Shown here: in pieces, positions 1 through 40,165 of the stretch
Layout: each line of letters begins with the position of its first letter
Position numbering within the stretch: position 1 is the stretch's first letter
The notes under the pieces: generated by a model
Seen by the model: only the letters and a program-made list of their open reading frames with translations
What the model was told of the DNA's origin: nothing
Databases searched by the model: none
Made by a program: the position numbers and the translations under genes
IMG/VR virus record: IMGVR_UViG_3300032236_001221
Coordinates: 1 to 40,165 of that record
Length of the DNA: 40,165 bases
From: a virus
Direction: 5' to 3' (one strand)

Positions 1-123
1 CACTGTTTTGTGTCCTTGTAACTAATCGAAGGTTCTTCCTCCTGTTGTCGAGACTGTCTCCATTTATGTGGTCTACCTCAAATCCCTTTTTCAGAGGTAA
101 CACCACGTGGTGCATCTTTACTA
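1..123. repeat. Terminal direct repeat, left copy
   Basis: Bases 1-123 are identical to 40043-40165. The most economical reading is assembly overlap of a circular or circularly permuted molecule of 40042 bp, because the HNH gene reads in frame through the join. A true physical terminal repeat cannot be excluded from sequence alone. Confidence 0.95.
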
Positions 124-259
124 TTTTACCCTCGCCTTCTGACCAGCCCGCTCGCCTCGCGTATCCGTTTCCATAGTGCCAATCCCAGCACGTAAGGTAG
201 TCGTACATATCGTCGTCCACGACTGCTCTTTTACCCTGTGTTAGTTGTATATATTTCAT
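1..259 (-). CDS. HNH-AP2 homing endonuclease, N-terminal part (cut by window edge)
   Basis: The ATG is at 259 and the frame runs off base 1. Joined through the terminal repeat to the right-hand part it gives a 152-residue protein in a single frame. This part encodes the N-terminal lead-in and the HNH core: His-His near residue 50, then E-V-D-H-I-N-G-D at 61-68 followed by a D-N-R-R-x-N-L-R segment. Such proteins are mobile homing endonucleases that nick DNA at insertion sites. It sits between a GT11-like gene and a DUF5672 gene inside the glycan operon, which suggests intrusion as a free-standing mobile gene. Confidence 0.85.
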   Translation of the reverse strand, partial: MKYIQLTQGKRAVVDDDMYDYLTCWDWHYGNGYARRAGWSEGEGKIVKMHHVVLPLKKGFEVDHINGDSLDNRRKNLRLVTRTQNS

Positions 260-271
260 ACAGAGAGTATA

Positions 272-853
272 TCACTGGTATTCGTGGAATACAAACGTGG
301 ATAGACCTTCATTTTCAGGTAATGGTGCTTCCTTACCAAACTTTAGTGCTTGCTCGAATGTGGCAAACTTGCATCCCTGCGACTCTAGCCACTTCCTATT
401 CCAACAGCAAATATGGCCATCTTCGTTATTATTCCCGTACCTATACTCAACGGGGCGTGTTGCCGCCAACTGCATTAGTTTCTTACTTCGTAGAGACACG
501 CTATTCCCCACCCTCTGTATCTCACCAGACTCATCTCGGTAAGAGAAATCATCTGCTGGGAGTGGCCACGGGCTACCTATATAATCCAATTCTAGCCACG
601 AATCGTCCCAGCAATCAGGGCCGATAACGTACCCATCGCTGTGAATCAATAGAGCGTGTGATGTGTCTATGTACTTGTATAGGTCTTTGATTACCTTCTC
701 ATTCCAATTACCTATTCCAGTAATCTTATCGTCCCATATTATCTTCACTCCCCCCCACTCTATCCCTTCACACGACCTGTCTAACGCGCGTTTATGACCC
801 TCGAAGTCTCGGTTGGTGAGTGCTATGAGGGTTACGTTAGGTAAGTGCAGCAT
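272..853 (-). CDS. DUF5672-type glycosyltransferase-like protein
   Basis: 193 residues from the ATG at 853. The characteristic DUF5672 block is visible: L-I-H-S-D-G-Y-V-I then C-W-D-D-S-W-L-E-L-D-Y-I-G-S-P-W-P. The family resembles glycosyltransferases and often sits in glycan clusters; the substrate is unknown. An earlier ATG at 871 and a TTG at 892 are possible starts. I prefer 853 because it begins the conserved beta strand (L-P-N-V-T-L-I-A-L) and slightly overlaps the small gene upstream, as elsewhere in this operon. It belongs to the leftward glycan cassette. Confidence 0.8.
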   Translation of the reverse strand: MLHLPNVTLIALTNRDFEGHKRALDRSCEGIEWGGVKIIWDDKITGIGNWNEKVIKDLYKYIDTSHALLIHSDGYVIGPDCWDDSWLELDYIGSPWPLPADDFSYRDESGEIQRVGNSVSLRSKKLMQLAATRPVEYRYGNNNEDGHICCWNRKWLESQGCKFATFEQALKFGKEAPLPENEGLSTFVFHEYQ

Positions 854-1004
854 AGAGTTTCTTCGTCGCATCACTTGTACTAGGGAGTACAATTACCTGG
901 AATACATCACTCCCTTCTTCGTGAGTATCACCAAGTGCGATGGCCACCTTACACGGTTGTGTACCCTGTCTTGCGTTGCACCAGAAGCATCTAGTGATTT
1001 TCAT
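837..1004 (-). CDS. Small Cys-containing protein of unknown function
   Basis: A 55-residue frame between the dehydratase and the DUF5672 gene. It starts inside the last codons of the upstream gene and overlaps the downstream start by 17 bases, filling what would otherwise be a gap in a gap-free operon. It has a C-F-W-C pair near the N-terminus and another Cys at residue 18, which could bind a metal. I recognise no family. Overlaps at both ends are the main support. Confidence 0.5.
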   Translation of the reverse strand: MKITRCFWCNARQGTQPCKVAIALGDTHEEGSDVFQVIVLPSTSDATKKLYAALT

Positions 1005-2163
1005 AGTAATCATCGAACGCCTTTACCACGTGCTCTCTGTCCTCCTTGGTCATACGGGGATGCACACCTATCCAGAAGCTTTGACGTAGGATATAGTCTG
1101 CCTCAAATAGGTCGCCCCCTATACGGTACTTAGTATCCTTATAGGCGGGGTGTTTAATTATGTTCCCCGCAAACATGCTTCGAGTTTCAATGCCCCTCTT
1201 CTCAAGATGAGCCACCAACTCCCCCCTGTCCCCAATAGTAGTAATGGGAAATGCAAACCAGCACACATCCGCGTTCGGAATGGACTCTGGGAGCATGAGG
1301 TCAAGATACTTCGAGAGCTTCTTATACAGGTAGTCAAAGTTAGCTTTCCTAAGCTTTTTAATCTTGGACGCTCTCTTTAACTGAATGCGTCCCATCGCCG
1401 CTTGAAGCTCTAGGATTTGGAAGTTGTACCCTATCTTCTCGTAAATGAAGCGGGGGTTGTAGTCTGCGGGCAAGCTGGGGCAGGTGTTTTTACCTTTTAC
1501 GTTCGCCTGTCGTCCCCAGTCTCGGTACATTCTTACCTTTTGAGCCAAATCATCGTTGTCAGTAAATACCCCACCACCAACGCCCATAGACACAATATGG
1601 GCCGCGTGGAAGGAGGTAATGGATATATCACCGAAGGAACCAGCACACTTGCCGTCAATAGTAGTACCCCAACCGTCGCAGTTATCTTCAATGACATAGA
1701 GTTTATGACGTTTAGCGAGCTTCATAATACGCGGCATATCACACGGGTTGCCGAGTGCGTGCACACATATAATTGCCCGTGTCTTGCTTGTTACGGCATC
1801 AACAATGTCGTCGGGGTCTAAATTATATGTCCCAATTCTAGAGTCAACCACAACAGGGGTAAGACCACACTGAAGTATAATGTTAAAGATAGTGGGAAAT
1901 GTCGTTGCCGGAATGATGACCTCTGACCCACGAGGTAGTTCAAGAGCGTTAAGAGCAAGTAAACCGGCGCAAGAACCAGAAGCAGTAAGTATTGCATGTT
2001 TTACACCGAGCTGTTTAGCAGCTTCCTTCTCCATTAAATCTCCCTCCTTACCTTGTTGCCACCCGCCACTTTTAATGCTCTGCTTCACAGACTTCATTAT
2101 GGCGTTGTATTCCTGTGAATCACAGGTGGAGCCTCCGTATCGTATTTCTCTATATTTGCTCAT
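991..2163 (-). CDS. DegT/DnrJ/EryC1-family PLP enzyme, RfbH/ColD-type sugar 3-dehydratase
   Basis: 390 residues from the ATG at 2163; the longer upstream start would overlap the GT11 gene further. The sequence follows the RfbH/DdhC/E1 branch closely: S-G-S-C-A-G-L-L-A near 62-70, H-A-L-G-N-P near 135, I-E-D-N-C-D near 158-163, then T-S-F-H-A-A-H-I-V-S-M-G. At the Schiff-base lysine position there is His189. That is the hallmark of the C-3 deoxygenating enzymes (E1, ColD), which use PLP without a covalent lysine. The cysteine cluster for the E1 iron-sulfur centre is not seen, and the length matches ColD (about 388). Predicted role: making a 3,6-dideoxyhexose nucleotide with the 4,6-dehydratase encoded beside it. 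The exact sugar is unknown. Confidence 0.85.
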   Translation of the reverse strand: MSKYREIRYGGSTCDSQEYNAIMKSVKQSIKSGGWQQGKEGDLMEKEAAKQLGVKHAILTASGSCAGLLALNALELPRGSEVIIPATTFPTIFNIILQCGLTPVVVDSRIGTYNLDPDDIVDAVTSKTRAIICVHALGNPCDMPRIMKLAKRHKLYVIEDNCDGWGTTIDGKCAGSFGDISITSFHAAHIVSMGVGGGVFTDNDDLAQKVRMYRDWGRQANVKGKNTCPSLPADYNPRFIYEKIGYNFQILELQAAMGRIQLKRASKIKKLRKANFDYLYKKLSKYLDLMLPESIPNADVCWFAFPITTIGDRGELVAHLEKRGIETRSMFAGNIIKHPAYKDTKYRIGGDLFEADYILRQSFWIGVHPRMTKEDREHVVKAFDDYYENH

Positions 2164-2743
2164 AAGTGCTTGGTAACTTAGTTCTAATAATACCATCCCT
2201 GAACCACGTATCTTCCTTCGGAGCGATGATGCGCTTCGTAGGGTTAGGACACAAATACGCCGCCCACCACGAGAATGATGAATTGGCCATTATTATGGAC
2301 TCACACGAAGCTAGCATGTTGAAGTCCTCTATCTCGTTTTGCTCAGTTACAGTTAAAAATCGCTCGTCTCTTATGGGCGTAACAGAGTCTGGGTGTTTTT
2401 TATAATCAAAGTGATTAATACACCATTCGGTATCGTCAGAGAACACTAGAAACTTTTTGTCGGGGAACAGCTCTATAGCCCTCTCATAGTAGTCAGTCTC
2501 GGTGAGGTCGGTATGGAAGTCTGAGCCCACATAATCACCGCGTCTTACGTGTATACCAACGTACTTTGAGAACCCTATCCCCTCACTGAAGCGTGCCTTT
2601 ATCTCATCAGCGTACTTCTCAAAATACTTCTCATCTTGGAGGTAGAGGTCGGGGATAACTCCATCCCGCATTTGAGAGTAGATATATGCCTCCTTGAACA
2701 TAAGGTTCCCGAGCCCGCCAATGATGTTGCGTGCAGGTTTCAT
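2150..2743 (-). CDS. GT11 family glycosyltransferase (alpha-1,2-fucosyltransferase-like)
   Basis: 197 residues from the ATG at 2743, whose bases overlap the stop of the upstream dehydratase (ATGA). GT11 motifs are clear: G-G-L-G-N-L-M-F at 9-16, H-V-R-R-G-D-Y at 65-71 (donor-binding Arg region) and N-S-S-F-S-W-W-A at 154-161. Characterised members transfer fucose in alpha-1,2 linkage from GDP-fucose. This protein is clearly shorter than the usual 270-300 residues, the missing part lying between the first two motifs. With a deoxysugar pathway next door, the donor may be another 6-deoxy sugar. Confidence 0.85.
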   Translation of the reverse strand: MKPARNIIGGLGNLMFKEAYIYSQMRDGVIPDLYLQDEKYFEKYADEIKARFSEGIGFSKYVGIHVRRGDYVGSDFHTDLTETDYYERAIELFPDKKFLVFSDDTEWCINHFDYKKHPDSVTPIRDERFLTVTEQNEIEDFNMLASCESIIMANSSFSWWAAYLCPNPTKRIIAPKEDTWFRDGIIRTKLPSTYEQI

Positions 2744-3756
2744 TGTATCCACTCGGGGTGTTCGGTCTGCCACTCGATTGTGTTCTTCAGAGACTCCTCA
2801 AATGAGAGTGGCGGTGTCCATCCGGCGTTCTCCAGCTTGGTTCGAGTGAGTCCGTAGTGTTTATCATGTCCAGGCCGAGTACTACTATGCCCCACCAACT
2901 CGACATCAGGTGTTTTACCCATAATGTCGCCTATGAGAGAGACCAGCTCTAAATTATCAAGCTGTCGGTCTCCCGCTATGTTGTATCGGTCTGGCTTGTC
3001 TGCTTTCCCATCCTCGTGTATGTGGGGTGGAAGGTTCCTTAGAATAAAGAGGATTGCATCAGCCGCGTTCCGTGAGTGAATGTACGACCTTGAGCCTATA
3101 TCCCCAGGAACACCATGAACCGTTATTTTCTTTCCATCTCTGATAGCCTTCTGAACCATCACAGGGAACTTGGAGGACTGTTGCATCTCCCCAAAGTTGT
3201 TCATTGTGTTGGTTATGACCACGGGGACAGCGTAGGTACGCCAGTAAGAGATGGCTATTGCCTCCTGACAAGCTTTAGAGGCCGCGTAGGGGTTCGACGG
3301 GACAATGGGTGCCCATTCGTCGTATACCGTCTCTTTATCAGGCGTGGGGCCGTACACTTCGTCTGTAGAGAACTGTATAAAGCTCTCTGGTTTTGCCCTA
3401 CGTGCGTATTCCAGTATGTTCGTGGTCAGGTCGGTGTTGTTTCTTATGAATGTGACTGGGTCGTGAATGCTCGCCTCCACATCTGAGAGTGAGGCAAGGG
3501 CAAGGATGTAATCTATGTGACCAATCTTCTTCTCTAGGATTTCAGAGAATGGTGCTACCAAGTCGTGGGTGATGATGGTGGTACGTTCTACCCAGTCAGG
3601 ATGGGAATCAAACATCGCCCGTACACGGTCAGTCCACCCTTTGTGTCTAAAGGAGTCTATACCCACAACCTCCCAGTCGGTGTTGTGCATAAAGTGGGCG
3701 AGCATGTGACACCCGATTGAGCCACCGATACCTGTAATGAGTAGTCTTTTAGCCAT
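2740..3756 (-). CDS. NAD-dependent nucleotide-sugar 4,6-dehydratase/epimerase (extended SDR)
   Basis: 338 residues with an N-terminal Rossmann fold (G-I-G-G-S-I-G at 9-15), the S-T-D-E-V-Y-G motif at 130-136 and Y-A-A-S-K at 157-161. The adjacent Asp-Glu pair after Thr is typical of RmlB-like sugar 4,6-dehydratases rather than simple epimerases. The expected product is a nucleotide-linked 4-keto-6-deoxyhexose, the substrate class of the 3-dehydratase encoded two genes downstream. The nucleotide (dTDP, CDP or GDP) cannot be decided. It overlaps both neighbours by a few bases in the glycan operon. Confidence 0.88.
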   Translation of the reverse strand: MAKRLLITGIGGSIGCHMLAHFMHNTDWEVVGIDSFRHKGWTDRVRAMFDSHPDWVERTTIITHDLVAPFSEILEKKIGHIDYILALASLSDVEASIHDPVTFIRNNTDLTTNILEYARRAKPESFIQFSTDEVYGPTPDKETVYDEWAPIVPSNPYAASKACQEAIAISYWRTYAVPVVITNTMNNFGEMQQSSKFPVMVQKAIRDGKKITVHGVPGDIGSRSYIHSRNAADAILFILRNLPPHIHEDGKADKPDRYNIAGDRQLDNLELVSLIGDIMGKTPDVELVGHSSTRPGHDKHYGLTRTKLENAGWTPPLSFEESLKNTIEWQTEHPEWIQ

Positions 3757-4360
3757 ATTTTTGTTTCATGTAAGTAAACTCCTTCATCTTTTCCTCGTCG
3801 TGCATCGTAACTGAAGTCTGACCGTCGTGTATGCCTATAACAACGTTCAGGTCTCTTATAAGCTTCGGGGCACCGTAGTTCATGTAGTATCGTTTGTATA
3901 AATCACAGTCGAGTAGAAAGCTTAGGTTCTCATCAAAGAGAAGACTTCCTTCGTTTCGTACCGCCACGACACTTGGACTGCCTATTTGGTTATTTCCTGC
4001 ATGTATGTCCTCTACATATTTTGGGTAGTGGGGTGAATGGGGGGTCTCGTACCACTCACCCGAACGGGCGTGGAGGCATCCAGTAGCCAACCACATATCT
4101 TCTGCCTTAAAGTTGTCCACAATGACTTGTAGAGCTTTATTGTGAGCTAAGTAGTCATCAAGGTAGAGTATTTTAATAATCTCACCTCTTGCCTTCCGCA
4201 TGCCTTTATTCGTGTTTTCGGCCATCTTACCCTCTTGAACTATAACTATCTCGTAGTCCTTGAAGGTCTGTGTCATGACTGATTGAATCAGCCTCCACAG
4301 GAAATAGTCGCCGTGCTTCATTGTGGCGTGGATGGGTACGACGATGCTAATTTTCGGCAT
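3749..4360 (-). CDS. GT2 family glycosyltransferase
   Basis: 203 residues. GT-A features are the opening strand I-S-I-V-V-P-I, the R-L-I-Q-S-V-x-x-Q-T helix and an L-D-D motif at 67-69 that fills the DXD metal-binding role. No membrane segment is seen, so it should act in the cytosol or peripherally at the membrane. It overlaps the upstream GT2 gene by 14 bases and the downstream dehydratase by 8. Donor and acceptor are unknown. Confidence 0.85.
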   Translation of the reverse strand: MPKISIVVPIHATMKHGDYFLWRLIQSVMTQTFKDYEIVIVQEGKMAENTNKGMRKARGEIIKILYLDDYLAHNKALQVIVDNFKAEDMWLATGCLHARSGEWYETPHSPHYPKYVEDIHAGNNQIGSPSVVAVRNEGSLLFDENLSFLLDCDLYKRYYMNYGAPKLIRDLNVVIGIHDGQTSVTMHDEEKMKEFTYMKQKYG

Positions 4361-5018
4361 ATACAGTCGGGTGATTTAACTTCATCTGCGCTATCAGCTC
4401 GTCGTGGTGTGCAATCGAGTTAGTAAGCATAGACTTCTCTTTAGTTCGATACAGTACCAGTATGTCCTGAAGAACACATAGACTGTGCTTGCGCTTGAAT
4501 ATATCAAGCCACAAATCATAGTCCTCATACCCATATACCATCTTCGGGTTATACCCACCTATTGAGAGTAGTACGGACTTCTTAATGACAGAGAAATACG
4601 GGAGCCTGTTCCCCGTCTTAAAGTCCTCTATAGTTGGTATACCGTTTAATATCTTGTCCTCATTGAACACTCCAAACGCCTTGAATGAGGGTGCCGTTAC
4701 GTCCGCATTGTGCTCCTTTATGGCCTCTGAAAGCTTCTCTATACAGTTTTCCTTTAAGATATCGTCAGCATCCAAGGGGAAGAAGTGGGTGCCTTTCATG
4801 TTCATAATCCCCGTGTTTCGTGCGCTAGGGAGTCCTTTATTGACCTGATTTATCACTTTAACAGGGTACTTCTTGGCTACCTGTAGAGAATCGTCGGTAC
4901 TCCCGTCATTGACTACAATAATCTCCTTTGGTTTGACTGTTTGAGCCAGCACTGACTCGATAGCATCGGGTAAATACTCTGCCTGGTTATACACGGGAAT
5001 GACTACAGAAATGTTCAT
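4347..5018 (-). CDS. GT2 family glycosyltransferase
   Basis: 223 residues, a textbook GT2 N-terminus: S-V-V-I-P-V-Y-N, then V-V-N-D-G-S-T-D-D-S near 35-44, K-G-L-P-S-A-R-N near 61-68 and D-A-D-D at 83-86 for metal-nucleotide binding. A later G-Y-E-D-Y-D-L-W block is the typical acceptor/base region. It follows the GT6 gene by one base and overlaps the next GT2 gene, so these are probably co-translated. Substrate unknown. Confidence 0.9.
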   Translation of the reverse strand: MNISVVIPVYNQAEYLPDAIESVLAQTVKPKEIIVVNDGSTDDSLQVAKKYPVKVINQVNKGLPSARNTGIMNMKGTHFFPLDADDILKENCIEKLSEAIKEHNADVTAPSFKAFGVFNEDKILNGIPTIEDFKTGNRLPYFSVIKKSVLLSIGGYNPKMVYGYEDYDLWLDIFKRKHSLCVLQDILVLYRTKEKSMLTNSIAHHDELIAQMKLNHPTVYAEN

Positions 5019-5019
5019 G

Positions 5020-5811
5020 TTACATAGACTCTATACGTTTCTGAATATCATCGGTCTTCGTAAGTGTGAATGGCTTAGTGAGAGTAATTATAATGGGTTT
5101 ATAATTCTGCCCCCACACCTTCACGTAATACTGTTCTATGAGTGAGTCGGGGTACACATAACTTGGTGATAACACAGTGAGGTGGCCCTTGTATTCGTAT
5201 AAGTACTTGTTCCAGTGAGACTCGTCGTTCCATATGGCTATGTAGTTAGCCATAAAGTCCTTGTCTATAGCCTTTTTCATTTCCTTCATCGCCGCAATGA
5301 AATCCTTAGCCACGCCACCTTGAAATCCTCCGGCGGCATATAAAGGCTTAAACCACGGCTTTCCGTCTGGTGTTGGGATAATGCAGCCTAATCTTGGAAT
5401 AAACGCCGTGGAGTTGGCATTCGGCTCATACGGAGGTATGTACTCCCTTCTTAGGGAATACATCGGGTGCTCGGCCATAGTAAGCCCCTGACCTAGAATC
5501 TCGTCCCCTACCGTATCAACTATCCTCATATCCGCATCAAGGTAAAAGATATAGTCATAATCCTTTAGTATCTCCTCCTGCTGAAGGAAAAGGTGATACC
5601 GCATAAGTGTGGGGTATGGCCATTGAGCAGGTTCGGTAGGGAACACTGTTGCACCATAGGTAGTGTCCTCGGGTATGTCCGACCAGGTAAAAAAATCAAC
5701 CTGATGCTTCTTTAGAAAATGCTTTTTTGCGTCATGTATTACATCGCGTAAATACGGCCAGTACGGTGGGTTTAGACATATGAAAAGGAGTGCTACCTTT
5801 TTCTTACTCAT
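5020..5811 (-). CDS. GT6 family glycosyltransferase (ABO/alpha-1,3-galactosyltransferase-like fold)
   Basis: 263 residues and first gene of the glycan operon. GT6 signatures are present in order: Y-P-T-L-M-R-Y-H-L-F near 66-75, Y-L-D-A-D-M at 90-95 (the DXD motif, not the N-x-N variant common in bacterial GT6), G-G-F-Q-G-G at 161-166, and W-N-D-E-S-H-W-N-K-Y-L at 194-204. Family members transfer Gal or GalNAc alpha-1,3 onto acceptors including fucosylated ones. No membrane anchor is seen, unlike animal homologues. A -10-like hexamer lies 7 bases before the ATG and no Shine-Dalgarno is seen, so the message may be leaderless. Confidence 0.9.
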   Translation of the reverse strand: MSKKKVALLFICLNPPYWPYLRDVIHDAKKHFLKKHQVDFFTWSDIPEDTTYGATVFPTEPAQWPYPTLMRYHLFLQQEEILKDYDYIFYLDADMRIVDTVGDEILGQGLTMAEHPMYSLRREYIPPYEPNANSTAFIPRLGCIIPTPDGKPWFKPLYAAGGFQGGVAKDFIAAMKEMKKAIDKDFMANYIAIWNDESHWNKYLYEYKGHLTVLSPSYVYPDSLIEQYYVKVWGQNYKPIIITLTKPFTLTKTDDIQKRIESM

Positions 5812-5818
5812 ACTGCAT

Positions 5819-5848
5819 ATAATAACATACTACTCTGCGTACAGTAAA
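5819..5848 (-). promoter_or_regulatory. Predicted promoter of the glycan operon
   Basis: Reading leftward: TTTACT (5848-5843), 18-base spacer, then TATTAT (5824-5819) preceded by TG in the extended -10 position. The ATG at 5811 begins 7 bases after the -10 box, so transcription would start at or next to the start codon. A perfect DnaA box abuts the upstream edge. Confidence 0.5.
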
Positions 5849-5849
5849 G

Positions 5850-5858
5850 TTATCCACA
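5850..5858 (+). promoter_or_regulatory. DnaA box (perfect TTATCCACA)
   Basis: A perfect match to the DnaA consensus, one base from the -35 element of the glycan operon promoter. It is one of three perfect copies I found in the genome, all in promoter regions. DnaA binding here is inferred. Confidence 0.5.
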
Positions 5859-5861
5859 GGC

Positions 5862-5883
5862 GAGCCACCCCGAGAGGTGGCTC
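5862..5883. terminator. Hairpin downstream of the Cys-rich gene, possible terminator
   Basis: Perfect 8-bp stem GAGCCACC/GGTGGCTC with a 6-base loop, starting 3 bases beyond the stop of the leftward gene at 5887. No clear T tract follows on either strand, so it may be a weak terminator or an mRNA 3'-end stabiliser. Confidence 0.4.
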
Positions 5884-5886
5884 TGT

Positions 5887-6084
5887 TCACGAACGAAATC
5901 GTCGTGGGTTGAAACGGAAATGGAAGAGATAGGCTTCCTGTGCCTTCTCCACGTACTTCTCGTAGCAGTCGGGGCCGCACGTCCCAACCACCAGCTTTTC
6001 CGCCTCTTCGTTGCTAGGGAAAACACTGGGATTGATGATGAGATGGCCGAGGTTTCGTTTGCAGGTCGCGCACACAAGTTCCAT
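5887..6084 (-). CDS. Small Cys-rich (zinc-ribbon-like) protein
   Basis: 65 residues with C5-x2-C8 and C36-x3-C40, a spacing consistent with one bound zinc, then a basic, aromatic C-terminus (F-N-P-R-R-F-R). A good Shine-Dalgarno (AGGAG, about 8 bases before the ATG) fixes the start. It lies 22 bases after the NinG gene and is probably co-transcribed with it. No named family recognised; a DNA-binding or nuclease accessory role is plausible only by context. Confidence 0.65.
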   Translation of the reverse strand: MELVCATCKRNLGHLIINPSVFPSNEEAEKLVVGTCGPDCYEKYVEKAQEAYLFHFRFNPRRFRS

Positions 6085-6106
6085 TGGATTCTCCTAAAGT
6101 CCGCGT

Positions 6107-6478
6107 TTATTCTACCATTGAAAGTTTATGTGTATACTCCTCTATCTTTTGCATGTACCAGTCTGGCTGGAGTTTGGTTATCTTGTGCCGCTCACGCTCT
6201 AGCTCCTCGATAATCCCTTCCCCATAATCTCTGACTAGATTAAGTGCATACAATGAAGGCTGGCCGTTGTACAGCATGTTGCACGCGTAGCATTGACAGT
6301 GGCAGTTGACCTCTGAATAGCGGATAGCTAGGTATTGTCTCGGGACAAAGTGTCCATTCTGCATGCGCTTGGGGTCGTCTTTCTTTGGACAGGTGTAGCA
6401 CTGACCTTTGTCGCGCGCGCGAATATATTTTGAGAACACCGCATCTAGCTTCTTCTTTAACTTAGACACGCTCTCCAT
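6107..6478 (-). CDS. ninG: NinG/Rap-like recombination endonuclease
   Basis: 123 residues matching lambda NinG: L-D-A-V-F-S-K-Y-I-R-A-R-D, C27-x2-C30, Q-N-G-H-F-V-P-R near 40-47, then a C-H-C-Q-C-x-x-C-N cluster at 59-67 and L-Y-N-G-Q. NinG proteins are HNH-like, metal-dependent structure-specific nucleases that help process branched DNA in phage recombination. A TATGAT hexamer (6495-6490) lies 11 bases before the ATG, suggesting its own promoter and a very short leader. Confidence 0.85.
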   Translation of the reverse strand: MESVSKLKKKLDAVFSKYIRARDKGQCYTCPKKDDPKRMQNGHFVPRQYLAIRYSEVNCHCQCYACNMLYNGQPSLYALNLVRDYGEGIIEELERERHKITKLQPDWYMQKIEEYTHKLSMVE

Positions 6479-6686
6479 CTCTCTACACTATCATACAGTT
6501 AGCCCCGTATGTATGTGATTCTTGATAGATTGTGAGTATGCGCCCCCCTCCCCCAACATGGAAGAAAATGAGGCGCAAACTCCAACTCTTACATTCCCGA
6601 TGAGTTGTGCCGCTGTTTGTCAGCTCGCGGAGCTTGCGCTGGAACGGGCTTATTTGTGTCCCCCCGTTATACCCCCGGGACTAAAA

Positions 6687-6728
6687 GCAAAAACCCCTCA
6701 ACCAGTTGCGTGGCGGGGGAGTTTTTGC
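6687..6728. terminator. Bidirectional intrinsic terminator
   Basis: Arms GCAAAAACCCC (6687-6697) and GGGG-A-GTTTTTGC (6716-6728) pair with one bulged A, giving T-rich tails in both directions. Leftward it ends the ribbon-helix-helix transcript (stop at 6786). The 17-base loop contains GTTGCG. Confidence 0.7.
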
Positions 6729-6732
6729 CCAC

Positions 6733-6752
6733 GAACCTACGCAACTAGGTTC
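6733..6752. other. Hairpin with loop complementary to the neighbouring terminator loop
   Basis: A 7-bp stem GAACCTA/TAGGTTC closes the six-base loop CGCAAC. That loop is exactly complementary to GTTGCG in the terminator loop at 6705-6710. The complementarity extends to 8 bases (6704-6711 with 6739-6746). Confidence 0.55.
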
Positions 6753-6785
6753 ACGACTTCTTGCTATGGGCAATATACACGGGTG

Positions 6786-6917
6786 CTATTTCTCTGTCAA
6801 GTGTCCTTTCGACAATACGTCAATGAGTCGTGTCATCGGCATACCCTTCTTAGCCGCTGTGACCTTCAATCTATTACGCGTGTCCTCGTAAATCCTGATA
6901 CATACTGTGTTTTTCAT
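6786..6917 (-). CDS. Ribbon-helix-helix (CopG/Arc-like) DNA-binding protein
   Basis: 43 residues from the ATG at 6917. A longer upstream frame exists but would run through the promoter. The pattern is one short beta strand (N-T-V-C-I-R-I) and two helices (E-D-T-R-N-R-L-K-V-T-A-A-K-K-G and T-R-L-I-D-V-L-S-K), the size and shape of dimeric RHH repressors. It is transcribed away from the rightward early operon, and its promoter overlaps that one. It is therefore a good candidate for the early-operon switch protein. No Shine-Dalgarno is seen and the leader is very short. Confidence 0.75.
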   Translation of the reverse strand: MKNTVCIRIYEDTRNRLKVTAAKKGMPMTRLIDVLSKGHLTEK

Positions 6918-6919
6918 GG

Positions 6920-6928
6920 TTATCCACA
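6920..6928 (+). promoter_or_regulatory. DnaA box (perfect TTATCCACA) at the transcription start of the RHH gene
   Basis: A perfect consensus 9-mer lying between the leftward -10 box and the ATG at 6917, over the expected transcription start. A protein bound here would block that promoter. Confidence 0.5.
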
Positions 6929-6956
6929 AGTATACACTATAGGGTATTGCACGCAA
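6929..6956 (-). promoter_or_regulatory. Promoter of the RHH gene (leftward)
   Basis: Reading leftward: TTGCGT (6956-6951), 16-base spacer, TATACT (6934-6929). The ATG starts 11 bases after the -10 box. It overlaps the rightward promoter head to head. Confidence 0.65.
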
Positions 6957-6975
6957 GTGCGTACAGGTGTATGCT
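6947..6975 (+). promoter_or_regulatory. Early rightward promoter
   Basis: TTGCAC (6947-6952), 17-base spacer, TATGCT (6970-6975), a good sigma70-type promoter. Start expected near 6982. It drives the structured leader and the rightward early operon. Its -35 box overlaps that of the leftward promoter, so the two are likely to exclude each other. Confidence 0.7.
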
Positions 6976-6981
6976 ACATAC

Positions 6982-7118
6982 AGACTCGTTAGTGGAGAGC
7001 AGGGTTGTTGGAGGCCTCTAACCGTAAGGCGGGGTAAATCGAAGGAAACTTCGGACTCAATCAACCTCCCGTAACCCTGCTCCCCTCTCGCGAGGGTTAA
7101 TAATGACTTACGACAAAT
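6982..7118 (+). ncRNA. Structured 5' leader RNA of the early operon
   Basis: The leader folds by eye into a closed three-way junction. The outer stem is a perfect 10 bp (6997-7006 with 7073-7082). An inner GGAGG/CCTCC stem (7010-7014 with 7065-7069) follows. Two hairpins branch from it: CCT/AGG (7015-7017 with 7027-7029), and CGAAG-GAAA-CTTCG (7040-7053) with a GNRA tetraloop. A further hairpin CCCTC-TCGC-GAGGG (7083-7096) lies between the junction and the first gene. The GAAA loop supports the + strand as the RNA. Aptamer-plus-expression-hairpin layout suggests a regulatory leader; I recognise no known class. Confidence 0.6.
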
Positions 7119-7241
7119 ATGAATGAGTCTATATGTGAGCGGTGCGGTAAGGAGATAGTAGATGATAATCAGACCACCCTATCAGGTGAGGTTATCTGTG
7201 GAGACTGTGTAGATGAGCTGGAGGCTAAGTACAACGTATGA
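7119..7241 (+). CDS. Small zinc-finger-like protein
   Basis: 40 residues with C-E-R-C near the N-terminus and C-G-D-C twenty-one residues later, a four-Cys zinc-ribbon pattern. First gene after the structured leader. Its stop overlaps the next start in an ATGA arrangement. Function unknown. Confidence 0.65.
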   Translation: MNESICERCGKEIVDDNQTTLSGEVICGDCVDELEAKYNV

Positions 7242-7327
7242 AGAATATCCAGATAGCGACGTTGTGGTACGTGATGACCACGCAGACACTCACCGTCTTC
7301 TTACTCCTTTACCTCATCTTAAAATGA
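7238..7327 (+). CDS. Tiny single-span membrane protein
   Basis: 29 residues, with a hydrophobic run in the C-terminal half (T-V-F-L-L-L-Y-L-I-L). Both ends are ATGA overlaps with neighbours, which is the main evidence that it is translated. No family recognised; it could be a small inner-membrane effector. Confidence 0.5.
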   Translation: MKNIQIATLWYVMTTQTLTVFLLLYLILK

Positions 7328-8004
7328 ACTTCCACTTCGACGAGAAAACCCATACCTATTACCTCGATGATAAGAGGTTGACTGGGGTCACTACGATTCT
7401 GGGAGTCATCGCCAAACCACAGCTCATAGGGTGGGCGGCGAGGATGGCGGTGGAAGCTATGGTCGCGGGTGCGACTCCAGAGGAAGCTAAGGTCGCCCAC
7501 ACAAAGAAGAAAGAAGCGGCGGGTGAGCACGGGACTGATACGCACGCACTGGTAGAACAATGGGTAAAGGCGTGCATAGAGTCATTCAATGGAAAGCCAG
7601 TCGCTACGAAAGAAACAGACGCTATTACCAAGTTCCGAGATTGGGCGGTAGAGGAGGTAGACCACTTCCTATTCTCCGAGCGTCGTATGTACTGGGGCGA
7701 GCCCCATTGGATAGCAGGAACGTGCGACTTCGCCTATGTAGGGAAAGATGGTAAACGGTACATCGCAGACTTTAAGACCAGTACAGGTATCTATGGGGTG
7801 GATTACTTCCTTCAATGTGCGGCGTATCAGGCTTTGGCAGAGAACGAAGGGGACGCCCCGTATGACGCTTGTATGATTGTCCGACTCGGGAAAGATGGAG
7901 CGTTCGAGACGAGTCGTCGGGAGACAAAGGAAGATGAGGCAGCTTTCTGGGCGTGCCTCACCCTTTATCGGGCACAGCAGTCATTTACTAAAGCTAATAA
8001 ATAA
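7324..8004 (+). CDS. PD-(D/E)XK exonuclease (RecB/Cas4-like)
   Basis: 226 residues from the ATG at 7324, which overlaps the previous stop; an upstream ATG would bury the two small genes. The nuclease core shows E119, G-T-C-D-F near 132-136, the catalytic D-F-K-T at 149-152 and a Q-C-A-A-Y motif at 164-168, the order seen in RecB-family exonucleases. An early H-G-T-D-T-H segment (69-74) supplies the usual N-terminal motif. Likely role: DNA end processing or recombination in phage replication, together with the SSB-like protein encoded next. Confidence 0.85.
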   Translation: MNFHFDEKTHTYYLDDKRLTGVTTILGVIAKPQLIGWAARMAVEAMVAGATPEEAKVAHTKKKEAAGEHGTDTHALVEQWVKACIESFNGKPVATKETDAITKFRDWAVEEVDHFLFSERRMYWGEPHWIAGTCDFAYVGKDGKRYIADFKTSTGIYGVDYFLQCAAYQALAENEGDAPYDACMIVRLGKDGAFETSRRETKEDEAAFWACLTLYRAQQSFTKANK

Positions 8005-8006
8005 TT

Positions 8007-8411
8007 ATGTCTTACGTCGTAGCAAAGATAGTCAAGGAGCAGTCAGTGGAGGGTAAGTGGGGGCCGCAGATTAGAACTGCGTTCACCGTTAATGAGTTCG
8101 GTAATGAGAAGGTGCTGTCAGCGTTCTCCAAGTTCCCTCTCAAGGAGGGTCAGACCCTCGAAGGAACCATCGAGGAGCAGGTTAAGGACGGAAAAACGTT
8201 CCATAACTTCAAATTTCAGCCCAAAGGCACTTCTGCGCCCTCTGGCGACCTGAATCGTGTAGAAGTGAAGGTAGACGCGCTTAGGGCTGAAATAGCGACC
8301 CTAGGGGGTGTTTTGAGGGATATGCGGGGTGTCCTGGGTTCTCTTCTACAGAGAGACCAGAATATCCTGGACTCACACGTAGGCGAGGCTTCGGAGATGC
8401 CCGAGTTCTAA
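8007..8411 (+). CDS. SSB-like protein (OB-fold-like with acidic aromatic tail)
   Basis: 134 residues. The first 70 are beta-rich (V-V-A-K-I-V-K, T-A-F-T-V, T-L-E-G-T-I-E, F-H-N-F-K-F), suggesting an OB fold. A helical/coiled segment (85-120) may oligomerise. The C-terminus ends S-E-M-P-E-F, an acidic tail with terminal Phe that recalls the D-D-I-P-F tip with which bacterial SSB recruits repair proteins. It sits directly after the exonuclease, fitting a recombination pair. SSB identity is inferred from layout, not from a clear family motif. Confidence 0.55.
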   Translation: MSYVVAKIVKEQSVEGKWGPQIRTAFTVNEFGNEKVLSAFSKFPLKEGQTLEGTIEEQVKDGKTFHNFKFQPKGTSAPSGDLNRVEVKVDALRAEIATLGGVLRDMRGVLGSLLQRDQNILDSHVGEASEMPEF

Positions 8412-8412
8412 T

Positions 8413-8673
8413 ATGAAAACACAGCGCAGATGGGTCGAAGAACAGTTACGCCTACATGGCGAGATAACTCGCAACCAGTGTCTTACTAACTACATATCCC
8501 GTCTTGGAGCCATTGTGTGCGACCTAAAAGCCTCTGGGTGGGAGCTGGAAGCATCGAGACGTGAAGGTGACTACGTGTACAAGCTCGTTGACGCACCGAA
8601 GAAGCCAGTCATGTACGTTAGACACCCTCTTACTGGTGAGAGGATTACCACAGAGCAACTTGCCTCCATATGA
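8413..8673 (+). CDS. Winged-helix DNA-binding protein (HTH_39-like)
   Basis: 86 residues: a helix-turn-helix (V-E-E-Q-L-R-L-H-G-E-I-T-R-N-Q-C-L) followed by S-R-L-G-A-I-V-C-D-L-K-A-S-G-W-E-L and a hairpin wing (D-Y-V-Y-K-L). This is the pattern of small phage HTH proteins that scan or bind DNA in replication modules. It overlaps the next gene by an ATGA. Specific target unknown. Confidence 0.7.
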   Translation: MKTQRRWVEEQLRLHGEITRNQCLTNYISRLGAIVCDLKASGWELEASRREGDYVYKLVDAPKKPVMYVRHPLTGERITTEQLASI

Positions 8674-8972
8674 CCCTACTTGAACTACTAGACGCAGTAC
8701 GCGATGAGAGTCTCACCAAGACCCAGTTGGAGAAGTATCGTGACGACCTCATCCACGTCCACACCAAGATGTGCTGGGAGTTGGCGGATATTGAGAAGGA
8801 GGAGGCACGGTTTATCTATCGAAAGACCGACCCTGAAACGCCAGACATAAAAATCAAAAGAGAGTGGAAAGCGACATTAAAGGGCCAGAGACAAATAGAG
8901 CTTAATCGTTATCTGAAGGGTGTGGTGAAGGAGGTGGACTCACTTAAAAGTAGACTTTATAACCTATTCTAA
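8670..8972 (+). CDS. Helical protein of unknown function
   Basis: 100 residues, almost entirely predicted helix, charged, with the pattern of a helical hairpin. The middle reads R-K-T-D-P-E-T-P-D-I-K. Translationally coupled to the HTH gene. I do not recognise it; early-operon context suggests a nucleic-acid-related role. Confidence 0.65.
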   Translation: MTLLELLDAVRDESLTKTQLEKYRDDLIHVHTKMCWELADIEKEEARFIYRKTDPETPDIKIKREWKATLKGQRQIELNRYLKGVVKEVDSLKSRLYNLF

Positions 8973-8974
8973 CC

Positions 8975-9106
8975 ATGAACTACCGCGCCGAACAAATCAG
9001 CGACAAGTGGAATAGTAAACACCGTCCGTGGAATCAGAATCTTATCCCTAAGAAGCTACAGGAGCTTTCTCTAGCAGGGATTTATCACGAATCTAAAGTC
9101 CTATGA
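8975..9106 (+). CDS. Small unknown protein
   Basis: 43 residues, begins N-Y-R-A-E-Q-I and has two Trp in a W-N-S-K-H-R-P-W-N segment. Two bases after the previous stop, and an ATGA overlap with the next gene. No family recognised. Confidence 0.55.
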   Translation: MNYRAEQISDKWNSKHRPWNQNLIPKKLQELSLAGIYHESKVL

Positions 9107-9282
9107 GAACACGATTCGAGTTGGAACAAGAACTAGCTGACGATATAGACGGAGCATTCGGGTGGAACAGACAGTCGTTATTAGGTCGAGCATACGCTAA
9201 ACAGTCTCGTGAACTCCTCCTCGACATCCGCGACTTACTAGCCAAAGACACCATTACAAACGATGAGTTAAGACACCTATGA
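9103..9282 (+). CDS. Small helical protein of unknown function
   Basis: 59 residues, acidic N-terminal half and two predicted helices (S-L-L-G-R-A-Y-A-K-Q-S-R-E-L-L-L-D-I-R-D). Coupled by ATGA overlaps on both sides. No family recognised. Confidence 0.55.
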   Translation: MRTRFELEQELADDIDGAFGWNRQSLLGRAYAKQSRELLLDIRDLLAKDTITNDELRHL

Positions 9283-9548
9283 AAACCCTCACCGAGATAC
9301 AGAAGGAATGGGATGCGGTGTTTGCCGACAAGTACGGAGCGTTTGAGTTTAGCGGCATTGTGAGTGCGGGCGGTCAAGAGAACTTCTTAAAGTATCTCCA
9401 CACCCGCGACCTCGCCATCGTGGAAGGGGTGAAGGAGTGTGTACCACAAGAACACTGGACGAATTACGAGTATGACCCCGAATATAAGAAAGGATGGAAT
9501 GACTGTCGTGCAAAGCTCCTCTCCTCACTTACTGGACTTACTAAATAA
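9279..9548 (+). CDS. Unknown early protein
   Basis: 89 residues, soluble, aromatic-rich (Q-E-H-W-T-N-Y-E-Y-D-P-E-Y-K-K-G-W-N). Start overlaps the preceding stop in an ATGA. Mixed helix with no recognised motif. Confidence 0.65.
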   Translation: MKTLTEIQKEWDAVFADKYGAFEFSGIVSAGGQENFLKYLHTRDLAIVEGVKECVPQEHWTNYEYDPEYKKGWNDCRAKLLSSLTGLTK

Positions 9549-9552
9549 GGAT

Positions 9553-9648
9553 ATGGAATGTCACGTTAGCACGACCTACGTTGTCATAGTCATTATTGTA
9601 TTACTCTCTGGGTACTGCGCAGGTCTTATTGTTGGCTCAAATAGTTAA
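9553..9648 (+). CDS. Tiny single-span membrane protein
   Basis: 31 residues with one hydrophobic segment (V-V-I-V-I-I-V-L-L-S-G) followed by small residues. It begins 4 bases after the previous stop, with an AAGGA sequence just upstream as a possible ribosome site. Function unknown. Confidence 0.5.
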   Translation: MECHVSTTYVVIVIIVLLSGYCAGLIVGSNS

Positions 9649-9670
9649 CCCCCTCTAACTCATTCGATGT

Positions 9671-9799
9671 ATGAAAGACTTTGGATTTACCCAGCACGAA
9701 TACACCCCCCAGTACAAAGGTGGCCCGTGTGCCTTTGTTGTAAATGGGTATGTCGGGCCGTGCGGGTGCGGAGCCGATAACCCTGTTCATAGTAAATAA
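9671..9799 (+). CDS. Small Cys-containing protein
   Basis: 42 residues with C20 and a C-G-C pair at 31-33 in G-P-C-G-C-G-A-D. The shape (H-E-Y, G-G-P-C, then G-C-G-A-D-x-P-x-H) resembles small phage zinc-knuckle proteins. Placed between the membrane peptide and the FDX-ACB gene. No function can be assigned. Confidence 0.5.
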   Translation: MKDFGFTQHEYTPQYKGGPCAFVVNGYVGPCGCGADNPVHSK

Positions 9800-9804
9800 G
9801 TATT

Positions 9805-10122
9805 ATGAAAGTCTTCCAACATAGACAGTGGTGGGACTCAAAAGAGCATAAACCTTCTGCATACATATCCGAGAGAATGTACCGCCCATATTCAGACTAC
9901 CCGTTCATCATACGGGATATAACAGTTGAGAACTACGACAATGTCCTTGCCGACATAATAGGAAATGCCGCACCGTATCTCGAAGTGGTATGGGAGATGG
10001 GGGAATATAAGCCGAAGAACACTATAACGTATCGGCTTATATTCCAGGCGATAGATAAGACGTTGACTGACGATGAGGTTAATAAGACTATGAAAAAAAT
10101 ATATGAAGTTTGTACTCGTTAA
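9805..10122 (+). CDS. Free-standing FDX-ACB domain protein (PheRS beta-subunit C-terminal type)
   Basis: 105 residues, nearly all of it the ferredoxin-fold anticodon-binding domain that ends the beta chain of phenylalanyl-tRNA synthetase. The diagnostic patterns are Y-P-F-I-I-R-D-I at 32-39 and R-L-I-F-Q-A-x-D-K-T-L-T-D-D-E-V-N from 77, followed by the last helix M-K-K-I-Y-E-V. In PheRS this domain contacts the anticodon stem of tRNA-Phe. Here no catalytic, B3/B4 or other synthetase part accompanies it, and the ATG at 9805 gives a complete domain. It lies 4 bases upstream of the structured RNA at 10127, so RNA binding to that transcript or to host tRNA-Phe is plausible but inferred. It may be captured from a host pheT. 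Confidence 0.8.
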   Translation: MKVFQHRQWWDSKEHKPSAYISERMYRPYSDYPFIIRDITVENYDNVLADIIGNAAPYLEVVWEMGEYKPKNTITYRLIFQAIDKTLTDDEVNKTMKKIYEVCTR

Positions 10123-10126
10123 TTAT

Positions 10127-10475
10127 AACTTCACCATGTATATGGCGTGTAATGCACACCTAGTATCTAGGTGAAGTTCCTGTGAGGGGGTAGTATTAGG
10201 GGAGATTGGAGGGTTGGTGGGGGAGAGTAAATACTTGTGGGTTGCGCAACCTGACCAATGGCTACTCCCCACCAGCCCTTCAATAGAGGAACATTGACCC
10301 CGCAAGCTGAAGACCGTAATAGTCGTATCCGAAAGGGTACAGACACGGTGGGCTACTAAATCGGCAACCGGCCCCGTTCAGCTACGCGGTCAGTGCTTCT
10401 AAAGTTTCAATACGACCAGTCAGTCATTTTAGTGAGGGCGATTAAGTTCTGAGGTCGTTAAAATCGGCCGCCCTC
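10127..10475 (+). ncRNA. Large multi-domain structured RNA of unknown class
   Basis: About 350 bases without a credible gene, packed with helices found by direct pairing. H1 is 9 bp, AACTTCACC with GGTGAAGTT (10127-10135/10170-10178). H2 is a long arm: 8 bp (10206-10213/10276-10283), 7 bp (10216-10222/10267-10273) and 4 bp (10226-10229/10263-10266). H3 is a three-way junction: 4+6 bp closing stems (10300-10303/10386-10389 and 10306-10311/10377-10382). Its first arm is 10313-10317/10345-10349, capped by GTATCC-GAAA-GGGTAC (10325-10340). Its second arm is 10350-10353/10371-10374 plus CGG-CAA-CCG. H4 is a pseudoknot (10412-10475). The GAAA loop supports the + strand. No tRNA, tmRNA or RNase P motifs are seen. 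Confidence 0.7.
10412..10475 (+). promoter_or_regulatory. H-type pseudoknot upstream of the zinc-finger gene
   Basis: ACGACC (10412-10417) pairs with GGTCGT (10453-10458). GAGGGCG (10434-10440) pairs with CGCCCTC (10469-10475). The order of strands makes a classic pseudoknot. The AAAGGA ribosome site and ATG at 10500 follow within 25 bases, so it could control translation. Confidence 0.5.
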
Positions 10476-10499
10476 GCCAAGCTCTTTGGAAAGGAACCT

Positions 10500-10811
10500 A
10501 TGAAGTGCGTCATCTGCAAAAACCCGACGAACGCACGGGTATCCCGTTTCGACCGTACCCCGATATGCTCTAAGAGGTGTTGGGGATGGTATTCAGTAGG
10601 GGAAACTATGGAAATGCAAGTCTGCTCATTCTGCGGGCAGAGGAAGTGGGTCTACCTGAACTTGGGCGACCGCGTCTTCTGCTCCTCGGCCTGTCAACAC
10701 TGCTACGAAAGGAAACCCGATGCAAGCCTTAATTCGGGCCCATCTCCACAACTCGCTCTTGACTTCGAAGGAGCTGTTGCAAATAGCTCACCGCGCGAAG
10801 TACAAGTGTGA
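10500..10811 (+). CDS. Double zinc-finger protein
   Basis: 103 residues with two treble-clef/ribbon-like modules: C-V-I-C then I-C-S-K-R-C, and C-S-F-C then F-C-S-S-A-C-Q-H-C. A Shine-Dalgarno (AAGGA) lies just before the ATG, after the pseudoknot. The base composition is visibly richer in G and C than the neighbouring early genes. The last 30 residues overlap another frame. Likely nucleic-acid binding; function unknown. Confidence 0.7.
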   Translation: MKCVICKNPTNARVSRFDRTPICSKRCWGWYSVGETMEMQVCSFCGQRKWVYLNLGDRVFCSSACQHCYERKPDASLNSGPSPQLALDFEGAVANSSPREVQV

Positions 10812-10920
10812 CACCCTCGACAGGGTGTACGAGCTTCAGGCGTACGAGCTTGACCGCTATGGCACCATCCCGCCGTATCTGGCGGATTACATGGTTTCCC
10901 TATTCGGGGAGGCCGTCTGA
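10720..10920 (+). CDS. Small helical protein overlapping the zinc-finger gene
   Basis: 66 residues in the +1 frame relative to the preceding gene, overlapping it by 92 bases. An AAAGGA motif 6 bases before the ATG supports translation. The sequence is helical and well balanced (S-L-L-T-S-K-E-L-L-Q-I-A-H-R-A-K-Y then Y-E-L-Q-A-Y-E-L-D-R-Y). It continues 110 bases beyond the upstream stop to a terminator. Unknown function. Confidence 0.6.
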   Translation: MQALIRAHLHNSLLTSKELLQIAHRAKYKCDTLDRVYELQAYELDRYGTIPPYLADYMVSLFGEAV

Positions 10921-10924
10921 CGCA

Positions 10925-10950
10925 AACGCCGCCCCACTCGGGACGGCGTT
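10925..10950 (+). terminator. Intrinsic terminator after the early operon
   Basis: AACGCCG (10925-10931) pairs with CGGCGTT (10944-10950), extended by CCC/GGG inside. It is followed by GCTTATT on the + strand, a weak T tract. It lies a few bases after the stop at 10920. Confidence 0.6.
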
Positions 10951-10981
10951 GCTTATTGCAATATCGAGAGCGTTCGTTTGC

Positions 10982-10990
10982 TGTGGATAA
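10982..10990 (-). promoter_or_regulatory. DnaA box (perfect TTATCCACA, minus strand)
   Basis: TGTGGATAA on the + strand, the third perfect copy. It lies just upstream of an AT-rich stretch (11007-11044) that also holds a promoter, a DnaA-box-plus-AT-rich layout seen at replication origins. Confidence 0.5.
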
Positions 10991-11016
10991 ACCACGCTAT
11001 CAGCTCAACATACATA

Positions 11017-11035
11017 TGATACAATCATTTATAAT
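11017..11035 (+). promoter_or_regulatory. Promoter of the 11045 gene
   Basis: An extended -10 TGATACAAT (11017-11025) and a perfect TATAAT (11030-11035). No good -35 is seen. The decamer TGATACAATC (11017-11026) recurs exactly at 33928-33937 before the other rightward operon. The ATG is at 11045 with no Shine-Dalgarno, so the leader is 0-13 bases depending on which -10 is used. Confidence 0.5.
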
Positions 11036-11044
11036 AAAATCAAT

Positions 11045-11302
11045 ATGAGCACCGGAGGTTGGAGGCTAAATAAAGAGGAAATTAAGGCACAAAAACACCT
11101 TAAAAATAAGGCGCGTATAAATAAGAAATACAGAGATAAAGTGAGAGGTATGACCCCTGAACAGTTGTGGGAGCACAAACAGTTTATGTTAAACCACAAG
11201 CTCCGCTCCGTTTTCAGGAGAAAGGAGTATGTATCCTACGATGAGCTACCTGAGGAACTCAAGAAACAGGTTACTGACTTCGGAGAGATACTATTCCCCT
11301 AG
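11045..11302 (+). CDS. Basic helical protein of unknown function
   Basis: 85 residues, strongly basic in its first 60 (K-E-E-I-K-A-Q-K-H-L-K-N-K-A-R and later F-R-R-K-E-Y), ending acidic. It could bind nucleic acid. It has its own promoter and no ribosome site. Its TAG stop overlaps the stop of the convergent lysis gene by sharing CTAG. Confidence 0.7.
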   Translation: MSTGGWRLNKEEIKAQKHLKNKARINKKYRDKVRGMTPEQLWEHKQFMLNHKLRSVFRRKEYVSYDELPEELKKQVTDFGEILFP

Positions 11303-11499
11303 GCGTCGGCGTGATTTCCGGCCCACCCCTCTACCGCAGCCTTGAAACCGGCACGCACTACCACTGCAAACACGGCGAACCAGAACGTACCTGTCCACTC
11401 AATGTTGCCTGATGAGAGTTGCATTGCAAGAGTAGATACTGCCGCTGTAATAAACGTTGTGGTCGAACTGAGCATGTAACGCTTTAATGTAGTGTTCAT
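11299..11499 (-). CDS. Small membrane protein, holin candidate
   Basis: 66 residues with two hydrophobic segments (T-T-F-I-T-A-A-V-S-T-L-A-M and F-W-F-A-V-F-A-V-V-V) and a short loop, an N-in/C-in class II holin-like layout. It is the last gene of the leftward late block, directly after the M23 endopeptidase, which supports a lysis role. No family motif identifies it. Confidence 0.6.
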   Translation of the reverse strand: MNTTLKRYMLSSTTTFITAAVSTLAMQLSSGNIEWTGTFWFAVFAVVVRAGFKAAVEGWAGNHADA

Positions 11500-11514
11500 G
11501 AAGATAGGTTATTA

Positions 11515-12201
11515 CTAAGAAAAGGCTTTTACAACCCCCGCCACTGCAAGGACTATCCTCGCCTGTACGGGGTTGGTAGCCATCATTTCATTCCCCAGAG
11601 CAATGAGTTTGTCGTAGGGAGTGGGGCCGAAGAACTGTTGTGGGTCGACACACCCGTTAAATCCATTATCCCATTCGGGCACTTGGTAGTTGAAGCCATT
11701 TAGGGAGAGCAACCCATTCCCATCATTTACGTGGTGCTTTGTTACGTCGAACTCGTTTACGGGTACTTTCTTCAGTTTTCGTACTTGGAAGTGTAGGTGC
11801 GCCCCAGCACGGCTTCCTGCGAGTTTTTCAGCGTTTGTTACAGGATTACCACCCAGATACACGTCCCCTGTATTGCCCACTGAAGCCAGTATTTGCCCCG
11901 TGGTGACGTTTTTAGGTGCGGATAGGTATATATCGTTACAGTGCCCGTAACTCACCTCCCAGGAGCAATCTACGTCATCTACGATGGTAAATACGGCTCT
12001 ATAACCCATTAGGTTCGGATTGTTCTTATTCATTGTGGAGTAGCAGAGGCTATCCACTGCGCAGTTAATTGGTGTACCCCAATCCACACCAAAGTCTATA
12101 CCAGGGTGCCCTTTTAACCCCATATTAGAGTAGGCTGATACCGCGTTCGCACCAAAGCCCTGTGAGATTGTCGAGAGAGGAAACGGTGGTGTGAGTTTCA
12201 T
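11515..12201 (-). CDS. M23-family metallopeptidase (endolysin)
   Basis: 228 residues from the ATG at 12201, which overlaps the previous stop (ATGA). The LytM-type zinc site is complete: G-H-P-G-I-D (H32, D36) and H-L-H at 135-137. The fold runs G-T-P-I, then G-Q-I-L-A-S-V-G-N-T-G. Such enzymes cut peptide cross-links of peptidoglycan. The C-terminal 70 residues are a separate segment with a helical end (A-R-I-V-L-A-V-A-G-V-V) that may anchor or target it. No signal peptide is seen, so release would depend on a holin. Confidence 0.88.
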   Translation of the reverse strand: MKLTPPFPLSTISQGFGANAVSAYSNMGLKGHPGIDFGVDWGTPINCAVDSLCYSTMNKNNPNLMGYRAVFTIVDDVDCSWEVSYGHCNDIYLSAPKNVTTGQILASVGNTGDVYLGGNPVTNAEKLAGSRAGAHLHFQVRKLKKVPVNEFDVTKHHVNDGNGLLSLNGFNYQVPEWDNGFNGCVDPQQFFGPTPYDKLIALGNEMMATNPVQARIVLAVAGVVKAFS

Positions 12202-12521
12202 AGTTTTCCTGAGAGTATTCCCCTCATTAGCAAATAAGCTGTCCCGATACCAGCAAGCCACTTTAGGGCGTTGCCGAATATCTTGCCTCCTCGATATGCC
12301 TCGATGATGGGGAGCACGTCATCGAGAGCATCAAGTTTTCGATTTATTTCCTTTGTGTCAGTTTCGTGCTGAATAATGTGCTGCTCCAGCTTAGTCTTCA
12401 TATCCCCTAAAAGGTTTGATGAGACCTTAGCGGTCGCCATGTGGGAGTTGGTTATCTGTTCCGAGAGTGCTTCGGTTACTCTCCGCACTACTATCTCTAT
12501 GTCTTTGTCGCTTGCGGTCAT
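12198..12521 (-). CDS. XhlA-like coiled-coil protein with C-terminal membrane segment
   Basis: 107 residues: a long amphipathic helix/coiled coil (about 5-75) followed by one hydrophobic segment near the C-terminus (L-A-G-I-G-T-A-Y-L-L-M). This layout matches XhlA/haemolysin-type accessory holins found next to lysins. It overlaps both the lysin and the fibre gene. Assignment is by topology and position only. Confidence 0.6.
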   Translation of the reverse strand: MTASDKDIEIVVRRVTEALSEQITNSHMATAKVSSNLLGDMKTKLEQHIIQHETDTKEINRKLDALDDVLPIIEAYRGGKIFGNALKWLAGIGTAYLLMRGILSGKL

Positions 12522-14749
12522 AGCAGTGCAGGGATTAAATTGGTATTTCTCTGAATAGCCGACAAGTCGGAACCAGGGATAATGTGGTCAGGCTCGGCAT
12601 AGATATTTCCTATTGAGCCAGCCACGTCTATACACCCTGCGATGGTATTCGTCACCGAGTCTTTACCCCACCCTGCGGTTAGAGTAAGAGCGGTTGCAGA
12701 GTCATTGCGAATACTGAATCCTGTGAGTATGTAGTTGGCTGTATCAGGTGCAGTAATAAACGCGGCCTCGTCAGCGATACCGACAGCACCAGAGAGCCAG
12801 TAACACTGATAGGCATAGATGCTCTTCCACGATACCGTTCCCCCAGCAATGTTGATTTTGACTCGCGCCGGTGAGGGTGTGATGGTGATGCCCGTCACTG
12901 TACTTCCGTCGATAGCATTTGAGTTATACGTAGCATCAGCTGTTTGTACGACGGTGACCGGCATGCCTGTAGAGGTGAGAGTTCCAGTACCTTCTACGAA
13001 GGTCTTTGCTGTAACCCCGCTGACATACGCTATGCGGTAGCGAATAGTGTGATTAGTTGTCCATGTAGCACGGAAGTTTAGTGAAGTTGCCGCCACTACT
13101 GCGTTGTAAATCTCGGTAGAAGATGTTGTATCGTAAAGTTGAACACGGGAGTTTGCTGTAAGCCCTGTAAGAGCAATAATCGGTCGCACACCTGTCGAGT
13201 CGGTGTACGTTATATTTGTTGCTCCAGAACCTGCATAGGAAATAGTCCCTGTGGTGGTAATTGTCGAAAACTTAGTACCTGCAAGAAGCGTAGTGCATTT
13301 AATAGTGATTGTATTTGTCCCCGTGTTTATTGCAAACGCCGCTGCCGCACCTGAATCGATAACTAGATTACGGTTTCCAAGGTCTAGGTTTGCACCCCCT
13401 GCGGTAATCGGGAGAGTGGTACCAGATGGGTAGTAGAGGTTTGCATCCTGCACCGCCCAGTATTTAGAAGCGTCATATAGGTCATCGAGCGTTGAGATAG
13501 AAGCAAGTGCCCCTGCTGCGGCATAGGAAAGGGTTGGGGAGCTATCAGTTTCAATAGGCACAGTAATTGACTTTGCTCCCTGAGCTGAGAGGTCTGGTGC
13601 CGTTGTGTTTGGCTTCGTGTCATACGCCTTCATATAGAAGTTTAATACGTTAGTACCTATTGCTGTTGTACGCCAATCCTCAATTACTCCACCTGTGTCG
13701 GTTTTTCTTTTATTAACAAGCAAAACAACCATTTGAGACAATCCACTACCATTGGTAGTTACGTTATAGGTAATATCTGGTGTTTCATCATACGTCTCAA
13801 GGCCTGCACCTGTAACACAAGTATATGAAGCACGAGTTCCATTATTGACATCTTTTGCAAAGACTTTTACCCCAGACTTTGCCACCCCACTTATGGTGAG
13901 CGTGACGTTTAAGGTGGCGTATATACGGACAAGCGTATATCTCGTGGTTGTCATTCCACCAGCATTAAATGTGGTATTCCCACCACTTAGGAAATCGTAT
14001 GCTGCCCACGTTGTGTTGTTATATGGATAGAGAGTACTTGCTGTACCAGGAATAATATTCACAGCAGTAAACACCGCAGGAGAGGCGAGGGAAGTAGACC
14101 CTGCTGTTGAGTGGAGACCGAATACTGTTGGCTGTATTATGGTTACATTAGAGATACCGCCAGAACCTGTAGAATAGGCACACTCAATACCATTTCCAAA
14201 GATACGAGCCGTTGTGCCGAAGGTGGCAAGATTAGCACCATATAGGCGAAAACGTGCTCTCTGAACGGTTGTATCTCTGAGAATAATATCGCTGTAGAAC
14301 TCACAAGTAGAAGCTGTTGATTGAACAACGCATGACGCAGCCATATCTATACACCCAGAGTTGTGTATTAGTTTACCACTGAAAGCAATCTCAATACCGT
14401 TAGCTGTACCAGATATAGCACTTGATGATTTTTCAAGAGCAAGAATGGCAATATTTGAGCCAAATTGTGGGTAGGTATAACTCCCCGTGGTCTGCCTCGT
14501 TCCGATTGTTATTTGTCCTACCCCGTCGCAGTAAAGGTGAGGGTAGGTAGCGTTGTTATCGAAGACAATACACTCCGTATCAGGATTCCATGACAAAGTT
14601 CCTTGTACGTAGATACGAGCCGAACTTATAAGGTACATGGTCTTCGCACCACCTGTTGTGGTGGTAACACCAGTCAGCCCCGTTAATCCTGTGAGGTCTG
14701 TGTTCGTTCCTGTTTGGGTTATTACCCCTGCTGCGTATGCCCATGCCAT
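12518..14749 (-). CDS. Large tail fibre or receptor-binding protein
   Basis: 743 residues, rich in Thr, Ser, Gly, Ala and Asn with almost no charged runs, in repeated short beta strands: first a probable beta-helix-like region, then modules with an N-I-T-Y-T-D-S type spacing. The position at the end of the virion block, after a collagen-like protein and before lysis genes, is usual for host-recognition fibres. No enzyme motif is visible. A depolymerase activity cannot be excluded. Confidence 0.7.
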   Translation of the reverse strand: MAWAYAAGVITQTGTNTDLTGLTGLTGVTTTTGGAKTMYLISSARIYVQGTLSWNPDTECIVFDNNATYPHLYCDGVGQITIGTRQTTGSYTYPQFGSNIAILALEKSSSAISGTANGIEIAFSGKLIHNSGCIDMAASCVVQSTASTCEFYSDIILRDTTVQRARFRLYGANLATFGTTARIFGNGIECAYSTGSGGISNVTIIQPTVFGLHSTAGSTSLASPAVFTAVNIIPGTASTLYPYNNTTWAAYDFLSGGNTTFNAGGMTTTRYTLVRIYATLNVTLTISGVAKSGVKVFAKDVNNGTRASYTCVTGAGLETYDETPDITYNVTTNGSGLSQMVVLLVNKRKTDTGGVIEDWRTTAIGTNVLNFYMKAYDTKPNTTAPDLSAQGAKSITVPIETDSSPTLSYAAAGALASISTLDDLYDASKYWAVQDANLYYPSGTTLPITAGGANLDLGNRNLVIDSGAAAAFAINTGTNTITIKCTTLLAGTKFSTITTTGTISYAGSGATNITYTDSTGVRPIIALTGLTANSRVQLYDTTSSTEIYNAVVAATSLNFRATWTTNHTIRYRIAYVSGVTAKTFVEGTGTLTSTGMPVTVVQTADATYNSNAIDGSTVTGITITPSPARVKINIAGGTVSWKSIYAYQCYWLSGAVGIADEAAFITAPDTANYILTGFSIRNDSATALTLTAGWGKDSVTNTIAGCIDVAGSIGNIYAEPDHIIPGSDLSAIQRNTNLIPALL

Positions 14750-14750
14750 A

Positions 14751-15314
14751 TTAGTTTTTTACATTAAATTCGGAGAGTATTCCACTCGGCCACGTAAAGC
14801 TTCTCGATTTGTATGCCCCTGTTCCTATAACAGAAGATACCAGCCCACCAGACCATACAATAGTCTTACTTCCCGCTGGATTACTGAGCGATGCGAGTGT
14901 GCCATCACTGTTGTACGTAAGTATGTTTCTTCCTGTTATCGTTCTATCCACGATAGGCATACTCCCGCCACCTTTTGGCATAATGGTGAGAAGCTCAGCC
15001 CGTATTTTCTTTACCTCGGGCAGTAGGTCTTTAATGTCGGCGTCCTTACCTGGGTCGCCCTTATCACCCTTTATAGGTGCGGGGATGAGTGGTTTTACGA
15101 CAGCAAGTATCTCCTCCTTCGTAGGAGTCTTACCATCCTTTCCATCGTCATAATCAACCCCTTTTATAGGGGTATAACCATCCTTACCGACACCAGGAGG
15201 CCCAGGAGGCCCCTTCAGTAGTTCTAAGTTCTCCTCAAAGGTCTCACGCTCCGATGGGTCAATCTCGAATAGAAGCTTTTTAGCCTTCTTATACTGGTCA
15301 AGTGTTAGTGCCAT
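14751..15314 (-). CDS. Collagen-like virion protein
   Basis: 187 residues. After an N-terminal helix there are Gly-X-Y triplets (G-P-P-G-P-P-G then G-K-D-G, and later K-G-D-K-G-D-P-G-K-D), typical of trimeric phage fibres. A beta-rich C-terminal head follows. It overlaps the start of the large fibre region by position and probably forms the stalk or connector. Start overlaps the ATP-grasp gene by 17 bases. Confidence 0.75.
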   Translation of the reverse strand: MALTLDQYKKAKKLLFEIDPSERETFEENLELLKGPPGPPGVGKDGYTPIKGVDYDDGKDGKTPTKEEILAVVKPLIPAPIKGDKGDPGKDADIKDLLPEVKKIRAELLTIMPKGGGSMPIVDRTITGRNILTYNSDGTLASLSNPAGSKTIVWSGGLVSSVIGTGAYKSRSFTWPSGILSEFNVKN

Positions 15315-16764
15315 ACATCAGGTCTTTAAGCTGCTTCTTGAAGCCCTCTACCTTATCCTTGTACCCCTTCTCAACCTTAGCCAGCTTCTCTTCATACGCA
15401 ACCTCCTTTTCTTTAAGGTCGGGGACACTGAAGTAGATACCGTTCATTGCGTTAAGTCGGTGGATGATTGACGTGGGGAAGTCTGCTAGGAAGTCTCTTT
15501 GTGACCGGTAGTACTTCTCTTTGAACATGTAGTCAGACATATTGTCGTACGCCTCGTCCACAGCCTCCTCTATGGTGTCAGCGGCTCCTGTAAGTACCGC
15601 CAAGTCCCAGGAATCGTTAGTAGAGACGGTCTTTCCATCCTTATCCTTCACTGAATACACCCACACATTCTCCCACTTCTCCATGTCCATTTCCTGTTCC
15701 TTTGACTTCTTGAGGTTAAACGCCCGTACACCCACTCCAAAGGTCTTCTTAAGGGGGTTTTCGCCGTTTACAATGGCCTTAAAGTAGTTCCCTGCGCCCC
15801 CCGCCATAGCCATCTCGGTGTATATGGCGTCATAGCCAAACCGGTTAGAGCAGAACTCACCAAAGTACATACCAGTATCGGTGAAATAGATGCTTATATC
15901 CCACACGAAGATACCGGTATGTTCTTTGGCCATTTCATACACCTTTGGGGGGAAGGCTATGCGGTTTATTTCATCATCCAGTTCAGTGCGGATGATGAGG
16001 TTAGACCCACAGCCAACCTGATTGCCGTTATTCTCCCCGTCCCCGATGTTCTTTGTCTCAATGTCCACGTCGGTAAAGACAGGTTCACCGTTGTAAAAGA
16101 CTATTTGGGGGGTTATTTCCACAGGTTGTACCAGCTTCTCCTTTAGAAGTATCTCACCCTTGGCGTATTCCTTCTCATGCTCGTCCAGTGCAGCCAGTAT
16201 AAGCTCCTTACTCTGCTCCACGTCATCAGAACCCACGATGGTTGACACGAAATCGCCTTCAGATTGAATAACCAAAGGTACATCTGACTCCTCCACTATC
16301 TTTCGTGCTTCCTCGACGGTAGCGACCTTCTGGTGGGGAATAATCTTAATATCGGGGTAGTGTTCTTCTACGAAGTTCATCGCGTCCTCCCGACCTTTCT
16401 CGAAGTCAAAGTCCTTCTTAAGAGGGAACATGCCCTGCTTAAATCCAGCGGCCAGTAGTTCTTCAGCGAACGGCCACATGTTATTGAAGGCACAGAATAT
16501 GAAGTATTCGTCCTTGTTTTTAATTTTTTTGAGGGCGTTTATCAGCTTACGAGCAGGGTATTTATCAACCATCCCATCGTACTGTGCTAGACGTTCTTTC
16601 TTCTCATCAGGTTCCTCATCATCGGGGGCTTTGGTTTCAGATTTATCCTGTACCTTACCGAAAATAGACTTCTCACCCTCCTGTTTAAGATGGTAGGCGA
16701 TAGAACCACCCTCCCCACCGAAGTCAAGAGTTATCCACGTCTTAATCTGATTTTCATCGTCCAT
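15298..16764 (-). CDS. ATP-grasp ligase, PurD (GAR synthetase)-like
   Basis: 488 residues. The start resembles the PurD N-domain (G-G-E-G-G-S-I-A-Y-H-L). A central ATP-grasp segment follows: L-V-I-Q-S-E-G-D, then I-L-L-K-E-K-L, and F-T-D-V-D-I-E-T-K-N-I-G-D-G-E-N-N-G-N-Q-V-G. The C-terminal signature D-T-I-E-E-A-V-D-E-A-Y followed by Y-Y-R-S-Q-R-D-F matches the PurD C-domain. A charged coiled coil is added at the end. PurD makes glycinamide ribotide. In a virion gene block, however, purine synthesis is not obvious, and another carboxylate-amine ligation is possible. About 55 residues longer than ordinary PurD. Confidence 0.75.
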   Translation of the reverse strand: MDDENQIKTWITLDFGGEGGSIAYHLKQEGEKSIFGKVQDKSETKAPDDEEPDEKKERLAQYDGMVDKYPARKLINALKKIKNKDEYFIFCAFNNMWPFAEELLAAGFKQGMFPLKKDFDFEKGREDAMNFVEEHYPDIKIIPHQKVATVEEARKIVEESDVPLVIQSEGDFVSTIVGSDDVEQSKELILAALDEHEKEYAKGEILLKEKLVQPVEITPQIVFYNGEPVFTDVDIETKNIGDGENNGNQVGCGSNLIIRTELDDEINRIAFPPKVYEMAKEHTGIFVWDISIYFTDTGMYFGEFCSNRFGYDAIYTEMAMAGGAGNYFKAIVNGENPLKKTFGVGVRAFNLKKSKEQEMDMEKWENVWVYSVKDKDGKTVSTNDSWDLAVLTGAADTIEEAVDEAYDNMSDYMFKEKYYRSQRDFLADFPTSIIHRLNAMNGIYFSVPDLKEKEVAYEEKLAKVEKGYKDKVEGFKKQLKDLMYGTNT

Positions 16765-16769
16765 AGAGG

Positions 16770-16775
16770 TATACT
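16770..16775 (+). promoter_or_regulatory. -10 element of a possible rightward gene inside the late block
   Basis: TATACT six bases before the ATG at 16782. The spacing is like that of other first genes here. The -35 region (CTGATT) is poor. Confidence 0.3.
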
Positions 16776-16781
16776 GTAGGT

Positions 16782-16919
16782 ATGATTATAACCCTACTGA
16801 TTGCTATCGGAGTCATCTGGTTTATCTCGTGGGATACGAAGGACATATCATTTACTGATTCTGGTCAGGCTGACTTTGATTATCAAGACCCTGAATTATT
16901 TTCGCACCGCCAGTAACCG
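16782..16919 (+). CDS. Candidate small membrane protein opposite the late operon
   Basis: 45 residues: an N-terminal hydrophobic stretch (I-I-T-L-L-I-A-I-G-V-I-W-F-I) and an acidic, polar tail. It occupies the 87-base gap between two leftward late genes and runs into the 3' end of one. A TATACT box lies 6 bases before the ATG. If expressed it would be made from a leaderless message against the late direction. Chance remains possible. Confidence 0.35.
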
Positions 16920-18366
16920 CGGTAGGGTCTTGTGCGAGTACTGTCTCACTTGCGCCACGTAGGTACCCAGGGAGCCGTGTCGAAGCGGACTCACCAATTG
17001 CAGCACCGACAAGTTCACCACCCATTCCTCCTGTAGCGGCGTGTCCAACCGTTTTACCTACCCACAGACCGAACATACGTCCAAACAGACCTGTATCCCC
17101 CTTATATCGAGCTATACCCGTGAGATTTCGTGCCCCAATAGCTGAACTGTATACCGCATTAAACTGCGGTAGGGTTACTTCCTTAGCTCCATCGAAGAAC
17201 TTTTGCATCGCTGGGGGAATCTTAATAGCAGTATTTGTCCTTTCGAGAGTACCTTCAATCGCCTTCTGGTACGCCTGTTCGACTGCGTAAGCCCCCTCAC
17301 TTGCTACTTCAGGGTCTATTTTACCTTTCTGCTTCATTCTGAACGCTACTTGACCCCACGAACGCTTACCCTGAAGTGCGTCTTTGATACCAATAGCACC
17401 GCCCTTAGTGAATTGGTCAGCTGTTGGTTGTTGAGTAAGAAGACGTATTGCCTCATTTGCCTTAGCACGAGCCTGTTCGTATACGCCTGGGTCACTTGTC
17501 CTAAGGGACTCGACACTCTCGTTTATTCCACTGATGATTTGATTCTTAGGTACAGCAAACTCCTTAGGGAGAGATGCTTGAAGAATGTTCTCGAAGTTCT
17601 GGGTTATGACTTCCAGCTTCTTGAACTTCGTTTCGTCTGCATTTATAGTGCCACCTGTAATCTTATTTTTCGTAATGAAGTCCGCGGCCTTCTCAGCAAC
17701 CTTCTGCGTCTTATACTCTTGCATCGGTGTCAACTTAAAGTCTGCCTTGTTCAATGCCTTTGATATAGCGGGGGCTATTTTCTCAAGTGTTCCCATTAAC
17801 ACTCCTGCACCTGCGCCCCATTTAGCAGCTCCCACAGCGTCATTTACATTACCAGTCTGTGCAGCGGTGACCGCTCCTGTTGATAGACCTGTGACGACAC
17901 CTTTGGTGGCTAGATTTAGACCCGTCTCAAGTGCTTTAGCTCCCTTACCTGCCATACCGAGAAGTTCAGGTACCTTTGCAGCGTATTCGGCTCCTTTAGT
18001 TACAGCGGCCTTCTCCGCACCGCCTGGAATAAAGAACTGCCCTATATCACCTGCCACCTTACCCACTGTCTGCATTGTGTTTTGGGGCTGAAGGGCAGGA
18101 TTGTCTGAACTCACAGCCGATTTACCCGCTGTATCGGCGTGAACTCCAGGTATCATATTCGCCACAGTATCAAGTCCTTTCTCAATACCTGTACCGATGT
18201 TTCCTATAGTGCTTATTTCCGACTGAGCTACACCTGTAGAAAAGTCTTTAAGACCTCCCATAAAGCTGTCGTATAGACCTGTGGAGTGCCCGAGAGCTGC
18301 GCTGGCTTGTTCAGGAGCAAGTGCGGTATAGGGCCGTCCTGTGGGTTGTGGTTCAAAGGCTCTCAT
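16852..18366 (-). CDS. Internal virion protein (ejection-type), unknown
   Basis: 504 residues, rich in Ala, Gly and Lys with long helices and several Gly-Ala-rich amphipathic/hydrophobic stretches (G-A-A-K-W-G-A-G-A-G-V-L-M-G). These are features of ejected internal core proteins in short-tailed phages, which cross the envelope. It overlaps by an ATGA the 670-residue protein with a peptidoglycan-binding domain, so the pair may be packaged together. No enzymatic motif seen. Confidence 0.6.
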   Translation of the reverse strand: MRAFEPQPTGRPYTALAPEQASAALGHSTGLYDSFMGGLKDFSTGVAQSEISTIGNIGTGIEKGLDTVANMIPGVHADTAGKSAVSSDNPALQPQNTMQTVGKVAGDIGQFFIPGGAEKAAVTKGAEYAAKVPELLGMAGKGAKALETGLNLATKGVVTGLSTGAVTAAQTGNVNDAVGAAKWGAGAGVLMGTLEKIAPAISKALNKADFKLTPMQEYKTQKVAEKAADFITKNKITGGTINADETKFKKLEVITQNFENILQASLPKEFAVPKNQIISGINESVESLRTSDPGVYEQARAKANEAIRLLTQQPTADQFTKGGAIGIKDALQGKRSWGQVAFRMKQKGKIDPEVASEGAYAVEQAYQKAIEGTLERTNTAIKIPPAMQKFFDGAKEVTLPQFNAVYSSAIGARNLTGIARYKGDTGLFGRMFGLWVGKTVGHAATGGMGGELVGAAIGESASTRLPGYLRGASETVLAQDPTAVTGGAKIIQGLDNQSQPDQNQ

Positions 18367-20375
18367 AGCTGTATGTAGGTTGCGCTATTAAACTCATTCG
18401 GTTGAAGATACATCACTGCGCCGGTACTGCGGTCTATGGCTGGAATTTCGTTTCCCTTAGCTCCACCGATGACGTCGGCATACTTTATGCCTTGACTGGT
18501 GAGTGTGGATTCGACGTAGGCACTGTCACTCATACTTCCTTGTGGTTGTGTGGTGTCCTTCCCGATGTTCTTAAGGTCGGTGTTGATACCGTCAATAGTG
18601 TCTTTCTGTGAAGTGAGACGGTAGTTTGCCTCCTGTTTCATATAACCAAGTACTGTGGTGAACTGCCCCTTAGACATTGCGGTGTTGAGGAGTGACTTTG
18701 CGTCCTCTGCGGAGGAAACAGTGGCCCCAGCTATAGAAGCAGACGACCCTGAGAGAATTTTAGCGAACTCATACGCAGCAGTTTTAACGATGTTATTCAG
18801 CGCGGCAGTATCGGGGTCGCCGAACACACCAGACTTGGTTGCAAGAAGGTATTTATTGACAAGAGGAGAGCCTGTTCTATCCACCTGGTCGCTTAGACTC
18901 TGTGCAAGAGCTAGTTGTTTATCCAGTGTAGCGATGGAAGTCTGGTTTGCGGTGTATTGGGTGGTTTGAGTACGGAGAGCCGTGGTCATAGCGGCACGCT
19001 GCGCCTTATTCGTAGCCGCATTAGATACGGTATCCCCTCCGGTACCAGCAACAGCGTTCCAAAAAGCACTTCTTGCTATCTGACCAGCCGTACCATACCC
19101 GAATGATGGTAGATTGCCTGTCTTGGTGTAGTAGTCCACTTGCGCCATTGTTGCCGCTGATGGAGCACCACCAGCACTGCCACCCCCTCCCGTACCGCCG
19201 CCCACACTAATATTTATCTTCTGTTGGCCTTGAGCAATGGTCTGTTGTCTATAAGTCTCAAGACCTGCAAGAGCTGACTGGTCAGACAAAGAACCTGGGG
19301 AAAGACCAAGTAGGTTCTCATAGTACCCGAGTATCTTAGGATTACCCTGTGCCTGAGCCGCCAAGCCCTGATACCCCACGTTAGTGACAATCTTGTTCAG
19401 GTTATCAGTCGCGTGCTGTTGCATGGTCATACCCATCTGCTGTCTCTGGGACTCATAGGAGGCAAGGTTACTCAGAACACCTGCCGTAGCCGTTTGACGC
19501 TGAAGGGCGGTGGACTGGTCGGTAGTGGCGTAGTTCATCAGGTTATTCACCTGGTTAAGTGCTGACTGATACTGAGTATCGAGGGCGTTGTACTGCTTCA
19601 TGATGACCTTGTTCCTTGCCGCAGTCATCCCCATAATCTGGGATTCTGTAGCCCCACCCCCAGCTTTAGTTACCTCGGCACGTATGTCATCTTCTGTGCC
19701 ATTCATAATGTTCTGCATGTTCATCCGCTGCGCGTCCATTGCTGGCAGATTGTACCTCTGCTGAAGGTCTGCAAACTCCTGCTGAAGAGAAATGGCGGTT
19801 AAGGAGGGGTTGTTTATGTTCTGAGCAATCTGAGCAAGAGACTGCATTATAGGGTCAATAGACCCAGACATAGCGTTGTACATCGGGTCAGTGGACTGCT
19901 GATTCTGTGCATTGGCTGCGGTCTGAATCTGGTCACTGGCCGCGCCTTGGCTGTTGGGGGCTTCTGTGTTCTTCAAAGAACCGAATAGATTCTGGTACTT
20001 AGAAGAAAGAGCGGCTTGTGTTTTAGGGCCGTAGTAGCCCGCGTTACCTCCCGCCTGTACGCCGAGGTCTTTTTGCATCTTCGCGACAGCAGCGGTGGTC
20101 TGTGGACCGTATATCCCTGGCCCCGTTCCCATTTGGTCTGCGGTTAAATAGCCCGTATGTACGAGGTAATCTTGGAGTTTCTGCACATCCTGACCTTGTG
20201 CTCCAGGTTGTAGTGAAGTAGATGGTGGTGTTGAACCGTCTGTGGGTGTTGTTGAAGCTGGTGCTTTCGTGTCGGGTATCCTGGCGGTCGTATCATTCCC
20301 AGTCAACGGACTGAAGTCTGCGGGAGCGGATGTCCCTGCGTTTTGTGTCACTACTCCATCGGTGATAGCTGCCAT
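18363..20375 (-). CDS. Internal virion protein with peptidoglycan-binding domain
   Basis: 670 residues. A low-complexity Pro/Thr N-terminus is followed by a PG_binding_1 domain at about 55-130: L-Q-P-G-A-Q-G-Q-D-V-Q-K-L-Q-D-Y-L then G-I-Y-G-P-Q-T and a second G-Y-Y-G-P-K-T. The remaining 500 residues are Gln/Ala-rich helix. In short-tailed phages such proteins are ejected and engage the cell wall during entry. A local lysozyme-like active site is not evident. Confidence 0.7.
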   Translation of the reverse strand: MAAITDGVVTQNAGTSAPADFSPLTGNDTTARIPDTKAPASTTPTDGSTPPSTSLQPGAQGQDVQKLQDYLVHTGYLTADQMGTGPGIYGPQTTAAVAKMQKDLGVQAGGNAGYYGPKTQAALSSKYQNLFGSLKNTEAPNSQGAASDQIQTAANAQNQQSTDPMYNAMSGSIDPIMQSLAQIAQNINNPSLTAISLQQEFADLQQRYNLPAMDAQRMNMQNIMNGTEDDIRAEVTKAGGGATESQIMGMTAARNKVIMKQYNALDTQYQSALNQVNNLMNYATTDQSTALQRQTATAGVLSNLASYESQRQQMGMTMQQHATDNLNKIVTNVGYQGLAAQAQGNPKILGYYENLLGLSPGSLSDQSALAGLETYRQQTIAQGQQKINISVGGGTGGGGSAGGAPSAATMAQVDYYTKTGNLPSFGYGTAGQIARSAFWNAVAGTGGDTVSNAATNKAQRAAMTTALRTQTTQYTANQTSIATLDKQLALAQSLSDQVDRTGSPLVNKYLLATKSGVFGDPDTAALNNIVKTAAYEFAKILSGSSASIAGATVSSAEDAKSLLNTAMSKGQFTTVLGYMKQEANYRLTSQKDTIDGINTDLKNIGKDTTQPQGSMSDSAYVESTLTSQGIKYADVIGGAKGNEIPAIDRSTGAVMYLQPNEFNSATYIQL

Positions 20376-20384
20376 ATTTTTATA

Positions 20385-20648
20385 TTATGAGATAGAGCCC
20401 GCCCCGTCTACCCATCGGGTTCCATTAAAAAACACCGGTCTTCCGATAGTCGTATCGAAGTACTGCTGACCTATAACGGCAATTACTGAAGACTTGGGAC
20501 GATTTATGGTTGTGCCGTTGAGGTTTACGTACTTACGGTTTGTCAGTTGAAGGGAGTCGGTGGGTGAAGCACCGATGCGCTTACTATAGTCACCCCTCAG
20601 AACTTCCCGAGCCAGTTTCTTTACTTCCTCTTTGTCAGTGTTGTTCAT
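20385..20648 (-). CDS. Small virion appendage protein
   Basis: 87 residues from the ATG at 20648, chosen because the upstream gene ends at 20650. N-terminal charged helix, then a beta segment ending G-Q-Q-Y-F-D-T-T-I-G-R-P-V-F-F-N-G-T-R-W-V-D. That is a C-terminal motif repeatedly seen at tips of phage head or tail fibres. Role inferred as decoration or fibre attachment. Confidence 0.65.
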   Translation of the reverse strand: MNNTDKEEVKKLAREVLRGDYSKRIGASPTDSLQLTNRKYVNLNGTTINRPKSSVIAVIGQQYFDTTIGRPVFFNGTRWVDGAGSIS

Positions 20649-20649
20649 A

Positions 20650-22326
20650 TCATTTACCGCTCTGCACGTAGTCAATCTCAATCTTCTTTATAGTCATGTT
20701 TGCATTGCCATTATTCGAGATTTGGATTCCGAGAGCATAGGTGTCCTTACATGCAGGGTTCCAGTCTATACGCTCCAGAGAACCTTGCAGTAGGGTTGAG
20801 TCGGTTCCTGCGGTGTAGCTGTAGCTAAACGTACCGTTTGTAAGTGCATTTCCGTCCGACCCTATGAGACTTAGGCTTACGCCGCTATTAGCCACCGTAG
20901 GTTCAGTATATATTCGCACCTGTTTCACCGTTATCTTTTTACCAAACAGTTGAGTCTGGGTCTCATACGTACCTCCTTGTACGTTTGAGGTAGTGTCTCC
21001 ACTGATAGTAAGCTGCTGAAGTGCCAGAACTGAACTTACATTGCCCCCCGCTCCACTGGTTAATTCCAGTGTTGATAAATAGTGCTTGCCGTATGACGCT
21101 GACATCACACTGCTGGCAGTGGTATTTGTAACTCTAGAGGTTCCAGAAATGACGGTATTGAACGGAACTTGATACATGAACCCCGCCGTTCCATTGGCGG
21201 CAAAGATACGCGTTATTCGATAAAGTCCAGGTGGATTGTCCTGGTCGAGTGCGCCAAAGTAGTACACCGAAGCACAGAGACGGTTAAACGAGTCTAGTTC
21301 GGAACACGCCCAGGTAATGAAGTTTCCATTGACTGCAACTGCGTTAGGTAGGGGTGGTTTGTTGTTCGGTAACGTCAAAAGCTTGTTTATCCCATCACTC
21401 AGTGCGGTGCCAAAAGTGTCGTTTGTAAAGAATATATTGGCATTAAGATATGCCTTTATGGCTGACACAGGAGAGTTCCCCATTGAGTTGGCTGCCGTTA
21501 TCGTCTTATCGACTCCATTCCAACTATTTACCTCCCCCTCTCCTACGTTTGAGGTGATTAAATTGTCGTTTACATCTGCTATACGCTCGTACCCGATACT
21601 TGAGGCAGCCATCATAAGATAGTTACCGTCCATAGATACGGACATGTCGTGTACTCGCTTGTCTGGTGGAAGAGGCGGGTCAAGTTCACTGTATAGATTC
21701 CCCAGCCCAGTACCAATAACACTTGATGTAACGGTGCCAGTGGAGTCTATTGCACCGACAGTATTCCCGTTACCAAAATAGAGTTTGCCTACAAACTTCT
21801 TAAGAGGACGATATGTATTCGCTATGTAGCCAGCACTTCCTACCTTTGCGTCTCCACTACCGTCGAACTGCACCGAGTTTACTTGTGTATCAGAACCAAT
21901 GTAAAGCCCAAGCGTAGACGCCGTAGGCAACCCATACGTTTCCATTGAAGCACCGTACTTAAATGTTGGACTGTTGTTTGTTATTTTACCTATCACACTG
22001 GCGTTGTTCAGGTTTATGTTCGTCTCTGAAGCAGGCTGTATTTTATAGAGATTCCCTGTGTTGCCGACCGCGTACAAATAGTTAATTGAGTCGGTCTCAA
22101 ACCGCAACTTTCCTGCCAGTATAAGGTCGGTTGTATTACCCGTAACATTCTGTACTCCTGGAAGCCATGTAAGGTTTCCTGGTTTGGTAAAAGGGTCGTA
22201 CCCCCACGACTGTGAGAACTTCGCCATCCCCGAGTTGAGGTCGCCGTTTACGACACGGGTAAGCCTCCCCCCGAAGTTATCTATCACCTTAGTCTGTACT
22301 GCATTTGGTTGTTGTTGTGGTGGCAT
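20650..22326 (-). CDS. Beta-rich tail/stabilisation protein
   Basis: 558 residues, short N-terminal linker then repeated beta blades (L-Y-A-V-G-N-T-G-N-L-Y-K-I, L-Y-F-G-N-G-N-T-V-G-A-I-D), suggesting a beta-propeller. A jelly-roll-like C-terminal domain follows. The N-terminal V-I-D-N-F-G-G-R-L-T motif is common in tail-nozzle or DNA-stabilisation proteins of podoviruses. Position among tail genes agrees. Exact role unproven. Confidence 0.6.
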   Translation of the reverse strand: MPPQQQPNAVQTKVIDNFGGRLTRVVNGDLNSGMAKFSQSWGYDPFTKPGNLTWLPGVQNVTGNTTDLILAGKLRFETDSINYLYAVGNTGNLYKIQPASETNINLNNASVIGKITNNSPTFKYGASMETYGLPTASTLGLYIGSDTQVNSVQFDGSGDAKVGSAGYIANTYRPLKKFVGKLYFGNGNTVGAIDSTGTVTSSVIGTGLGNLYSELDPPLPPDKRVHDMSVSMDGNYLMMAASSIGYERIADVNDNLITSNVGEGEVNSWNGVDKTITAANSMGNSPVSAIKAYLNANIFFTNDTFGTALSDGINKLLTLPNNKPPLPNAVAVNGNFITWACSELDSFNRLCASVYYFGALDQDNPPGLYRITRIFAANGTAGFMYQVPFNTVISGTSRVTNTTASSVMSASYGKHYLSTLELTSGAGGNVSSVLALQQLTISGDTTSNVQGGTYETQTQLFGKKITVKQVRIYTEPTVANSGVSLSLIGSDGNALTNGTFSYSYTAGTDSTLLQGSLERIDWNPACKDTYALGIQISNNGNANMTIKKIEIDYVQSGK

Positions 22327-22327
22327 A

Positions 22328-22993
22328 TTATGTTCCTACGCCCATTAAAGCCTTCCATGGTAGTACGGTTGCCCCACCTGATGTAAACGGGACAATCGAG
22401 GCAATGACTCCACGTGCATTTGCACCCATCCCAGCAAAAGCAAGACTCTGTGAACCCGTTGAGACAGTGGCGTTGCTGTCACCCGTAGCAAATCCTGAAC
22501 CGCTCGATTGACGGATGGTGGTACCACCACCTGCTGTCGGGGTGGCTGAGTCCCCAATAGCCCCCATAACAAGCCAGCAGTTAGACGCTACGACGGTGGT
22601 AGGGAGTGTAAATGTTCCAGCAGACAGTTGTGAATTATTCCCCGTCGCGTTTGAGTCCATCTGCCCTGATTGAGCTGCACCCGTAAATGATTCTGACGTT
22701 CCAGCTTGGTTGTCAGATGCACTCGATGTCACCACCACGTTATTCGCTCCAGTTGCCGGATTGACTAGGTACCACATTGAGACAGCTGAGATAATTGCGG
22801 GCGTGCCTGCTATCGAGTTAATCTTCGTCATAGCAACGCCGTTGTACGTCACCCCCGTAGTGTGGTCTAATCCTGTTGCGTTATAAGAACTAACAACAAG
22901 TATTAGGTTAGACCCCGTACAGGTATGCGACCACGTTCGGGTAGTTCCTACTGCGAAGGATGCTATTGCGGATGAGTCGAGTGCTAGTGCCAT
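22328..22993 (-). CDS. Jelly-roll-type virion surface protein
   Basis: 221 residues, beta-rich, low in charge. It carries N-L-I-L-V-V-S-S-Y-N, V-T-Y-N-G-V-A-M-T-K-I and V-S-M-W-Y-L-V-N-P-A-T-G-A-N-N-V-V-V. I know this pattern from many phage and bacterial surface proteins without an assigned function. Probably a decoration or adhesin-like subunit. Confidence 0.6.
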   Translation of the reverse strand: MALALDSSAIASFAVGTTRTWSHTCTGSNLILVVSSYNATGLDHTTGVTYNGVAMTKINSIAGTPAIISAVSMWYLVNPATGANNVVVTSSASDNQAGTSESFTGAAQSGQMDSNATGNNSQLSAGTFTLPTTVVASNCWLVMGAIGDSATPTAGGGTTIRQSSGSGFATGDSNATVSTGSQSLAFAGMGANARGVIASIVPFTSGGATVLPWKALMGVGT

Positions 22994-22994
22994 A

Positions 22995-23396
22995 TTACGT
23001 AAACATCCGTGGGAGGTTGACTCCAGCTAAAGCAAGTACCTTGTTCTTTGCGTCTATAACCATCTGCTCTGCGCCAGTAATCCACCCGAGGGATTTAGCC
23101 GCGTTTATTGCGGTAGTAATCTCAAGCCAACGTGAGAAATTGGCATAGTCAACATCTGCTTGTGGCGTGGGTGCAGGAGCGGCTGGTGTTGGGTCAAATG
23201 CACCAATGGGTATTACTAAAACTTCATTGGCGTTTAATGCGTTTATTCTTTGCTGAACCTTATACTTTAGTGTTTCCAGTGTGCCACCCGTTATGTCGGT
23301 ATTTTCCATGAACGTATCAGTTCCATTGGAATATTGCACCATAACCATAAGAGCACCTTTTTTCATGCTTTGCGATAGGATGGTGGGACTGTACAT
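22995..23396 (-). CDS. Virion-block protein of unknown function
   Basis: 133 residues: a beta-rich N-terminal half, a Pro/Ala linker (T-P-A-A-P-A-P-T-P) and a helical C-terminal half (A-I-N-A-A-K-S-L-G-W-I-T-G). No family recognised. Late-operon location suggests a structural part. Confidence 0.6.
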   Translation of the reverse strand: MYSPTILSQSMKKGALMVMVQYSNGTDTFMENTDITGGTLETLKYKVQQRINALNANEVLVIPIGAFDPTPAAPAPTPQADVDYANFSRWLEITTAINAAKSLGWITGAEQMVIDAKNKVLALAGVNLPRMFT

Positions 23397-23405
23397 AATA
23401 ATTAG

Positions 23406-23951
23406 TTAGGGCGCGGTGTACCCGCTAACTGCCACCACAACACTAGCCTGTACCGTTGACTTTACGTCGAGAGACGTTGTGAGGTTTGCCTGACGTAGCG
23501 GTGTCGGCATTGTGGCTGAGAATCCACCACCACTAGCTGCCGCATATCCCGAATATATGACGTTGGGGCCATCCATTAAGTTCACGAAAGTACCAACTGC
23601 CGCTGCGTTTGTTGCTAGTACGTGTGTTATATAATTGCGCTGACCTCCTGCGGGTGTTCCTGTAATGGATGTTTGGCTGGTGGAAGTGATGACCGATGTT
23701 ACACCCGAAACAAAGGATGCCACCGGAGCATATGCTGTGAGTATAGTGCCAGAGACTGACGTTATGACTGTTCCCGACTGAACGAATGAGGGTGTCCCTA
23801 TGATAGATGCTCTTATCGAACCATCGGGGTTAATAGCGAGCACACTCGCTCCTCCTCCCCCGTAGACCTCGATTTGCTGGTAGTTAAGCCCACTCACTAC
23901 CTCTCCGGCTACTGACGACGCTCCTGTTCCTGGTGTTATTGGTACGCTCAT
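23406..23951 (-). CDS. Small virion surface protein, unknown
   Basis: 181 residues, Ser/Thr/Gly/Val-rich beta protein with alternating hydrophobic strands (Y-I-T-H-V-L-A-T-N, V-N-L-M-D-G-P-N-V-I-Y-S-G). Resembles decoration or receptor-type proteins in composition only. Overlaps the downstream repeat protein start by 4 bases. Confidence 0.6.
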   Translation of the reverse strand: MSVPITPGTGASSVAGEVVSGLNYQQIEVYGGGGASVLAINPDGSIRASIIGTPSFVQSGTVITSVSGTILTAYAPVASFVSGVTSVITSTSQTSITGTPAGGQRNYITHVLATNAAAVGTFVNLMDGPNVIYSGYAAASGGGFSATMPTPLRQANLTTSLDVKSTVQASVVVAVSGYTAP

Positions 23952-24178
23952 GTTGGTTTGGTTATCTTAGTCCACGATGTTCCGCTAGCCTTTGTTACTT
24001 TAGTCCACCCTGACCCGCCTGGTACATTGCTTCCCGTGGCGTAGGTGAGGGCTAGGAGGAGGCCAATAGGGTTTCCTGCAACGATATTAGACGCGGCACC
24101 TGAGGAGGTAGTAGCTTTAGTGATTTTATTCCAGCTCGTTCCAGCCGCCTTATTTATTTTATTCCAGGTAGTCGGCAT
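23948..24178 (-). CDS. Short Trp-Lys repeat protein
   Basis: 76 residues from the ATG at 24178. Both ends carry the same motif: T-W-N-K-I-N-K-A-A-G-T-S-W-N-K-I-T-K at the start and W-T-K-V-T-K-A-S-G-T-S-W-T-K-I-T-K at the end. A hydrophobic segment (I-G-L-L-L-A-L-T-Y-A) separates them. Repeats flanking a hydrophobic core suggest an elongated surface or membrane-touching peptide. No known function. Confidence 0.6.
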   Translation of the reverse strand: MPTTWNKINKAAGTSWNKITKATTSSGAASNIVAGNPIGLLLALTYATGSNVPGGSGWTKVTKASGTSWTKITKPT

Positions 24179-24179
24179 A

Positions 24180-24866
24180 TTAATATTCAAAGCCCGTTAT
24201 ACCCAGAGAATTGGGGGTTGTAGGCTGCTTTGATTGCGGGCCTAATATATTCACCGAGTCATTGAGCTTCTTTCCATACTGAGCCTCCCACTTATCTGCG
24301 ACATCGAACTTCTCAAGAGACTGGTAGTACCCTATAAGAATCTTATCCCCAAGAGCACGGTAGTCGAGAGACTGGGGATAGTTGATGGTATCTCCCGTAG
24401 TTGTGTACTCCGTGGGGGTGAGGTAGTAGTAGATTCGCACCAGAGTGTTCCCTATGGGAGTGGGGAATACCTCACCCGTGTCGCCGTGATTTGTGAACAA
24501 AGGACTGCTTTGAGGTTGGTTTAACCGTACAAAGTCCCACGAAGTGCTTCCCTGAAGATTAGCTATATCCATCTTCTCGCCCTGAACGTAGTTCTGTCCT
24601 CCTATACCCGAGTAGTCTATTTCAATACTCTTCAGAGCGAACATATCAGAAGGCCACGCAAACCTTCCTGGCTGTGCGTCAGTAGGAGTGAGGGTTGCGT
24701 ATGACTCTTGTGTTTGAGCAGCGTCCACTCCCCGTGCAATTAAGTCACGGGTAATGTCTAAGAGACCGTTATTGGCCCACGCAATACCGAGAGTATCCGT
24801 GATTCCATTAGAGTCAGTCTGAGCCTTCTGACGGGCGTATGTGATTGCGTTAAGTACGGTAGCCAT
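24180..24866 (-). CDS. Head-tail adaptor (connector) protein
   Basis: 228 residues from the ATG at 24866. Helical start (V-L-N-A-I-T-Y-A-R-Q-K-A and L-L-D-I-T-R-D-L-I-A-R-G), then Y-A-T-L-T-P and F-A-W-P-S-D-M, V-R-I-Y-Y-Y-L-T-P-T-E-Y, the profile of podovirus adaptor proteins that attach under the portal. It directly follows the capsid gene, the expected position. Confidence 0.7.
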   Translation of the reverse strand: MATVLNAITYARQKAQTDSNGITDTLGIAWANNGLLDITRDLIARGVDAAQTQESYATLTPTDAQPGRFAWPSDMFALKSIEIDYSGIGGQNYVQGEKMDIANLQGSTSWDFVRLNQPQSSPLFTNHGDTGEVFPTPIGNTLVRIYYYLTPTEYTTTGDTINYPQSLDYRALGDKILIGYYQSLEKFDVADKWEAQYGKKLNDSVNILGPQSKQPTTPNSLGITGFEY

Positions 24867-24902
24867 AGTATTGCCGCCCACTTGTTGAGCGGCAATCTAT
24901 GA

Positions 24903-26027
24903 CTACGCTGACGCGGCTGATTCGACGCGCACAATACGCTGTGCGGCGACCATATCCTCGAAGCGAGTAACACCGAGCGTCACCTTGCCACCGATAGAGG
25001 TGTAGAGGTTAAGCGGGTTATACGCATCAGGAGTGGTAACGAGAATCGGCGTTGGCTGTTGGAAGTACCCCCAACCGAACGACTGGTCACCCAAGACTGT
25101 CGTTGGGAAGACTGTAACCGTTGAGTTAAAGGCCGTCTGGTAAGCCGAACGGAGATACCGAATACCACGGAAGTCACCAAGCGCACCGGCACGGAGGTCA
25201 TCTACCGATGAGTAGCGTCCTACGTCGATGAAGGAACCTGCATTGCTGTTAGACATGAGGTCGGCTTCAACGAACGGATGGACAACGGCTACATAGTAGC
25301 GACCCTCGAACGGCTTAAGACCTGCCGCCGCGCTCGAAGCGAGGTTGCGGTATGCCTTCGTCATTTCCTGCTGGGTAGCAAGGTCGCCCGAACCAAGAGT
25401 GGAACGAGAGGTCTTACCACCTGCGTAAATGACACCGTTTGAGCCAGAGTTAGCTACCGTCTGAATGACAGTATCAACAAGGCGTGCAAGAGCGTTCTTC
25501 ACCTGCATGGTACAAGCGTCCACGACCTCGATAGCAGAGTTGTGCATGAGGAGGTCGGTAACCTGAACCATAATACCAAACTGGAACGGGCCAGAACCGT
25601 ATGAAGTAGCACCCCACGTAACTGCGGTAGGGTTGGTACCTTCGGTAATGGCCGCAACGCCGAACGATGACGACACGGGGCTAACCACGTTACCGTCACC
25701 GCCGCCGCTAATACCTCCCACTGAAGGAAGAAGCGTTCCTGAACCTGCGAACACTGAACCACCGACACCACCGCCAATGACGGAACCGCCAGAAGTAATG
25801 GAACCCACAGTAGGCCCCATGTTGACGTTCACTTTCACCGGAAGCTGGTTAGTCTGAGGGAACAGAATGCGGTCAAAGCCCTTAGGGGCATCACGTCTTA
25901 CGCCAAGTCTGGCGTACTGGAGCTGCGGTTCGAGAACCTTGATTTCGTCGTTGATGTAAGCAACGAGGAGTTCAGAGGAGTTCCCTGACGCGCCGCCCCA
26001 CCCTGAATTACGTACTGTAACGGCCAT
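24903..26027 (-). CDS. Major capsid protein, N4-gp56 family
   Basis: 374 residues. Family landmarks are an N-terminal helix with L-Q-Y-A-R-L-G, I-T-E-G-T-N-P followed by W-G-A-T-S-Y, a V-T-D-L-L-M-H segment, and Y-V-A-V-V-H-P-F-V-E-A-D-L then F-I-D-V-G-R-Y. This is the HK97-fold capsid branch of N4-type short-tailed phages. A Gly/Ser-rich insert of about 50 residues (roughly 75-125) interrupts the N-terminal part and may form a surface loop. The scaffold gene lies just upstream. Confidence 0.88.
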   Translation of the reverse strand: MAVTVRNSGWGGASGNSSELLVAYINDEIKVLEPQLQYARLGVRRDAPKGFDRILFPQTNQLPVKVNVNMGPTVGSITSGGSVIGGGVGGSVFAGSGTLLPSVGGISGGGDGNVVSPVSSSFGVAAITEGTNPTAVTWGATSYGSGPFQFGIMVQVTDLLMHNSAIEVVDACTMQVKNALARLVDTVIQTVANSGSNGVIYAGGKTSRSTLGSGDLATQQEMTKAYRNLASSAAAGLKPFEGRYYVAVVHPFVEADLMSNSNAGSFIDVGRYSSVDDLRAGALGDFRGIRYLRSAYQTAFNSTVTVFPTTVLGDQSFGWGYFQQPTPILVTTPDAYNPLNLYTSIGGKVTLGVTRFEDMVAAQRIVRVESAASA

Positions 26028-26044
26028 AGGTTAAAGCTCTTTTA

Positions 26045-26515
26045 TTAGGAGAGGGCGATGTCTCCGCGACGCTCTGCCTCAAGGAGTGCCTCGCGCCTTT
26101 CAGCTTGAGTCATTTCACCTGGAGACTTCGTTACTCCGTTGCTTGGAGGAGTAATCGGTGCCGAGCCACCTGTCTGCTGCTGGAATTGCTGGGGTGCTGG
26201 GGCTGCTTGTTGAGCAAGTTTCCCTGCCTTTCCAAGAACCACCATCGTTGCATCTTCCACGCTGTACCCACCTTTTACTTTCTCAAGTATCTCATCCTTG
26301 TGGTCTTTAGCCGCTGGATTGGTGGATACTACGTCAGCGAATCCCTGGTAGAAGTCCCGTTCACGGGTTGTTTCTGCCACTTTCGCTTCAGCGGCCTCTT
26401 GAGCGGCCTTCGCAGCGTCGCGTTCCTCAACCGTTAAACTCACCTTTTTAGAGAGCTGGTTAATACGAGCTTCACTTTCGTTAGGCTCATTGAGCACATT
26501 ATCAAGTTCTGCCAT
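26045..26515 (-). CDS. Capsid scaffolding-like protein
   Basis: 156 residues: charged coiled coil (about 15-55), an intermediate helix and a Gln/Pro-rich linker, then a basic helical C-terminus (Q-A-E-R-R-E-A-L-L-E-A-E-R-R). Composition and the position immediately before the capsid gene fit an assembly scaffold. Confidence 0.7.
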   Translation of the reverse strand: MAELDNVLNEPNESEARINQLSKKVSLTVEERDAAKAAQEAAEAKVAETTRERDFYQGFADVVSTNPAAKDHKDEILEKVKGGYSVEDATMVVLGKAGKLAQQAAPAPQQFQQQTGGSAPITPPSNGVTKSPGEMTQAERREALLEAERRGDIALS

Positions 26516-26546
26516 ATATTATTTATTTTATTTATACCTTTGCGGG

Positions 26547-26574
26547 ATGGCGAAACCCCGCCAGGATACTGCTG
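26547..26574 (-). other. Hairpin before the scaffold/capsid genes
   Basis: GC-rich inverted repeats (GCGGG/CCCGC and GGCG/CGCC on overlapping bases) lie in the 92-base gap upstream of the scaffold gene. No T tract follows on the leftward strand, so an RNA-processing or partial-termination site is more likely than a full terminator. Confidence 0.35.
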
Positions 26575-26607
26575 TTTTTAATTCACGTGAGAGTCCAGCG
26601 ACTCCTC

Positions 26608-27120
26608 TTACGCGTTTGCCGACCTCTTAAACCGCGACTCGTGAGCACGAGAGCACTCATAAGAATCACACCACACAATGAGCGTACTGGGGTTGTCGGG
26701 ATGCTCCGCAATATTTAAGTTCGCGTGGTACACCACTTCATCGGGGTCTTTAGTCTCTGCGCAATAGCTGCACCGGAGCTGCATACCACGATAATGAGGG
26801 CACAACTTGTACTGATACTGAGAGGGAGTGTTCCCATCCAATACTCCGCAGAACTCGCATATACCACCGCGCACCTGAGGAAAGCGACGGCTATACGGTT
26901 CACTTCGGGCTCCTTGTCGTTCTACGCGCATAGTTCTCGGAGCAGCGGGAGGTGTGGGTACTTGTACGTACACAATCTTCTCCACTTCTACTATCTGTGG
27001 CGCAACGGTCACAGGGGGAATAGATGACTCCGGAACATTCTGCGAGGCAACGGTTTCAGGAGCCAGTACCCGCTCCGTCGGGGGCTGCGTGTCAGCCAGG
27101 ATTTTCTTTGGTCTTGCCAT
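26608..27120 (-). CDS. Zinc-binding protein of the head module, unknown
   Basis: 170 residues. Pro/Val-rich N-terminal third, basic linker, then C-E-F-C, L-C-P-H-Y, C-S-Y-C and a final C-D-S-Y-E-C, enough Cys/His for two zinc sites. It lies between a coiled-coil gene and the scaffold gene. It may be a structural or packaging accessory protein. No family recognised. Confidence 0.65.
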   Translation of the reverse strand: MARPKKILADTQPPTERVLAPETVASQNVPESSIPPVTVAPQIVEVEKIVYVQVPTPPAAPRTMRVERQGARSEPYSRRFPQVRGGICEFCGVLDGNTPSQYQYKLCPHYRGMQLRCSYCAETKDPDEVVYHANLNIAEHPDNPSTLIVWCDSYECSRAHESRFKRSANA

Positions 27121-27463
27121 ACAATAGTTTTCTGATGTGAGTAAGTTCTTGTCTGAAAACTCCTTCCAACTTGGATAAGTCAGAATACTTTTCAGCCCAT
27201 TTAAGCTGACCCGTTAAACGGGCTAATTTCAGCGTATCTGGGTTCTCTTTCTTGGCTTCATTGAGTATTTCCTTATTCAGGGTACTCGTGAGCCCATCAA
27301 ACACTTTCTCTTTCAAGGTACTCCACTCCTTCGTCTCCTGGAGCTTCTGAATCGCTCCCAGTATAGTCATCAACTCGCCTTCTTTTTCACGGAAACTGGG
27401 TTCTCTGTCGACCTCTGGTTCCTTATCGAAGATGCTTTTGACAGCTAATAGGGAATTGTTCAT
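27092..27463 (-). CDS. Helical head-module protein, unknown
   Basis: 123 residues, charged and helical throughout (E-G-E-L-M-T-I-L-G-A-I-Q-K-L-Q-E-T-K). It overlaps the next gene by 29 bases, more than usual here. No recognised motif. Confidence 0.6.
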   Translation of the reverse strand: MNNSLLAVKSIFDKEPEVDREPSFREKEGELMTILGAIQKLQETKEWSTLKEKVFDGLTSTLNKEILNEAKKENPDTLKLARLTGQLKWAEKYSDLSKLEGVFRQELTHIRKLLYGKTKENPG

Positions 27464-27972
27464 TAGCGGAGCTGGGTGGTCGGGGCGAAGATGTCCACGT
27501 TTACGCCGCCGGTTGATACGGTGGCCGCGAGCGAGATACGAACTTGCCCCGTGGTGCTCATCATCGGAAGGCCGGTAGTAATACCGACTGCCGAAGCTGC
27601 CACGGTGGTTGCGAGCGTACTTGCCGCCGCGACTGAACCAACATAGCCCGTAGCCCCCTTAGCCGAGTTGGTGTTTGCACACGCAATCGGAATAAAGTGA
27701 GCATTTATGTTGTTTACGTTCGCTGCAACGGTGTTAGCACCGATATTGGTGTTAGACACATCGCGCCACGTCGTTCCACCATCCTCTGATGTCTGGATGG
27801 TAATGTTCGCTGCGCCCGATGAACTCCAACCCGACGCGAGCCACACTTTAGCAACAATCTGGTCAGCATCCTGGGGGATGGTGAACGGATAGGTGTAGGT
27901 CGCAGCTACGGTGTTCGTATCACGCACTGATACGATTGGTCTTGAACTAGCACTGGGTGATGCAAATGCCAT
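27463..27972 (-). CDS. Beta-rich virion protein, unknown
   Basis: 169 residues, Ala/Thr/Val-rich beta pattern with T-S-E-D-G-G-T-T-W-R-D-V, a turn found in many capsid decoration or fibre-associated domains. Structural role inferred from composition and context. Confidence 0.6.
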   Translation of the reverse strand: MAFASPSASSRPIVSVRDTNTVAATYTYPFTIPQDADQIVAKVWLASGWSSSGAANITIQTSEDGGTTWRDVSNTNIGANTVAANVNNINAHFIPIACANTNSAKGATGYVGSVAAASTLATTVAASAVGITTGLPMMSTTGQVRISLAATVSTGGVNVDIFAPTTQLR

Positions 27973-27975
27973 ATA

Positions 27976-28140
27976 TTATTCGCTAGCCTGATAAAGATTC
28001 TTCACCTGAATATCCCCTTCTACCTCTGCCGGAGTTTCCTCCACAGTTTCCACCGCCTCTACTGGTGTCTCTGCTGCAGTATCAACTGTCTCTGTAATTT
28101 CGTCCATAGTGTTTCTTTTAAATAAGTTAAATATCCCCAT
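27976..28140 (-). CDS. Small acidic repeat protein
   Basis: 54 residues. After a basic start (M-G-I-F-N-L-F-K-R-N) it is almost all Glu/Thr/Val in near repeats (T-P-V-E-A-V-E-T-V-E-E-T-P-A-E-V-E), so disordered and highly acidic. A second Met at residue 12 is an alternative start. It precedes the beta-rich virion gene by 3 bases. Confidence 0.55.
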   Translation of the reverse strand: MGIFNLFKRNTMDEITETVDTAAETPVEAVETVEETPAEVEGDIQVKNLYQASE

Positions 28141-28141
28141 G

Positions 28142-28336
28142 TTACTTTAGCCCGCCCATAAGTTTGCCCGCTGCGTTCGTGACGGCCTTCTTCTTACGAG
28201 TCGCCACTGCTGCTTTGCTCATTCTCTTCGCTGGCATCTTCATTGCCCCTTTAATATCCGGTGTTCCAAACACTTTATTTACCTTCATTTCGCCCTCAAG
28301 AGACTTTCTTGTCGGCTGTGGAATGGGGGTTCTCAT
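28142..28336 (-). CDS. Small basic protein, unknown
   Basis: 64 residues, strongly basic with K-K-K and R-K-K-K segments and a short helical end. Adjacent to another very basic small gene; both could be DNA-associated packaged peptides. No family. Confidence 0.55.
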   Translation of the reverse strand: MRTPIPQPTRKSLEGEMKVNKVFGTPDIKGAMKMPAKRMSKAAVATRKKKAVTNAAGKLMGGLK

Positions 28337-28338
28337 AT

Positions 28339-28479
28339 CTACCCCATTCGCTTTGCCTTCATGCCCGTGCCCGTGCCCTTACCTGCTTTCCGTGCCTTAC
28401 CCATACTCTTCACTCTCTTCAGTGAATCAGGAGTCTTTCCTTTCGTTTTGGTCTGATAAGCGACAATCTTTTTTTTCAT
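28339..28479 (-). CDS. Very basic Lys/Gly-rich small protein
   Basis: 46 residues with about one third Lys/Arg, a G-T-G-T-G turn and no acidic residues beyond one Asp. It starts M-K-K-K-I-V. Context (portal-capsid interval) and charge suggest nucleic-acid contact inside the head. Function unknown. Confidence 0.5.
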   Translation of the reverse strand: MKKKIVAYQTKTKGKTPDSLKRVKSMGKARKAGKGTGTGMKAKRMG

Positions 28480-28497
28480 TGTGGTTATTATTAACTG

Positions 28498-28884
28498 TTA
28501 AAACTCGCACCCAAACACACTCCCTGCCGTTACTGTGCCGAGAGAAATCAGGGAAATCGAGTTATAGAGACCGTTCTGACCATTTGCGCCCATAACACTG
28601 GTGGGACGACCGAATACACTTTGAGGTACAACGTATACCTGTGAGGTATTAGCCATAACTGTCCCATCAAAGGACGTTCCCGTGACGGGGCCAGCTCCCC
28701 ACTTGAAGTTCACCGGCTGACCAACGGTAGAAATCTGGACAACTGTGGTTCTGTCGGAAAGTCCTACTGTTGAGGAGACGGTAAACACACTAGCCCACGA
28801 CTGGTTAGCTACGAAGTTGGGGATACCTGTAAGGTAGGCGTTGTTGTTCTTGTCTACTGGAAGTTCTCGTGCGTATTGGCTCAT
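28498..28884 (-). CDS. Beta-rich head protein, unknown
   Basis: 128 residues, Ser/Thr/Val/Gly-rich with a S-L-I-S-L-G-T-V-T-A-G-S-V-F-G-C-E-F terminus. It resembles small decoration proteins in composition. Located between portal and capsid genes. Confidence 0.6.
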   Translation of the reverse strand: MSQYARELPVDKNNNAYLTGIPNFVANQSWASVFTVSSTVGLSDRTTVVQISTVGQPVNFKWGAGPVTGTSFDGTVMANTSQVYVVPQSVFGRPTSVMGANGQNGLYNSISLISLGTVTAGSVFGCEF

Positions 28885-28885
28885 A

Positions 28886-29011
28886 TTAGGAGAAGTTAGC
28901 GTGTCGAACGTGCGCCATAACCGCCTTTTTTAGCTTCTTTTGAGGCTTCGGTGTCTCCTCTCCTCTCGGAGCAGGGAACTGTTTACCTGGATTCTTCTTA
29001 GACTTTTTCAT
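28886..29011 (-). CDS. Small basic protein next to portal
   Basis: 41 residues, Lys-rich start (M-K-K-S-K-K-N-P-G-K) and end (K-K-L-K-K-A-V-M-A-H). Begins 2 bases after the portal stop. Function unknown. Confidence 0.5.
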   Translation of the reverse strand: MKKSKKNPGKQFPAPRGEETPKPQKKLKKAVMAHVRHANFS

Positions 29012-29012
29012 T

Positions 29013-30905
29013 TTATTTCTTTCCCTTAGGTGTTAATTCTTGTTTCAATGGTGCTGCGGCTTCCTGTGGGTCTTTCTTCGCCTTACCTACCTCTGGTTTC
29101 TTATCCCCTCCCCCATCCTGTTGCCCTTGCGCCTGTTGCTGAGCTTGTTGCATCTCCTGTTGTTTCTTTTGAGCCAGAAGTTCCTGGTGCCACTCGATGT
29201 GCACCCATTTCGCCCACGTATTCTTGGCCATGTAATGAACAGCGAGGTGCTGCGTGTGCTCATCGGTCTCTGCAACCTGCGGCAACGAGTTATCGTTGAT
29301 GACATCATTCTCGCCTTCAGCTTTTATCTCGTCAATAGTCTTTGGAATAATGAGGTCAATGGTTTGCGGGTCTGAAAGGAACTTCGGTAGGAAGGTGTAC
29401 TTGTAGAAGTTCTTCATGCCTTCAGGGCCCACAGCCTCCGCAATGAGTGGTGCTACCTGCATCAAGTCCCTTCTAAGGACAAGTTCCTTGTACTCCGCTT
29501 CCTTAGCAGAGAAAATCATCACGCCTGGTGGATATTTAGTCTGAATATCCCCTAAATCTATCTTCTCGAAGGTCATACCCTTCACTCCGACGATGGTAGC
29601 TATCTTTTCGTCACCGGCTTTAGTGTATCTCTTGTATCTCTGGTACCAGTCAATCCAGAAATCCTTCTCACCGAACTGCATCACCTTAGACTGAAGACTC
29701 TGGGCAAGGTCGTTAAGTTGTTGTTGGATGGCCGTTTCTGTGGCAGAGCCCTTTTTCTTGGTAGGAGAGAGAGCCATACCCGTCCCCACAGGGTCGTTGG
29801 CTTCCTGGGAGAGCATCTGCATGAAAGCAGAGAGTCCAGGAGGAAGAGGGTCTTGTGTGTTGAGGGGAGCGATTGAGTTGCTTGTATCGCTCACGGGAAT
29901 ATGCTGGTTTATCTGCCGTGAGAACAGCTGAGTTACGTCCTTCACCTGGTCAGGAACGTACTGATACAAAGGATTTGCTTTGTCCTTCGCCGCTATGAAG
30001 GCAAGGTTCAAGAGGACAGAACGAGCACGGTGCTTATCTTCGAGGATGTCAGCCACAGAAAACACAACGGAACTGTGTGGTTCACGGAAGGCTTCCTTTA
30101 CAATTATCGGCCACTTACTCGTACCATCCTCAGCGTCCCTTAAATCAAGGGTTTCCTTATACAGAACCTTACTAAAGTTCTTATCTATCCAGTACACACA
30201 CTTTTCACCCTTGTCGTCGTAGCCGAAGTACTCCAGGATTTGATACACATCACCTGAATTAGTGTCAGAGGCCTGAGGAGTGGCCATTCTTGCCTGTTCA
30301 CGGCGAATCTTATAATCCCAGAGGAAGGGGTCTATGCCTGAAGGGAGTTCTTTAGATGACTTAATACCCGTAATCATCCCAGACTTTATGAGTCCTTCGA
30401 TTTCCCACTTACTCTTCGTTATCCATTTCCAGTAGTATCTCCAATCCTTTGATGCTTCAAAGAAGGGGTCATACCCAAACACCAAAGGATTTATCACATG
30501 GGGTTGGAGAATCTTCCGCTTTGTATCAAACCTCATCGTCTCCATATACCCTCTCCCGAAGAATAGAGTATCCCACGCCCAGTCGTAATCGAGCTTGGCT
30601 TTATCCATCTCGCGGTAGTCATTCTGAGCCAGAATGTTGAGGGTAGTTACCTTTTTCTGGTCTAGCTCCTCCCCAGGAATGAACTTCACCTGCATCTTGT
30701 CGTCGTACAGGTTGGATAAAATACGGTTAAACAGGGTGAGGAGGAGTGTGGAGGCAATGTTCTCATCCCCTCTCTGAAGATTATTTAGAAGGACAAGCTG
30801 TGACACCTGACGACGCTTCTTCGATTGCAGGAACTCAAAAGACTCATCGTACTTTGACCATATTTCCCGTGTTTCAAGGGGTAGCACATCGGGTTTCTCG
30901 TTCAT
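29013..30905 (-). CDS. Portal protein
   Basis: 630 residues, the size of podovirus portals. Seen are the Y-R-E-M-D-K-A clip/stem approach, W-D-T-L-F-F-G-R-G-Y-M-E-T, N-P-L-V-F-G-Y-D-P-F and later E-A-N-D-P-V-G-T-G-M-A-L. A Gln-rich coiled tail follows (Q-Q-E-M-Q-Q-A-Q-Q-Q-A-Q-G). The dodecameric portal is the DNA gate at one capsid vertex. It is encoded one gene downstream of the large terminase, the normal packaging order. Confidence 0.85.
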   Translation of the reverse strand: MNEKPDVLPLETREIWSKYDESFEFLQSKKRRQVSQLVLLNNLQRGDENIASTLLLTLFNRILSNLYDDKMQVKFIPGEELDQKKVTTLNILAQNDYREMDKAKLDYDWAWDTLFFGRGYMETMRFDTKRKILQPHVINPLVFGYDPFFEASKDWRYYWKWITKSKWEIEGLIKSGMITGIKSSKELPSGIDPFLWDYKIRREQARMATPQASDTNSGDVYQILEYFGYDDKGEKCVYWIDKNFSKVLYKETLDLRDAEDGTSKWPIIVKEAFREPHSSVVFSVADILEDKHRARSVLLNLAFIAAKDKANPLYQYVPDQVKDVTQLFSRQINQHIPVSDTSNSIAPLNTQDPLPPGLSAFMQMLSQEANDPVGTGMALSPTKKKGSATETAIQQQLNDLAQSLQSKVMQFGEKDFWIDWYQRYKRYTKAGDEKIATIVGVKGMTFEKIDLGDIQTKYPPGVMIFSAKEAEYKELVLRRDLMQVAPLIAEAVGPEGMKNFYKYTFLPKFLSDPQTIDLIIPKTIDEIKAEGENDVINDNSLPQVAETDEHTQHLAVHYMAKNTWAKWVHIEWHQELLAQKKQQEMQQAQQQAQGQQDGGGDKKPEVGKAKKDPQEAAAPLKQELTPKGKK

Positions 30906-31312
30906 GTCATGCGCTGGTTAAGCTTCAGAGGCCGTTCATCCAGTCTCACTCCCTTACGAGGAGCCGCCATCACCATGATGACAAAGTCTGCACCACTCTT
31001 GATGCACTCAGCCCAGAGAGTCTTAGAGAGAGACTTTAGCTCAGCTTTGGTGTGAATTTCCACCTTCCTTTCCTCGATAGGCCGAAGACCATCCGCCCAG
31101 AGTTGAGTGAATATCATGTTTTGAAACTGCCCGAAGAGTTGAGCTTTGGTAGGTCGGGGGGTTCCCTTAGGTACAGGGATGGCCTTGAAAAAGAAGTTAC
31201 GCAACACAATAGCATCACCCACCCCGGGGTCTATAATAGGAACTTGCTCGGTCTCTACCTTAGAAATGTCGTTGTAATTCTGGTCTATCGTTTGGTTTAT
31301 CGTCCCCTCCAT
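30902..31312 (-). CDS. Unknown protein between terminase and portal
   Basis: 136 residues, mixed fold: V-G-D-A-I-V-L-R-N-F-F-F-K-A-I-P-V-P-K-G-T-P-R-P-T-K then a helical, amphipathic half with A-D-F-V-I-M-V-M-A-A-P. It overlaps the large-terminase end and the portal start. No recognised family; probably packaging or head assembly. Confidence 0.65.
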   Translation of the reverse strand: MEGTINQTIDQNYNDISKVETEQVPIIDPGVGDAIVLRNFFFKAIPVPKGTPRPTKAQLFGQFQNMIFTQLWADGLRPIEERKVEIHTKAELKSLSKTLWAECIKSGADFVIMVMAAPRKGVRLDERPLKLNQRMT

Positions 31313-32667
31313 ATTTCAATAGTTTTATCGTACCAGACAGTGCCGCGCTGTCGGACTAATTTGGATGATTTGATTGTCGAGTCTGATACGTATTGTGTCA
31401 ATACAGCGGCGTCTACACAGTTAGGCGAGGGTAGGCCGATACGAAACAGGTGCTCTTTAGGCTGTATCACTATCTTCCTGTCGGTGTTCTTGTACTTGAT
31501 TATCTCGAACTCATTCCATCCAGCGTTACTAATGAGCTTCCCACCAGCTAGTATCCATCCTCTCTGCTTCCAGTAGAGCTCTGCTTTTTGGTTCTGGAAC
31601 ATCTCACCAGCTACTCCTCCGAACGATACACCCGTCACTTCGAGTCCCATCTGCTTCAGTCGAGCGAGGACACCTTCACCTAGTCCGGTCTTATCCACCA
31701 CTATCATCGAGACGTTGTGCTTCCTGTACAGGTCGGCTACCACACCACATAAGTCCATGACATCGTTGAGCTTCTGGTTGAAGAGAATCTCTTGAGCCGT
31801 GAGAGACTTGAGCACGATACACGAGTTATCGCCACCAGCGGCAGGGTCTACTCCGAGTATGTTATATCCTGAATGCCCGCCTGATGCCCCTAAACGGGCG
31901 TTAGAGAGCTCTGAGTCGGTTAGTAGGCGAATCCATCCATCCCTGTCCATACGCTCGTCTAGCGCGTCCCAGTCGCCTTCTAGGTATGCTTTACGCTCCA
32001 CATCTGGTAGCGATAAGAGAGAATCGAAGTACGTTACATCGAGGTGCGGGTTATCGGTCGGCAAGGCTTTCACGAAGTAGAACTCTTGCGGCTCACGCTC
32101 CTCTGTAGGGAATAGTCGCTTAATCCAGTAATTCTTCACCCATGGTGCGCCGATAGGGTTACAGGCTCCTATCAGCTTGGTATCGGTGATACCCGGCCAG
32201 CGTAGGCGGGTGCGCAACAGGTCAAAGGTCGGCTTCTCGTTGCGGTTGATTTCGTCTATAGCGATAATGGCGAACTCCACGGAGAGATACCGTGACGGGT
32301 CATCGAGGTTGCGGAACGCTAGCACACCACTTCCATACTCTGGTGCAAGGGTAAACTCGTGGTTCTGCGAGTTGTACGTGCCAAGCCAAGAGGGGAACTC
32401 TGTTTTTATCTTAGACAGGTGTCTATCGTTCAGTGCGGGATAGTCCTCGCAGAATAGGCCTACACGCACGCCTTTGAGGTTGTACTTATCGTAGTACTTG
32501 CACAGCCAGTAGACGAGTGCCCACCTAAGAAAATAAGACTTGCCGCTTCCTACCGAGCCGCCATAAAGCACGTACTTGAAACGCTTGGTCGCTTCGAGTG
32601 CTTCTTTCTGCCGTGGGAAGAACTTCACTAGCTCACTCCACTTGACTGTCTCCACTTGCGCTTCCAC
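31297..32667 (-). CDS. terL: Terminase large subunit
   Basis: 456 residues. The ATPase domain has Walker A G-G-S-V-G-S-G-K-S at 36-44, Walker B I-I-A-I-D-E-I near 134-140 and the coupling motif G-A-C-N-P near 167-171. The RNase H-fold nuclease domain starts L-G-V-D-P-A-A-G-G-D (D274, D280) and continues to I-V-V-D-K-T-G. It is the DNA-packaging motor. Start chosen at the ATG close after the small subunit gene. Confidence 0.93.
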   Translation of the reverse strand: MEAQVETVKWSELVKFFPRQKEALEATKRFKYVLYGGSVGSGKSYFLRWALVYWLCKYYDKYNLKGVRVGLFCEDYPALNDRHLSKIKTEFPSWLGTYNSQNHEFTLAPEYGSGVLAFRNLDDPSRYLSVEFAIIAIDEINRNEKPTFDLLRTRLRWPGITDTKLIGACNPIGAPWVKNYWIKRLFPTEEREPQEFYFVKALPTDNPHLDVTYFDSLLSLPDVERKAYLEGDWDALDERMDRDGWIRLLTDSELSNARLGASGGHSGYNILGVDPAAGGDNSCIVLKSLTAQEILFNQKLNDVMDLCGVVADLYRKHNVSMIVVDKTGLGEGVLARLKQMGLEVTGVSFGGVAGEMFQNQKAELYWKQRGWILAGGKLISNAGWNEFEIIKYKNTDRKIVIQPKEHLFRIGLPSPNCVDAAVLTQYVSDSTIKSSKLVRQRGTVWYDKTIEIWRGR

Positions 32668-32673
32668 GGTGTG

Positions 32674-32952
32674 TTAGTCCTCGAATGAGAGTAGCTTCTT
32701 CACTTCCTGTATCTGTAACTTGTCAGTTACCTTACCGAACGCACGCTCAAACAACTCTTTGGCGGCGAATACATCGGGTCTCATTTCTCCCTCCATCGGC
32801 CTCACTCCCTTTGCCGCCCGTATGAGCGCGTTTGCTATCGGGTCTATGTTCTCGACGACGAGCTCTGCAATCCGCGCTTTACTCGCCTCGTGAGCGATTG
32901 TAGCGAGTCCCTTTGGTCGCCCCCCCTTATGATTGCTACCATATCGCGCCAT
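32674..32952 (-). CDS. Terminase small subunit-like protein
   Basis: 92 residues: N-terminal R-Y-G-S-N-H-K-G-G-R-P-K-G basic segment, then helices suited to DNA recognition and oligomerisation (A-R-I-A-E-L-V-V-E-N and V-F-A-A-K-E-L-F-E-R-A-F-G-K-V). It lies 6 bases before the large subunit gene. Identity rests on position, size and composition. Confidence 0.65.
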   Translation of the reverse strand: MARYGSNHKGGRPKGLATIAHEASKARIAELVVENIDPIANALIRAAKGVRPMEGEMRPDVFAAKELFERAFGKVTDKLQIQEVKKLLSFED

Positions 32953-33025
32953 AGTATCTTAAAGTTAAACTATAAAACATTGTCTCCCACCACTTGACTA
33001 CTCGATCAACTTCTATGGTGTAATC

Positions 33026-33238
33026 TTACGCCCTATTGAATCCTTGTACACCCCTCTCCTTCATCCACTCGGAGTGTCTCTTCATGAGTCCTCTGAACTT
33101 CTTTACACTTGGTTTACTTTCTCTCTTCTCCCTCTTTTCGCGCCATAGTCTATCCTGTGCGCATAATTGAATCCACCTGCTGTTCATTCTGGTGTTGAAT
33201 CTACTTCCCGTCAATACTTCTTTTAATAAGTCTCGCAT
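33026..33238 (-). CDS. Small basic protein, unknown
   Basis: 70 residues, Arg/Lys-rich with W-R-E-K-R-E-K-R-E and K-K-F-R-G-L-M-K-R-H segments. It overlaps the upstream small gene by 38 bases. Possibly a nucleic-acid-binding protein; weakly supported. Confidence 0.45.
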   Translation of the reverse strand: MRDLLKEVLTGSRFNTRMNSRWIQLCAQDRLWREKREKRESKPSVKKFRGLMKRHSEWMKERGVQGFNRA

Positions 33239-33419
33239 CTCCTCTCTGCGGCCACTTCTCGAATCCGAATGACTTTGAGTATGTTTTAACCTTCCCTCCC
33301 TTTGTTATCTTGAATCTCCCCGCGCTCTTTACTTCGCTAGCTTTTACTCCCGTCTTGGTGTGGTGTCCCGCGTTGGTAGTAATCTTGATGATATTCTTCT
33401 TGGTGCGTACGTACTTCAT
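33201..33419 (-). CDS. Small basic beta-rich protein, unknown
   Basis: 72 residues, beta-rich and Lys-rich (T-K-K-N-I-I-K-I-T-T-N, R-F-K-I-T-K-G-G-K-V-K-T-Y). No motif recognised. Lies between the zincin-like gene and terminase. Confidence 0.5.
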   Translation of the reverse strand: MKYVRTKKNIIKITTNAGHHTKTGVKASEVKSAGRFKITKGGKVKTYSKSFGFEKWPQRGDARLIKRSIDGK

Positions 33420-33430
33420 GTGATTCTTAT

Positions 33431-33796
33431 CTATATATGACTAGTGTGTTCTATGTACTTATCCCAGTTGATGCCTAGCTTATTGGCTAGCATCATCTCC
33501 ACGAATGTAGCGAACTGGTGTTGCGTGTGATAGGGAGCCTTTATATCATCGCCCGGCTCGCCTTCACCATTCCATTTGAAGTCGAATGCGTCTATGGCCT
33601 CGATAGGTATACCCGCTCTGTCTATCAAGTACCACTCCACTAGCTCGTGCATCGCAATAAGGAACTCGTGGTCGGCACAGGTCTTCGATACTCTGATATT
33701 TACCTTCCCGCCTTTCTTGAAATAATCACCTGCCGTGTCGTAACGTTGCTTCTTATGCGGCACGGTGTCTATCGTTATATCAGGCAAGTGCTTCAT
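33431..33796 (-). CDS. Zincin-like small protein (H-E-L-x-E motif)
   Basis: 121 residues from the ATG at 33796. It contains A-M-H-E-L-V-E-W-Y-L and, 35 residues on, G-D-D-I-K-A-P-Y-H-T-Q-H, a pattern I know from small phage proteins of unknown function that look like metallopeptidases. The H-E-L-V-E plus distant His could bind zinc. A strong promoter sits just before the ATG and there is no ribosome site, so the message may be leaderless. Confidence 0.65.
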   Translation of the reverse strand: MKHLPDITIDTVPHKKQRYDTAGDYFKKGGKVNIRVSKTCADHEFLIAMHELVEWYLIDRAGIPIEAIDAFDFKWNGEGEPGDDIKAPYHTQHQFATFVEMMLANKLGINWDKYIEHTSHI

Positions 33797-33802
33797 AGCG
33801 TA

Positions 33803-33831
33803 AATGTACCCTATATATGTATGCAAAGCAA
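33803..33831 (-). promoter_or_regulatory. Leftward promoter before the zincin-like gene
   Basis: TTGCTT (33831-33826), 17-base spacer, TACATT (33808-33803). The ATG at 33796 follows after 6 bases, so transcription would start at the start codon. It could also feed the late block beyond. Confidence 0.6.
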
Positions 33832-33927
33832 TACCACTCATATAATTGGTGCGCACAATATATACCTGTTATATGGTGTATACGCTATATAACTATAACA
33901 CAATAAAGTTATACAGCAAGCCATTTC

Positions 33928-33937
33928 TGATACAATC
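33928..33937 (+). promoter_or_regulatory. Rightward promoter of the amidoligase operon (extended -10)
   Basis: TGATACAATC, an extended -10 identical in all ten bases to 11017-11026. No strong -35. It lies in an AT-rich divergent region (33841-33960). Confidence 0.5.
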
Positions 33938-33966
33938 TATACATAACCTAACGCTAGGAGTATTGT

Positions 33967-34014
33967 ATGCATATGCGGACAGCCGCACAAAATAACTTGA
34001 TTGAGTATGACTGA
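33967..34014 (+). CDS. Leader peptide before the amidoligase
   Basis: 15 codons and a stop. An AGGAG site (33956-33960) sits 6 bases before its ATG, one of the better ribosome sites in the genome. The frame contains a TGCGG-ACAG-CCGCA hairpin and ends 8 bases inside the amidoligase gene, whose own start lacks a good ribosome site. Translational coupling or attenuation is inferred. Confidence 0.45.
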   Translation: MHMRTAAQNNLIEYD

Positions 34015-35239
34015 CACCGAAGTGAAGTGCTACTCGTGCGAGAAGGTGCTAGGCGAGGGCGAAAGCCAAGTACACAACGGGCATACCTATTGCGAGGACT
34101 GCTACAGCGAGCAGTTTATTACGTGCGAGGCGTGTGGAGACGTGGTGGGTGCTGACACCATCGAATCGTTCAATGGTGACATGTGGTGTCACGCGTGTGT
34201 GCGAGATAACACGACTCATTGTGAGGAGTGCGACGAGCATATACACAATGACGATGCCTACGATTTTTGCGGACACACTATGCTATGCCGTTCCTGCTAT
34301 GAGAATCGAGAGGAGGAGGATGGCATACCAGAGAGAGACTGGTGTAGTGCTGACTTGCCGCAATTCCAGAGCGTAGAGGCGGGAAGCATCATCACAAGCA
34401 CGCGTCTCTTTTCTGCCGAGATAGAGTGCTATGACCACGAGAACAACGTTCACAGCGTGGCCGATAGCATCCCGAAGGAGTACGGCATATCGAGCGATGG
34501 TAGCTTGAATAGCGATGGTGTGGAGTTTCAGACACCGAAGCTTGCGGGTAAACAGGGACAAGAATCGCTAGAGGCCGTATGCGCCGTGATAAACGATGCG
34601 GGCATGACCACTGACCGTTCTACAGGCCTACATATACATTTGGATGGTAGAGGACTCATACCTACTAACGACAAGCGCACGCCTGACAACCTGATTGACT
34701 TGTGGGTATTTTACCTTTCTTTTGAGGAGGTTATCTTATCGTTCCTACCGCCAAGCCGCCGCCGCAATTCCTACTGCCGCCTACTCCGTACCGATTACAA
34801 CGCGAAGGACGTACAGGAGTGCAAGAATATAGACCAGCTAGAGCGGCTATGGTACAGCGACTCGAAGGCGAAGGTGCAGTATCGCAAGACACAGAAATAC
34901 GATTCGAGCCGTTATGCAGGGGTAAATATCCATTCGCTATTGAAGGACGGGCATATTGAAATCCGCTACCATAGCGGCACGACGAATGCTCGCAAGATAC
35001 TTGAATGGACAGCTTTGCATCAAGCTATCGTAGACACCGCGTGCGATAGGCGAGTGCGCGACGATGCGCTCCGCGCACAGTCTATGCCTAGTCTTGAGGA
35101 AAAGACGGCATATATGTATGACCTGCTACAGCTACCAGAGCGAGCACGGGCATACTTCACCGAGCGACAAGTGCTTTTCTCAAGTACCGCGAAGGATAAC
35201 AGCGAGAGCGTAAACGAGACCGAGCCATGTGTGGGATAG
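34007..35239 (+). CDS. Amidoligase (COOH-NH2 ligase) with N-terminal LIM-like zinc fingers
   Basis: 410 residues from the ATG at 34007. The first 100 residues hold six C-x2-C pairs (8-11, 29-32, 40-43, 61-64, 72-75, 94-97), giving LIM-like zinc modules. Residues about 135-380 match the glutamine-synthetase-fold amidoligase family: F-S-A-E-I-E-C near 135, D-G-S-L-N-S-D-G-V-E-F near 164-174, G-L-H-I-H-L-D at 207-213, and later G-V-N-I-H and I-E-I-R-Y-H-S-G-T. Such enzymes make amide bonds on peptides or proteins using ATP. Pairing with the class II amidotransferase encoded next suggests ammonia from glutamine is used. The target is unknown. Confidence 0.85.
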   Translation: MTDTEVKCYSCEKVLGEGESQVHNGHTYCEDCYSEQFITCEACGDVVGADTIESFNGDMWCHACVRDNTTHCEECDEHIHNDDAYDFCGHTMLCRSCYENREEEDGIPERDWCSADLPQFQSVEAGSIITSTRLFSAEIECYDHENNVHSVADSIPKEYGISSDGSLNSDGVEFQTPKLAGKQGQESLEAVCAVINDAGMTTDRSTGLHIHLDGRGLIPTNDKRTPDNLIDLWVFYLSFEEVILSFLPPSRRRNSYCRLLRTDYNAKDVQECKNIDQLERLWYSDSKAKVQYRKTQKYDSSRYAGVNIHSLLKDGHIEIRYHSGTTNARKILEWTALHQAIVDTACDRRVRDDALRAQSMPSLEEKTAYMYDLLQLPERARAYFTERQVLFSSTAKDNSESVNETEPCVG

Positions 35240-36222
35240 TCTACGTGCGCCGCGCTGACGGCAAGCCCGCGAAAAAGACTGTGCTCAAACGGTACTCAAA
35301 GCAAGAGGACAGAGGCACGGAGGGTTTTGGATATGTGTCTATCGAAGGCGGGCGCGTGAGCGAGCACAAGAGGTATCAAAGCGAAGCGGGAGTACGCAAA
35401 GGCCTAGCGGAGTGCAACGCGAGCGAGATACTGTTTCACCACAGGTTTCCCACGAGTACCATCAACGTACCTGATGCCGCGCATCCGATACTGGTGGAGC
35501 ACAAGGAGTTGAAGCACAGTTACTACGTGGTGCACAATGGAGTTATATCGAATCCTGACGAGCTACGCGTGCAACACGTGAAGCAGGGGTATAAATATAC
35601 CACTGACATCCTGACGCAATATAAGACCGCTCGCGGCAAGCTGTATAACGGAGAGGTGCAGTACAACGATAGCGAGGCGTTAGCTATAGAACTTGCTAGA
35701 ACGCTTGAAGGGTTGCAGGAGGCCGTGCGAGCGCGCGGGAGTATCGCCTATATCGTGATGCAGGTCGAGCGAGCGAGCAAGAAGCTGGAGGCCGTGTATT
35801 ACGGCACGAATGGAGGCAATCCCCTGACCATAAGCACAGGTGGTGCGCTCGTGATAGCGAGCGAGGGTGGTATACGCATCCCTGACAACGTGTGTCACCG
35901 CCTCGACAACGAGGGTACTGCCACCGTACCGCTTGAGATGCCCGTGTACTACACCGCTACCACGTACGCCGCGGGGTATCACTATGCCTATGACAAGGAT
36001 GAGGAGGAGTACATACCGAAGAGCATAGGCGAGACCTTGAGCGGGTATGACGATGAGAATGACTTGCGCGAGCTATCGCTACAGCGTGAGGAGTTGCTAC
36101 AGAGTATCGCTATCGCAAAGCAGTGCGGAGAGACTGACGAGCAGTTAGAGCTTGAAATTGAGTTAGAGGCCATTGAGGAGGAGATAGCATACTACACCAA
36201 CACCTTGCTAGGCATCGCCTAG
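35227..36222 (+). CDS. Class II glutamine amidotransferase (Ntn-type)
   Basis: 331 residues. The mature N-terminus would be the catalytic C2 of M-C-G-I-V. Other active-site elements are H-H-R-F-P-T at 71-76, H-N-G-V-I-S-N at 103-109 (oxyanion Asn-Gly) and T-T-D near 125-127, as in GlmS/PurF glutaminase domains. No synthase domain follows; the last 60 residues are an acidic coiled coil. It overlaps the amidoligase gene by 13 bases, so the two probably form a complex passing ammonia. Codon use in both genes favours AGC and GCG more than the late genes do. Confidence 0.88.
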   Translation: MCGIVYVRRADGKPAKKTVLKRYSKQEDRGTEGFGYVSIEGGRVSEHKRYQSEAGVRKGLAECNASEILFHHRFPTSTINVPDAAHPILVEHKELKHSYYVVHNGVISNPDELRVQHVKQGYKYTTDILTQYKTARGKLYNGEVQYNDSEALAIELARTLEGLQEAVRARGSIAYIVMQVERASKKLEAVYYGTNGGNPLTISTGGALVIASEGGIRIPDNVCHRLDNEGTATVPLEMPVYYTATTYAAGYHYAYDKDEEEYIPKSIGETLSGYDDENDLRELSLQREELLQSIAIAKQCGETDEQLELEIELEAIEEEIAYYTNTLLGIA

Positions 36223-36231
36223 CGCATCCCT

Positions 36232-36256
36232 AGTGCCCGTGGACATATCGCGGGCA
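36232..36256 (+). terminator. Hairpin after the amidotransferase, possible terminator
   Basis: GTGCCCG pairs with CGGGCAC across an 11-base loop, 10 bases after the stop at 36222. A second small hairpin (GGGGC/GCCTC) follows. There is no T run, so termination would be weak. Confidence 0.35.
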
Positions 36257-36295
36257 CAATGGGGCGCAAGCCTCGTTATAAGGTAATTACACTAT

Positions 36296-36568
36296 ATGAA
36301 GTTAGAAATGAGAGATGGTGCGCTGACCGCTACAGCGGAGAGCGTGAGAGATGCTAGAAAGCTACTTGCGCTCGATGATAGCAATATCAAGAAGGCGCGT
36401 GTGGTGCTAGCGGAACGTAAGGCGATTGTACAAGAAAAGCGCAAGTACACGCACAAGGTGTCGTGCCCGATATGCGGGAAGCGCGTGAAGCGATTGAGTG
36501 CGCACGTAGCATACAATCATAAGGAGCCTGTACCCGTGATAAATCGTGCGTATGAGGGTGTTGTATGA
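36296..36568 (+). CDS. C2H2-type zinc-finger protein
   Basis: 90 residues: a basic helical N-terminal part (A-R-K-L-L-A-L-D-D-S-N-I-K-K-A-R) and one finger C-P-I-C-G-K-R-V-K-R-L-S-A-H-V-A-Y-N-H. Probably DNA- or RNA-binding. Its end overlaps a tiny membrane-protein gene by 17 bases. Confidence 0.7.
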   Translation: MKLEMRDGALTATAESVRDARKLLALDDSNIKKARVVLAERKAIVQEKRKYTHKVSCPICGKRVKRLSAHVAYNHKEPVPVINRAYEGVV

Positions 36569-36635
36569 GATAGCTACCGCTCTTATCGCCGCCGCTTTTG
36601 TATTCTTGGTGCTCGTGATACTGATAGCTGTATGA
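36552..36635 (+). CDS. Tiny single-span membrane protein
   Basis: 27 residues, nearly all one hydrophobic helix (L-I-A-A-A-F-V-F-L-V-L-V-I-L-I). It overlaps its upstream neighbour and has an ATGA overlap with the next gene. Function unknown. Confidence 0.5.
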   Translation: MRVLYEIATALIAAAFVFLVLVILIAV

Positions 36636-36799
36636 ACGAATCCGAGGCCGCACGAGTGCTAGGCAGTATCAAGAGTGAAAAGAAGGCCGCCGCATCACGT
36701 AAGAACGGCAAGAAGGGGGGGAGACCTAGAGGAGGAGGTGCTGATACTTCGAGCGATGCTTCACCAAGTAATCCGGCCATTCTGACTCATCACGAGTGA
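36632..36799 (+). CDS. Small basic phage protein (G-K-K-G-G-R-P motif)
   Basis: 55 residues. S-E-A-A-R-V-L-G-S-I-K-S-E-K-K-A-A-A-S-R then N-G-K-K-G-G-R-P-R is a pattern seen in many small phage proteins, perhaps DNA-binding. The last 24 residues lie opposite the 3' end of the convergent GT17 gene. Confidence 0.6.
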   Translation: MNESEAARVLGSIKSEKKAAASRKNGKKGGRPRGGGADTSSDASPSNPAILTHHE

Positions 36800-37508
36800 A
36801 GGTGAAGTCTCGACCTAGATAGTCTATACCAAGAGAAACGCGTGTGGGGAGATTATCCCGCACGCTCTTGGTATTGTATGACTCGCTAGTATAGCTAGCG
36901 TCGAGTTTGCGCTGTACTTCAGAGAGGCCGCCAATGCTCGTGAAGTGATGGCCGTAGTACCCTAGAGTGCGTATCGAGGTGTCCGAGCGCATGTGATTAA
37001 GACACTGACCCTTTATCATGCCGTACCGCGCTACCAGAGTACCCCAAAACTCTTCGCTTGAGCGGTTGTTGAGGTAGTACGCGTACACTTTGAGCTTGAG
37101 TTTTACCGGCTCGAATGAGTGTATCGGCTCCCATATCTCGTCTACGTCCCCCACGTACACCGTGTCATTGTCTGACAAGTTGCAGTGTTTAAGCGCACAT
37201 AAAATTTTTTCCTTCTGGAGAAACTCCCGTTTCCAATGTTCCGCGCCTTGGGTATTTGGAGATTTTTCGGCCAAGCGTATTTCTGCCCCCGTGTAATTCT
37301 CGTCGATAATATAATACTCTATCTTGTTCCACCACTTCTTAAATAGAAACTCCTGCTGACTGAAATATAATGGCTTGGGCTGTCCTGTGAAGGTGGTCTT
37401 GGCTTCCACGATAACGAACTTGTCTACGTGACGATTTAGTATGTTTAGGCGGATATCTAAAATTTCTTTCTCCCCATTATATGTGAACGCGTCATAGACT
37501 AAGCCCAT
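36726..37508 (-). CDS. GT17 family glycosyltransferase
   Basis: 260 residues. Family marks are Y-D-A-F-T-Y-N-G-E-K-E-I-L-D-I-R-L near 5-21, V-D-K-F-V-I-V-E-A near 28-36, the K-P-L-Y-F block and D-V-D-E-I at 121-125 (metal site). GT17 is best known for adding a beta-1,4 GlcNAc to a mannose. Substrate here unknown. It is the last gene of the leftward glycan cassette and overlaps the previous gene by 10 bases. Confidence 0.85.
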   Translation of the reverse strand: MGLVYDAFTYNGEKEILDIRLNILNRHVDKFVIVEAKTTFTGQPKPLYFSQQEFLFKKWWNKIEYYIIDENYTGAEIRLAEKSPNTQGAEHWKREFLQKEKILCALKHCNLSDNDTVYVGDVDEIWEPIHSFEPVKLKLKVYAYYLNNRSSEEFWGTLVARYGMIKGQCLNHMRSDTSIRTLGYYGHHFTSIGGLSEVQRKLDASYTSESYNTKSVRDNLPTRVSLGIDYLGRDFTFTRDESEWPDYLVKHRSKYQHLLL

Positions 37509-38119
37509 AGTAGGTAATATGAACGCTCACATAGGTGAGCCTCCCCTGGTAATTGTGTATAGCCGAGCATATCGAACATTTTCTGGTAGGTGTCTATACC
37601 GTACCGGTGTACTCTCTCTCGTGTAAGGATATAGTTTCCACCTGGTGCGAATGGTATGTACGGAGGGTTAGGTAAAAAGTGTACCTTCGCCCATTCCCCC
37701 CACGAATGAACGTAGTTGGGTGCGTGCTCGTGCAAGTACCAGCTATCGTTTCTTTCGTGGTACATATCGTCCTTGTAGAAGCACACGGGGCCATTCCTAT
37801 CTCCGTATGTCTTGTGGCCTTGTGTGAGCAGTGGAGTGAAGTCTGTCTTGGGTAACGCATCGAACTCTTCCTTGGTTATAAACTTGAACAGGTTAGTTTT
37901 TCCCCATAGGAATATGTCTGGAAGTGTGTCGTAGTTATCTATAAGATACGCCAGTTTATCCCTATCGACGTTACCAATGTTCTCGGTGTATACGATACGC
38001 TCTTGCGGGAAGTCCTTGAGGTATTCTTTAGAGTCAGAACGGTCAAAGATGGTGTAGTCAAAGTTTGACTGTTTAAGCCAGTCTGGTGAAAAATTGTAGT
38101 TTACAAGTACGGCTTTCAT
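37499..38119 (-). CDS. DUF3431-like, glycosyltransferase-related protein
   Basis: 206 residues. The segment E-N-I-G-N-V-D-R-D-K-L-A-Y-L-I-D-N-Y-D-T-L-P-D followed by I-F-L-W-G-K recalls the DUF3431 core found in sugar-transfer clusters. The second half is rich in Tyr/His/Trp (H-E-R-N-D-S-W-Y-L-H-E-H). Located between GT genes. Assignment to a family is tentative. Confidence 0.6.
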   Translation of the reverse strand: MKAVLVNYNFSPDWLKQSNFDYTIFDRSDSKEYLKDFPQERIVYTENIGNVDRDKLAYLIDNYDTLPDIFLWGKTNLFKFITKEEFDALPKTDFTPLLTQGHKTYGDRNGPVCFYKDDMYHERNDSWYLHEHAPNYVHSWGEWAKVHFLPNPPYIPFAPGGNYILTRERVHRYGIDTYQKMFDMLGYTQLPGEAHLCERSYYLLWA

Positions 38120-38304
38120 ACAAGTGAGTACTTTGAGTACAAGGTATTTGTGGCCATTCTGTGCGAGCCAGCATATACATCCGGCTTATCCGTCAGCACC
38201 TTAGCTAAGAACTTTCCGCCCTTCACTCCAGTAATGAGTAGCCGATGGTTAGGGACACGCTTGTTTAGCCATATCTGCCCCTTCTTTATCGGTACCCGTT
38301 CCAT
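38116..38304 (-). CDS. Small beta-barrel-like protein, unknown
   Basis: 62 residues in short strands (K-G-Q-I-W-L-N-K-R, R-L-L-I-T-G-V-K-G-G-K-F-L-A-K-V-L-T-D-K-P). I have seen similar short proteins in phages without function. It overlaps the next gene by an ATGA. Confidence 0.6.
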   Translation of the reverse strand: MERVPIKKGQIWLNKRVPNHRLLITGVKGGKFLAKVLTDKPDVYAGSHRMATNTLYSKYSLV

Positions 38305-38305
38305 T

Positions 38306-39115
38306 CTAATTTATACTCATCCGCTGAAGTTGGGTTGGAGTTATATTGACATGAAGTCCTGTACTGTTGCCGTTTGCGTTTGTTTCTCCGGTTATAGTCA
38401 ATGCTTGTATACCTCCAGCACCATACCCATGGTCTGTAGGCATTGTGTTACCCCATATATACACAATCACACTACCTCCACCTGGCACCACAATGTTTAC
38501 AGGATAGTATCCATCTCCAATACTACAGCCCTCGTTACACGCCACTGGTGCACGATTAGGGTATGTTAAGTATAAGTTTGTAATGTATTTCGGGTATGCA
38601 CTGGGGAGTGCTATAGCTATTCCATTTATCGTTACGTCCTCACTCTCTCCAGCGGTAAACGTTGCCTCACCTAAAAGTACTTTTTCCATCCCCGCTGAAA
38701 ATGTTTGGTCGCCGTATGTGGGTGTGGGGGTTATGGTAAGGGTGGGCGCAACTATTTGAACTACAGGGGATGCAGGGGCTCTGACAGGTGTCATAACTGG
38801 TGTCGGAGCGGGTGTCGGTGCAGGAGTTACTACAGGGGTAGTAGAGGCTACTTGGTCTACCGTAAAAGCCAAGAGTAGGTTTACAAAGGCATCTGCTGGT
38901 GACTGAGGGGAACCTTGTACGACCGCGATGAGTGATTCTGCCTGTGGCTGGGTAATGTTTGAGAATGCGGTTATAAGTCCGGTGAAGGCACTGGCTGGTG
39001 TACTGGTGGATGACTGAACTACACCTATGAGTGATTTAGCTTGGTCTACTGTAAGTTGTGTCGCTGATGCAGTGAAGGGGAGCAGAAACGCAAGTGCTAT
39101 AAGTATGTATTTCAT
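38306..39115 (-). CDS. Secreted or envelope protein with helical repeats and Pro/Thr linker
   Basis: 269 residues with a clear signal peptide (M-K-Y-I-L-I-A-L-A-F-L-L-P-F-T-A-S-A, cut after residue 18). Two copies of a 30-residue helical repeat follow (S-L-I-G-V-V-Q-S-S...A-F-T-G-L-I-T-A-F and S-L-I-A-V-V-Q-G-S...A-F-V-N-L-L-L-A-F). Then comes a Pro/Thr linker (T-P-A-P-T-P-A-P-T-P) and a C-terminal beta domain with two Cys. The layout recalls exported proteins of Parcubacteria-like hosts. Encoded within the glycan operon, it is probably delivered to the infected cell's surface. Confidence 0.7.
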   Translation of the reverse strand: MKYILIALAFLLPFTASATQLTVDQAKSLIGVVQSSTSTPASAFTGLITAFSNITQPQAESLIAVVQGSPQSPADAFVNLLLAFTVDQVASTTPVVTPAPTPAPTPVMTPVRAPASPVVQIVAPTLTITPTPTYGDQTFSAGMEKVLLGEATFTAGESEDVTINGIAIALPSAYPKYITNLYLTYPNRAPVACNEGCSIGDGYYPVNIVVPGGGSVIVYIWGNTMPTDHGYGAGGIQALTITGETNANGNSTGLHVNITPTQLQRMSIN

Positions 39116-39846
39116 ATATAAGTAAATCTACCATAATAATTCTGCGGTAGGGCCCATATCCCCACATTGTGTCTAGCCCAATATCGTGGTGCAATAATTT
39201 CCTTCACGTCTTCATTTAGCAGTGCTGGGAATATAAAGAAGCTACTGTTAGCTATGATAAGATGCTTTGCGTAGCGTATCGAACGCCAGTTGAGCCCTAT
39301 GTCGTGTATACATTCCACTCCGAAGAAGTCCTTCGCGGTAACAGGGTCGTCGGTGTGTACCTCGAACCTTATTCCAGGGTACTTCTCTCTCATCATAGCC
39401 ATAGCACGCGCCCAGTATGAGGCGGGCAAGAATAGGTCGGGGAAGTGCTTATACTCTCCACCCCTGAAGCCAATGATGCACAGGTCATCAGGCATCTGTA
39501 AGGGTTCCACCCTTAGCCAATCGCGGACATTGTTTAGGCGGTGTTTGAAATATTTTTCATCTTGGAACTCCCCGTCTATTATTGTGTTATCTTGTACGAA
39601 GTTAATCTCGGGGTCATACGGCCTAATGTCTATGCCGTTTTCTACGACTTTCTTCTCCTCGAACTTATGCAGAAACTCGAAGGTCTCCTTTCCTTTGTCG
39701 AGCGGCATAAACTCTTCACCCTTAAACCTGTCTGCAAATATCATCCCCCACTCATACCCCTTATCCAGTGCGAGTACACGGGTAGCAACGTAGCGGTGGA
39801 GTTGATTACCTAGTCCCGACCCTTCGTGGAAGATACCCGCTATCAT
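39112..39846 (-). CDS. GT11-like glycosyltransferase
   Basis: 244 residues from the ATG at 39846 (overlaps the HNH stop). The motif order resembles fucosyltransferases: G-S-G-L-G-N-Q-L-H near 9-17, I-I-G-F-R-G-G-E-Y in place of H-x-R-R-G-D-Y, F-E-V-H-T-D-D, and I-I-A-N-S-S-F-F-I-F-P-A-L-L. It is a divergent branch of the fold, distinct from the compact GT11 at 2150. Acceptor unknown. Confidence 0.75.
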   Translation of the reverse strand: MIAGIFHEGSGLGNQLHRYVATRVLALDKGYEWGMIFADRFKGEEFMPLDKGKETFEFLHKFEEKKVVENGIDIRPYDPEINFVQDNTIIDGEFQDEKYFKHRLNNVRDWLRVEPLQMPDDLCIIGFRGGEYKHFPDLFLPASYWARAMAMMREKYPGIRFEVHTDDPVTAKDFFGVECIHDIGLNWRSIRYAKHLIIANSSFFIFPALLNEDVKEIIAPRYWARHNVGIWALPQNYYGRFTYI

Positions 39847-40165
39847 ACGAGATTTAGACACGCATACTCACCAAATAACCTACCTGCGGCATCATCATAT
39901 GCTTGTGCGGCATCCTCCTTTCTATCGAAAACGCCTAAGTGTATCTGCTTTTTATCTTTGCAGATATATGCTCTCCACTTCCCCTGATGCCTGTTCACAC
40001 CCTTAAAGCCACTCGTCGAGTTTCTTTGTGTGCGTTTATTGACACTGTTTTGTGTCCTTGTAACTAATCGAAGGTTCTTCCTCCTGTTGTCGAGACTGTC
40101 TCCATTTATGTGGTCTACCTCAAATCCCTTTTTCAGAGGTAACACCACGTGGTGCATCTTTACTA
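39843..40165 (-). CDS. HNH-AP2 homing endonuclease, C-terminal part (cut by window edge)
   Basis: Continuation of the gene that starts at base 259. It repeats the HNH core and adds the C-terminal AP2/ERF-type DNA-binding domain at about residues 96-150. Seen there are S-G-F-K-G-V, W-R-A-Y-I, H-L-G-V-F and an A-A-x-A-Y-D-x-A-A helix ending F-G-E-Y-A-C-L-N. HNH plus AP2 is the classic architecture of phage homing nucleases. Its stop overlaps the start of the next leftward gene in an ATGA arrangement, so translation is probably coupled. The full protein is 152 residues. Confidence 0.88.
   Translation of the reverse strand, partial: VKMHHVVLPLKKGFEVDHINGDSLDNRRKNLRLVTRTQNSVNKRTQRNSTSGFKGVNRHQGKWRAYICKDKKQIHLGVFDRKEDAAQAYDDAAGRLFGEYACLNLV
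40043..40165. repeat. Terminal direct repeat, right copy
   Basis: This is the second copy of bases 1-123, exact over its whole length. It lies inside the HNH endonuclease gene, so an intact gene exists only when the two window ends are merged. Confidence 0.95.

Follow-up and report, generated by a model that had tools for sequence, protein, structure and literature searches.

The intergenic DNA around positions 10205-10477 of the window (the whole 40,165-base virus record that was analysed) is predicted to encode, on the + strand, a conserved structured RNA of about 280 nt, which is the founding member of a small family not described before. We favor the interpretation that this is a free-standing, structured non-coding phage RNA that acts in trans, to which we assign a probability of roughly 45%.

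Structure and extent of the window RNA

All of the helices named in a first-pass annotation of the interval 10127-10475 were present in our structure prediction (Table 1). For positions 10117-10500, the folding energy had a z-score of -4.2 (+ strand; none of 100 shuffles as good) or -3.3 (- strand), while for the core (10205-10480) the values were -5.0 and -3.5, respectively. Together with the relatives described below, in which compensating changes were observed, these results bear out the proposal that the + strand encodes a large structured RNA of several domains.

Table 1. Predicted RNA elements and flanking open reading frames in the window
Feature	Position	Strand	Remarks
FDX-ACB ORF	9805..10122	+	105 aa, stand-alone domain; Pfam PF03147, 30.8 bits vs 31.1 cut-off
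Separate 9-bp hairpin AACUUCACC/GGUGAAGUU	10127-10135/10170-10178	+	between FDX-ACB and conserved RNA
P1 long hairpin	10205..10284	+	19-bp stem 10205-10223/10266-10284, 42-nt apical part
P2 and the domain it closes	10285..10400	+	second long helix after P1
P2 lower helix AGAGG/CTTCT	10285-10289/10396-10400	+	
P2 internal AA	10290-10291	+	
P2 upper helix CAUUGACC/GGUCAGUG	10292-10299/10388-10395	+	
Three-way junction within P2 (inside 10292-10395)	10305..10383	+	predicted in window sequence only
Junction stem AGCUGAA/UUCAGCU	10305-10311/10377-10383	+	
Junction arm ACCGU/ACGGU	10313-10317/10345-10349	+	cap GUAUCC-GAAA-GGGUAC 10325-10340
Junction arm GGGCU/GGCCC	10350-10354/10370-10374	+	
3' H-type pseudoknot	10412..10477	+	0/100 shuffles as good
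Pseudoknot helix ACGACC/GGUCGU	10412-10417/10453-10458	+	crossed by second helix
Pseudoknot helix GUGAGGGCG/CGCCCUCGC	10432-10440/10469-10477	+	crosses first helix
Downstream ORF	10500..10811	+	103 aa; two CxxC...CxxxC zinc-finger-like motifs; neighbour, undemonstrated part

The arm previously described as 8+7+4 bp is an uninterrupted 19-bp helix (AUUGGAGGGUUGGUGGGGG/UCCCCACCAGCCCUUCAAU, G-U pairs included), the strongest in the RNA at -34.7 kcal/mol. Its 5' strand terminates in UGGGGGA, its 3' strand starts with UCCCCACC, and a small GGGUUGCGCAACC hairpin lies within the apical part. The 9-bp stem and the pseudoknot of the earlier description were likewise recovered. The three-way junction with its GAAA-capped arm was also found in the window, but conservation of its arms could not be shown, because the interior of P2 cannot be aligned across the members of the family.

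The 5' boundary of the original interval was slightly off. In the 70 nt 5' of P1 in the other members, no counterpart of the hairpin at 10127-10178 is visible, and in one of them (G051) only ~30 nt separate the preceding gene from P1. This hairpin is thus probably a feature of this locus only and not part of the conserved RNA, which for the same reason we take as starting at P1. Neither a consensus promoter nor a terminator was found flanking the RNA in the window, so both of its ends are to be read as estimates.

No conserved protein frame runs through the RNA, in agreement with the first reading. With its standard threshold, a gene caller based on codon usage predicted no gene across 10123-10719; since it also overlooks the likely zinc-finger ORF at 10500-10811, a missing call is not in itself proof that the region is non-coding. 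A 33-codon frame on the + strand (MATPHQPF..., ending at 10359) surfaces only at a looser threshold, and it was rejected as a conserved protein because it is stopped immediately in the matching stretch of the relative G054a.

Relatives in uncultivated phages

The source phage is without near relatives among annotated phages: its TerL and capsid had only distant matches in known phages. Its large terminase is of the Terminase_6N type and its portal has an SU10-like Pfam match. Full-length TerL retrieved no relatives as a search handle. They were gathered with a short conserved TerL stretch, followed by portal and then capsid alignments, and about 100 related IMG/VR records were recovered, the larger of which were taken nearly whole for screening of their intergenic regions. 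In one of the phages (G001), a GroEL-like chaperonin gene, recognized by eye, adjoins the terminase genes (L054 4467-6005, +).

A blastn search of the RNA against annotated phages gave nothing usable and a DNA comparison against the records of the related phages gave no homologue, the short best matches being at chance level in both cases. As DNA comparison was blind to the RNA, genes were called in these records, and the intergenic gaps were listed and folded on both strands. The gap at L156 14376-14745 (G054a; z = -8.0) contained the same hairpin as the window, with P1 strands GAGAGTTGATGGGGGA (5') and TCCCCACCAACCCTTC (3') followed by AGAGGAAC, the equivalents in the window being GGAGGGTTGGTGGGGGA and TCCCCACCAGCCCTTC, again followed by AGAGGAAC; the 16-nt 3' strands differ by one mismatch. 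A stem search after G054a yielded further RNAs in L181 (G051) and L185 (G073), as well as a second copy in the G054 phage (G054b, L156 8117, - strand), so that this phage carries two copies at separate loci, far apart and on opposite strands. The G073 RNA has TGGGGGA, TCCCCACC and AGAGGAA in common with the window at equivalent places. In each of the four, a second helix lies just past P1: GAACCUAUACAC/GUGUGUGGGUUU in G054a, GUGAAGAG/CUCUUCAC in G054b, UUGAAAACAG/CUGUUUUCAA in G073 and GAUGGUUGGUGGU/ACUGCCAAUCAUC in G051. We regard the four as homologues, and the family comprises the window RNA and at least four others.

A two-helix descriptor (P1 and P2) placed the known members high in the ranking and brought in three weaker candidate members (G068, G088 and G089); besides the window RNA, the P1-P2 core is thus seen in seven RNAs from six related phages. 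This core consists of P1, with a G-rich 5' strand ending in GGGGGA and a C-rich 3' strand, a short linker, and P2. Sequence conservation is confined to the top of P1 (GGGGGA/CCCC) and to the purine-rich linker (GAGGAA in four members).

An alternative explanation is that unrelated strong intergenic hairpins arose independently and were grouped together by our search. Nine of 181 gaps scored at least 65 with the descriptor, and random windows from the same genomes gave 1.6 per replicate at this score, although some of these may overlap the RNAs themselves; in addition, the three candidates have little common sequence, and after rapid divergence no full-length alignment is available. On the other hand, shuffled gaps yielded only 0.05 per replicate at the same score, the sequences shared by the window with G054a and G073 lie at corresponding positions, the chance motif matches found in IMG/VR and GTDB lack an extended stem, and P2 had not yet been noticed when P1 was used to pick the first members. 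We therefore consider independent origin of these hairpins unlikely.

As in the window, the + strand fold of the other members lay well outside the chance range, and the helices themselves were compared across the eight sequences. For P1, 91.2% of the cells were paired and both sides had changed at 11 of the 17 pairs; the covariation score was 0.733, compared to 0.249 for shuffled sequences (0 of 500) and no more than 0.20 when the registers were slid. The arms had been spliced by hand in register before the pairs were counted and several members had been picked for a long stem, so this count is partly circular and overstates the case. P2 provides the more independent evidence, since P1 was the sole criterion for choosing the first members: all eight RNAs have a strong helix 0-14 nt past P1, at an equivalent position with different sequence (it was not counted pair by pair), and no shuffle out of 200 was as good in seven of them, as against 5/200 in the window. 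The topology of the 3' pseudoknot is the same in G054a, where its helices have energies of -19.4 and -31.3 kcal/mol, and in G068 (2/100 shuffles as good), and it possibly recurs in G073 (1/100); no pseudoknot was found in G054b, G051, G088 or G089. Judged from the aligned arms, P1 pairing is kept through compensating changes, and a shared helix of this kind is what marks an RNA family.

The comparison also bears on the possibility of an element acting at the level of DNA or replication, such as an origin structure, a primer RNA or a packaging signal, in which the inverted repeats would matter as DNA. The location in the early region and the next gene in G054a, which by eye resembles a replisome organiser, would be consistent with such a role. 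However, the + strand folds better in seven of the eight members and equally well in G089, which argues that RNA pairing, G-U pairs included, is what matters; moreover, the orientation of the RNA always follows the genes, and the G054 copies lie far apart on opposite strands. We judge a DNA-level role to be the least probable explanation, and improbable in absolute terms.

Exact-motif scans of IMG/VR and GTDB, which detect close relatives only, returned the known members together with the chance matches already mentioned; one of these, in a Kaiserbacteria sequence (L246), had no more than 8 additional pairs and appears to be accidental. That no further member was found in these scans suggests that the family is confined to the clade of the source phage.

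Several other structured regions were encountered in the screen. A third structured intergenic region of the G054 phage (L156 6917-7210, -), which has a three-way junction and possibly also a pseudoknot, lies directly 5' of a zinc-finger ORF, matching the position of the window RNA; it had been the first candidate homologue and was set aside, as its helices occur in a different order. Well-folded gaps in L163, L159, L152, L170 and L161 were not accepted as members because they do not share the P1 motif. Four of these hold strong folds (z of -6 to -8.5; L163 3814-3975, +; L159 2066-2319, +; L170 1633-1811; L152 12624-12903, -) and are possible further RNAs. Zinc-finger ORFs, possibly homing endonucleases, are scattered over intergenic positions of related phages (L161 9292-9801, -, and similar ORFs in L153, L159 and L171). 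Within the window, a second structured element, a hairpin of ~84 nt (GAGCAGGGTTGTTGG...CCTCCCGTAACCCTGCTC), occupies 7003-7086 (+); its arms faintly resemble P1, and its homologue in G049 (L151 10481-10389, - strand) is followed by a terminator-like hairpin. The non-coding stretch 6516-6700 has 81-84% DNA identity to G053 (L154 10298-10472), a phage that otherwise aligns with the window only at the protein level, and is perhaps a regulatory or origin element. An unusually strong fold on both strands at 15801-16000, inside a 488-aa ORF, suggests a near-perfect inverted repeat within that gene.

Neighbouring genes and known RNA classes

The FDX-ACB domain is normally found at the C-terminus of PheRS beta. 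In the window, the stand-alone domain ends 4 bases before the first hairpin, as had been noted, which places it 82 bases before the conserved RNA. PF03147 was detected in none of 28 related records, some of them fragments, although these comprised every one of the six in which an RNA or a candidate occurs and the same search detected it in 11 of 14 control genomes; the phage thus carries a stand-alone FDX-ACB domain that is missing from the relatives searched. With the window protein as query, only one marginal match was obtained, in a distant record, so that it was useless as a handle for finding relatives. As no useful match was found among the relatives, FDX-ACB does not seem to travel with the RNA, and the earlier proposal that the two act together is not supported by these comparisons; we treat FDX-ACB as a neighbour. 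The ORF on the other side, at 10500-10811, has no Pfam match.

The flanking genes on both sides are different at every locus. The downstream genes, judged by eye, are unrelated (zinc-finger-like, replication-organiser-like, a signal-peptide protein and others), and in all eight cases both neighbouring genes run in the same direction as the RNA, read on the strand where the 5' arm of P1 is G-rich. The differing neighbours and the two loci in G054 would be expected of an independent module and not of the leader of one gene; with the architecture kept while the sequence is almost unconserved, they are the basis of the free-standing, trans-acting interpretation, which was drawn from eight divergent sequences, three of them only candidates.

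The strongest competing interpretation is that of a cis-acting leader, a 5' UTR structure that would set the translation of the next gene with a pseudoknot beside the ribosome-binding site, comparable to the T4 gp32 leader discussed below. Every one of the eight RNAs lies directly 5' of a same-strand ORF, which counts against a trans-acting RNA, and in three of them the pseudoknot ends at a distance that a cis element would also fit: 23 nt before the ATG in the window, 4 nt before the ATG in G054a, where there is no obvious Shine-Dalgarno sequence, and within about 30 nt of the start codon in G068. In addition, no terminator was found in the window that would separate the RNA from the gene after it. 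Nevertheless, any RNA in a compact phage genome precedes some gene, the genes that follow look unrelated by eye, half of the members gave no pseudoknot, and no conserved ligand pocket is visible. In our opinion, the odds are therefore somewhat against a cis-acting leader.

Searches for known classes recovered none, and the first-pass annotation had likewise recognized none. Rfam 15 gave no match at the gathering threshold for the window or six member loci, and permissive searches of three members produced nothing above chance level, all matches scoring far short of the gathering values. No tRNA gene was found in the window or the member loci searched, no tmRNA was found with ARAGORN, and no covariance match to GOLLD or ROOL was obtained. 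The group I intron core (P3-P7) and RNase P RNA had no covariance match at E values up to 10. Unlike a group I intron, the element interrupts no gene; it sits between different ORFs in each phage. The AGAGGAA motif recalls CR-I of RNase P RNA (GAGGAAAGUC).

The nearest kind of RNA is represented by GOLLD and ROOL, large ornate RNAs of phages and prophages, which, like the window RNA as we interpret it, are phage-borne, free-standing and heavily structured, with pseudoknots. In GOLLD, a variable 5' part is followed by a conserved 3' part, and expression rises during lysis; many GOLLD RNAs exceed 800 nt, and GOLLD and ROOL often occur near tRNA islands (PMC12286853). In contrast, the RNAs of the present family are ~280-400 nt long, have no tRNA genes in the window or the member loci searched and no Rfam match, and show another architecture. 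The manA and wcaG motifs are structured cyanophage RNAs known from metagenomes, and were proposed to be cis regulators tied to particular gene classes (PMC2864571). The family described here differs from them in lacking both a common downstream gene and an Rfam match.

The cores of ligand-binding riboswitches are usually conserved. Since no such core is visible across the members, and no downstream gene class common to them was found (homology judged by eye), a riboswitch is disfavored. The phi29 pRNA is a compact structured phage RNA working in trans; it is half the size and tied to the phi29 motor, while the window RNA has no Rfam match and its phage has the Terminase_6N-type large terminase mentioned above. 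In phage T4, a pseudoknot leader through which gp32 regulates its own mRNA lies shortly 5' of the start codon of gene 32; that leader is small and serves one gene, unlike the present family of several hundred nt with a varying neighbour gene.

Proposed role and significance

In the trans-acting interpretation, the ~280-nt RNA would be transcribed with the early + strand operon and matured, and in the source phage would fold into P1, P2 closing a variable domain, and the 3' pseudoknot. It would then most likely act as a protein-binding scaffold or as a decoy against a host factor.

To our knowledge, few large structured phage RNAs have been described, and only a minority of them have an assigned function. 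The window RNA is of a size suited to biochemistry and cryo-EM, and the two diverged copies within the G054 phage make the family of further interest. Its sequence drift is so great that ordinary DNA comparison overlooks the family (blastn found 0 relatives), and our results suggest that RNA families missed by sequence searches can be uncovered by fold-based screening of the intergenic regions in related phages that are uncultivated. More tentatively, and with the balance of probability somewhat against it, these RNAs may represent a new trans-acting class in one clade of uncultivated phages, in which the P1-P2 fold was kept while nearly all of the sequence was replaced, as might be the case for an RNA serving as a weapon or a decoy in an arms race against host defence or translation.
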